From Planctomycetaceae bacterium (GTDB taxonomy: Bacteria; Planctomycetota; Planctomycetia; Planctomycetales; Planctomycetaceae), in the NCBI GenBank assembly GCA_014762625.1, contig JABURQ010000033.1:1-42950 (forward strand): DNA of 42,950 bases, written 5' to 3'. The translations under genes were made by a program, and so were the position numbers. Below the pieces are notes generated by a model, which made no database searches, was not told where the DNA came from, and saw only the letters and a list, made by a program, of their open reading frames with translations. Shown in pieces: positions 1 through 42,950 of this stretch (the first letter of the stretch is position 1; each line of letters opens with the position of its first letter).

Positions 1-466
1 TAAGTTTGAAGTGTTGAGTATTGAGTGGAAGGATTCGTGTGATTCGAGTCATTCGTGGTCATCAATTGGCCCGGCAAAATCCCCCATCTCCCGATCACCC
101 CATCCCCTGATGTGGTTTCACAATTGACTGTAAACGCAGCACAACGGGCCATTCCCAAACAGCTGCGGAAAACACATTTCGCACGTAGGGGTGTCAAAAG
201 TGAGCAAAACCATCGGGTTTCGTTCGAAGATGAGAACTTGAGAAGTTGAGGTCTTGCAAAAAGCTCATCTTCCAAACTTTCAGGACTTACAACGAAAACA
301 GACGGAAGTTTGCGAAACAGCGAAAACAAAAATCCGCCACAGGCGGTTGCGAAAGACCGGCGAATGACGAAAACGCGAAGCGTTCGCAACTCCTCCTTGA
401 ATCACTCGACTCCACGACCAACAATGAAGAGACCTCTGGATTACTCACCACTGTATGGAATTTGTC
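1..466. other. Intergenic region upstream of the first sulfatase
   Basis: I see no convincing gene here. Open frames exist, but their translations are low-complexity or basic and match no family I know. The stretch holds three imperfect 9-bp direct repeats (32-58), annotated separately. A small GC hairpin, CCGCC-aca-GGCGG, lies at 334-346 inside a segment rich in GCGAAA-like words. No strong sigma-70 promoter for the sulfatase stands out. Confidence 0.5.
32..58 (+). repeat. Three imperfect 9-bp tandem repeats (xATTCGwGk)
   Basis: GATTCGTGT, GATTCGAGT and CATTCGTGG follow each other without a gap. Each differs from the others at one to three positions. Short tracts of this kind are, in my recollection, common between genes in planctomycete genomes, but that comparison was not made here. 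The left part of the context is cut off by the window edge. Confidence 0.55.
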
Positions 467-1942
467 ATGCGAAAGACTGACCTCGTTTTTCTGTTACTCG
501 CTTTGTGTGCGGGATTGTTCGTTGTGGCGGATCGGGCCGAAGCCCGCCAGCCGAATATCATCTTCATCATGGCGGATGACCTGGGCTATCACGAACTCGG
601 CTGCTACGGCCAGAAATGGATCAAAACTCCCAACATCGATCGCATCGCGGCGGAAGGGATTAAATTCACTCAATTTTATTCGGGACAAGCCGTCTGTGCT
701 CCCGCACGCTGTGTGCTGATGACGGGCAAGCATACCGGGCATTCCTACATCCGCAATAACGGGAATCCCAAGCATCTTCAGCATCTCGCTCCGAAATACG
801 GCTGGGAGTTTCCGGGACAATTTCCGATTCCCGACGAGGAGTTGACAGTCGCCGAGATCCTGAAGAAAGAAGGTTACGCGACAGCCGCCTGTGGCAAGTG
901 GGGGCTCGGACACTTCGGGACGAGCGGCGATCCCAACAAACAGGGATTTGACCTCTTTTACGGCTTCAACTGTCAGGTCCACGCGCACAATCACTACCCG
1001 AAATTCCTATGGCGGAATGGCAAAAAAGAAATCCTGCCCGGCAACGACCGCACGCTGAACGGAGAAACGTACTCCCAGGACAAATTCACCGAAGTTGCCC
1101 TCGATTTCATCAAGGAAAAGCAGGATCAGCCCTTTTTCCTGTATCTGCCGTTCGCGATTCCCCACCTCTCGATTCAGGTGACCGAGGAATCTCTGAACGA
1201 GTACAAAGGGAAAATTCCGGAAGAGGACTACAAACACCGAGGCTATCTGGAGCATCCTTTCCCGCGGGCCGGCTATGCGGCGATGGTCACCCACATGGAT
1301 CGCGACGTCGGCAAGGTGATGAGTCTGGTCAAAGAGTTGGGTCTCGACGACGACACGATTGTCTTTTTCACCTCGGATAACGGCCCGACTTACGATCGTC
1401 TCGGCGGGTCGGACTCGGACTTCTTTGAGTCGGCGGGAGACTTCAAAGGGCTGAAAGGATCGCTTTATGAAGGAGGGATTCGAGTGCCGCTCGTGGCCCG
1501 CTGGCCGGGAAAAATTGTCCCCGGAACGATCAGCCATCATCAGGCCGCTTTCTGGGATGTGTTGCCGACCTTGTGCGACATCGCCGGTACGAAGAAACCG
1601 GACGACATCGACGGCATTTCCCTCGCTCCGACGTTGTTCGGGAATCCCGATCAGCAAGCGAATCACGAGTATCTCTATTGGGAGTTTCCGGCGTACGGCG
1701 GACAGCAGGCGGTCCGGATGGGGCCGTGGAAAGGGATTCGCCAGAACATGTTCAAAGGGAACTTCCACATCGAGCTTTACAATCTGGAAGACGATATCGG
1801 CGAAACGACCGACGTGTCGTCGGAACATCCGGAGATCGTCAAACAGATCGAACAGATCATGCTGACGGCTCGCGAACCGGCAGAAGTCCTGCCATTCAAA
1901 CAATTAGACGAGTGGCAAGCGAAACAACGGAAAGCGAACTAA
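467..1942 (+). CDS. Sulfatase (arylsulfatase family, exported)
   Basis: This is a type I sulfatase that would hydrolyse sulfate esters, probably from sulfated polysaccharide, in the periplasm or outside the cell. I start at the ATG at 467 (491 aa). It has GGAA six bases upstream and opens directly into a signal peptide ([16 protein letters not shown], cleavage near AEA). An in-frame ATG at 455 would add four residues. Metal-binding Asp residues appear early in IMADDLGY. The formylglycine signature CAPAR has its Cys at about residue 77. GKW..G and TSDNGP follow, as in the alkaline-phosphatase superfamily. Length is normal for the family. Activity needs a formylglycine-generating enzyme, which is not in this window. 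The natural substrate cannot be read from the sequence. Planctomycetes typically carry many such genes. Confidence 0.93.
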
Positions 1943-2035
1943 GGTAGTGTCCCATTTTTTATCAGGGATTATTACAGCAATCCGCGATCATCAGATGCTC
2001 AATCAGTGTTTAAGATTTTTCCAACTTGCATGCCA

Positions 2036-2137
2036 CCCTCTCCTCCTTTGGAGGAGAGGGCCGGGGTGAGGAGGTCATCAAGATCAACTGAATCACCTCC
2101 TCATCCGCCCTATCGGGCACCATCTCCTCCAGAGGAG
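2036..2137. repeat. REP-like cluster of palindromes
   Basis: Four inverted repeats lie side by side. An 11-bp perfect stem is at 2036-2060 (CCCTCTCCTCC, loop TTT, GGAGGAGAGGG). GAGGAGGT at 2068-2075 pairs with ACCTCCTC at 2095-2102. GCCC-tatc-GGGC is at 2107-2118. CTCCTC-ca-GAGGAG is at 2124-2137. The first stem plus its flank CCGGGGTGAGG resembles dispersed intergenic REP-like palindromes that many bacterial genomes carry in numerous copies. A 76-residue open frame crosses the cluster, but its translation is just the repeat read out. It may also act as a transcription end after the sulfatase, though there is no T-run. Confidence 0.7.
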
Positions 2138-2232
2138 GCGAAGGATTTCATCAACGAGTTTCTAAAATCATCAAAAATAATCATTCAGTCAATAAAGTAC
2201 TCATCTGTTCGATCCACAAAAACAGGTATCTC

Positions 2233-2595
2233 ATGATTGTAGTCACTAATCGAATTCCCGTGGCGAAGGGACACGAAATCGACTTCGAGGATCGATTCCG
2301 AAATCGCGTCCATCTGGTCGATCAGGCTCCCGGCTTTATCAGGAACGAAGTGCATCGTCCGAAACCGATGAAGTTCGATCATGAATCGGGCGGGTTTGTC
2401 GAAGATCCCGATGCCGAAGGGTATTACGAAGTTAAAACGTGGTGGAAGTCGATGGACGATTTTACCGCCTGGACGAAGAGCGAAGCGTTCGCCGAGGCCC
2501 ACGCCAATCGACCTCCCAAGGAAATGTTTCGGGGACCGAGTGTGCTCGACGTGCACGAAGTCTTTCTGACGACCGATTCCGGGGAGTCCTCATGA
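2233..2595 (+). CDS. Antibiotic biosynthesis monooxygenase (ABM) domain protein
   Basis: This is a 120-residue single-domain protein of the ABM / dimeric alpha-beta barrel fold. Relatives include heme-degrading monooxygenases of the HmoA/IsdG type and quinol monooxygenases. Family hallmarks are the N-terminal strand with IPV..GHEIDFEDRF, the PGFIRNEVHRP segment, the YYEVKTWWKS strand, and the helix FTAWTKSEAFAEAHANR. The likely start is the ATG at 2233 with AGG a few bases upstream. Its stop overlaps the start of msrB (ATGA at 2592-2595), which suggests translational coupling. A heme or oxidative-stress role would fit a partner that repairs oxidised methionine, but this is inference. The true substrate is unknown. 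Confidence 0.82.
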   Translation: MIVVTNRIPVAKGHEIDFEDRFRNRVHLVDQAPGFIRNEVHRPKPMKFDHESGGFVEDPDAEGYYEVKTWWKSMDDFTAWTKSEAFAEAHANRPPKEMFRGPSVLDVHEVFLTTDSGESS

Positions 2596-2996
2596 CAGAG
2601 AAAGTTGAACACACTGACGAGGAATGGCGCGAACGGCTGACGCCGGAGCAATATCGCGTCCTCCGCGAGCAGGGAACCGAGCGTCCCTTCACCGGGGAAT
2701 ACGACGATCATTTCGAGTCGGGCGTTTATTCGTGTGCCGCCTGCGGTCAGGAATTATTTGAATCGGAAACGAAGTTTCATTCGGGTTGCGGCTGGCCGGC
2801 CTTTTATGCGGCCAAAGCGGGGGACCGCGTTAATCTGCATCGCGATACGTCTCATGGGATGGTGCGGACGGAGGTGACGTGTGCCCGCTGTGACTCTCAT
2901 TTGGGACACATTTTTGACGACGCTCCGCAGACGCCGACCGGTCAGCGCTATTGCATCAATTCGGTCTGTTTGACGTTTCAACCAACCAGCGATTAA
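2592..2996 (+). CDS. msrB: Peptide-methionine (R)-S-oxide reductase
   Basis: MsrB reduces methionine-R-sulfoxide in proteins, using thioredoxin. The protein has 134 residues, the usual size for a stand-alone cytosolic MsrB. Two CxxC pairs, CAAC and CARC, form the structural zinc site. SGCGWPAFY and DSHLGHIFDD are family motifs. The catalytic Cys lies in RYCINS near the C-terminus. The start is fixed by the ATGA overlap with the upstream monooxygenase gene, so the two are almost certainly one transcript. Longer upstream frames are shadows of that gene. The stop lies 5 nt from the stop of the convergent signal peptidase gene, which leaves no room for a terminator between them. Confidence 0.97.
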   Translation: MTEKVEHTDEEWRERLTPEQYRVLREQGTERPFTGEYDDHFESGVYSCAACGQELFESETKFHSGCGWPAFYAAKAGDRVNLHRDTSHGMVRTEVTCARCDSHLGHIFDDAPQTPTGQRYCINSVCLTFQPTSD

Positions 2997-3001
2997 CACA
3001 G

Positions 3002-4873
3002 TCAGCGGATTCGTTCCATGCGCGGAATATTGGGATAGAACGGAGCCCGCATTTTGGGATAGCTTTTGTCTTTCTGGAGGCCGCCCTGATCGACCTGCCA
3101 GTGATAAGTAATCGGATAACCTTCTCCGCCGTTCAAAAACGGAACGCCGTGGGGCCAGTAGATAAAGAAGGCTTTGCCCAGCATCGCATGTCGGGGGACG
3201 GCGTGAGTATCGTCCCAGAGTCGGCTGTCGAGGCTGGCGGGGCTGTTATCGCCCAGCACAAAGTATTCATCACTCTTAAGTTGGGGGAATTCAACTGAGT
3301 ATTCGTGTTTGAGGTAGAGTTCGCCGTACTTCTCGGGTTCGGCGAGCGCGAACATCAGATCGGAGCGGGAGACCCGTTCGCTGAAGTCGAATTGATCGCC
3401 GAAATCCCGTTCGTCCGATCGGCGTTGCATGCGTTCCATCTGGATGCGAATGCTTTGTTCGGCCCGGTAAAAGATGTCACGCATCAGTTTGAGTTGAGAG
3501 ACCGACAGTTCGGCATCCTGAACGGCGATCCCCGCGGGAGACAAATCCCGATTCGTCGGGAGACTCGTTGCGGGTGCGTCGTATTCGCCGCGCGTGGGGA
3601 AGGGGATTAATTTCCCGTCGATCCATAAATTCAAGCGGTGATCGACATTGGAGAAAATGAGATGATGAGAGCCCGCACCCAGGGGCGAGGTTTGCACTTC
3701 GTCCAGGACCTTTTGTTGTTCGAGTGCGTGATCGAAATATTCGAGGGACACTTTACCCGACTTGAGGTCGAAGCGGCATTGGTAGTCGCGGATCCCTTCA
3801 GTCAATTCCAGCAGCAACTCCCCTCGTTCACCGGTGTCGGTGATATCCACATGACACGAGAAGGTCAGATCGCCGACCCAGTAGACTCCAGTTTCGTTGA
3901 CTCCGTAAGTCCGCGGCGATTGGGTCTCGTTATAACCGCAAAAGTCGCTGACCAGTTTGGGGGCGGGATCCTTCTCGAAGGGGAGTACGGGATCGTTCAT
4001 CACGGCTCCCCACGCTTCTTCGTCGGGCACGAAATGGCGATAACGAAGCCATCGCGGAGAGGTCGCGGATTCGTTGCGAGTGATGGCGTAGGTACGATTT
4101 TCGATGTCTGGTTTCCACCCGTTGGAATCGAGTTTCAAACCCGCCGCCGTTTCCTCGGAATGATTGTGTTCGACCGCCTGCCAGCGTTCCGGCCATCCAT
4201 TTTCGAGAAGGAGTGTCTCGGGACGATCGTTGTCGTACACGATCATCTGCAAGGTCAGTTGTTTATTGGGATCCTGTTTGCGGAGGATGTTCCATTCATC
4301 GGTTTCGTTTTTCCGCGCGTAGACATCTCCCCCGTCGATCATCAGATATTCGTTCGGCAGACCGACCAGTCGTTTGATGAAGTTGCGCATCGGTTCTTCG
4401 GGATTTTTGAAAACGACCACATCCCAGCGTACGGGATCGCTGACTTCATAAGGAAACTTGTTGACGAGGATTCGATCGCCGTGAAAGACAGGAGCATCTT
4501 TGACATCGTTGATAAAGCGACAATTCGGGCAGACCGACGATTCGATTCGCGCGTTGGGAATTAACGATTCCGAATCACCGTTCACTTCCTGGCTGGCGCC
4601 GATGTGATAATGCCAGCGGCATTGCTCGCAATCGATTTCCTTGTGTCGCCCATTGAGTGTTTCGGCCATCGATCCGGTCGGAATGACGAAGGCTTCCGCC
4701 TCAAACGTGCGAAACAGAAAAGCCAGAATGAACGCCACCACCAGCGACTCGATCGTCTCTCGAGCCGGCGAGGGTTGAGCGTATTTGCTTTTGGGCTTCG
4801 GCTTGGCGGACGGCGCTGTTTTGGGGAGATTGATCGAGATTTTTTTGAACTTTGACTGACTCATCAAAACCAT
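3002..4873 (-). CDS. lepB: Signal peptidase I with zinc-ribbon and beta-sandwich-like insertions (paralog 1)
   Basis: Signal peptidase I (family S26) cleaves signal peptides from exported proteins at the outer face of the membrane. The protein has 623 residues, about twice the usual length. After a Pro/Lys-rich cytosolic tail there is one TM segment (about 41-56). The catalytic Ser is S68 in PTGSMA and the general-base Lys is K167 in NFIKRLVGLP. The conserved C-terminal box YFVLGDNS is at about 537-544. Two insertions are unusual. CxxC pairs at 82/85 and 115/118 sit just after the Ser and look like a zinc ribbon. A beta-rich stretch at about 325-470 resembles a LamG/concanavalin-type sandwich (HHLIFSNVDHRLNLWIDGK). 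ATG codons at 4873 and 4864 are both possible starts. It is probably co-transcribed with the paralog and lepA upstream. Confidence 0.93.
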   Translation of the reverse strand: MVLMSQSKFKKISINLPKTAPSAKPKPKSKYAQPSPARETIESLVVAFILAFLFRTFEAEAFVIPTGSMAETLNGRHKEIDCEQCRWHYHIGASQEVNGDSESLIPNARIESSVCPNCRFINDVKDAPVFHGDRILVNKFPYEVSDPVRWDVVVFKNPEEPMRNFIKRLVGLPNEYLMIDGGDVYARKNETDEWNILRKQDPNKQLTLQMIVYDNDRPETLLLENGWPERWQAVEHNHSEETAAGLKLDSNGWKPDIENRTYAITRNESATSPRWLRYRHFVPDEEAWGAVMNDPVLPFEKDPAPKLVSDFCGYNETQSPRTYGVNETGVYWVGDLTFSCHVDITDTGERGELLLELTEGIRDYQCRFDLKSGKVSLEYFDHALEQQKVLDEVQTSPLGAGSHHLIFSNVDHRLNLWIDGKLIPFPTRGEYDAPATSLPTNRDLSPAGIAVQDAELSVSQLKLMRDIFYRAEQSIRIQMERMQRRSDERDFGDQFDFSERVSRSDLMFALAEPEKYGELYLKHEYSVEFPQLKSDEYFVLGDNSPASLDSRLWDDTHAVPRHAMLGKAFFIYWPHGVPFLNGGEGYPITYHWQVDQGGLQKDKSYPKMRAPFYPNIPRMERIR

Positions 4874-4958
4874 TCATCAAAAAAAGAATGTGGCTTCTGT
4901 CATACCTGAATCAACACGTCGGCGTTTCAAGAGATTGGGAAGAATAGGCGACCAGCCT

Positions 4959-6614
4959 CTATCTCACAAACCTGATTCGTGAAAAATCGGGACAACGGTA
5001 AGTCCATTGCCACTTCCCCCAGCCTATTCTCTTTTGTGTGGAAGGTAAATGCACGAGAAAAGGCTTTCCTATCAGGAGTTTACGTGGAACGGTCGGCTGC
5101 TCCCATAACCGGGAATCGGAAGAAACCCGGCTGTTATCTCCCAGAACAAAATAATGACCGTCGGGGATCTGATAAGGAATTTCTGAGCCGTGCATCCCGG
5201 AACCGCCGGTGTAATGAATATCGCGAAAGAGTCTTAAAGAACCGATTTCAAAGGGGGTTGTCCCCGAGATTCGGGCGACGGAAAGTCTTTCGACGGAGTT
5301 CTCTTTCATCGCCGTTCTTGACAAAGATTCCCGAAAGATTTCCCGGCCGTTAATGGCGACCAGAATCTGATCGTCGAACGAACTCATCTCGACGACAAAC
5401 TGATTAAGTGGCATTTTGAGCTGGGCCTGATGTCGATTTTCGAGTTCCTTTCCGGAATGTAAGGTGGCGGTTGCTGCCGTCAGGTCGAGGTGACACTGAC
5501 AGGGGCCGGCTGAGCTTCCCAATTCGATCATCACGGTTCCGGTTTGTTGATCGGGTTGAATGCTGGCTTCCAGGAAAAAATCATGCACGACGGCGGGTTG
5601 GTGATCCGGCACTTCGTGGTTGTACGCCAGAAAGTCAGAGACCGTCACCTGTCGCGATTCCTGAAACAGTGTTTGCAGTGCATCCCGGTAGCTCGGAGAG
5701 GAGGATAAGTCGGTGAGCTTTTCCATCGTGGAAGGGGACAATGCTCCCGTGGCGATCAGACACCCACGATCCCAACGCACGCCGGGGAATCGGGGTTCAG
5801 GAGTGAATGGAAACGTCGATTCCGGTGGAGCGAATGCGGGGGCGATGGTCGCCGCGATCTCTGTGGAAAGACAGACGGTCGTTTCCTGATGCCCGCCGAA
5901 CCGAACGGTCTGCCGATAGGTGAGCCAGTCCTCCTCACCAAGCGAAGGTTCGTATCTCCAGGTGGTCCCGTTTGGCGACCATCCGCTATCGGGGGAGTCG
6001 GTCGTCCAGCGAGGTTCCCAGGTGTCATCGGAGGAGGGAAGAAAAGACTGGTCGAACAGAGGAACGCGCAACGCGCGTTGTTCGGCGAGTGATTTCCGGG
6101 CGATTTCCCCATCAATCCAGACATTCCCATCGCGGATAGCCAGCGATTCTCCCGGAAGTCCGGCGACTCGTTTGATATAGGTTTCGAGAGGATCGTTCGG
6201 ATTTCGGAAGACGATCACTTCCCAGCGTTTCGGGTCTCGAAACGAACAGGCGTTTTTCCAGACGAGCAGATGGTCGCCCCGATTGACGGGACGCTCGGAT
6301 AAGTCAATCTCCGCCGCATAACAGTTGGGGCAAATCGCCCAGTCTCCCGCTTCGTGATGAGAGTCTAAATCGAATTCGGTTCCGACCGCGAAGGTAAACT
6401 CGCATTCTGGACAGACCGCTCTCTTTTGCTGACCGTAGTAGTGGGGAGCCATCGATCCTGTGGAAATCAGATACCCTTGCAGCAGAAAAGTTCGCATCAG
6501 AAGAACGGCGATTAACAGGGAGAGAAACAGATCGCACACCTGACGCATGCCGCTGAGGAAACCTGCGGAGCGTGACTCCCGCATGGCTGCATGAGGCGGT
6601 GGGTCGGTCATCAT
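4959..6614 (-). CDS. lepB: Signal peptidase I with zinc-ribbon and beta-sandwich-like insertions (paralog 2)
   Basis: This second S26 signal peptidase has 551 residues and is clearly paralogous to its downstream neighbour. A hydrophobic anchor spans about 25-48. The catalytic Ser is S54 in STGSMAP and Lys is K148 in YIKRVAGLPGE. The GDNS box is at about 492-495. CxxC pairs at 68/71 and 95/98 follow the Ser, as in paralog 1 but with closer spacing. A beta-rich insertion at about 340-465 (FVVEMSSFDDQILVAINGRE) matches the sandwich-like region of the other copy. The first TM and insert sequences have diverged strongly, so substrate preference may differ. It begins 24 bases after the stop of lepA, and the next lepB follows after 85 bases, so all three look like one operon. 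Confidence 0.93.
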   Translation of the reverse strand: MMTDPPPHAAMRESRSAGFLSGMRQVCDLFLSLLIAVLLMRTFLLQGYLISTGSMAPHYYGQQKRAVCPECEFTFAVGTEFDLDSHHEAGDWAICPNCYAAEIDLSERPVNRGDHLLVWKNACSFRDPKRWEVIVFRNPNDPLETYIKRVAGLPGESLAIRDGNVWIDGEIARKSLAEQRALRVPLFDQSFLPSSDDTWEPRWTTDSPDSGWSPNGTTWRYEPSLGEEDWLTYRQTVRFGGHQETTVCLSTEIAATIAPAFAPPESTFPFTPEPRFPGVRWDRGCLIATGALSPSTMEKLTDLSSSPSYRDALQTLFQESRQVTVSDFLAYNHEVPDHQPAVVHDFFLEASIQPDQQTGTVMIELGSSAGPCQCHLDLTAATATLHSGKELENRHQAQLKMPLNQFVVEMSSFDDQILVAINGREIFRESLSRTAMKENSVERLSVARISGTTPFEIGSLRLFRDIHYTGGSGMHGSEIPYQIPDGHYFVLGDNSRVSSDSRLWEQPTVPRKLLIGKPFLVHLPSTQKRIGWGKWQWTYRCPDFSRIRFVR

Positions 6615-6638
6615 CCCTATCCGACAGAGGCGTAACAG

Positions 6639-8441
6639 TCAGTCTTCTTCAGAAGCATCCAACACACTGAGGAATGCCTTTTGAGGAATTTCCACTTCCC
6701 CGAATTGTTTCAGCCGCTTCTTTCCTTCTTTCTGCTTCGCCCACAACTTGCGTTTGCGGGTGATGTCACCCCCGTAACATTTGGCCGTCACATTCTTGCG
6801 CAACGCCTTGATGGTTTCGCGAGCGATGATCCGTCCCCCGATCGCGGCTTGCAGCGGGATCTCGAACATGTGTTTCGAGATTTCTTCCTTGAGACGTTTG
6901 ACGAGACCTCGTCCCCGTCGATCTGCTTGAGAGCGATGGACGATTGTGGAAAGCGCGTCGACGCGATTTCCTTTCACGAGGATATCCATTTTGACCAGAT
7001 CGGCCTGTCGAAATCCGATGATTTCGTAATCCATCGTTCCGTAGCCGCGGGTGAGGCTTTTCAATTTGTCGTGCATATCGTACACGACTTCCGCCAACGG
7101 CAGCTCCCAAGTGAGCTGGGCTCTCTGAGGTCCCAGAAATTCGGTATTCACGTAGATGCCGCGGCGGTCCGAACATAACTGCATTATCCCACCGATATGT
7201 TCTGACGGCGTAATGAATTGAACCTTCGCAAATGGTTCTCGAAACTCATCAATGACGCCGGCGTCCGGCACTTCCTGGGGATTATCGATCGTGACCACTT
7301 CGCCGTTCGTTTTCAGAATTTCATAGGTCACGTTGGGAGCGGTCTGGATGAGATCGATATCCTGCTCGTCTTCGAGCCGTTGTTGCACGATTTCCATATG
7401 CAACATGCCCAGGAAGCCGCAACGAAAACCGAAGCCGAGGGCGTCGCTGGTTTCCGGTTGGAAGGAGAAGCTGGAATCATTCATGCTGAGTTTCTGCAAC
7501 TCGCCGCGCAGCTTCTCGAAGTCGGTTGCATCGATCGGATACATTCCGCAGAACACCATCTGCTTGGGTTGTTGATATCCGGGGAGAGCGGTTTGGGCGC
7601 GATTGCCGCTCTCGGTGACGGTATCCCCGATATGCACATCGCCGAGTTCCTTAATGCCGGTCAGGAGATAGCCGACTTGTCCCGGTCCCAACTCCTGACA
7701 GGTTTTCATACCCGGGCGGAATTGGCCGATCTCCAGGATGTCATGCTCGCCGCCATTTTTCATGAAGGTGATTTTCTGCCCCTTGCGAATCGTTCCCTCT
7801 TTGACGCGAACGTAGGTGATGACACCTTTGTAAACATCGTACTTGGAATCGAAGACCAGAGCTCGGAGCGGCGCATCGGCCTCTCCTTCGGGAGGCGGGA
7901 TACGTTCCACAATTGCATTCAGCACATCTTCCACGCCCTGTCCGGTTTTGGCCGAGACGAGCAGTGCTTCTTCGGGATCGAGACCGATGATCGTTTCGAT
8001 CTCTTCCAGGACCTCTTCCGTCCGGACGACCGGCAGATCGATTTTGTTGATCACGGGCAGAATGGTGAGGTCAGCATTGACGGCGGCATAAGCATTCGCC
8101 ACCGACTGGGCCTGGACCCCCTGAAACGCATCCACGAGGAGCAGAGCTCCCTCGCAGGCTGCCAGCGAGCGAGAGACTTCATAATGAAAGTCAACGTGGC
8201 CGGGCGTATCGATCAGGTTCAATTCGTATTTTTCGCCCTGGTACTCATAATTGATGGCGACGGTCCGCGCCTTGACGGTAATTCCACGTTCCCGTTCGAC
8301 ATCCAGATCATCGAGCAGTTGTTCTTTAAACTCACGTTGGGTGATCGCTCCCGTCTTCAGCAAAAACTGATCGGCCAAGGTGCTCTTACCATGGTCGATA
8401 TGGGCGACGATCGAAAAGTTACGAATATGTTTGTTGTCCAT
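6639..8441 (-). CDS. lepA: Elongation factor 4 (back-translocating GTPase LepA)
   Basis: LepA/EF4 is a ribosome-associated GTPase related to EF-G, with proposed roles in ribosome biogenesis and in recovering stalled translation. The 600-residue length and domain order are canonical: GTPase domain with P-loop AHIDHGKST (about 13-21), RGITVKA switch, DTPGH and NKID; domain II; the EF-G III/V-like domains; and the LepA-specific C-terminal domain with YGGDITRKRKLWAKQKEGK. The gene heads a minus-strand run with two lepB genes, 24 and 85 bases apart. This matches the lepA-lepB order known from Escherichia coli. I see no clear Shine-Dalgarno sequence. The stop is TGA, and the long open frame on the opposite strand is a shadow. 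Confidence 0.98.
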   Translation of the reverse strand: MDNKHIRNFSIVAHIDHGKSTLADQFLLKTGAITQREFKEQLLDDLDVERERGITVKARTVAINYEYQGEKYELNLIDTPGHVDFHYEVSRSLAACEGALLLVDAFQGVQAQSVANAYAAVNADLTILPVINKIDLPVVRTEEVLEEIETIIGLDPEEALLVSAKTGQGVEDVLNAIVERIPPPEGEADAPLRALVFDSKYDVYKGVITYVRVKEGTIRKGQKITFMKNGGEHDILEIGQFRPGMKTCQELGPGQVGYLLTGIKELGDVHIGDTVTESGNRAQTALPGYQQPKQMVFCGMYPIDATDFEKLRGELQKLSMNDSSFSFQPETSDALGFGFRCGFLGMLHMEIVQQRLEDEQDIDLIQTAPNVTYEILKTNGEVVTIDNPQEVPDAGVIDEFREPFAKVQFITPSEHIGGIMQLCSDRRGIYVNTEFLGPQRAQLTWELPLAEVVYDMHDKLKSLTRGYGTMDYEIIGFRQADLVKMDILVKGNRVDALSTIVHRSQADRRGRGLVKRLKEEISKHMFEIPLQAAIGGRIIARETIKALRKNVTAKCYGGDITRKRKLWAKQKEGKKRLKQFGEVEIPQKAFLSVLDASEED

Positions 8442-8882
8442 TGAGGATCGTTATTCGTTCCGTTTGTAGGGATAGGAAATTTCCAGTTTCTCCATTCTAG
8501 AATAGATTCCCCCTTTTCGTAACCTCCCGAGGGGCCGGGAATCGCGGTTTCCCGAACGGAAATCCTCGATTCGGTCAAAAATTATTTGCCCGTGAATCTT
8601 GGGAATTTGATTCGAATTCATCGATTGGAGCGGCTATTTCCGTGAAAACGTATCGGTTGTGTGGCTTGCTCGTTCGCGGGAATCGTCATCTCACCATCAT
8701 CTTGCCTGACCGGACTGTTTTACGAATTTGTCACGATGCGGAATCTGTCAAAAGAGTCCTGCCTGATCCCGGCGAAGTGATAAACTTCATTGAGCTTCAC
8801 TCGAGGAAGCTGCGTCGAACCTGTTGTCTGAGCCAGGGACAGATCAACGGCTCATTCAATAATTCACTCAAGGTAACTCATC
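8442..8882. other. Intergenic region between divergent lepA and lipoprotein gene
   Basis: This region must hold promoters for both directions, but no near-consensus sigma-70 site is obvious. The palindrome ATTCTAGAAT lies at 8494-8503, upstream of lepA. A hairpin at 8536-8554 (CGGGAA, 7-nt loop, TTCCCG) has no T-run. An 82-codon open frame from a GTG at 8642 runs into the lipoprotein gene. It has no recognisable family and I do not call it as a gene. Confidence 0.4.
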
Positions 8883-10634
8883 ATGTCTGATACAAAACGG
8901 AATGCTGGTCTGATCACAGCCATTCTGGTGGTCTGCATGCTGTTATCTGGTTGTCAAACGACCAATTGGAGGCAGGCAGGTTTCACGCCGGGGAGCCTTG
9001 CGCCCTCACAAAACGGAAGTGGCGACACGGAGATCGATCTCGGGCTGCCCTCAGATTCTCTCTCCGCAGACGATCCGCCTCCTCAGACTTACGAAACCCA
9101 ACGCCCTCCCTCGGAACAGCCTCAAGAGACTCCGAACACTCTGGAGGAACTGTCCGTTCCCCAGGCACGCCATTTGTCGATTCCTCCCTTGCGCGGTGCC
9201 ATCATTCTCGGGCGTTCCACATCAGTCCCGTTCCCCGAAGGGAAGCGGTCCATCCCTCGTCCACAATCACTCGCCGGTGAGCCGACGTTGCCGCGTGGAG
9301 CCCGAGAACTCAAACCGCAACCTCTCCCCCTGACGACTGCGCCCGATCCGAAGTCTCTGAAAGAACCGAGTGGAGAATTCTCGCTGGGAGAGCCGGAAGA
9401 AGTTCTGGGAACCGATGAAGAACAGGACGCTTTCGATTTACCGCCTCTCGTCTCCGACGATGAGTTGAGAGAGCGCTTGAACCTTCCTCAGGAAACAGAC
9501 AGGAAACAAGACGTGACGTCGGATACCAACGAGCTTGGCCCGTCGCTTCCGCTGATTGAAACTCCCGATATTGAAGCCAAGATATCTGAAGAAATCCCGG
9601 AGTTTACCGTACAGTTGCCGGAGACGATGTGGGTGGGAGAAGTGACGTCGATAGAGGTCTTCATCAAGGCTCCCAAAGGGAAAAACTGGCAACACCTCGA
9701 TCTGGTCTTGAAATTGGGTGAGGATTTGATTTCCGCCGCCGAACCTCAGACCGACCGACTGTCCATTCCCCTGCTGAAAGGTGGAGAGACTCGTAAAGTG
9801 GCTCTCGAATTTCAAGCGGTCACCTCGGGAACTCACGAACTTGAACTGGCGCTGTCCGACGCCGATCGAGAACTCCAATGGAAGAAACTGAAACTTCAGG
9901 CCAAACCCCGAATTCTGGTGACGCATCTGATGGGGCCCGAAGAAAAACCGTTGGGAGGTCGGGCGGAATATACGTTGCGCCTTGAAAATGTTTCGACAGA
10001 CGCCATCGGGCCGATTCGGGCAGTCCTCGAATTTGACGGCACTCTGATTCCGATGGAAGCTTCCGCGGGAGCGGAACAAAAACCGGGTCAGTTGATCTGG
10101 TCGTTTCCGGTTCTTCATCCCGGCGAGCAAATCCTGCTACAGGCCGAGTATCAATGCCCTGTTGCCACCGGTAGCACATGTGTTTCGTCGCACGTGACAA
10201 TCGATAACGGTCCCGAACAAAGTCGCCGTACGTGTCTTTCGGTGATCGAGCCTCGGGGCACCTTGGTCGTGGAATTGCTGGATCGTGATGATCTGACTCA
10301 CGTGGGGCGCGAATTAACGGGAGTCGTCCGGGTGACGAATCGCGGCTTGCAAGCTGCAAAACGAGTCGAGATTCAGTTTTCCTACCCTAAAAATCTCTCT
10401 CTCGTTCAGGTGCAGGCCAAACGAGACCAACAGGATCTCGACATCGAACAAGAGGGCGAAACGGGAGTCGCGATCGTGATACTGAAGTCGCCGGTCCCCG
10501 CAGACCAGAGCGTCGATGTTGAATTTCTGTTCTCGGCGGATGATGCCGGCGATCAGAAATTGATGGCCCAAGTGAAAGCCGAAGGAATCGACAAACCGGT
10601 CACCGCAAGCGAGCCGTTCACGGTGACTCCGTAA
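8883..10634 (+). CDS. Lipoprotein with DUF11-type repeat domains
   Basis: This is a 583-residue predicted lipoprotein: a short hydrophobic stretch is followed by the lipobox LSGC, with the acylated Cys at about residue 24. A long Pro/Ser/Glu-rich, probably disordered linker spans about 30-240. The rest consists of beta-sandwich repeats of the DUF11 type, seen in AEYTLRLENVSTDAIGPI and RELTGVVRVTNRGLQAA. Such repeats are common in planctomycete surface proteins. The protein probably sits on the periplasmic face of a membrane or on the cell surface as a structural or binding protein. No catalytic motif is visible. The start ATG has AAGGT about 8 bases upstream. The gene is divergent from lepA and converges on the DinB-family gene with a 5-nt gap. 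Confidence 0.82.
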   Translation: MSDTKRNAGLITAILVVCMLLSGCQTTNWRQAGFTPGSLAPSQNGSGDTEIDLGLPSDSLSADDPPPQTYETQRPPSEQPQETPNTLEELSVPQARHLSIPPLRGAIILGRSTSVPFPEGKRSIPRPQSLAGEPTLPRGARELKPQPLPLTTAPDPKSLKEPSGEFSLGEPEEVLGTDEEQDAFDLPPLVSDDELRERLNLPQETDRKQDVTSDTNELGPSLPLIETPDIEAKISEEIPEFTVQLPETMWVGEVTSIEVFIKAPKGKNWQHLDLVLKLGEDLISAAEPQTDRLSIPLLKGGETRKVALEFQAVTSGTHELELALSDADRELQWKKLKLQAKPRILVTHLMGPEEKPLGGRAEYTLRLENVSTDAIGPIRAVLEFDGTLIPMEASAGAEQKPGQLIWSFPVLHPGEQILLQAEYQCPVATGSTCVSSHVTIDNGPEQSRRTCLSVIEPRGTLVVELLDRDDLTHVGRELTGVVRVTNRGLQAAKRVEIQFSYPKNLSLVQVQAKRDQQDLDIEQEGETGVAIVILKSPVPADQSVDVEFLFSADDAGDQKLMAQVKAEGIDKPVTASEPFTVTP

Positions 10635-10639
10635 ACACC

Positions 10640-11104
10640 TCAAGGGAGATTCTTTTTCTTCTCTTCCACGAACTTCAGATGATGCGGGATGTGGCCGGTG
10701 ATTCGTTCGACCAGTTCCTGGATCGAGATCTGCCCGTCGCGGGAGTGTGTTCCGGTAAACTCCCACTGATCCGAACTGAGCGTTCGCAGGATCTCGGCCA
10801 TATGGGCGCGAATCGTCTTGATCACCGCTAATTCCGTCGTGAGAGACCGATCATGGTAGGCGAGTGTTTTTGCGTATTCATCGGGATCGCCGCTCATCAG
10901 CGTCGGATTGTCTTCGGCAAGAATACGTTTGATACGATCCGCGTACACAATCTCGAAATCGGTGAAGTGACACACCACTTCCAGGATGCTCCATTTCCCC
11001 GGTTCGCAACGCGTCTTCAATTGGTCTTCCGAAAGCCCTGAGACGCTGGCTTCGAGCAATGACGGACCATCGAGATAACGGATAATGAGATCTTCAAACG
11101 CCAT
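10640..11104 (-). CDS. DinB/YfiT family putative metal-dependent protein
   Basis: This is a 154-residue four-helix-bundle protein of the DinB/YfiT superfamily. These are putative metal-dependent hydrolases or thiol S-transferases, unrelated to DNA polymerase IV despite the name. The pattern PGKWSILEVVCHFTDFE near residue 35-50 and HIPHH near the C-terminus supplies the three-His metal site typical of the fold. I choose the ATG at 11104 because GAGG lies 8 bases upstream; the longer frame up to 11152 adds a poorly conserved leader. The gene stands alone, and its stop is 5 nt from that of the convergent lipoprotein gene. The physiological substrate is unknown. Confidence 0.85.
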   Translation of the reverse strand: MAFEDLIIRYLDGPSLLEASVSGLSEDQLKTRCEPGKWSILEVVCHFTDFEIVYADRIKRILAEDNPTLMSGDPDEYAKTLAYHDRSLTTELAVIKTIRAHMAEILRTLSSDQWEFTGTHSRDGQISIQELVERITGHIPHHLKFVEEKKKNLP

Positions 11105-11202
11105 GGTGAATCCTCGATACAGAAGAAAACAGTTATTGTTGGACGTCATCATAACACGATCATCATGCGCTTACACGCAGCGAATGGGGGGACTTGTCGC
11201 GT

Positions 11203-12087
11203 TTAGAATTCGATCAGCAGAGACTGCTCTTCTTTGAGAATCTTGCGAGATTCGATCCGGATCGCATCCTGGACCAGAGACGGTGCTCCGGGAATCGGGA
11301 TCAGCAATTGCGTTTGTCCGTTGATGACGGGGAGTTCGCCGATCAGTTTGAATCCCCTTCGAGGATCGGGGAGCTTCAAATGAAACTTGTCCGTTCCCAC
11401 AACGTCGATTCTTAAGTCAGATTTCGGATAGGAGGACAACTCTTCCGGAACCCGAAACTGAATGACGATCACGTAAGGTTGGTTGGGAAGCGGGTCGAGA
11501 GGCTCCGTCCAGACGGTAAACGAGCCTTTGGTCACCGCGCGGCCGCTTTCAGGTTTCTGATAACGAAATTGCTCGACGCCACCACTGCCGCTTCCCGTCT
11601 CTTGCTCTCCGTCTGTATCGGCAAACGAGGGAGTAACCTCTTCCGGAGAGATTCGGTGCGGTTCCCCCGCTTCGGAGAGAGTCACGGATGCTGCCGTGAC
11701 GGCCGCAGACCGGGATGCGGGTCCAGAATCCGGTTCGAGAATCAGTTTAGTGGCACTCGGCACGAGCGCCTCGTCGTCGAGAATGTCTTGTGTGCTGAAA
11801 CTGGCGATGATCGCGTCGCGGGAAAGGATCTTTTGCAGAGAGTCCTCCAATTCCGTTGCAATCGCTCCGCAGATCAGAAACAGAACGGCATGGATTCCGA
11901 GCGAGACTAATAATCCCAGGGACGTTCGAGATCCCCCCCTGGAATTGTGTTCGAGGTCCTCCAACTCGATCGAATTCCAGTCTTCCGGTTCCGCCGTACC
12001 GAAGTGGACCTGAAGCGCGGCACTCTCCAGTCGATCCCGAAGATCCTCTTCGATGTCGGATTGTCGCAGCGCGCTATTCATCATCAA
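11203..12087 (-). CDS. Hypothetical single-pass membrane protein
   Basis: I do not recognise a family for this 294-residue protein. It has an acidic N-terminal cytosolic part (1-53) and one strong TM helix (about 57-79, LGLLVSLGIHAVLFLICGAI). A Ser/Glu/Pro-rich linker with a GSGSGG stretch follows. The C-terminal domain of about 120 residues is beta-rich (PYVIVIQFRVPEEL, LRIDVVGTDKFHLKLPD) and would face the periplasm. The TM with SLGIH recalls the N-terminal anchor of TonB-type proteins, but no TonB box or YP motif is visible. Three consecutive ATG codons (12087, 12084, 12081) make the exact start uncertain. The gene is divergent from the LRR gene, and the shared intergenic region holds dyad repeats. 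Confidence 0.72.
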   Translation of the reverse strand: MMMNSALRQSDIEEDLRDRLESAALQVHFGTAEPEDWNSIELEDLEHNSRGGSRTSLGLLVSLGIHAVLFLICGAIATELEDSLQKILSRDAIIASFSTQDILDDEALVPSATKLILEPDSGPASRSAAVTAASVTLSEAGEPHRISPEEVTPSFADTDGEQETGSGSGGVEQFRYQKPESGRAVTKGSFTVWTEPLDPLPNQPYVIVIQFRVPEELSSYPKSDLRIDVVGTDKFHLKLPDPRRGFKLIGELPVINGQTQLLIPIPGAPSLVQDAIRIESRKILKEEQSLLIEF

Positions 12088-12183
12088 TCTCGTAATGAGC
12101 CCGTTCTTACCTTTCCAACATCGGCAAATTTCGGGGGAAGAGAAGAGTCGAGAGGCAATTTTACGCCCATTACCGCGGAAGGC

Positions 12184-12239
12184 GAGAAGGGCTTGAGATC
12201 CCTTCTCAAATCGCTAAATTACATAAGTAGAGACCTACT
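12184..12239. promoter_or_regulatory. Dyad repeats between divergent genes
   Basis: GAGAAGGG (12184-12191) pairs perfectly with CCCTTCTC (12200-12207) across an 8-nt loop. A second hairpin, AGTAG-agac-CTACT, lies at 12226-12239. TTGAG (12193-12197) could pair with CTCAA (12205-12209), which would compete with the first stem. Neither has a T-run, so an operator or leader structure is more likely than a terminator. The site lies between the membrane protein gene (-) and the LRR gene (+). Confidence 0.45.
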
Positions 12240-12314
12240 ATAGCTTTGCACCTCAATTATGAGAGGAACAGTTCAAGTTTCCCAATTGACATTCAGATTA
12301 AGGAGTCAACGAAA

Positions 12315-13139
12315 ATGATTACTCGCATGATTTCTCTAGTCCTGGTTTGTCTCATTATTTCCGCCTTCTCGACCGCTCAGGCTCAGGAACTCATCCCCGA
12401 CGAAGGCCTGAGAGCGGCCATCAAAGAGACGCTCAAGAAAAAGGCCGATGAATCTCTTAAGGAAGAAGACCTCCGCAAGGTTTTCATCCTTGATGCCGAT
12501 GGCCGCGAAATTCAATCACTGGCCGGTCTCGAAAAATGCCGGAATCTAGCCCAACTGACGGCCTCCGAAAACAAGATTTCCGATCTCACGCCACTGAAAG
12601 ACTTGGAGAATCTCCAGTTTCTCGATCTCGCCGGTAATCAGATTGTCGATTTAATCCCTCTGTCGGGGTTGAAGAAGCTGCAATACCTCAAGCTGGATCA
12701 CAATCAAATTGCGTCCATCGAGCCACTTAACAGTTTGGGAAAAGTGACGACGCTGGACCTTTCCGCGAATGAGGTGAAGTCGCTGGCTCCTCTGTCGGGA
12801 ATGAAGAAACTCTCTTCCCTGTATGTGAAAGAGAATCAGATCACCGAATTGTCGCCGCTGGCGGGACTCGAATGGCTCTCCTCTCTCGATCTGCGCAGTA
12901 ACGACGTCCACGACCTTTCGCCGCTCGCTGGATTGACGGAATTACGCTGGACGTTTCTCGAAGGGAATCCGGTCGACGATCTCTCCGTGTTGGTGTCGAT
13001 GGCGAAAAAAGACATTGCAGGGAAACGGGAGTTCGCCCCCTACTGGAATCTGTATGTGGGCGAAAAAGCACTGTCCGACGCCGGTCGATCGCAGGCCGAG
13101 GAATTGAAATCGCTGGGAGTTCGTCTGCATCTGAAATAA
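12315..13139 (+). CDS. Secreted leucine-rich-repeat protein
   Basis: The protein has 274 residues. I choose the ATG at 12315 because AGGAG lies 9 bases upstream and a clean signal peptide follows (MITRMISLVLVCLIISAFS, cleavage at AQA-QE). An upstream in-frame start at 12246 would add 23 residues and spoil the signal. Residues about 60-225 form roughly seven internalin-like LRRs of 22 residues (L..L..L.L..N.I.DL.PL). The solenoid probably binds protein or polysaccharide in the periplasm or at the surface. No enzymatic domain or anchor is visible. The C-terminal 50 residues resemble the cap sequences of planctomycete LRR proteins. The ligand is unknown. Confidence 0.88.
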   Translation: MITRMISLVLVCLIISAFSTAQAQELIPDEGLRAAIKETLKKKADESLKEEDLRKVFILDADGREIQSLAGLEKCRNLAQLTASENKISDLTPLKDLENLQFLDLAGNQIVDLIPLSGLKKLQYLKLDHNQIASIEPLNSLGKVTTLDLSANEVKSLAPLSGMKKLSSLYVKENQITELSPLAGLEWLSSLDLRSNDVHDLSPLAGLTELRWTFLEGNPVDDLSVLVSMAKKDIAGKREFAPYWNLYVGEKALSDAGRSQAEELKSLGVRLHLK

Positions 13140-13272
13140 CCGGCGGAGAGTTCAAAACAAAGCTTGAGTTCCACTCCCCGGTGTGCCATCCTCGTGTCGG
13201 CTGGAATTCTTTTCGTCCTGGAAAAAACCGGCCATTCCACATGAGTCACACACATTCGAGGAGTGGAACCTG

Positions 13273-14778
13273 ATGTTTTTGCTCGCCGCTGAACCGACGT
13301 TGAATCCTACCGTCTCTCTGATCGTGATGGCGGTCGGGATCGCCATCGTGCTGGGATTGATTATCTTCGCCAAAGCGAACGCCTTCATGGCGTTGATTAC
13401 GGCGGCGATGGTCGTCAGTTTGTGCGCTCCAGGTGAAATCGGGACGAAAATCTCACGTGTCGCGGAGGCGTTCGGATCCGGGTGCGGCAGCATCGGGATT
13501 GTGATTGCTTTAGCCGCGGTGATCGGGCAATGCATGATGGATAGCGGAGCGGCGGATCGGGTCGTGCGGGCGTTTATGCGTGCCCTGGGAGAAAAACGGG
13601 CGCCGATCGCGCTGATGGGGAGCGGTTACGTACTGGCAGTTCCTGTCTTCTTCGATACAGTCTTTTATCTGTTGGTTCCTCTCGCCCGATCCTTTTATCG
13701 GAAGACGCGTAAAAACTACCTCAAGTGCATTCTGGCGATTGGGGCCGGGGGAGCCATTACACATACGCTGGTGCCTCCCACGCCGGGTCCGCTCACCATG
13801 GCGGCCACTCTCGAAATCGATCTGGGTTATATGATCGTGATCGGGGCTTTGGTGGCGTTACCGGCTGCGATTGCCGGTTTGATTTGCGCGGGGGTGATGG
13901 ATCGCATGATGCCGATCCCGATGCGGACCGTCAGTGATGATGAAGATACCGAACCGATTCCCGATGACAAACTGCCGGGGCTCTTCGTCTCGTTGCTGCC
14001 GGTCTTGCTGCCGGTGGTGATGATTGCCTGCAATACTGCCACCGAAACAATCGCGAAACAGATCGGTTCGGATCAGTTCAAAGTCTACGATGCTCCCGAA
14101 ACTTCCGCGGAACAGAAAGCCGAGATTCGAGCCGAGCATGATGGAACGCTCGCCGCGTCCGCGCTCGTCATGATGCCTTACACGCGGATTTTCGGAAACC
14201 CGAACTTCGCATTGTTGATCTCAACAGTGATTGCACTCTGGCTGCTGTATGTTCAAAAAGGTCCGACTCTCAAAGAATTGTCCGACATTGTGGAAGTCTC
14301 CTTAATGAGTGGGGGAGTCATCATCCTGATTACCGCGGGGGGAGTTGCGTTCGGTTCCATGTTGAAGGTTGCCCAGGTTGGAGATGCCATCGCAGTGTTA
14401 ACGGCACCGGAAGATGGGGCGACCATGTCCGGGATGACGATGCTGTTTCTCTGCTTTGGTGTGGCTTCGCTGCTCAAAGTGGCTCAAGGATCGAGCACGG
14501 CGGCCATGATCATCACATCGAGCATGATGGCTCCTTTGCTGGGCGAACCAGGCAATCCGACTGATTTGGGATTCCATCCGGTCTATCTGGCCACCGCAAT
14601 CGGAGCCGGTTCACTGGTCGGTTCCTGGATGAATGACAGCGGTTTCTGGATCTTCGCCAAAATGGGGGGATTGACCGAAGCGGAAGGTCTGAAAACCTGG
14701 ACCATTATGCTGGTTGTGCTGGGGGTTGTCAGCATGGCGATGACCGTCTTGCTGGCGACTGTTCTGCCGCTGGTCTAG
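13273..14778 (+). CDS. GntP family permease
   Basis: This is a 501-residue polytopic inner-membrane protein of the GntP family, H+ symporters for gluconate and related sugar acids (GntP, DsdX, IdnT relatives). It shows about a dozen hydrophobic segments. Family-like stretches are [32 protein letters not shown] and [12 protein letters not shown] charged cytosolic loop lies at about 215-235. The start is the ATG at 13273, with GAGGAG 8-13 bases upstream; more upstream frames are not supported. A DUF6807 gene follows after 117 bases that contain a weak terminator-like hairpin. Substrate cannot be told from sequence; a sugar acid or hydroxy acid is likely. Confidence 0.92.
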
Positions 14779-14798
14779 AGCGACTCACGATATTATGT

Positions 14799-14829
14799 TC
14801 CCGCGCATGGCTCGTGGGAGTCTGTTTTT
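14799..14829 (+). terminator. Possible terminator after the GntP gene
   Basis: TCCCGCG (14799-14805) pairs with CGTGGGA (14813-14819), including one G-U pair. Five bases later comes a run of five T. The gap between stem and T-run makes it weaker than a textbook terminator, so partial read-through into the next gene is likely. Confidence 0.35.
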
Positions 14830-14895
14830 CAAGGGAGAAAACGCGTTGTCGCGGCCACGGAAAAGAGTAAAGTGCTCTAGCGACAGGGAGAGCTC

Positions 14896-15825
14896 ATGGC
14901 TGAATATCACTTTCCGCGTTGTCAGATTGTTCCGGAATCGAACTACGAAGTCTCGATTCAGATTGACGGACGCGAACGTCTTCGCTGGCACACCGGGACG
15001 CAATACACGCGTCCCTTCTTCTACCCGCTGATCGGTCCTTCGGGATCGTCTCTGACGCGGATGGGACATCCGGGAGCCGCCAATCACGATCATCACAAAT
15101 CGGTCTGGTTCGCTCACAACAAAGTGCTCGGCATCGATTTCTGGAGTGAAAATACCGACGCCCGAATTCGGCAGCAGATGTGGTACGCCTATCAGGATGG
15201 TGACGACGAATGCCTGCTCGCCTCGAATCTGCACTGGCTGGACGGTCACGATCCTCGGCCCCTGCTGGAGCAGGAGATGATTGCGTCCATATCGCCGTAT
15301 GAGAATGATGAATTGCTATTCGAACTCCAGTCGACGTTCACGCCGACCGCTCAGTCTCTTGAATTTCAGAAAACGAACTTTGGATTCCTCGCAGTTCGGG
15401 TGGCTAAAAACATTTCGAGTTACTTCGGCGGGGGACAGCTCACCAACAGCGAGGGAGCGCAAGGCGAAGAGCATATCTTCGGCAAACCGGCCCGCTGGAT
15501 GGATTACTCCGGACCGGTACCTTTCGACGGAGAGGAAGAGATGTTCGAAGGGATCACCTATTTCGATCACCCGGCCAACACCAATTATCCGAATCACTGG
15601 CACGTGCGGCAGGATGGTTGGATGGGATCGTCGGTATGCATGAACGGTCCAATTGAAATCACCAAACAGCAACCGTTGAAGTTGCGATTTCTGTTACACG
15701 TTCACCGCGGAAAGATCGAGGCGTCACGCGCGGAAAAAGTGGCCAGACTCTTTGCGGATCGAAAGCCTCTTTCGGTACAACGCTCCGAACAACCCCATCG
15801 ACAATATGAAATTCTCAGAAAATGA
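14896..15825 (+). CDS. PmoA-like protein (DUF6807)
   Basis: This 309-residue protein belongs to the family annotated as methane oxygenase PmoA / DUF6807. That name is misleading, because these proteins are not subunits of particulate methane monooxygenase. Typical features are the opening strands YEVSIQIDGRERLRWHTG, FFYPLIGPSGSSLTRMGHPG, and NHDHHKSVWFAHNKV with a His-rich cluster. Later come YFGGGQLTNSEGAQGEEHIFGKPARWMDYSG and NHWHVRQDGWMG. The fold is probably a beta-sandwich. No signal peptide is visible. The family is frequent in planctomycetes and often lies near sugar-metabolism genes, here a GntP permease. The start ATG has AGGGAG about 5 bases upstream. The biochemical role is unknown. 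Confidence 0.85.
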   Translation: MAEYHFPRCQIVPESNYEVSIQIDGRERLRWHTGTQYTRPFFYPLIGPSGSSLTRMGHPGAANHDHHKSVWFAHNKVLGIDFWSENTDARIRQQMWYAYQDGDDECLLASNLHWLDGHDPRPLLEQEMIASISPYENDELLFELQSTFTPTAQSLEFQKTNFGFLAVRVAKNISSYFGGGQLTNSEGAQGEEHIFGKPARWMDYSGPVPFDGEEEMFEGITYFDHPANTNYPNHWHVRQDGWMGSSVCMNGPIEITKQQPLKLRFLLHVHRGKIEASRAEKVARLFADRKPLSVQRSEQPHRQYEILRK

Positions 15826-15831
15826 TTCGCG

Positions 15832-17028
15832 CTAACTTCTGAGATGCTGGACCACTTCCGTCACATGTTCGATCGCCAAGTCGATCTCCTCTTCCGTGGT
15901 GGAACGTCCCAGCCCGAACCGGAGACTCGCCTTCGTCAGCGACTCGCTGAGCCCCATCGCTCGTAATACGTGACTGGGGGCCGGATCGGCGGAAGTACAC
16001 GCCGACCCCGACGAGACCGCGATTTTCGTGAGCCCCGTCATCAAGGCGTCTCCATCGACCCCCTCGACGCTCACATTGAGATTCTGAGGCAGGCAGTTGT
16101 CCGGAGGACCGTTGCGATGCAGTCCTGAAAGTTGGGAAGCGAGACGGTTCCAGAGGCGGTCTCGCAACTTACTCAGCCGCTGAGAATCTGCCGACTTCTC
16201 GGCTTGCGCGAGACGACATGCTTCTCCGAAACCGACGATCAGCGCCACGGGTAACGTACCGCTGCGCAGGTGACGTTCGTGTCCTCCTCCGTCGAGCAGC
16301 GGCGTTAAGGGAATGCGTCCGCGATCCCGGCGGACGATCAACGCGCCGACCCCTTGCGGGCCGTAGAATTTATGGGCTGACAGGGACAGCAGGTCGATGG
16401 GAACTTGTTGCAAATCGACATCCAGAATTCCGACGGCCTGGACCGCATCACAGTGCAGTCGAATTTTACGCTCAGAGCACAGCTCGGCGATCTCAGCGAT
16501 AGGATTGATCGTACCGACTTCGTTGTTGGCGAACATCACGGAGACCAGTCCCGTATGGGCAGAAAGAGCCTCTGCCAGGGAATCGGTTTCCACCTGACCG
16601 ACTCGATTGATTTCGATGGTGTTGACGGAATAGCCGTCGCGGGATAAGCGTTCCGCCGGATCGAGAACCGCTTTGTGTTCTCCGCGATTCACAATCAGTT
16701 CACACTCTTTGCCGACCTGCCAGAGGAAGCCTTTCAGGGCGAGGTTGTTGGCCTCCGTTGCTCCCGAGGTGAAGATAACTTCGGTAGGCTCACAATTCAC
16801 GAGAGCTGCTATTTGTCTACGGGCTTGTTCGACGGCGTCTCTCGCTTCATCGCCGTAACGGTGGCTGATCGAGGCGGCATTCCCGAAACGTTCCGTGAGC
16901 CAGGGCTTCATTGCGGCGAAGACGCGCGGATCGACCGGTGTGGTCGCATGATGATCGAGGTAGACGGGACGTGTCGGGGGCAAGATCGAAGTTTCCGTAG
17001 AAAGACGTTCCAGGTTCTTTTCGATCAT
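15832..17028 (-). CDS. Cysteine desulfurase (NifS/IscS type)
   Basis: This PLP enzyme takes sulfur from cysteine for Fe-S clusters or tRNA thiolation. It has 398 residues. Motifs are VYLDHHATTPVDP at the N-terminus, SGATEANNLALKG, the PLP lysine K220 in SLSAHKFYGPQGVG, and the persulfide Cys C344 in SSGSACTS. The short active-site loop marks group I (NifS/IscS). No iscU, iscR or mnmA gene is adjacent, so its partner is elsewhere. The predicted start lies only 5 bases after the T-run of a terminator-like hairpin. The first 20 residues precede the conserved domain, and a TTG at codon 16 could be an alternative start. Its stop is 6 nt from that of the convergent DUF6807 gene. Confidence 0.96.
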   Translation of the reverse strand: MIEKNLERLSTETSILPPTRPVYLDHHATTPVDPRVFAAMKPWLTERFGNAASISHRYGDEARDAVEQARRQIAALVNCEPTEVIFTSGATEANNLALKGFLWQVGKECELIVNRGEHKAVLDPAERLSRDGYSVNTIEINRVGQVETDSLAEALSAHTGLVSVMFANNEVGTINPIAEIAELCSERKIRLHCDAVQAVGILDVDLQQVPIDLLSLSAHKFYGPQGVGALIVRRDRGRIPLTPLLDGGGHERHLRSGTLPVALIVGFGEACRLAQAEKSADSQRLSKLRDRLWNRLASQLSGLHRNGPPDNCLPQNLNVSVEGVDGDALMTGLTKIAVSSGSACTSADPAPSHVLRAMGLSESLTKASLRFGLGRSTTEEEIDLAIEHVTEVVQHLRS

Positions 17029-17033
17029 CCCAT

Positions 17034-17064
17034 AAAAAAAGCCGACAGAGAAGTCTCTGCCGGC
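17034..17064 (-). terminator. Rho-independent terminator between EF-hand gene and cysteine desulfurase
   Basis: Read on the minus strand, GCCGGCAGAGA pairs with TCTCTGTCGGC (17064 to 17041, one G-U pair) and is followed by seven T (17040-17034). It follows the EF-hand gene at a normal distance. The desulfurase start codon follows the T-run by 5 bases. Confidence 0.85.
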
Positions 17065-17087
17065 GGAGTCTCATTGCAGGATCAGAA

Positions 17088-17396
17088 CTATTCGGGTTTC
17101 TTCTTCTTTTGACCCGGTTTGAAGCTGATAAACTCTTCTTTGCTGATCGAGCCGTCTCCGTCTTTGTCGATCCGAGCGAACGCTTTGGTCGAACGTTCTT
17201 TCGCTTCGTCATTTTTGGCGCGAGCGCTGAATTCTTCCTTGCTCAATTTGCCGTCACTGTTTTTGTCCAGCTTTCCAAATACTGCGGAGCGATCCATCGG
17301 TTTCTTTTCTTTCTTCTTTTCGTCGGCAGCATCGACGCTGAAGCAGAGGGTGGAGACGAATGCGGTCGTCAGTGCAGCCAAAACCAATTTCTTCAT
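17088..17396 (-). CDS. Secreted EF-hand calcium-binding protein
   Basis: This is a 102-residue protein with a signal peptide (MKKLVLAALTTAFVSTLCFS, cleavage near VDA-AD) and a Lys-rich linker. Two canonical EF-hand loops follow: DKNSDGKLSKEE and DKDGDGSISKEE. Both keep Asp at positions 1, 3 or 5 and Glu at 12, so both should bind calcium. The Lys-rich C-terminus ends in KKKKPE. Small exported EF-hand proteins are common in planctomycetes; their function is not established. The start has AGGAG about 8 bases upstream. A good terminator follows the stop, so it is probably transcribed alone. Confidence 0.92.
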   Translation of the reverse strand: MKKLVLAALTTAFVSTLCFSVDAADEKKKEKKPMDRSAVFGKLDKNSDGKLSKEEFSARAKNDEAKERSTKAFARIDKDGDGSISKEEFISFKPGQKKKKPE

Positions 17397-17533
17397 GTTG
17401 CTTCTCCTGAAACAGACTTACGAGACGATGACGTTCCTTGCTCGGAACTCACGAATCACCGGGCGCAAGTTGTGTGGAATGAGAATTGAACCCGCGTCTC
17501 TGCTGTCGCGTGCCGGGAAAAATCGGCAATTTC

Positions 17534-18757
17534 TCAAGATTCCTGTCCGTACGGCCCGGACCGGGTGTCTCGGGACGGATTCAATCCGGTTCCCGGCTGG
17601 AGACCCTGGACGCCGAATTTCTTCACAATTTTGTCCCGGACGGAATCGAGCTGCCTGTCCCGTTTTAGTTCGGAGTTACCGAACAGCAATGTTTGATGTG
17701 TCTTCCCCCGATGCAAATGGGTCACTCCCATTCCCAGCAGACGAACCGTGAGAGGACGATCGGGAAGACGCGTTTCAAAGAGTCCTCTGACAGCTTCCCA
17801 GAGCTCGCGTGTGAGGTCCGTCGGTACCGGCAGGCTCACTGAGCGGGTGTAAGTTTGAAAGTTCTCGTAACGAATTTTGAGTTGCACTGTTCCGGCTTTG
17901 GCGGCCTGTCGTCTCAATCGGCGCGCGACCTGATCGGTCAGTTGTTGTAAGACGGCACGCAAAATCTCGCGATCGGAAATGTCCTCCGCGAACGTGGTTT
18001 CATGCGAAATGGAAACCGCCTCGTGGTCGGGGATGACTGCCCGCTTGTCCTCTCCGAGACAAAGTCGAAAGAGATGGCGTCCCATCTTTTCTCCAAAGGT
18101 GGACGTCAGCGTGTCGATAGGAAATCGTTTGAGATCGCCGATCGTCTCGACTCCAAATGCCTGCAATCGCGATTCTGACTGTTTTCCGACGCCCCATAAA
18201 CGACGGATCGGGAGCGGATCGAGAAACTCGGCGATCCGGTCTGGAGGAACAATGGTGAAACCGTCCGGCTTGTCGTGGTCACTGGCAATTTTCGCGAGGA
18301 ATTTGTTGGGGGCGATTCCCACCGAAGCGACGAGTTGAAGCTCTTCAAAAATTCGTTGCTTGATGGAACGTCCGATTTCAATCGCCGAACCGTGGAGTTT
18401 TTCGGTGCCTGTGACATCGAGGAAGGCTTCATCCAGCGAAAGCGGTTCGACCAACGGCGTGAACGTCCCCAGAATGTCCCTGACCTGCTGACCGATTTCT
18501 GCATAGAAGGCGATTCGCGGTTTCACGAAAATTGCCTGCGGGCAAAGACGATAAGCTCTCGAAGCGGGCATCGCGGAATAAACTCCGAACTCCCGCGCTT
18601 CGTAACTCGCCGCCGCCACGACTCCTCGTCCCTGGGGTGATCCGCCGACCACGACGGGACAGTTTCTCAATTCGGGACGTTCGCGCTGCTCGATGGACGC
18701 ATAGAACGCATCCATATCAACGTGCAGAATTGAGCGTTCCAACGCGGGTGAAGACAT
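17534..18757 (-). CDS. dinB: DNA polymerase IV (Y family)
   Basis: This is an error-prone translesion polymerase of 407 residues. Catalytic motifs are VDMDAFYASIEQ near the N-terminus and SLDEAFLDVTGTEKL with the Asp-Glu pair. SVGIAPNKFLAKIASD and the helix-hairpin-helix WGVGKQSESRLQAFGVETIGDL follow. The C-terminal little-finger domain includes TVQLKIRYENFQTYTRS. A typical QxxLF clamp-binding tail is not obvious; the protein ends in a polar extension of about 30 residues. I choose the ATG at 18757; the longer frame starts at a TTG (18778). It lies 89 bases after the anti-sigma fusion gene on the same strand and could be read from that transcript. I see no LexA box. Confidence 0.95.
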   Translation of the reverse strand: MSSPALERSILHVDMDAFYASIEQRERPELRNCPVVVGGSPQGRGVVAAASYEAREFGVYSAMPASRAYRLCPQAIFVKPRIAFYAEIGQQVRDILGTFTPLVEPLSLDEAFLDVTGTEKLHGSAIEIGRSIKQRIFEELQLVASVGIAPNKFLAKIASDHDKPDGFTIVPPDRIAEFLDPLPIRRLWGVGKQSESRLQAFGVETIGDLKRFPIDTLTSTFGEKMGRHLFRLCLGEDKRAVIPDHEAVSISHETTFAEDISDREILRAVLQQLTDQVARRLRRQAAKAGTVQLKIRYENFQTYTRSVSLPVPTDLTRELWEAVRGLFETRLPDRPLTVRLLGMGVTHLHRGKTHQTLLFGNSELKRDRQLDSVRDKIVKKFGVQGLQPGTGLNPSRDTRSGPYGQES

Positions 18758-18846
18758 CGAGAGCAGATCCAGAATCAATGAACGGAGAGAACTCTCTCGA
18801 TTCTATGGTCCGGACACTGCCTGAAGAAAGGGGTTGAAGAACCCGA

Positions 18847-20997
18847 TCAGTGAACCAGCACAAATTCGCTGGAATTCAGATACGCCCAGAAGACATCCTG
18901 GAGGGATTGAGTGTAAGCATTCTTCTGGTTGCGGCTGTTGGCAACGTTTTGAGCCACCATCTTGCGGATGAGCGACATTTCCCGGTCGGTCGGATACCGC
19001 GTGAGGGCCGACAAAGCCAACTGCTCAACTTTCCGTTCATCATTGATTTTGGAGTTCATCAGTTTGCCGAAGAACGTCGGTGACTTCGCGCTGATCGCTT
19101 CTTCGATCATCTCGCCGTTCATCAGCATCAACGCCTGAGCGATCGTTCCCGAGAAGTGCGTATCCTCGTTATTCTCTTCGGTTTCATAGGCGTGGATGAA
19201 TTGTTGCAGCCATTGGCTCCGTTGATGTTCAATCTCTTCCCAGGAACCGTTCTGGGCTCCCAGAACGCCGGTCGCGACCAGGAGCGAGTTATAAACCTGC
19301 TCGGCGGACATGCTTTTGACGTAAACGCGGCTGAAGAGTGGAAGTTCTCCCAGCTCTGGATTATCGATCTGGTTCTGTTCGGTCAGGCGGCTCGTTCGTC
19401 CGTACGCGTCGGAAAGACAAATCCAGCGCATCAGTCGTTTCTGGTCGTAACCCGAGGCGACGAATTCCCTCGCCAGACGATCCAGCAGTTCGGGATGCGA
19501 CGGAGGATTGTGCGGTCCCATATCATCGACGGGATTGGTAAAGCCGAATCCGAAGAAGTGTTTCCAAGTTCGATTGACGAACGCTTCGGCGATTTGCGGT
19601 TTCTCTCCAGCAGCGAGCAGTCTGGCCAGTTCCTGCCGGCGATTGGTCCCCGCACTCTCATCGACTTTGACGCCGTTGTAGATTGGGTAGGCGGGTTGAA
19701 CCCGTCCTTGTCTGTTTTCAAAAAAGGTCGGGCCTTCCGCGTCTCGTTTCGTGACCAGAGAGACGGTTTGCAGCATGTTGCCTGTGGAAGGATCTCGCCG
19801 GCGCTTGACCACCTTTTCGGTCTGCTTGAAGAAACTGTTCAGTTCCCAGAACTGATTCTGCTTCGAGTCGTTGAACGGGTGGTCGTGACACTGAGTGCAT
19901 TGCACGTTCGTGCCCAGAAACAGCCGCGAGGCGATTGCCGTCGCGGGGACCGCTTGATTGTTGACGTGAGCCAAGAGAAAGCCGCTGGCTTGATTATCCT
20001 GGACGGAACCTTCGGCGGCGATGACGGCGGCCACCATCTCATCCCACGGTCGATTGTCACGGAAACTGTCCCGCAGGTATTTCGTCAGTGCGGTTCGATA
20101 TTCATCGCGGTCGGGATTTCTCCCGACCATTAAATTGGCCCAGATGGTCGACCAGTTGGTAATGAATTCCGGTCGTTGTAACAGCGTATCGACAACTTTC
20201 TCTCGTTTTCGCGGATCGTTGCTGGCGAGAAATTCGGCCGCCTCATCCGCCGTCGGAATCTGACCGATCAGATCCAGATGCACGCGCCGCAACCACTCCG
20301 AATCCTCGGCGACCGGAGAAGGTGTGATACTGTTCGCGACCCAGTTACTGTGTAATTCATCGTTGACATAAGCGAGGATCGTGGGATCGGACGAGCCTGC
20401 CGCGGGAATCTCTTGCAGTTCCTTCTCGGCAGGATTCGAGTTCGCGTTTTGAAGGGGCTTCTGTGAGGGCGTCAGATCGGCGGTGTCATCAACGGCGACG
20501 ATCGCCTGGATTTTGGCAGGCTGGCGTTCGGCGGCGGGTGTCTCGGCTTGGTTTTCAGCCAAAGTTTCCCGATCAGCGGAAAGCTCGGGAGACATATTGG
20601 CGGTCACTTCATCTGAGGAAGACGATGAAGGATCCGCAGAGAGAAAGACTCCCACAATGATCGCCAGTGCCGAGACAAGACCTGCGATCCAGGCGGAACG
20701 CAGAATGCGCGAAGGCTTCAGGCCGGCTGGAGCAGGGGACGTGGTGGGGATCGTAGCGGCGGGAATCGTGCATGCGGAACTTGTTTGAGAGAGTTCCGCA
20801 TCGGTTTCCGAACCGACCGCCGTATCCCAGTACAACATACCGTGCAACAGCATATATTCCCGGTACAGTTTGCGAGCTTTCTCGCTGTCGGTCAGCAATT
20901 CTTCCAGACGGACGACTTGCTCGGCGGACAGACGATCTTCGCAAGCCGCTTCCATCATCTTCAGCAGTTCGGTTTGTCCGGAATGTGTCGTACTCAT
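18847..20997 (-). CDS. Anti-sigma-like domain fused to PSCyt2 (DUF1549) and PSD1 (DUF1553)
   Basis: This 716-residue membrane protein has three parts. Residues 1-60 resemble the N-terminal anti-sigma region of planctomycete FecR-like proteins (LSAEQVVRLEELLTDSEKAR, LYREYMLLHGML). A TM helix (about 104-121) and a Ser/Ala/Pro-rich linker follow. The periplasmic part has a PSCyt2 domain from about 205 (NWVANSITPSPVAEDSEWLR) with a CTQCH heme-c-like motif at about 367-371. A PSD1 domain then spans about 450-700 (NRTWKHFFGFGFTNPVDDMG, HNPPSHPELL). Its ATG overlaps the sigma factor stop by one base (TGATG), so they are translationally coupled. I infer that it holds the sigma factor and senses something through the periplasmic domain. 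The enzymatic role of these domains is not established. Confidence 0.88.
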   Translation of the reverse strand: MSTTHSGQTELLKMMEAACEDRLSAEQVVRLEELLTDSEKARKLYREYMLLHGMLYWDTAVGSETDAELSQTSSACTIPAATIPTTSPAPAGLKPSRILRSAWIAGLVSALAIIVGVFLSADPSSSSSDEVTANMSPELSADRETLAENQAETPAAERQPAKIQAIVAVDDTADLTPSQKPLQNANSNPAEKELQEIPAAGSSDPTILAYVNDELHSNWVANSITPSPVAEDSEWLRRVHLDLIGQIPTADEAAEFLASNDPRKREKVVDTLLQRPEFITNWSTIWANLMVGRNPDRDEYRTALTKYLRDSFRDNRPWDEMVAAVIAAEGSVQDNQASGFLLAHVNNQAVPATAIASRLFLGTNVQCTQCHDHPFNDSKQNQFWELNSFFKQTEKVVKRRRDPSTGNMLQTVSLVTKRDAEGPTFFENRQGRVQPAYPIYNGVKVDESAGTNRRQELARLLAAGEKPQIAEAFVNRTWKHFFGFGFTNPVDDMGPHNPPSHPELLDRLAREFVASGYDQKRLMRWICLSDAYGRTSRLTEQNQIDNPELGELPLFSRVYVKSMSAEQVYNSLLVATGVLGAQNGSWEEIEHQRSQWLQQFIHAYETEENNEDTHFSGTIAQALMLMNGEMIEEAISAKSPTFFGKLMNSKINDERKVEQLALSALTRYPTDREMSLIRKMVAQNVANSRNQKNAYTQSLQDVFWAYLNSSEFVLVH

Positions 20998-21563
20998 CAA
21001 CTCGATTCCACAGCCGCGACTTCGCGACGAATACAGTCCATCAATGCCCGACGAATTCGCCCGAGAGATTGATAGACGGAATTAATGGGACGACCGACAA
21101 CTTCGGCGGCCCCTTTTCCCGATTGTCCTGGAGCATAGCGGATTTGCACCAGTTCCAGGTCCTCGGGGTTCAACTTCTGTAAACAATGATTTAACGCTTC
21201 TCGTCGCAGTTCCCACTCGGTCGATTCTTCGAGTGATTCCTCAGCGATCTGCTGCATCAGGTCGTCGCTGAAGTAATGCTTGTCGCGACGATGTCGGTCG
21301 AGCCATTTCAAAACTTCGTAGCGGGCGATTTGACAGGCCCAGGCTTTGAAGTTTGTCCCCGGCTCGAATTGTTCGAATTTATTCCAGATTACCAGGTTGG
21401 TTTCCTGCAGAATTTCTTCCGCCTCGACCGGATTGGAAATCTGGGAGAGTATAAACAGGAAGACTGGGCGTTGGTGGCGGGTAAATTCCTTGATGAACTC
21501 AGCATCGGGAATGGTCGCCGACGATTGACCGGATTGAGTTTGCTGATTCTCGCTATCGTTCAC
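20997..21563 (-). CDS. ECF-type RNA polymerase sigma factor
   Basis: This is a 188-residue sigma-70 factor of the ECF group, of the type found widely in Rhodopirellula and relatives. Region 2 is FIKEFTRHQRPVFLFILSQI..EAEEILQETNLVIW and FKAWACQIARYEVLKWLDRHRR. Region 4 is CLQKLNPEDLELVQIRYAPG with a helix-turn-helix, KGAAEVVGRPINSVYQSLGRIRRALMDCI. I place the start at the GTG at 21563 because the open frame upstream reads through the terminator and has no family resemblance. It starts 37 bases after that terminator. The next gene is its probable membrane anti-sigma partner and overlaps by one base. Target promoters are unknown; a GTG start and weak ribosome site may keep levels low. Confidence 0.92.
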   Translation of the reverse strand: MNDSENQQTQSGQSSATIPDAEFIKEFTRHQRPVFLFILSQISNPVEAEEILQETNLVIWNKFEQFEPGTNFKAWACQIARYEVLKWLDRHRRDKHYFSDDLMQQIAEESLEESTEWELRREALNHCLQKLNPEDLELVQIRYAPGQSGKGAAEVVGRPINSVYQSLGRIRRALMDCIRREVAAVESS

Positions 21564-21600
21564 GGGCAACGAACTCTTTTGCCTGTTTGGGAACTGTGAC

Positions 21601-21632
21601 AAAAAACGGGGGGCGATTGAAACCGCCCCCCG
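21601..21632 (-). terminator. Strong rho-independent terminator after the DUF1501 gene
   Basis: On the minus strand CGGGGGGCG (21632-21624) pairs perfectly with CGCCCCCCG (21615-21607) over an 8-nt loop and is followed by six T (21606-21601). It ends the DUF1549/1553-DUF1501 unit. It also lies just upstream of the sigma factor start. Confidence 0.9.
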
Positions 21633-21661
21633 GAATTTATTCAGTTGACGTCGGTCGTAGA

Positions 21662-22960
21662 TTAGCCGATCAGTTCGGCAATCGGGGGCTGACCGTTGGC
21701 AATCTTCATCGGACGCCCACGTTTTGAGGTGTGGACGGTGTCCAGCGGTATGCCGAGAGCGTGAGCCACTGTGGCCCAAATGTTACCCGGCACGTAGCTT
21801 TGACTTTCGATGCCGATTCCGTCTTTGTCGGTAGCACCGATGGCTTGGCCACCTTTGAGGCCACCACCACCAATGACGGACGACCAACTGGCGGCCCAGT
21901 GGTCACGACCGACGTTCTGGTTGATACGCGGAGTCCGACCGAATTCACCCATCCAGACGATGACGGTGTGTTCGAGCAGACCGCGTTGCTTCAGATCGGC
22001 GACCAGGGCGCTCATTGCCTGGTCGAGTTGAGGCAGACGTTGATCGCGAAGCGTGTTGAAGACGTCGTTGTGGAGGTCCCAGCCCCCCATGTCGACTTCG
22101 ACAAACGGGACACCGGATTCCACTAAACGACGAGCCAGCAGACAGCCTTCGCCGAATCGATTCGCGCCCATGCCCATCCCACCGGCACCACCGGTGACAC
22201 CGTACATTTGCTTGATCTGATCCGGTTCCTGGCTGACTTCGAACGCTTGCATCTGTTCGGAAGTCATCAGGTTGACGGCTTTCTGGTACACTTCCTGGTG
22301 AGCTTTCGGGAAGTCGCCGCGATCCGAGTTGATGAAGTTCGACTCGATTTCGCCGAGCATCGCCAGACGCTGTCCGAGGCGACCGGTTTCATTGCTGCGA
22401 CCGGCGTTGCGGATTTGTCCGTTGCTTTGTACCACGAACGGGGCGTGCCCCATGCCGAGGTAGCCCGGTCCCATGCTGTTTCCGCTGACGGAGACAAAGC
22501 TCGGGATTTCGAGATCCTTACGGGTGTCGGCCAACTCGTAACTGACCACCGATCCGAAGGTCGGGTGGATCACAGTCGGGTTGGGGACGTATGAGGTGTG
22601 CATGAAGTAGCGGCCACGACCGTGGTCCGCTTCACGCGTGCTCATCGAACGAACGATGGAAAGTTCGTCCATCACGTTTGCAGTTCTCGGCATGTGTTCC
22701 GAAATCTGCATATCCCCTTTGGTCGAGATCGGCTGGAATTCACCGCCATTTTTCGACCCCGGTTTCAGGTCCCAGATATCGATTGTGGGAGGACCACCAC
22801 TCATCCAGAGCAGGATACAGGCTTTTTGATTCTTGCGAACCGTTTGAGCGTTGGCCTTCACGTGGTCAATGAACTGCATGGCGGGCAGAATCGTTGCCCC
22901 GGCAGCCATGTGACGCATGAAGTGCCGACGGTTCATGCCATCGGGAACAGGAAGATTCAT
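21662..22960 (-). CDS. DUF1501 protein, Tat-exported
   Basis: This 432-residue protein is of the DUF1501 family, which has an alkaline phosphatase/sulfatase-like fold and in planctomycetes nearly always accompanies DUF1549/DUF1553 genes. It has a twin-arginine signal, [19 protein letters not shown], from residue 9, so it is folded before export. Motifs include [20 protein letters not shown] near the N-terminus, [36 protein letters not shown] and [15 protein letters not shown]. It ends in the usual DUF1501 block around GHALGIP (here [11 protein letters not shown]). GGAG lies 8 bases before the ATG at 22960. It follows its DUF1549/1553 partner by 74 bases on the same strand and is closed by a strong terminator. 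Function is unproven; a periplasmic hydrolase partner is likely. Confidence 0.95.
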
Positions 22961-23034
22961 GGTAAGTCTCCGAAGTAAAAAGGGTTGATTTCAGTGATCC
23001 GCGAGCGGAGCTTGCGGAGGTATTTCAAAAGTGA

Positions 23035-24717
23035 TTAGTGATTGACGATAAACTCGTTCGAGTTCAACAACGCCCATAACAGATCCTGATAAGCATAGGC
23101 TTTGTTGGGACCTGAGGAACGAAAGAGTTTCGAGATCGAGGATAATTCGCGACCGTTGGGGTAGCGAGACAAAGTCGCGAGATAAATTTCTTTCACTTTG
23201 GCAACATCGTCTCCCGGCGAAGCGATCGTTTCGGACAGAAAACTGCCTCGCTCCAGACTGGTCGCTCGGGTGACCAGTTCGCCATTCATCATCATCAATG
23301 CTTGAGGGATGCTGCCGTTGAACGACGTGCTGGAATCGTTTTCATCGTCCCCAAACAGGGTGATGAATTCTCCCAACCAACGCTGACGTTGTTGTTCGGC
23401 GGCTTCGAAATTGCGGGAGTTAGTTTTGTGGGCGTTGGTGGCGATGATCAGCGAATCGTAAAGCTGTTCCACTTCCAACGCTTTGACGTACATATGGCTG
23501 AAGAGGGGAATCTCTCCGGCTGCCGGATTATCGATTTCATTCTCTTTGTTGAACTGACTGGTCAGGTTGTACGCCTCTGTGTTCGCGATCCAGCGGATCA
23601 ACTGTTTAACGTCGTAGCCGCTTTCCACGAAGGAACTCGTCAACAGTTCCATCACTTCCGGATGCGACGGGGGATTATGAGGACCCATATCGTCAACAGG
23701 TTTGGTGAAGCCGTATCCGAAGAAGTGTCCCCACATGCGATTCACCATCGCGGCGGCCACCATTCGGTCTTCGTCCTTCTGCAGCAGTTCCCCGAATTCC
23801 TGACGTCGATCGACGTGAGGTGCCGGGTTGATTTTATGGCTGTTGAAGACGGGGTAAGCCGGGCGAACTTCGCCGTTACGTCGTTCGTAGAAGACTTCCT
23901 GCGAATCCACATTTCGCCAAGTCACTTCGACAAAGTCGACGACCATGCGTCCTGAGTCTTCATCGTATTTACGTTGAATGTCTTTGCCGGTCTGGCGGAA
24001 AATACTGTTGTACGACCAGAATTGGTCCTGCTTCCAGTCATTGAAGGGATGGTCGTGACACTGGGTGCATTGCACCTGGATGCCGAGGAACAGGCGTGTG
24101 AAGTCGGCAGTCAGTTGAACGCCTTCATCCGGCATTTCCATCTGAGCCAGGATAAAGTTGACCGCTCCGTTTTCTTCAAAGTTTCCTTCCGCGGTGACGA
24201 TATCTTTGACGACTTCGTTCCAGGGGCGGTTGCGGGCGAAGACTTCGCGGTAAAATTTGTCCATCCCGAGACGACTCACTTCATCCCGGTCTCCCCGGGT
24301 GCGGAAACCGCGACCGATACTGTGGTTGGTCCAGATCGTCGTCCAGTTACGGACATAGTCAGGATTGTCGAGTAGTTGATCGATCATTTTCGACCGTTTA
24401 GCGGGATCCTTGGACTTGATGAACTCCCGGGCGACTTCGACCGGGGGAATGTGTCCGACGACGTCGAGGTAAACGCGACGCAACCATTCGCCATCGGAAG
24501 CAACTTCCGACGGTTTGATAAGATTGTCGTTCCAGGATCGACGAATCAGTTGATCGATTTCCTTGATCAGAACTTCGTTCGATCCGGTCGAGAATTCGGG
24601 TTCGTCAGCAGCCCGAGCCGTGGTGGCCAGACTTCCTGACAGCATCAGGATCACGCCGCAGAGGACGACCCCTTGGCTGAGAATTCGGGACATGGGAAAT
24701 TTTGCGGGCTTCATCAT
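23035..24717 (-). CDS. PSCyt2 (DUF1549) / PSD1 (DUF1553) exported protein
   Basis: This 560-residue protein has an N-terminal signal peptide (cleavage about residue 37, ARA-AD) and no anti-sigma region. The PSCyt2 domain starts at about 45 (LIRRSWNDNLIKPSEVASDG). It carries CTQCH at about 217-221, the heme-c-like motif of the family. PSD1 follows from about 320 (VNRMWGHFFGYGFTKPVDDM, HNPPSHPEVMELL) to LLNSNEFIVNH, the standard ending. It is paralogous along its whole length to the periplasmic part of the sigma-linked fusion. It heads a two-gene unit with the DUF1501 gene. AAGG lies about 8 bases upstream of the ATG at 24717. The family is a planctomycete hallmark; a role in redox-linked or carbohydrate breakdown has been suggested but is not shown here. 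Confidence 0.93.
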   Translation of the reverse strand: MMKPAKFPMSRILSQGVVLCGVILMLSGSLATTARAADEPEFSTGSNEVLIKEIDQLIRRSWNDNLIKPSEVASDGEWLRRVYLDVVGHIPPVEVAREFIKSKDPAKRSKMIDQLLDNPDYVRNWTTIWTNHSIGRGFRTRGDRDEVSRLGMDKFYREVFARNRPWNEVVKDIVTAEGNFEENGAVNFILAQMEMPDEGVQLTADFTRLFLGIQVQCTQCHDHPFNDWKQDQFWSYNSIFRQTGKDIQRKYDEDSGRMVVDFVEVTWRNVDSQEVFYERRNGEVRPAYPVFNSHKINPAPHVDRRQEFGELLQKDEDRMVAAAMVNRMWGHFFGYGFTKPVDDMGPHNPPSHPEVMELLTSSFVESGYDVKQLIRWIANTEAYNLTSQFNKENEIDNPAAGEIPLFSHMYVKALEVEQLYDSLIIATNAHKTNSRNFEAAEQQRQRWLGEFITLFGDDENDSSTSFNGSIPQALMMMNGELVTRATSLERGSFLSETIASPGDDVAKVKEIYLATLSRYPNGRELSSISKLFRSSGPNKAYAYQDLLWALLNSNEFIVNH

Positions 24718-25009
24718 GGATTACCTTGTTGATTCTGGGTTCGCAGATGACTGAAGATACAGTGACCTTATGGTCGGTGACGGACCCGCTCAATCAATGG
24801 GCCAACGTCCCTAAACCTTGTCTGCTATAAGATTACCAGATCCTGAGGGGGGATCCTTCGATACATTTCGGGAAAAAATCCTTACATTTATGATATCACA
24901 TAACATATAACTATCAAAGAGTTTATGATAAATATCAGAATTGGGTGCGACTTGCTGTAATTCATTTACTAAGCCTGAAAAACGACATAAGCCCATATAT
25001 AATAGAAAG
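24718..25009. other. AT-rich divergent intergenic region with TGATA dyads
   Basis: This stretch separates the DUF1549/1553 gene (-) from the SDR gene (+). It is visibly richer in A and T than its neighbours. The 9-mer TTTATGATA occurs at 24887-24895 and 24922-24930, 35 bp apart. Each copy is part of a dyad: TGATATCA at 24891-24898 and TGATA-aa-TATCA at 24926-24937. A 70-codon minus-strand frame here has no family and is not called. Confidence 0.45.
24975..25003 (+). promoter_or_regulatory. Sigma-70 promoter of the SDR gene, leaderless arrangement
   Basis: A perfect TATAAT at 24998-25003 is preceded at 17 bp by CTGAAA (24975-24980, four of six matches to TTGACA). The ATG at 25010 begins six bases after the -10 box, where transcription would start. 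This predicts a transcript that begins at or next to the start codon. Confidence 0.6.
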
Positions 25010-25810
25010 ATGTGGAAATTCATGGACGTTTATGATTTCACAGACCAAACAGTAGTCATTACCGGAGGAGAATCCGGGATTGGACGGGCATCCGCCCGAT
25101 TGTTTGCGAATTCGGGAGCCAACGTCTTCGTGAACGATTTGGAAGAGCATCGCGAAAACGACGAAGAATTCGCCCGATTGAACATTCAGAGATCGACTGG
25201 CGATGTACGGCTTGAATCGACTCTCAGTCAACTCGTCAAGAACGCCGTCGAACAAACGGGACGACTCGATGCCTTTGTTAACAACGCGGGTGTGGGGATG
25301 GTTAAGCCGGTGACGGAGATCACGGAAGCCGATTGGGATTTCTGTATGGGGGTCAATCTGAAAGGGGCTTTCTTCGGCTGTAAACACGCGATCGCGGAAA
25401 TGCTGAAAGGAGAAGGGGGCACGATTGTTAATGTCGCCAGTAACGCCGGACTTTTACCCCGAGCACACGATCCACTCTACTCGACGAGCAAACAGGCCGT
25501 CGTGGGGATGACACGAAGTCTGGCCTTATGTCATGCCAAGGACCGAATCCGGATTAATGCGGTCTGTCCCGGCCCCGTGGGAGATACGGGAATGATGAAC
25601 GCCGACATTGAGAATGCCGACGATCCCGACCAGTTCATCCACAATGTGATTCACGCCAGCCCCGGAGCGGCGGCGTGGGGACGAATGATTTCTCCCGAGG
25701 AAATTGCGGAATCGATTGCCTGGTTGTGCAGCGAAGCGGCGGTCATGGTGACGGGAACGATGCTGGCCATCGACGGTGGGAAATCGCTGGGAGTCCCTCC
25801 CAAGTCGTAA
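25010..25810 (+). CDS. Short-chain dehydrogenase/reductase (SDR)
   Basis: This is a 266-residue NAD(P)-dependent classical SDR. The cofactor glycine motif is TGGESGIG (about 18-25), followed by NNAG (91-94). The catalytic tetrad members are N near 116 (VNLKGAF), S144 (NVASNAG), Y157 and K161 (YSTSK). INAVCPGPV and IDGGKSLG near the end are typical. An Asp after the second strand (VNDLEEH) suggests NAD rather than NADP preference. The ATG at 25010 fits the promoter as a leaderless start; the ATG at 25022 is the alternative. It stands alone between divergent and convergent neighbours and is followed by a bidirectional hairpin. The substrate cannot be deduced. Confidence 0.93.
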   Translation: MWKFMDVYDFTDQTVVITGGESGIGRASARLFANSGANVFVNDLEEHRENDEEFARLNIQRSTGDVRLESTLSQLVKNAVEQTGRLDAFVNNAGVGMVKPVTEITEADWDFCMGVNLKGAFFGCKHAIAEMLKGEGGTIVNVASNAGLLPRAHDPLYSTSKQAVVGMTRSLALCHAKDRIRINAVCPGPVGDTGMMNADIENADDPDQFIHNVIHASPGAAAWGRMISPEEIAESIAWLCSEAAVMVTGTMLAIDGGKSLGVPPKS

Positions 25811-25836
25811 GCTGCTTTCTCGACACGGGTGCAAGA

Positions 25837-25873
25837 AAAAAGCCGACAGAGCTCCACCTCATCGTCGGCTTTC
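25837..25873. terminator. Bidirectional terminator between SDR and lipoprotein genes
   Basis: GCCGAC (25842-25847) pairs with GTCGGC (25864-25869). There is a possible inner GAG/CTC stem. The plus strand continues with TTTCC, and the minus strand with a run of six or more T. It should serve the minus-strand gene well and the plus-strand SDR gene weakly. Confidence 0.7.
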
Positions 25874-25898
25874 CATTCAGGACAGGATGTCTACCGTC

Positions 25899-26441
25899 TT
25901 ATTCCTGGTATCCCTGGAGAACGGGAACGCCGGGACCATCCAGCGGTGCTGGAACGACGTAGCTCGCTGGAGGGATGGAGGTTGAAGTTTCCGCCGGCAG
26001 AGGTTCGGGTTCTGCTGCGGGAGCCGGAACAGGTTTGGCAGCTCCCGAAGGCATGGGAGTACCGGGGATTTTGTCAAATTCTTCCGGAGAGACGTAGGTT
26101 TCCATCGGCTCGCTGGGGCTGAAAGTCGGCATGCTCGGTTGTGAATTGCAGGGGCAATCCGAACCGACGTCACCGTAGATGGGAGTTCCGTAATCGAACG
26201 TCATCTCATCGTGATGGCACCCGCACTCGGATTTCTTCTTTTTATGATGGCCACACCCGCAGTCGCCATCTTTTTTATCGAACAGACCCTTCAGTTTGTC
26301 GAGGCACCCGTGGTTGTTAGGAACCAACCCGGTGCACGGGTCGTAGGCGGCAGAATTGTAATAGCCGCAATGATCGTAGCAGCAACCTGTTCCCACGGAA
26401 GCGGTCAAAATGGCGGCTAAGATCCAGTATCGAGTGCTCAT
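25899..26441 (-). CDS. Cys/His-rich hypothetical lipoprotein
   Basis: I do not recognise a named family. The 180-residue protein has a short signal with lipobox VGTGC (Cys about 19), so it should be lipid-anchored. Residues 20-95 are packed with Cys and His: CCYDHCGYY, GDCGCGHHKKKK, SECGCHHDE and DCPCNS, which could bind metal or form disulfides. The rest is Pro/Ala/Glu-rich and probably disordered. AGGA lies 9 bases upstream of the ATG. Similar Cys/His-rich lipoproteins with Pro-rich tails occur in planctomycetes as I recall, without known function. A hairpin (CGGGACG-aaaggg-CGTCCCG, 26485-26504) lies in the upstream leader. Confidence 0.78.
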   Translation of the reverse strand: MSTRYWILAAILTASVGTGCCYDHCGYYNSAAYDPCTGLVPNNHGCLDKLKGLFDKKDGDCGCGHHKKKKSECGCHHDEMTFDYGTPIYGDVGSDCPCNSQPSMPTFSPSEPMETYVSPEEFDKIPGTPMPSGAAKPVPAPAAEPEPLPAETSTSIPPASYVVPAPLDGPGVPVLQGYQE

Positions 26442-26721
26442 CGTGAAGTATCCTGCTGATTTCGTGTCTGAATGGACGTCGTGACGGGACGAAAGGGCGT
26501 CCCGCTATCAGCAAGATCGTCTAACAAGCGTGGTAAACTTTAACGATCAGGAGAAAAAAAACGAATTTGTTGATTATTCGGACGGCTCTAAGGGGGTCAG
26601 GAGCCCATAAGCCTAGTGTCAATAACGATTAAAGGTGATTGAGGGCATCTTCCAATTGCAGCAGACCGGGCTGAAAAAGCGGAAATTGGTGGTGAGATAA
26701 TTGGATGTTGCTGCCTGGTTT

Positions 26722-27987
26722 TCAGAAAACTTCCCCTTCCCGAGCGGAATCAGGGACATCCGGTTGGAAGTCCGGCTGCGGTGATCCCGGTTGCCGGCTC
26801 TTTTCAATGAGTTGCTCCAGCAGAGGAACGCTCAACTCGGAAGGGCTTTCTTGCCCCAACAATTCGAGCAGTTGCTCGGGTTCCCAGGAAAGTCTGTTCA
26901 AGAGCGAGTCCGAGCGCCGGGTAATTTTTTGAATCCAGACGTCGGCCTCGTCTGCGAATATCTGTCGTGCGAGAGTTTGTCCGATCGGTTGTTCGTTCGT
27001 TCGCATATCCTCAATCCACAAGTCGACCGTCTGATCGAGCAGTCTGCTCGATTCCCGGTTGTGTTTGAGCCCTTCCATGGCGACTCGCAGTGCCAATTGC
27101 CGGTCGTTGTGCTTGTCGTACAGCTCTGACAGTTGCCACCAGGCAATGCTGATTCCCGGATCGAGCAGACAGGCTGTTTGCAAACGTTCGATTTTTTGGC
27201 GTTCGGTGATCCCCTCCCGAGTGGCTAGATGATAATGCCAGGCACCGTTCCAGAACGGATGGATCACGAACCAGAACGCGGGGATGAGTAACAGGTGCCC
27301 CGCCCCGAAGAGAAAACGAAAAATTAACTTCTGTTTTTCTTCGAGGTACACCTGCCCCCAGATCCAACCGTAGATGAAACCGGTGTAGTGGGCGACATTC
27401 CCGATCGGCCAGATTTCAAAATAGGTCAGGAGCTGACAAATCAACAACCAGGCTCCCGCCGCAATCACCATCGGGAACGGGAACTCTTCGGCGACCTCAG
27501 AATCTCGATCGCGCCAGACGAACAGCAGCCCCACCATGGCGTACAGGATTCCCGACAGGCCCACTCCGTTTTCTTCAAACAGACCGGCGACCGCACTGAC
27601 AACGAACGCAGAACTCACAATAAGAATCAGATACAGCCAGAAGCCCATCCTCCGTTCGAGAATGCGTCCGCAAATCAGCAGTGCCGTCGCATTGAGCATC
27701 AAGTGAAACAGGCCGCCGTGATGCAAGTTGGAAACCAGCAATCGCCACCATTCACCATCCCAGACATCCATGGGGCCCGATGTCCCGGACACTTGCTCCC
27801 ATTGATGGTTATTGTTCTGCAGTCGAATCACGACCCGTTCAACGGACGCCCCCCATTGTCTCAAGGCACTCTGGAATCCGTTTTCGGCAGGCGTGGTCTC
27901 GGACCACACTCCGACAAACAGAATACATGCCGTCCAGACCAGACAGACACTGAGCGGTGCTTGTTTGACGATACGAATGACAGGCAT
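26722..27987 (-). CDS. Rhomboid family intramembrane serine protease
   Basis: This is a 421-residue polytopic protein from the ATG at 27987; the longer frame to 28068 starts at a TTG and lacks support. The rhomboid core includes HHGGLFHLMLNATALL (about 89-104) and GRILERRMG. The catalytic serine is S145 in GVGLSG, and the histidine is about H200 in NVAHYTGFIYGW. Such proteases cut single-pass proteins within the membrane. After the last TM, about 180 residues form a helical cytosolic or periplasmic extension resembling TPR-like repeats (ISIAWWQLSELYDKHNDRQLALRVAMEG), perhaps for substrate or partner binding. It lies 103 bases downstream of the PQQ propeller gene. The substrate is unknown. Confidence 0.9.
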   Translation of the reverse strand: MPVIRIVKQAPLSVCLVWTACILFVGVWSETTPAENGFQSALRQWGASVERVVIRLQNNNHQWEQVSGTSGPMDVWDGEWWRLLVSNLHHGGLFHLMLNATALLICGRILERRMGFWLYLILIVSSAFVVSAVAGLFEENGVGLSGILYAMVGLLFVWRDRDSEVAEEFPFPMVIAAGAWLLICQLLTYFEIWPIGNVAHYTGFIYGWIWGQVYLEEKQKLIFRFLFGAGHLLLIPAFWFVIHPFWNGAWHYHLATREGITERQKIERLQTACLLDPGISIAWWQLSELYDKHNDRQLALRVAMEGLKHNRESSRLLDQTVDLWIEDMRTNEQPIGQTLARQIFADEADVWIQKITRRSDSLLNRLSWEPEQLLELLGQESPSELSVPLLEQLIEKSRQPGSPQPDFQPDVPDSAREGEVF

Positions 27988-28090
27988 GAAATTTTTGTCG
28001 GGTTGAATGACCGTTGAGAGACGCGAATTGGGAGGGGAATCATCCCATTCTGACGTTCCACAGGTCAAGTTCCACCGAGAATCCGAACGC

Positions 28091-29329
28091 TCAGTTCGAT
28101 TTTCTCAAATCGAGGCAACGCAACGTCTCCTGATCCCGCACGAAGAACAGGCCGTTCGAGAGTGCCGGTAGCGCTGATCCGCCTTGAGTGGCCTGTTGAA
28201 TCGAGGCGGTTGCGAGTTGTCGATAAGCCCTGGGATCCGCTTCGACAATCGTCAGCGTGCCATCGATGCAGGTGACGAGCAGTTTGTCGTTTACCAGGAT
28301 CAGCGTGCCGTAGGCATTCAAAGTTTTCGACCAGGCGACCTCTCCGTTTTCAGGATGAAGGCAGCGCAATTCGGCCTGTCCCAGATCCTGGCGGCCGTGA
28401 ATGCCGTAGAGAAAGTCTCCTTTCAGGACGCTGGTTGTGTATTGGCTCGACAGCAATCGATCGTTGCTCCATTCCTCCTGGAATCCCGTCATGCCGAGCG
28501 TTCCGAATTTGGCCCCGATGCCGTAGCTGGCGGAAAGAAACAATTTCTCATCGATGATCACCGGATTGGCGGCGTTCACAGTCGGTCCTCGTTTTCCGAA
28601 TGGAAAATCGAACAGAACTTTTCCACTCTCCGGATCCAAGGCCACGCACTTCAAACGCGTGATGGCCAATACCACCGGTTGGTCTCCGAGTTGAGTCAGA
28701 ATAGGTGAGGAATAACTGGCGTCTTCCGCGGTCGCCTTCCAGAGTTCGCTACCGTCTTTCAATGAGAACGCCACCATGCCCGCGTTCGTTCGTCGCCCCC
28801 CGACATTGACGATGACCCGGTCTTTCACCACCAGCGGGGAACTTCCCGCGCCGAAATAGCCTGGGGTTGCTTCATATTTCTGGTGGGTATTCACGAGCCA
28901 GAGACGTTTTGATGTATTGAGATCAACCGCCTGCAACCGTCCGGCAGGTCCGTACGTGATGACCAGGTCTTCGGTCACTGTGGGGACGCAGCGCGGTCCG
29001 TCGTCGTAGCTGATCGTCGCGACGTAATCGCAGGGATGTGTGACCTTCCAGAGCGGATCCCCGTTCATCGCGTCGTAGCATTGCAGAATCAATTGATCGT
29101 CGATGCGATGCAGTTGATATACTTTTCCATCCCGCACCGCAGGCCCCGCGAAACCGCTTCCTAATTTTGCCGTCCACAAAACTTTGGGCCCCGCTTTCGG
29201 CCACTGAGTCGAGATCGCTTCATCGTCAGCTATCCCGTTTCGATGGGGGCCGAGAATCTGGGGCCAGTCTCCCGCCGAGACCAGTACAGGTGAGAGGCAC
29301 AGCAGAATCAGGATCAGCGACCGCAGCAT
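28091..29329 (-). CDS. PQQ-like beta-propeller repeat protein, exported
   Basis: This 412-residue protein has a signal peptide (MLRSLILILLCLSPVLVSA-GD) followed by WPQILGPHRNGI, the typical opening of planctomycete outer-membrane-protein-assembly/PQQ-like propellers. Repeats of about 45-50 residues contain the W-motif pattern A.(N/D)G..LW: AMNGDPLWKV, KDGSELWKA, ENGEVAWSK. These build a beta-propeller. No PQQ-specific catalytic residues are certain, so it is better called a scaffold or binding protein than a dehydrogenase. The start has GGGAG 7 bases upstream. It lies between a sulfatase and a rhomboid gene on the same strand; separate transcription is possible because the upstream gap holds an inverted repeat (29348-29381). 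Confidence 0.9.
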   Translation of the reverse strand: MLRSLILILLCLSPVLVSAGDWPQILGPHRNGIADDEAISTQWPKAGPKVLWTAKLGSGFAGPAVRDGKVYQLHRIDDQLILQCYDAMNGDPLWKVTHPCDYVATISYDDGPRCVPTVTEDLVITYGPAGRLQAVDLNTSKRLWLVNTHQKYEATPGYFGAGSSPLVVKDRVIVNVGGRRTNAGMVAFSLKDGSELWKATAEDASYSSPILTQLGDQPVVLAITRLKCVALDPESGKVLFDFPFGKRGPTVNAANPVIIDEKLFLSASYGIGAKFGTLGMTGFQEEWSNDRLLSSQYTTSVLKGDFLYGIHGRQDLGQAELRCLHPENGEVAWSKTLNAYGTLILVNDKLLVTCIDGTLTIVEADPRAYRQLATASIQQATQGGSALPALSNGLFFVRDQETLRCLDLRKSN

Positions 29330-29440
29330 GAGAGAACTCCCTTTCAGTTGGTGTGGAGACGCTGGTTCTACGCTACACCAATCGCCGCGGCGTCGGAAGA
29401 GACAATTCGTTGTCGTTCGTTTGAAATGATCCGCTGCCGA

Positions 29441-31621
29441 TTAATTTCTGGAGCTGACTGTGACGTTGTGTTCGAGAACTTTTCCCTGGAACGTGTTCGG
29501 TGCCTCATAGTCTCCCGCAGCAGTCCGATCATCGGATCCGACGCTCATTCTGTCGAGAGGTTGTGTCGGGATCAGTCCGGGAGAGGGGCAGGAAACACTC
29601 ATTCTCCCCTTAATCGACAGGCTCATCATGTTTGCCGTCAGCCGGGCCGTTAATTCGACTCGCCCCGAAACGGCTTGCTCCATTTGCAGTCGAGTCACTT
29701 CGCCGTTTACACGAACATCGAACGTCGGACGACCATCGATAAAATGCAGCGCGTAGCCGTGTTGGTTGCCTCCCTGAGCGAGGGCGACTCCTCGGGGATT
29801 CTTCGATTCGATGGTGACGTTGATGGTCAGTTCCCGTTGAGCGATTTTTGGTGAATCCTCCGGCGATGTCGAACTCTGGGGGTTGGGATCCTCCCAGATC
29901 ACACCGACTCGTCGCGCCCAGGTTTCCCATTCTTCTGCCATCGCTTTGACGCGTTCCGGGTATTCCTCCGCCAGGTCGTTCATTTCACAACGATCACTGG
30001 AGAGGTCGTACAATTCCCATTTGATTTCGTGAGGCATTCGTTTGGACCAGACGATCTTCCAGTCCCCTTTTCGGAGCGCGTGGGCGGCCTGGTGGTCGAA
30101 GCCGATTGAGCGTTCGGGAAGACGCTCTCCCCGCAAAGCCGGCAGCAAACTGGTTCCTTCGAGAGGCGGTCGTTTTCGACCTTCCAACTTTTCAGGATAT
30201 TTCGCACCAGCAGCATCGAGGATCGTCGGCATAATGTCCATCACATGGGCCGACTGTCGCATCCATTCGTCTGAGTTCTGAAATCCTGCCGGCCAGTGGG
30301 CAATGAACGGCGTACTGATGCCTCCTTCATGCGTGAAATGTTTGTAAAGCCGAAACGGAGTATTACCGAGATTGGCCCAACCGCTGCCATAGGATTGATG
30401 TGTTCCGCGACCACCGATCTCGCGCAGCTCGTCGCCCGTTCTCAGCGTCGTCGTACCGAGACGCGATCGTCCGTCAAAGCCATACGGTCCCCATTCGTAA
30501 CAGGCCCCGTTGTCACTCAGAAACAGAATCAGAGTGTTCTCCAGTTCTCCCGTTTCTTTCAGGTGATCGGTGATGCGACCGACTCCCCGATCGACTCCTT
30601 CGACCATCGCCGCGAACACCGCCATCCGTCGTGCGAGGTCGTGTTGTCGATCATCATCGAGTGAGTCCCAGGCGGGATTCGGTTCTCCTGAATAACCGTT
30701 GGCAATGTCGTCTCGATCGACAGGAACGAGGGAACGAGGCGTCAATTGCCACTGCGATCCCTGCACCAACCCGATTTTTTTCAACCGTTCGTAGCGTTCC
30801 GATCGGAGTGCGTCCCAGCCGCGCAGATAGGTTTCGAAATATTTATCCGCTCGTTCCGCAGGTGCCTGAACCGGGAAGTGGGGAGACGAGTGGCCGAGAA
30901 ACAAAAACCAGGGCTTCTTCGACTGTTGTCCCTGCTTGATGAATTCGAGGGCGTAGTCGTTAAAGACATCAGTGGCGTAATAGTCTTCGGCGGGAGGATC
31001 GATTTCCATTTTCCGACCTTCCGGAAGACGGATGTAGTATTCTTTGTCATATTGGTCGTGAGAGTGGCCGCGCGTGAAGCCGTAAAATTCATCGAATCCC
31101 CGTTTGATGGGTCCAGTCTCTTCATGCAAGTGCCATTTGCCGACGTAATAACAACCGTAACCGGCTGGTTTGAGTGCTTCGGCAATCGTCACGCACTCTT
31201 CGTTTAATCGCCCGATGTATCCGGGCCCCCGGGTCGGATGCGGCTTGTTGGTGGTAAAGTCACCGATTCCCGCTTGCGACGGATAGAGTCCCGTCATCAA
31301 TGACGCTCGGGAAGGGCAGCAACGCGCGGAGTTATAAAGCTGGGTGCATTTCACACCACCCGCCGCCAGAGAGTCGATATTCGGCGTCTCGATCTCTCCG
31401 CCGTAACATCCAAGGTCGGAATAGCCGAGATCATCGGCGAGGATCACGATGATATTCGGAGGCGGTTCCTTTCCGGTTTCCGGAGCCCCGAAAATCATTT
31501 CAAGGGGACACGCACAGGTCAGAAGAAACAGCCATAGCCAAGGCCGTCTCAATTCCTGATTGAGAAATTCTGAAATCGTTTGAGCAACTGCGAATCCGGG
31601 AGTATATGTGGAAGTTCTCAT
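29441..31621 (-). CDS. Sulfatase with C-terminal beta-rich extension
   Basis: This 726-residue arylsulfatase has a long n-region and a hydrophobic signal core at about 28-40. PPNIIVILADDLGYSDLG carries the metal-binding Asp pair. The formylglycine motif is CCPSR, with the modified Cys at about residue 101. GKWHLH, LFLSDNGACYEWG and PNPAWDSLDDDRQH are further sulfatase features. Residues from about 590 onward are beta-rich, with no sulfatase motifs (INVTIESKNPRGVALAQGG, FIDGRPTFDVRVNG). This resembles the carbohydrate-binding or LamG-like tail seen on planctomycete sulfatases, which probably binds the polymer substrate. It differs clearly from the first sulfatase in the window. It needs formylglycine maturation. 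The substrate is unknown. Confidence 0.92.
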   Translation of the reverse strand: MRTSTYTPGFAVAQTISEFLNQELRRPWLWLFLLTCACPLEMIFGAPETGKEPPPNIIVILADDLGYSDLGCYGGEIETPNIDSLAAGGVKCTQLYNSARCCPSRASLMTGLYPSQAGIGDFTTNKPHPTRGPGYIGRLNEECVTIAEALKPAGYGCYYVGKWHLHEETGPIKRGFDEFYGFTRGHSHDQYDKEYYIRLPEGRKMEIDPPAEDYYATDVFNDYALEFIKQGQQSKKPWFLFLGHSSPHFPVQAPAERADKYFETYLRGWDALRSERYERLKKIGLVQGSQWQLTPRSLVPVDRDDIANGYSGEPNPAWDSLDDDRQHDLARRMAVFAAMVEGVDRGVGRITDHLKETGELENTLILFLSDNGACYEWGPYGFDGRSRLGTTTLRTGDELREIGGRGTHQSYGSGWANLGNTPFRLYKHFTHEGGISTPFIAHWPAGFQNSDEWMRQSAHVMDIMPTILDAAGAKYPEKLEGRKRPPLEGTSLLPALRGERLPERSIGFDHQAAHALRKGDWKIVWSKRMPHEIKWELYDLSSDRCEMNDLAEEYPERVKAMAEEWETWARRVGVIWEDPNPQSSTSPEDSPKIAQRELTINVTIESKNPRGVALAQGGNQHGYALHFIDGRPTFDVRVNGEVTRLQMEQAVSGRVELTARLTANMMSLSIKGRMSVSCPSPGLIPTQPLDRMSVGSDDRTAAGDYEAPNTFQGKVLEHNVTVSSRN

Positions 31622-31738
31622 TGATACCTCGTGTTCGAGCGGCAGAACGCCGGGATGGACAGTCTACCATCATTCGGCAACCGCCGACGAGAATCAATGA
31701 GATGCAGGAATTCCCGGTTGAGAATTCTTGTCTGTCCA

Positions 31739-31754
31739 GTCTGTCTAGACAGAC
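31739..31754. repeat. 16-bp perfect palindrome across a stop codon
   Basis: GTCTGTCTAGACAGAC reads identically on both strands and covers the stop codon of the zinc-ribbon gene (31745-31747). No T-run follows. It may be an operator-like site upstream of the sulfatase or part of an RNA end structure. Confidence 0.5.
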
Positions 31755-32092
31755 CATTCCTGCTCGCAGCCGCAGCAACGAAAACCGACGAGCGTCGCCG
31801 TTCCCGGAATCGGTAAGCCGTTTCGGCTCTGAGTTCCGTCATTCAACTCGATCGGTTCGATCACCGGATGTCCGCAACTGGGACATTCACAATTTTCCCG
31901 GATCGCTTGGGCGCGAACCAGGAGAGACATCATGGAACTGCCACGCGCAGGAGCCGCAGATCGATCTGCGCGAAACTTGCGAAAGGGGATCACCATCTCT
32001 TCGTCGGAGCTTTCTTCAAAACGCGAAGAAGAAGTTGGTGACGAAAATTCTTCCCGATCTCTCTCGGGACAATAGAGTTTCAGTCGGCTCAT
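31745..32092 (-). CDS. Small zinc-ribbon hypothetical protein
   Basis: I do not recognise a named family. I choose the ATG at 32092 (115 aa) because GGAG lies 7 bases upstream; an open frame runs further up to 32230. The N-terminal half is polar with Glu/Ser-rich stretches. The C-terminal half holds CPSC (about 76) and CCGC (about 107) pairs, with GTQSRNGLPIPGTATLVGF between them. This fits a zinc ribbon close to the C-terminus (EQEWSV). It may bind nucleic acid or protein, but this is inference. The gene precedes the large sulfatase on the same strand by about 120 bases and is divergent from the LptF/G gene. Confidence 0.65.
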   Translation of the reverse strand: MSRLKLYCPERDREEFSSPTSSSRFEESSDEEMVIPFRKFRADRSAAPARGSSMMSLLVRAQAIRENCECPSCGHPVIEPIELNDGTQSRNGLPIPGTATLVGFRCCGCEQEWSV

Positions 32093-32413
32093 CCTTGAGC
32101 TCCCATAGTTCATGAAACAAAGAGATTCATCATGTCGGGTTGTCGAGTCCAAAATCCTTTCGGACTCGGTCATACAGACCTCATAATTAATACCTTCGTC
32201 CCATTCGGTACACAACCCGAGCCCCGACATTTTTAGCGATTCGCGGCGAATTCCCGCTGCCTTGGGAGCGAATATGGGGAGTTTGGGGATTTTTGGTGAT
32301 GTAGGTTCTCGAAGGGGCTTCCAGCGAGTGAGGTGTGGGTTGACGGTTCAGGCCTTTTTTCCTGTAATCCCCGTCTCCCCATTTGTGGATCAGTTCGCAA
32401 GGAAGCGTCTGAC

Positions 32414-33535
32414 GTGCTGAATACCTTTGACCGATATCTGCTACGCCGCTACATCTCCACGTTTCTCATCATGTTTGTGAGCACGTACGGGCTGTTTGTC
32501 GTGATCGATGGATTCACCAACGCCGACGAATATTTTCAGGGCGAGGACTCGACGATCGAGAATCTGAAAACGATGGGCGAAGAGTATCTCTTCCGCGCCA
32601 GCAGCTTCTTCGATATGACCGGGTCGATTCTGAGTGTGGTGACGGTGATCATCGTGCTCGGTTTGCTGCTGTATCAAAAAGAGATTCATCCGCTGCTGGC
32701 CGCCGGGATTCCATCTTACCGCCTCTCTCGACCTTTGTTGCTCGGGGCTTTGGTCGCCAATCTGCTGATGGTAGCGAATACCGAACTGATTCTGCCGAAG
32801 GTCTCTCTGCTTCTGGAGTCCTCCCGTGGAGAGGGTTTGAAGGCGGGAAAAGTGATGGAGCCGGTCCAGGACTACGAATTACACATCAATCTGGACGGCA
32901 ATCGAATGTTTGCCTCCGATCGTTCCATCAGACACGCTCGTTTTATCTTGACGGCACCGACTCTTGTGGAAGAGCTGACGACGCTTTCGGCTGCGAAAGC
33001 CGTCTACTATCCGGAAGTCGCCGGCAAACATCCGTCAGGATGGAGGCTGAAAAAAGTGACTCCTCCCATCGATCAGGTCAAGTTGACGAAAATGGGCCAG
33101 AAAAATATCTTCCGATTGAAAAACAGCGAGGATATTTTTGTCGCCACCGAAGTCTCGTTTCATCAGGTCTACAGCAAAGGGGGGAATTACCTGTATGATA
33201 CGACTCCGGAACTGATCGAACGTGTGAATAGCCCCGCCCTCAGCCAGGCGAGCATTAGTCGACAAATCCTATTTCTCCACAACAGACTCGCTCGACCCAT
33301 CCAGAATCTCGTCGCCGTCATGCTCCTGATTCCGTTTGTGATGCACAAAGACAGCCGCAGTTTGATCACCAGTATGGCAATTGCGTGCGGTGTGCTGGTC
33401 GGCATGCTGGCGGTTCAGCAGTTGGCAAATTATCTGGCCTCCGCCAAAATCGTCACCCCCGACTTCGCGGTCTGGATACCGATTCTGATGGGTGGCGGAT
33501 TAGCGGCCTGGTTCTCGGAAGATATTCTGACCTGA
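32414..33535 (+). CDS. LptF/LptG family permease (YjgP/YjgQ)
   Basis: This 373-residue protein belongs to the inner-membrane permeases that work with the LptB ATPase to extract lipopolysaccharide toward the outer membrane. An N-terminal TM pair follows FDRYLLRRYISTFLI. A periplasmic beta-jellyroll-like segment spans about 140-270. C-terminal TMs carry ARPIQNLVAVMLLIPFVMHK. I place the start at the GTG at 32414 because AAGGA lies 10 bases upstream and the conserved Leu-Asn-Thr-Phe-Asp opening follows; the longer frame is unlikely. A partner permease is not in the window, so the second subunit is encoded elsewhere or the protein works as a pair with itself. Planctomycetes are diderm, which fits. 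Confidence 0.9.
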   Translation: MLNTFDRYLLRRYISTFLIMFVSTYGLFVVIDGFTNADEYFQGEDSTIENLKTMGEEYLFRASSFFDMTGSILSVVTVIIVLGLLLYQKEIHPLLAAGIPSYRLSRPLLLGALVANLLMVANTELILPKVSLLLESSRGEGLKAGKVMEPVQDYELHINLDGNRMFASDRSIRHARFILTAPTLVEELTTLSAAKAVYYPEVAGKHPSGWRLKKVTPPIDQVKLTKMGQKNIFRLKNSEDIFVATEVSFHQVYSKGGNYLYDTTPELIERVNSPALSQASISRQILFLHNRLARPIQNLVAVMLLIPFVMHKDSRSLITSMAIACGVLVGMLAVQQLANYLASAKIVTPDFAVWIPILMGGGLAAWFSEDILT

Positions 33536-33575
33536 GAACCGGAGCTCGCTATGCCTCACTGCTTCCGCACGGGAA

Positions 33576-34169
33576 TCATTCCGCCGGTTGACCGGTAAAG
33601 TATGCGGGTTCTTTGCCGGCGATCCACTTGATGTTACAGCCGATGCTCGGCGCTTGCGGATCGGGAATCGGTTCTCCGGCGAGAACTGCGTCGCAGGCAG
33701 CACGAAGATCTTCGCCGGTCACGGGAACGCCGTTGCCCGGACGCGAGCTGTCGAATTGTCCGCGGTAGACCAGTTTTTGATCGCCGTCAAACAAGAACAG
33801 GTCGGGAGTGCAGGCCGCTTTGTAAGCTTGGGCTACGCTCTGATCTGCGTCATAGAGATAAGGAAACGTGTAGCCATGTTGCTCCGCTTCTTCTTTCATC
33901 TTTTCAGGACTGTCCTGCGGATAGTTCTCCACATCGTTTGAGCTGATGGCGACAACCGCCATACCCTTCTCCTGATACTCTTTGGCAAATTTCACAAACT
34001 CATCCCGGATGTGGACCACGAAAGGACAGTGATTGCAGACAAATGCCACCAAGAGCGCCTTGCTGTCCGCAAAATCGGAGAGGGAAACCGTCGAGCCGTC
34101 CACGTTCGGCAACGAAAAATCGGGAGCCGATGTGCCAAGTTCCAACATTGTTGAAGCAGTTTTAACCAT
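33576..34169 (-). CDS. Peroxiredoxin/thioredoxin-like (AhpC/TSA) protein
   Basis: This 197-residue protein has a thioredoxin fold of the AhpC-TSA/redoxin type. Family features are LGTSAPDFSLPNVDG, LLVAFVCNHCPFV with CxxC at 45/48, AISSNDVENYPQDSPEKM and YDADQSVAQAYKAACTPDLFLFD. The CNHCP motif marks the thioredoxin-family proteins annotated as peroxiredoxins with unknown partner. No signal peptide is present, so it is cytosolic. GGAGAG lies 8-10 bases before the ATG. It converges with the LptF/G-type gene over 40 bases. A role in peroxide removal or disulfide reduction is likely. The reductant is unknown. Confidence 0.93.
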   Translation of the reverse strand: MVKTASTMLELGTSAPDFSLPNVDGSTVSLSDFADSKALLVAFVCNHCPFVVHIRDEFVKFAKEYQEKGMAVVAISSNDVENYPQDSPEKMKEEAEQHGYTFPYLYDADQSVAQAYKAACTPDLFLFDGDQKLVYRGQFDSSRPGNGVPVTGEDLRAACDAVLAGEPIPDPQAPSIGCNIKWIAGKEPAYFTGQPAE

Positions 34170-34329
34170 GGTGTCTCTCCTGGAAGCTGGATGAATTCGT
34201 TGTTGTCCGATCTCCCTTCAAATTAGTCAGCGACTGATTGGATCGCAAGGCGCGAAAAATTAAACAGCCTCTTTCCGGGGCGTCGGGATTTGCTTACGAT
34301 CGCATCAGCCAACATTGATAAAACCCTAC

Positions 34330-34346
34330 CCCGCCTGAGAGGCGGG
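34330..34346. other. GC hairpin in the leader of the hydrolase gene
   Basis: CCCGCCT-gag-AGGCGGG forms a 7-bp stem with a three-base loop, 31 bases before the ATG at 34377. No T-run follows. It could shield the start region or act as a regulatory leader. Confidence 0.4.
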
Positions 34347-34376
34347 AATTTCCGATCAGAAATTGAAAGTTACAAC

Positions 34377-36746
34377 ATGCCCAGGTTTCGAGCCGTTTTA
34401 GCCGCCTCCTGTTTGATCGTGTTCTGCATTTCGATACTCGATGCACAGCGTGAAAACAAAAACAGCGAAACGTCGGAAACGTCCCCCATCGAGTCGGCGC
34501 TGCAGCGGCGAGTGATTGATCCAGAACTTCCCCTCAAGGAAGTCCAGGAATTTACGGAACAACGTGTTCTGCCGGTGCCCGAGTTTGAATCGATTCCGCA
34601 ATGGGAACTCTTTCAGCAGCAGACTCGAGAGCGACTCTTGAAGGAGGTGGTATTACGCGGCGCGGCGGCGGAATGGGCTCAAGCTCCGACCGTCTCTGAA
34701 GAAATTCAGGTCCGCGATATGGGAGACTACCTTCTCCGGAAATTGCGCTTCGAAGCGCTCCCCGGATTGTGGATCCCTGCGGTGATGTATGAACCGAAAA
34801 ACCTGAGTGGAAAAGCTCCCGTCTTCCTGAACGTCAACGGACATGACGGGACTGGGAAAGCGGCTGAGTACAAGCAGATCCGCTGTATCAATCAGGCCAA
34901 ACGGGGCATCATTGCACTCAATCTGGAATGGGTGGGAATGGGACAACTACGCACGCCCGGCTTCGTGCACTACAAAATGAACCAGCTCGATCTGTGCGGG
35001 ACGAGTGGTTTGGCGGTCCATTATCTCTCGCAAAAACGGGCGCTGGATATTCTCCTGCAACATCCCAACGCCGATCCCGAACGCGTCGGGGTCGCCGGCT
35101 TGTCGGGAGGTGGCTGGCAAACCATTTTTATCAGCGGGCTCGACGGACGAGTGACGTTATCCAATCCGGTTGCCGGTTATTCAAGTTTCAAGACGCGCGC
35201 TCGCTACACATCCGACCTCGGCGATTCCGAACAGACTCCCTCCGATCTGGCGACCGTCGCCGATTACAGTCTGCTGACGGCGATGCTGGCTCCGCATCCC
35301 GCTTTGCTGACCAACAACGTCGCGGACAATTGTTGTTTCAAGGCCGAACACGCCCAACCTCCGCTCGTTCACGCGGCGGCTCCGTTATACGAACTTTACG
35401 ATCGTGAAGCCTGGTTGAGAACGCACGTTAATCACGATCCGGGGACCCATAATTTTCAACGCGATAATCGCGAACAGCTTTACAAAATGATCGGCGATCA
35501 TTTCTTCGGCGGATTGCAGCCGGTTGTGGCGCACTACAACACGGCGGCGATGGCTGAGAACCAGATCACCGTTGAAGAATTGCGTCAGTTTCTCGGGAGC
35601 GATGCGAGACCTTACGTTGAAAAACAGTCGGGGCTGTTCGCCGACGTGCGCCGATTGATGAAACAGCAAGCTCCCGCTTTGAAGCGTCCCGATCTTCTGA
35701 TTCTCGTCAGCCGACATTTCGACGGACGGACTCCCGAAAACCTTGCGTCCACCTTGGTCCCTGTAAAATCGGGGGAAGTGGCTTTGTCCGAGTTGCTGAC
35801 GCTGACGCCGCTGAAGATGCCGAATTTTCAGGAAGCGTATTCCGCGACCGAGATCGACTGCACCGACGAGCTGAAAACTGTAGAAGAGCTCGACGTTCCG
35901 CTGCCGGAAAACAATCTCGATTTTCATCAGCTCGCGATGGCTCTCTCCAATGGGATCGCGAAGTCTCCACTTCCGCCGGGGAAAGCACCACGGTCCTGGC
36001 TGCTTCAACATCGTCAGGAGCTTCGCGATCTTGTCAGCTATCACGATTATGATGTTTACGCATTGCTCGAAAAGGAAGAGCAGCACGAGCATCTGACGGT
36101 GAAACACTGGTGGTTACGAGTAGGAGGGTTGTGGACCGTGCCAGCGACCGAATTCATTCCGGAGACCAACCCGGTTGATTGTGTCGTGATGCTTGCCGAC
36201 GAAGGTCGCGGTTCGTTGTCTGGAGAGGTCTCGAATGCGATCGAGAACGGTTCGCGTGTGCTGGCGATCGATCCGTTTTACTTCGGCGAATCGAAAATCT
36301 CCCAACGCGACTTTCTCTACGGCCTGCTCGTGTCCACCATCGGAGAACGAAATCTCGGCATCCAGGCTTCTCAAATCGCCGCTATTTCTCAATGGGCGGG
36401 GCAGTCTCAACCGACACTCAAGGTGACTGTTTCCGCGTTCGGTCCCCGAATGTCTTTGATGGCCCTCGTGGCATCCGCTTGTGAACCGCAGACGGCGAAT
36501 CGGCTGGTCTTGCAGGACTCCTTCGCGACACTGAAGCAGGTCATTGAGCAGGATTTAACCGTTCAGCAGATGCCGGAACTGTTCTGTTTCGGGCTGCTGA
36601 AACAATTCGACATTCCATTCATGATCGCTTTGAGTGGTGCCGAAAGTTTGCAAGCCACGGGCAACATCGAACGCCAGCAGACGGAATGGCGGGAATTTCT
36701 GGAAGAAGCAACCGCCGCAGGACCTGAGGTGAGTCTCACGGAATAA
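34377..36746 (+). CDS. Tandem alpha/beta hydrolase (acetyl xylan esterase-like), exported
   Basis: This 789-residue protein is predicted to be exported (MPRFRAVLAASCLIVFCISIL). The first alpha/beta hydrolase domain carries the nucleophile S243 in GLSGGG, with VNGHDGTGKAAEYKQ and LEWVGMGQL in the strands before. HDPGTHNFQRD (about 353-363) is a candidate for the catalytic His. This part resembles prolyl oligopeptidase / acetyl xylan esterase-type proteins common in planctomycetes. From about residue 570 a second hydrolase-like domain follows (VVMLADEGRG, AIDPFYFGES). At the nucleophile elbow it has VSAFGPR (about 684), not GxSxG, so it looks inactive. Substrate unknown; a polymer ester is likely. 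The stop is 3 nt from the convergent dehydrogenase stop. Confidence 0.85.
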   Translation: MPRFRAVLAASCLIVFCISILDAQRENKNSETSETSPIESALQRRVIDPELPLKEVQEFTEQRVLPVPEFESIPQWELFQQQTRERLLKEVVLRGAAAEWAQAPTVSEEIQVRDMGDYLLRKLRFEALPGLWIPAVMYEPKNLSGKAPVFLNVNGHDGTGKAAEYKQIRCINQAKRGIIALNLEWVGMGQLRTPGFVHYKMNQLDLCGTSGLAVHYLSQKRALDILLQHPNADPERVGVAGLSGGGWQTIFISGLDGRVTLSNPVAGYSSFKTRARYTSDLGDSEQTPSDLATVADYSLLTAMLAPHPALLTNNVADNCCFKAEHAQPPLVHAAAPLYELYDREAWLRTHVNHDPGTHNFQRDNREQLYKMIGDHFFGGLQPVVAHYNTAAMAENQITVEELRQFLGSDARPYVEKQSGLFADVRRLMKQQAPALKRPDLLILVSRHFDGRTPENLASTLVPVKSGEVALSELLTLTPLKMPNFQEAYSATEIDCTDELKTVEELDVPLPENNLDFHQLAMALSNGIAKSPLPPGKAPRSWLLQHRQELRDLVSYHDYDVYALLEKEEQHEHLTVKHWWLRVGGLWTVPATEFIPETNPVDCVVMLADEGRGSLSGEVSNAIENGSRVLAIDPFYFGESKISQRDFLYGLLVSTIGERNLGIQASQIAAISQWAGQSQPTLKVTVSAFGPRMSLMALVASACEPQTANRLVLQDSFATLKQVIEQDLTVQQMPELFCFGLLKQFDIPFMIALSGAESLQATGNIERQQTEWREFLEEATAAGPEVSLTE

Positions 36747-36749
36747 ATA

Positions 36750-37856
36750 TTATTCCTCAGCGACGTTGATAAACACTTTGAGAGCGTCTTTCTCTTCGAC
36801 GAGAAGTCGCATCATCTCCTGGTAATTATCGAGGCCGTCGACCGGGTTCGTCAGAATCTTTTCCAGGACGCCTGGATACGTCAATTCTCCCAGAGCGAGA
36901 TCCTGAATCCCCAACTCAAAATGCCGGAAGTTGGCGTTCACTGATCCCACCAACAGCTTGTTTCCCAGAACCCAATGCAGATTGATGGCGTCCGCGGGGA
37001 TTTCCGCAGTGTTATCGGCGCCCGTGATGCTCGTCCAGACGACGACTCCGTTATGCCCGATCAGTTCCATCGACTTGAAGGCCATCAGGCTGCTCCCGGT
37101 GCATTCCACGATCAGATCCGGGCGTTGACCGAGTTGAGCGGTCAGTTCTTCCGGAGAAGTTTCCTGAGTGCTGATGTAGTGAGCCCCCAACGACTCCACG
37201 ATTTCCTGTTTCAGATGCGGACCGGGAGACCGGGCCATCGTATAAACTTCCAGACCTCTCAGTTTCAAAATCAATGTCGCGAGCAGACCGATTTGTCCCG
37301 CCCCCATCACGAAGGCGAGTTTCGGCTCCCAAACCTGAAGACGTCGTTGGGCGTCGTAGGCTTGTTGCACCGCTTTGGCGGCACAACTCATCGGTTCCGC
37401 CAGCACGTGCAGATGTTTCAATCGGGGGGGCATCTTGACGATGAATTCCGCATCGTCGACAAAGTATTCCGTCATGAAACCGTGCAGCAAATTGATCCCG
37501 CGCTCGAAGTATTCTTCTTCGCTGGTGATATCCGAGCGTCCGATCTGGTCGTAAATTGACGCGCCGGGACGACGAACCGTGCAGGTAACGTAGTCTCCCG
37601 GAACGACGTGAGTCACATTCTCGCCAACTTCTTCTACCACGCCGAAACATTCGTGACCGATCACCAGATAATCATCACCTTCCGGCGCATTACCGTACAA
37701 AGCCTCGTTGATCTCCCGGTCGGTGGCATCGACTCCAACCTTGAGCACTTTGACCTTCACTCCGCGACCGTCGGGGATATCAGAGAGAGCAGGTTCGGGA
37801 ATATCTCGCAGGTGGACGGAGTTAGGCGTCCCCGGTTGAACGGCAACAGCTTTCAT
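36750..37856 (-). CDS. Zinc-dependent dehydrogenase, archaeal glucose 1-dehydrogenase-like
   Basis: This 368-residue medium-chain dehydrogenase resembles the glucose 1-dehydrogenase of archaea in its motif set. The GVDATDRE segment (Asp 43 where alcohol dehydrogenases have Cys) precedes YLVIGHE (His 68, Glu 69). [12 protein letters not shown] (Glu 154) follows. These four fit the Asp/His/Glu zinc ligands reported for the haloarchaeal enzyme. [10 protein letters not shown] (about 184-193) binds NAD(P). The four-Cys structural zinc lobe of ADHs is absent. A glucose-dehydrogenase C-terminal domain would fit residues 185-368. The start is the ATG at 37856; the longer frame crosses unrelated DNA. 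It might oxidise glucose or another sugar to the lactone. Confidence 0.88.
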
Positions 37857-38095
37857 GGGTGTCGAACTCGTTAGAGGCTTGAAATTCGGGTTTCGGTCGC
37901 GAAACGGACCGCCGAGATTGTAACGGTTTCGCGGATCAGTCGCGAACCTGTGGAGGTGGTTTGTGTCGGCGCTGAAAGAGTCAGTCTGGTTTTGCGGGTT
38001 GCGGCCTACGAGTGACTCTCCGGGTTGCCAGAGTCTCAGAGATTTTCTAAGATGAGACGACTTGCAGGCGGTCGCGCTCAATCCGTTGCAGGTAT

Positions 38096-38166
38096 TGCCC
38101 GATGGTGTAATGGCAACACACTTGGTTTTGGTCCAAGCATTCTAGGTTCGAGTCCTAGTCGGGCAA
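38096..38166 (+). tRNA. tRNA-Gln (anticodon UUG)
   Basis: Acceptor stem TGCCCGA (38096-38102) pairs with TCGGGCA (38159-38165), with discriminator A at 38166. The anticodon arm CTTGG-TTTTGGT-CCAAG (38121-38137) places TTG at 38128-38130. The T arm is CTAGG-TTCGAGT-CCTAG. CCA is not encoded. A terminator follows. Confidence 0.97.
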
Positions 38167-38175
38167 TTTCAAACA

Positions 38176-38206
38176 ACCGTCGGCCCCGTTCGGGCGGGCG
38201 GTTTTT
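38176..38206 (+). terminator. Terminator after tRNA-Gln
   Basis: ACCGTC (38176-38181) pairs with GGCGGT (38197-38202) and GCCC (38183-38186) with GGGC (38192-38195), with one G-G mismatch between them. The stem ends in TTTTT (38202-38206). It lies 10 bases after the tRNA. Confidence 0.85.
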
Positions 38207-38225
38207 GTTTGCGCTAAGTTGTTTT

Positions 38226-38921
38226 CTAGAAACCACTTGGGGCGGTGCGGCGATTGTTCTGACTGTTGTTTGCCGGAGGCGGTGTCGCCCGCACCGGGGC
38301 GGTGGTCCCTCCTTCAGACGCGGCAATATTTTCGCGACGCGTCGCATAGCGAATGGGGAACGAGGCCCAGACGGTGGTAGTTGAGTTACCGATGCTCATT
38401 TGAGGGCCGTCAAAGATGTTTGGGTTGCCCCATTTCTTCAGTGATTTCTCGGACACATATTGAGTGAAGCCCAGCCATTGTCGATCGGGGGCGGCGAAAT
38501 CGAGAAGATTGTTTCGTTCCGGCGTGAATCCCAGATAATCCCGAGGGACGGGAGCCGTATGAAATGCGGTCAGCAGAAACGCCATCGTCACATAACCACT
38601 AATGAACGCGCCTCCCCAACGCCCCGCCTCGTACAGCGGTTTTTGAGTGTCGGGAAATCCGGGCGCCACTCGCTCCACCGCCAACCGCATCAGCGTGACG
38701 AGAATGGCGTAGAGACCGATCAGCGAGACGGCATCCGCCCAACTTGAATAGTTCGCGGGCAACATTCCCGAGAGCGCTACCGCCGCCGGTTCGAAGAAGT
38801 TCATCGCCAGCAAGCCGGAAATAATGCAGATGATGGCCGTCTGCAATGCGCCGGCAAAGCCTTCGCTGGCCACGCACCAGGAGACTCCAGCCAGGATGGC
38901 GATCAGAACAATGTCAATCAT
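38226..38921 (-). CDS. CvpA-like membrane protein
   Basis: This 231-residue protein starts with MIDIVLIAILAGVSWCVASE, the usual opening of CvpA family membrane proteins. Hydrophobic segments lie at about 1-20, 30-52, 66-85 and 104-122. The rest (from about 130) is soluble and ends in a Pro/Ala/Asn-rich tail. CvpA is needed for colicin V production in E. coli and for envelope fitness in others; its activity is not known. It follows the membrane-anchored GspE gene by 66 bases on the same strand, so the two are probably co-transcribed. An in-frame longer start is absent; a short MKPDPHD leader frame overlaps the start out of frame. The cytosolic or periplasmic side of the tail is uncertain. Confidence 0.7.
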   Translation of the reverse strand: MIDIVLIAILAGVSWCVASEGFAGALQTAIICIISGLLAMNFFEPAAVALSGMLPANYSSWADAVSLIGLYAILVTLMRLAVERVAPGFPDTQKPLYEAGRWGGAFISGYVTMAFLLTAFHTAPVPRDYLGFTPERNNLLDFAAPDRQWLGFTQYVSEKSLKKWGNPNIFDGPQMSIGNSTTTVWASFPIRYATRRENIAASEGGTTAPVRATPPPANNSQNNRRTAPSGF

Positions 38922-38987
38922 GGGGATCAGGCTTCATCGTTGGGAAACCCCTCGCGGGAATTTCGATCTGCAAATTTCGTTTTTCCT

Positions 38988-40862
38988 CTATTTGACAACT
39001 CGCATCATCTCTTCGACGGACGTGATGCCCATGGCGACGAGTCGCAGTCCTTCCTCTCGCATATACAACATGCCGTTCTTTCGGGCTTCCGATTTGATGG
39101 CGGAGACGCTGGCTCTCTCGCGGATCAAATCGCGCATCCGTTCGGTAATGACGAGTAACTCGAACACCCCGACGCGTCCCTTGTATCCCAAGCCACCGCA
39201 AGTCTCACACATGATCTCCGGATTCTTGGGAGGTCGATAAAAATGTTCCACCTTGTCGGCGGGGAGTCCCGCTTGTTTCAAGACCTGAGCTTTAGGCTTG
39301 TAAGACTCTTTACAATCGGGGCAGAGGCGACGGGCCAGACGTTGTCCCAGAATGGACGAAACTGAGTTGGCGACCATGAACGGTTCCAAACCCAATTCCA
39401 TCACGCGGAATAACGCCGTGATCGTATCGTTGGCGTGCACCGTCGAAAACACCATATGCCCGGTGTTCGCCGCCTGACAGGCGATTTCGGCGGTTTCCTT
39501 ATCGCGGATTTCCCCGATCATCACCACGTCAGGGTCTTGACGGAGGATGCTTCTCAGGCTGGCGGCGAAGGACTGTCCGGCTCGTTGGTTGATTTCGATC
39601 TGGTTGACGTTGTCCATCTTATATTCGACCGGATCTTCCACCGTGATGATGTTCGATTGGTAAGAATCCAGATCATTCAAACACGCGTACAACGTTGTCG
39701 ATTTACCGGCACCGGTCGGACCGCAAACCAGCATCAAGCCATGCGGCTGATGAACGATGCCTCTCAAATCTTGGAGGACCTTTTTCCGCATCCCCATTCT
39801 CTCGAGGGAGGCGACGGCGTTCGTTTGATCGAGCAGACGAAGCGTCAGCTTCTCGCCGTGACGCGTGCCCTGAGTGGCGGCACGAAAATCAATTTCGCGA
39901 TCGAACTCGACGATCGCGCGAAAACTGCCGTCTTGCGGACGACGTTTTTCCGTGATGTCCATCGCGCCGAGAACTTTGAAAATATTCACGATCGCTTCGC
40001 CGATCGATCGATCGAACGGCTCGCTCGGATACATCACGCCGTCGATCCGGATCCGAACCGACATTTCGCCTTCTTTAGGTTCGAGGTGGATGTCGGTCGC
40101 CCGTCGCATGACGGCATCATAAACCAACTCTTTCGCCCCCATGTAACCTTTCGACTTCATGACCTGTTTTGATTGCGCCACCTCTCCGCCTTTGCCGTCC
40201 GATTTCCCGAGGAACTCGATAGGAGGACCTGTGGCGGCGGAATATCCTTCGCTCTTGCCAAGGTGAATTCCGACTTTCCCGAGCATCCGAATCGCTACAC
40301 CCTTGAGATGTTGCTGCGTGAAAATGCGGCTTCCGGCGGGAACGCGATCGTTATGCTCTTTGACGTAAAACGCGAACGGGGCTGCATAGCAGGCCAGCAG
40401 CAGCAGTAGCCCCAGAAAGAAATTCGGCATCACGAAGACGAGCAGAAAACCGGCGAAGCCGGAGAAGACCATGACGCCGTTCCAGAACAGTGAGCCGATT
40501 TTAAGGGAGCGGGCATCCTCATCGACCCAGTGAGTCGTGTGGGCCCAGAGAAAAAACAGACCAATGATCATCACCATCCCGATCAGGTCGAAATACCACC
40601 CGACTCTCGGGGACGGCACCTGATTCAGACCGAAGACCGATGTATATTGATTGGGAACGACCGATTGATTTCCCCGCTGAAACGGTCGCGGATCGTCGGG
40701 GAGTTGATTCACTGAGGCTGAACCGGCGGATCCTCCCCCTTGTGTGGGTGCTCCTGCGGGTGGCGAGGAACCGCCAGATGCGGGAACAGGTTGTTGTGCG
40801 AAACTCAAACTCGCTACGAACAACCAGACGACCGTCGTTGTCAGGATGCACAATCGATGCAT
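38988..40862 (-). CDS. GspE/PilB-type ATPase with N-terminal membrane domain
   Basis: This is a 624-residue type II secretion / type IV pilus assembly ATPase. Walker A GPTGAGKS is at about 381-388, the Asp box VEDPVEY at 408-414, Walker B-like DPDVVMIGEIRD at 443-454 and a His box STVHAND follows. Two CxxC pairs (514/517, 552/555) form the zinc site typical of the GspE group. What is unusual is the N-terminus. A signal-peptide-like segment (1-22) and a Gly/Ser/Pro-rich stretch precede three TM helices (about 88-107, 126-144, 147-166), and the usual N1 domain is not visible. If the signal is cut, three TMs put the ATPase in the cytosol. No other secretion gene is near. Confidence 0.9.
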   Translation of the reverse strand: MHRLCILTTTVVWLFVASLSFAQQPVPASGGSSPPAGAPTQGGGSAGSASVNQLPDDPRPFQRGNQSVVPNQYTSVFGLNQVPSPRVGWYFDLIGMVMIIGLFFLWAHTTHWVDEDARSLKIGSLFWNGVMVFSGFAGFLLVFVMPNFFLGLLLLLACYAAPFAFYVKEHNDRVPAGSRIFTQQHLKGVAIRMLGKVGIHLGKSEGYSAATGPPIEFLGKSDGKGGEVAQSKQVMKSKGYMGAKELVYDAVMRRATDIHLEPKEGEMSVRIRIDGVMYPSEPFDRSIGEAIVNIFKVLGAMDITEKRRPQDGSFRAIVEFDREIDFRAATQGTRHGEKLTLRLLDQTNAVASLERMGMRKKVLQDLRGIVHQPHGLMLVCGPTGAGKSTTLYACLNDLDSYQSNIITVEDPVEYKMDNVNQIEINQRAGQSFAASLRSILRQDPDVVMIGEIRDKETAEIACQAANTGHMVFSTVHANDTITALFRVMELGLEPFMVANSVSSILGQRLARRLCPDCKESYKPKAQVLKQAGLPADKVEHFYRPPKNPEIMCETCGGLGYKGRVGVFELLVITERMRDLIRERASVSAIKSEARKNGMLYMREEGLRLVAMGITSVEEMMRVVK

Positions 40863-41149
40863 GGATCAGGATCTCAGGTTCATGGGTCAAACCATTAGAT
40901 TGACCCCTGGTCAGACTTGTGCCGGGAAAGGGAATCTAACCCGACCTCTAAAGGCGAGTTAGGATTATAAAGGGAGAGTTGGCTGGGAAGCCACAGTGAT
41001 CACTTTTTGTTCATCCAAAAACTGATAAAATCCAGCAACTCGTCACGTCATCGTTTCAGACGCAAAAAAACCGCCAATAGATTGCGAAAAATTGCTCATT
41101 TTTACTTTTTTCTTCAAATAACACACCGCAGATCACCTGAAAGGTCAAG
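40863..41149. other. Divergent intergenic region between GspE and dapF
   Basis: An inverted repeat GGGTCAA (40884-40890) / TTGACCC (40900-40906) has a 9-nt loop and no T-run, close to the GspE start. The far part is A/T-rich with T-runs before dapF. I see no gene in it. Confidence 0.45.
40964..40969 (-). promoter_or_regulatory. Probable -10 box of the GspE gene
   Basis: The minus strand reads TATAAT here, a perfect -10 hexamer. No good -35 hexamer lies 17 bp upstream, so the promoter may be extended, activated, or spurious. The start codon is about 100 bases downstream. Confidence 0.4.
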
Positions 41150-41983
41150 ATGAAATTTACCAAGATGCAGGGAGCCGGGAATGACTACGTCTACGTGAAT
41201 TGTTTCCAGGAAGATTTTCCCGAAGATCCCGCCCAGCTCGCCCGACAGGTCAGCGATCGCCACAAAGGGATCGGCTCCGACGGTTTGATTCTGATCTGCC
41301 CCTCCGAACAGGGGCACGCCCGCATGCGGATGTACAACGCCGACGGGAGCGAATCCGAAATGTGCGGCAACGGTATCCGATGTGTCGCCAAATATGTCTA
41401 CGACCATGGAATCTCCCAAGAGGATGTCCTCCAGATCGAAACGGGTAACGGCGTACTGTCGTTGGAACTCGAAATCTCCAACGGCCTGGTCGATCAGGTA
41501 CGCGTCAATATGGGAGCCCCTATTCTCGTCAGTAGCGACATCCCCACCACGCTTCCCGGCGACCCGCCTCTCAATGAACCACTTCAAATAGGCGATCAAA
41601 CTCTCGAGGTCACCTGCGTCTCGATGGGGAATCCGCATTGTATTACGTTCGTTGATGAAGTGACGGACGAGTGGGTACACGGCATCGGCCCCCAAGTGGA
41701 AGTACACGAGGCCTTTCCGAATCGGGTGAACGCCGAATTCATTCAAATTCTCTCTCCCGGCGAAATGATCATGCGCGTCTGGGAACGTGGTTCGGGCGAA
41801 ACCCAGGCCTGCGGGACGGGGGCATGTGCGTCTGCAGTCGCCGGCGTGTTGACCGGGCGGACCGATCGCAAAGTGCTGTGTCATTTGCCGGGGGGCGATC
41901 TGTTGCTCGAATGGCCCGACGACGGTCCAGTCTTCATGACGGGGCCCGCTGTGGAAGTCTTTTCCGGTGAATGGAACGGATAA
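41150..41983 (+). CDS. dapF: Diaminopimelate epimerase
   Basis: DapF converts LL- to meso-diaminopimelate, a precursor of lysine and of peptidoglycan. The 277-residue length is canonical. The two catalytic cysteines are C72 in [15 protein letters not shown] and C221 in [10 protein letters not shown], one per half of the pseudo-symmetric fold. [12 protein letters not shown] at the N-terminus and [11 protein letters not shown] are also typical. AAAGG lies 7 bases before the ATG. The presence of dapF matches the view that planctomycetes make peptidoglycan. It is followed after 100 bases by a PfkB-type kinase gene on the same strand. The long antisense frame is a shadow. Confidence 0.97.
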
Positions 41984-42083
41984 CGGAGTCGCGCAGCAGA
42001 GGGCACGGTGCAAGTTGGAGAGAGAAGTCGTTATAGTGCAGCCTTCACAAGAACCAATGGACGACAAACGGAATGATTAAGTT

Positions 42084-42950
42084 ATGAGTTACGATGTTTT
42101 CGGTGTGGGGGCTTCTCTGGTCGATATTCAGGCGCAAGTGTCAGACGCCCTGATTCAGGAATTTGGTTTCGAGAAGGGGATCATGACCCTTGTCGAAGAG
42201 GAAGCCCAGCAGCAGGTGCTCGCCAAGCTCGACGGCAAGCCGATTACCCGTTGTGCCGGGGGATCCGCTGCCAACACCATCATGGGGGTCGCCGACTTCG
42301 GTGGCCAGGGAGCGTTTGCGGGCAAAGTCGGCGCGAATGAGTTGGGCGATTTTTTCCTGAAAGATATGCGGGAGATGGGGGTGGCCATCGAAGTTCCTCC
42401 CGCCGAGGGGGTTACCGGAACGAGTATGGTCCTCATTTCGGAAGACGCGGAGCGAACCATGCTTACGCACCTGGGGGTCTCGGCGACGCTGGGACCGGAT
42501 GACATCAAGGAAGACGAAGTGAAACGGGCTAAGTACGTCTACATCGAAGGCTACCTCTTCACCGGAGATTCCACCAAAGACGCTGCGTACAAGACAATCG
42601 AACTCGCCAAAAAGCACGATGTCAAAGTCGCTTTCACCGTCTCCGATCCGTTTCTGATCGGGTTGTTTCGCGACGAGTTTCTGCAACTGATTGAAGGCCC
42701 GGTCGATCTCTTGTTCTGCAACGAAGAAGAGGCGAAAAGCCTGACCGAAAAAGAGAATCCGATCGACTGTGCCCACGAAATTCACAAACATAGCGAAAAC
42801 GTTGCCCTCACGATGGGTGGTGACGGTTCGATCCTGATGCACGACGGCGACGTCATTCCCATCGAAAGCATGCAGGTCAAAGCGATCGACACGACCGGTG
42901 CCGGCGACATGTATGCGGCGGGAGTCTTGTACGGGATTACGAATGGTTAC
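42084..42950 (+). CDS. PfkB family carbohydrate/adenosine kinase (partial, 3' end beyond window)
   Basis: The first 289 codons of an intact frame are present, and the window ends before the stop. The translation begins [20 protein letters not shown], the N-terminal strand of the ribokinase/PfkB fold. [11 protein letters not shown] (about 54-64) is the PfkB signature 1 region. The catalytic signature DTTGAGD lies about 10-15 residues before the cut, with the Asp as catalytic base. The overall pattern ([26 protein letters not shown]) is closest to bacterial adenosine kinases, so purine nucleoside salvage is plausible, but a sugar kinase cannot be excluded. Roughly the last 30-40 residues are missing. 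No strong ribosome site is visible. Confidence 0.92.

What the first reader, a model, noticed from the sequence alone, without database searches (positions are those of the whole stretch)
3002..6614. Two signal peptidases I with beta-sandwich-like insertions between the catalytic core and the last box
Both paralogs keep Ser (S68 / S54), Lys (K167 / K148) and the GDNS box. Between Lys and GDNS they carry about 340 extra residues, including a beta-rich stretch ending in a strand pattern like LWIDGK or VAINGRE that resembles LamG/concanavalin sandwiches. S26 enzymes with insertions exist, but a lectin-like domain in both copies of a tandem pair is, to my knowledge, little described. It may place the protease near surface glycans or select substrates.
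Basis: partly seen in the sequence, partly recalled or inferred. Interest (0 to 1): 0.6.

Follow-up and report, generated by a model that had tools for sequence, protein, structure and literature searches.

The report
Signal peptidases with lectin-fold cap domain
Two neighbouring genes encode type I signal peptidases, the enzymes that trim exported proteins, in which the side domain known from E. coli gives way to a large lectin-like beta-sandwich; the same design recurs in most sampled Planctomycetota, and what the extra domain does is not known.

Summary
Two tandem genes downstream of lepA encode type I signal peptidases, A (623 aa) and B (551 aa), with intact Ser/Lys dyads. They are the only PF10502 proteins found in this genome. 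AlphaFold2 models (pLDDT 88 and 84) show a separate concanavalin-like sandwich in each (A ~208-470, B ~183-468), where E. coli LepB carries its non-catalytic domain II ("cap"). Nearest solved folds include CBM66, GH16 enzymes and L-type lectins (Z 13-15).

The cap is not peculiar to this pair. Its profile finds 134 of 149 sampled Planctomycetota genomes; in 118 of 120 fetched loci it lies between boxes D and E of one S26 frame. A and B form two deep clades with homologous caps, so the cap predates the duplication. The ribbon is more restricted.

Glycan binding is neither shown nor excluded; conserved cap residues lie mostly in loops and at strand ends. Most likely the cap is a scaffold or substrate-shaping domain of the housekeeping enzyme. 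My library searches found no description. Presence outside the phylum could not be tested.

The parts
3002..4873 (-). gene A: type I signal peptidase (623 aa) with ribbon and ConA-like cap
   Evidence: ORF; PF10502 102.4 bits; TIGR02227 96.9 bits; AF2 model pLDDT 88.0, pTM 0.86
4959..6614 (-). gene B: type I signal peptidase paralogue (551 aa) with ribbon and ConA-like cap
   Evidence: ORF; PF10502 105 bits; TIGR02227 101.1 bits; AF2 model pLDDT 84.4, pTM 0.83
4700..4768 (-). A residues 36-58, single N-terminal helix, taken as the membrane anchor
   Evidence: helix 36-58 in the model; membrane role inferred from the sequence and LepB topology
4517..4630 (-). A residues 82-119, four-cysteine ribbon C82-x2-C85 ... 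C115-x2-C118, between catalytic Ser68 and box C
   Evidence: Cys columns at least 90% conserved in 53 sequences; metal binding inferred
6318..6413 (-). B residues 68-99, four-cysteine ribbon C68-x2-C71 ... C95-x2-C98
   Evidence: the four Cys are invariant in 32 aligned sequences
3464..4252 (-). A residues ~208-470, concanavalin-like sandwich (cap), nested between box D and box E
   Evidence: CBM66 4azz_A Z 13.3, rmsd 3.0, 157 aligned
5211..6068 (-). B residues ~183-468, concanavalin-like sandwich (cap); an A-type cap profile leaves about residues 238-317 of B unaligned (extra sub-insert)
   Evidence: (8aa2_E Z 14.9; 4azz_A Z 13.8)
3299..3460 (-). A residues 472-525, mainly helical stretch after the sandwich; aligned B rows shown are shorter here
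   Evidence: helices 475-488, 503-511, 513-522; alignment
6639..8441 (-). lepA, 24 bases upstream of gene B; same gene order as lepA-lepB of E. coli
   Evidence: PF06421/PF00009; E. coli order

Best explanation
A and B are housekeeping type I (S26A, LepB-type) signal peptidases encoded as lepA-lepB(B)-lepB(A). One N-terminal helix anchors each to the inner membrane, with the catalytic domain outside. Ser68/Lys167 (A) and Ser54/Lys148 (B) cut signal peptides. In place of the E. coli-type domain II, each carries a nested concanavalin-like sandwich. A four-cysteine ribbon, probably binding zinc, is spliced in just after the catalytic-serine motif, probably beside the substrate cleft. I think it more likely than a lectin role (about 60:40) that the cap is a rigid scaffold that shapes access of pre-proteins or docks a partner at the membrane, and that the two old paralogues divide the exported proteins between them. 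Shown: architecture, predicted fold, homology of the two caps, occurrence across the phylum. Inferred: activity, topology, metal binding, cap function, division of labour. The confidence below is mainly for the architecture; the cap's job is the 60:40 call.
For: Only PF10502 proteins found in the genome at E 0.001 (completeness 99.99). Confident models: blocks of ten residues at pLDDT 89-98 over A 331-470, 59-96 over B 341-470. ConA-like neighbours at Z 13-15, together with LepB chains at Z 12.0-13.5 aligned across both ends of the same models. Insert sites against E. coli LepB: the ribbon lies between SMMPTL and GDFILV, the cap between boxes D and E. Cap profile in 134 of 149 phylum genomes; box D before and box E after it in one frame in 109 of 110 and 9 of 10 fetched loci. 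A-type cap profile finds 14 of 14 B caps given. Core-only tree gives two deep clades. A and B adjacent in 15 of 18 same-family genomes (my reading). In survey ORFs the dyad reads Lys in 105 of 105 and Ser in 87 of 87 located sites, but my patterns allowed only K or H, and S or A. In print, domain II is a non-catalytic 'cap' that varies in size and lacks motifs (PMC4049620, passages read).
Against: No experiment. Scaffold versus lectin rests only on where conserved residues fall by secondary structure. The ribbon is not universal: 47 of 84 survey ORFs with both Ser and Lys located have no CxxC between them, and it is missing from some same-class A homologues (L022; L121, L122). The 15 of 149 genomes without a profile hit include some with only compact S26 matches (G095, G142).
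Confidence: 0.8

Rival explanations
1. The cap is a working lectin. It binds an envelope glycan or a glycan on exported proteins, and so positions the peptidase or selects substrates.
For: Best Foldseek neighbour of A is the carbohydrate-binding module CBM66 (E 8.3e-8, rmsd 3.0, 19% identity); galectins, GH16 enzymes and L-type lectins are among the others. Some caps match the sugar-binding Pfam models PA14 and GLEYA weakly (6 of 42 each). The genome has 40 stretches of the ConA-like family PF06439.
Against: A shared fold shows no function, and the hit list mixes enzymes, lectins, sialidases and receptor-binding domains of toxins. Cap columns are less conserved than the catalytic core (1.85 against 2.63-3.21 bits). 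The most conserved cap residues (such as D310, Y314, N315, D335, D411, R465, D466, Y469) lie mostly in loops or at strand ends, and R465, D466, Y469 sit at the exit to the catalytic domain. A rim binding site is not excluded.
Confidence: 0.3
2. Only the normal S26 beta domain (E. coli domain II) expanded by disordered loops, with no separate sandwich.
For: Same insertion point as E. coli domain II, and domain II is known to vary in size (PMC4049620, passages).
Against: Confident strands across the insert; ConA-like matches at Z 13-15 covering 147-175 residues; conserved columns through the stretch.
Confidence: 0.04
3. The ConA-like cap is E. coli-type domain II enlarged by descent, not a foreign domain that replaced it.
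For: Same insertion point; both all-beta (PMC4049620). E. coli chains align over 165-178 residues of the A model, which may reach beyond the catalytic domain.
Against: No convincing sequence similarity in the cap region of the added E. coli row. A weak profile match points to PF06439 instead (prob 7.2%, score 25.7 against at most 17.9 in 30 column shuffles), which is itself not significant.
Confidence: 0.2

Closest known systems
Escherichia coli signal peptidase I (LepB; PF10502, TIGR02227; PDB 1t7d, 1b12, 1kn9)
   Same: Ser/Lys dyad, boxes B-E, gene order lepA-lepB; LepB chains among the structural neighbours of both models
   Different: 126 residues between Lys and GDN against 373 and 343 here; no four-Cys ribbon (S-K 55 against 99 and 94); one lepB at this place, not two
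Streptococcus pyogenes SipA, the S26 member whose paper names the non-catalytic domain a cap (PMC4049620)
   Same: two-domain plan with a cap of variable size between the two halves of the catalytic domain (passages read)
   Different: small cap, dyad positions taken by Asp and Gly, pilus role; no ConA-like sandwich in the passages read
CBM66 of Bacillus subtilis (PDB 4azz, 4b1m, 4b1l)
   Same: ConA-like sandwich; rmsd 3.0 over 154-157 residues of A's cap, Z about 13
   Different: 8-19% identity; no significant sequence-level match of the cap to any solved chain; not part of a protease; binding residues not compared
PF06439 (3keto-disac_hyd; ConA-like fold, recalled), abundant in this genome
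   Same: 40 matching stretches in the genome; the weak third hit of the cap profile in the genome is one of those ORFs (E 0.07)
   Different: none of 42 caps is listed under PF06439; profile comparison only suggestive

Membership tests
Type I signal peptidase (S26A / LepB) | Ser/Lys dyad with boxes B, C, D, E in order | tested here: met
   S68/K167 and S54/K148, GDNS boxes, PF10502 and TIGR02227 above cut-off
Type I signal peptidase (S26A / LepB) | catalytic-domain fold | tested here: met
   LepB chains at Z 12.0-13.5 aligned from A 57-60 to 623 and B 42-45 to 551, 27-31% identity
Type I signal peptidase (S26A / LepB) | N-terminal membrane anchor | tested here: inconclusive
   N-terminal helices A 36-58 and B 18-43 in the models; no membrane predictor was run, insertion inferred from the sequence
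Type I signal peptidase (S26A / LepB) | cleavage of signal peptides | not testable with these tools
   needs an assay
Concanavalin A-like lectin/glucanase fold | two-sheet sandwich superposing on solved members | tested here: met
   Z 13-15 over 147-175 residues (predicted models)
Concanavalin A-like lectin/glucanase fold | carbohydrate binding | not testable with these tools
   fold alone shows no function
Pfam LamG / PF06439 families | sequence match above the curated cut-off | tested here: not met
   0 of 42 caps (E up to 1) and 0 of 53 full proteins (E up to 0.01) list LamG or PF06439
Zinc ribbon | two CxxC knuckles | tested here: met
   both proteins; invariant in 32 and at least 90% conserved in 53 aligned sequences
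Zinc ribbon | match to a curated ribbon family | tested here: inconclusive
   Zn_ribbon_4 in 3 of 53, best E 0.0028; a zinc-finger model at 12.1 bits against a cut-off of 27 in B
Zinc ribbon | metal binding | not testable with these tools
   needs metal analysis; disulfides are possible outside the cytoplasm

The most novel reading that the evidence does not exclude
Planctomycetota run protein export through a signal peptidase with built-in sensing modules: a lectin-fold cap that reads an envelope or substrate glycan and, in part of the phylum, an extracytoplasmic zinc ribbon next to the active site that gates the substrate cleft. Where both ancient paralogues are kept, they would sort exported proteins between destinations.
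Probability: 0.13. Interest if true: 0.78.

Novelty: new variant of a known kind. Interest (0 to 1): 0.52.

Why it matters
Signal peptidase I is a near-universal enzyme, essential where studied and an antibiotic target (recalled). Most sampled members of a whole phylum appear to have rebuilt its non-catalytic part with a lectin fold, and part of the phylum has added a cysteine ribbon just after the catalytic serine. This gives the poorly understood cap domain of signal peptidases a testable case, and it bears on how Planctomycetota, known for large sets of secreted proteins (recalled), select and process exports. The pair here also gives two old paralogues whose substrate sets can be compared.

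Tried and rejected
Sequence search of the cap alone against solved structures gave nothing significant: profile best E 0.18 to a DNA clamp, with a laminin chain last of 14 rows at E 1.4; single sequence no hit at E up to 10. Pfam gives only weak matches to the cap: PA14 in 6 of 42 (best E 0.0079), GLEYA in 6 of 42 (best E 0.028), nine other families in one member each. PA14/GLEYA are sugar-binding folds (recalled); I did not follow them, as they match a minority and the fold search gave ConA-like neighbours. Profile comparison with PF06439 used 26 of the 40 stretches and 83 caps and is suggestive only. Plasmid records hold no match to A or to its cap.

The 15 of 149 phylum genomes without a profile hit were examined. 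All have PF10502. Five more (G031, G107, G125, G140, G156) have PF10502 split by about 0.6-1.0 kb in one frame. G095 and G142 list only compact S26 matches or short pieces; G128 has a compact best match and a split 927-aa frame. Whether these divergent caps are ConA-like was not tested. Several of the 134 hits are marginal (E 0.001-0.01).

Rows dropped. I fetched 120 of the 134 hit genomes, one hit each; the 14 not fetched are among the weakest and had no coordinates listed. L171 showed box E but no box D; L330, at a contig end, box D but no box E. One search found S26 ORFs by motif in 73 of 80 loci. One of the 86 ORFs (in L074) was left out of alignments and tree because my pattern caught a false motif; its true motif is ISTGSMA. 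L143 was labelled A by its motif but falls in the B clade; that row explains the second label change. L138 gave no cap segment, so 14 of 15 B rows were tested. In one search, Ser or Lys could not be located in 25 of 109 ORFs.

lepA lies directly upstream (under 1 kb, same strand) in 11 of 80 loci by my rule; in 60 of 80 no lepA was found in the stretch held, sometimes because the contig ends; the other nine have it elsewhere or could not be scored.

No comparison outside the phylum was possible. The one genome-contig scan kept the best 80 of 532 candidates, whose titles are Planctomycetota taxa or unnamed bacteria.

Papers: search listings only, unless stated. PMC4049620, PMC2881027, PMC12758564 and PMC12419801: passages read. 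Searches behind 'no description found': (top 20 of 32 seen).
Full report
What is there. On the - strand, in the order lepA (6639-8441), B (4959-6614), A (3002-4873), lie two signal peptidase I genes, with gaps of 24 and 85 bases. E. coli has the same order, lepA then lepB. A and B score 102.4 and 105 bits for PF10502, and 96.9 and 101.1 bits for TIGR02227. They are the only PF10502 proteins found in the genome at E 0.001. A search with PF00717 found two further ORFs: a 221-aa one, which I take for LexA (not checked), and a large ORF that I do not read as a signal peptidase. The dyad and box E are intact in both.

Two inserts. Added to the alignment, E. coli LepB (S91, K146, G273) shows both. 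Between SMMPTL and GDFILV, A and B carry about 40 more residues with two CxxC knuckles (S-K 99 and 94, against 55). Between box D and box E they carry 373 and 343 residues, against 126.

The fold. AlphaFold2 with alignments of 53 and 32 sequences gave mean pLDDT 88.0 and 84.4 and pTM 0.86 and 0.83. For A, Foldseek ranks CBM66 first (4b1m_A, E 8.3e-8, rmsd 3.0, 19% identity). VIA-align gives a C-terminal stretch of galactocerebrosidase Z 13.6, CBM66 Z 13.3 (157 aligned, rmsd 3.0) and the plant enzyme VvEG16 Z 13.3, all within A 210-468; rows within 1 Z are tied. It gives E. coli LepB Z 12.8 over 60-623. For B, Foldseek's first rows are a levan-utilisation protein, a galectin-like protein and CBM66 (E 5.5e-6 to 7.6e-6); VIA-align tops with the levan-utilisation protein (8aa2_E, Z 14.9, 154 aligned, rmsd 3.0), with ERGIC-53 at 14.3, CBM66 at 13.8 and LepB at 13.5. 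So each protein is a LepB catalytic domain with a separate ConA-like sandwich nested in it. Domain II of S26 enzymes is described as a non-catalytic cap that varies in size and lacks motifs (PMC4049620, passages); the sandwich takes that place.

How widespread. One scan of species genomes gave 80 loci; by motif I found 86 S26 ORFs in 73 of them. A profile of 42 caps (A4) hit 134 of 149 genomes drawn across the phylum, the window's own included, at E 0.01 or better; some hits are marginal. I fetched 120 of those 134, one hit each. In 109 of 110 and 9 of 10 weaker ones the cap ORF has box D before it and box E after it in the same frame; the two exceptions lack one of the boxes. The ribbon is less general: of 84 ORFs with both Ser and Lys located, 47 have no CxxC between them, 22 have two, and 15 have one, three, four or six. 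Of the 15 genomes without a profile hit, 12 still have long or split S26 ORFs whose caps I did not test. Cap and ribbon thus seem to have separate histories.

The pair. A and B homologues lie next to each other in 15 of 18 same-family genomes (my reading). In G003 they are apart on one chromosome; in G006 and G018 they are on different contigs, so adjacency is unknown there; in G017 the A gene runs off the contig. A tree built without either insert puts 71 A rows in one starred clade, and 15 B rows plus one mislabelled row in the other (quick method, 87 rows, 204 columns). B rows come from Planctomycetaceae, Isosphaeraceae and one Gemmataceae record, the last joined with a long-branch row, so the split is old. 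A profile of A caps alone finds all 14 B caps given to it (E 9e-25 to 1e-11), so the cap was there before the split. This explains why both copies have it.

Origin of the cap. Pfam gives only weak matches to 42 caps and sequence search of solved structures nothing significant. The genome has 40 stretches of PF06439. The third, weak hit of the cap profile in the genome (E 0.07) is one of those ORFs. Direct profile comparison is suggestive, not significant (prob 7.2, pairwise E 0.005, score 25.7; 30 column shuffles at most 17.9, reversed 16.1).

How it may work. Shown: architecture, predicted fold, homology of the caps, range within the phylum. Established for the family: a Ser/Lys dyad cleaves signal peptides on the outer face of the inner membrane. 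Inferred: the ribbon, whose first Cys follows the catalytic serine by 14 residues in both proteins, flanks the substrate cleft and binds zinc; the cap is held rigidly on the core. Among the most conserved cap residues (V212, D214, W231, W253, D310, Y314, D335, L336, N409, D411, P446, R465, D466, Y469), most lie in loops or at strand ends, and the last three sit where the cap returns to the core. The cap (1.85 bits) and the ribbon (1.83) are less conserved than the catalytic core (2.63-3.21); the C-terminal end of the protein has 2.04. That pattern fits a scaffold or docking domain better than one conserved sugar site, but lineage-specific glycan binding remains possible.

Limits. The statement that this is undescribed rests on the searches listed under Tried and rejected. 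The K. stuttgartiensis paper lists a single signal peptidase I and does not, in the passages I read, discuss its architecture (PMC2881027).

Noticed in passing
window 4517-4630 and 6318-6413: Four-cysteine ribbon (two CxxC knuckles) inserted between the catalytic-serine motif and box C of both peptidases. Across the phylum survey the CxxC count between Ser and Lys is 0 to 6.
   Followed up: partly
L160, L166, L172, L238, L250 (family f48 genomes): S26 enzymes with six CxxC motifs between Ser and Lys (S-K 153), perhaps several ribbons in series.
   Followed up: no
L181: A 438-aa S26 enzyme whose CxxC pair (CDSCGF...CPRCGY) lies inside the cap instead of after the serine.
   Followed up: no
L022/L148 (one gene), L121, L122; also L237, L263, L306: S26 enzymes that keep about the ribbon's length between Ser and Lys (96-117) but have no CxxC pair there: the insert may hold without metal.
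   Followed up: no
A residue 61 and B residue 47 (7 residues before the catalytic Ser): Where E. coli LepB has Pro84, A has Ala and B has Gly. From memory, a Pro here is linked to arylomycin resistance; not tested.
   Followed up: no
own genome, 40 stretches: Forty matches to PF06439 in one genome, a possible pool from which the cap could have come.
   Followed up: partly
window 8883-10634: 583-aa protein with a lipoprotein-like N-terminus and DUF11/CARDB-like matches below the Pfam cut-offs.
   Followed up: no
window 18847-24717: Two PSCyt2/PSD1 (DUF1549/DUF1553) proteins, a DUF1501 protein and a protein with sigma-70 region 2; from memory, typical planctomycete families.
   Followed up: no
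window 34290-36746: 818-aa ORF near an LptF/LptG-type permease and a redoxin, no Pfam match at E 1e-5.
   Followed up: no
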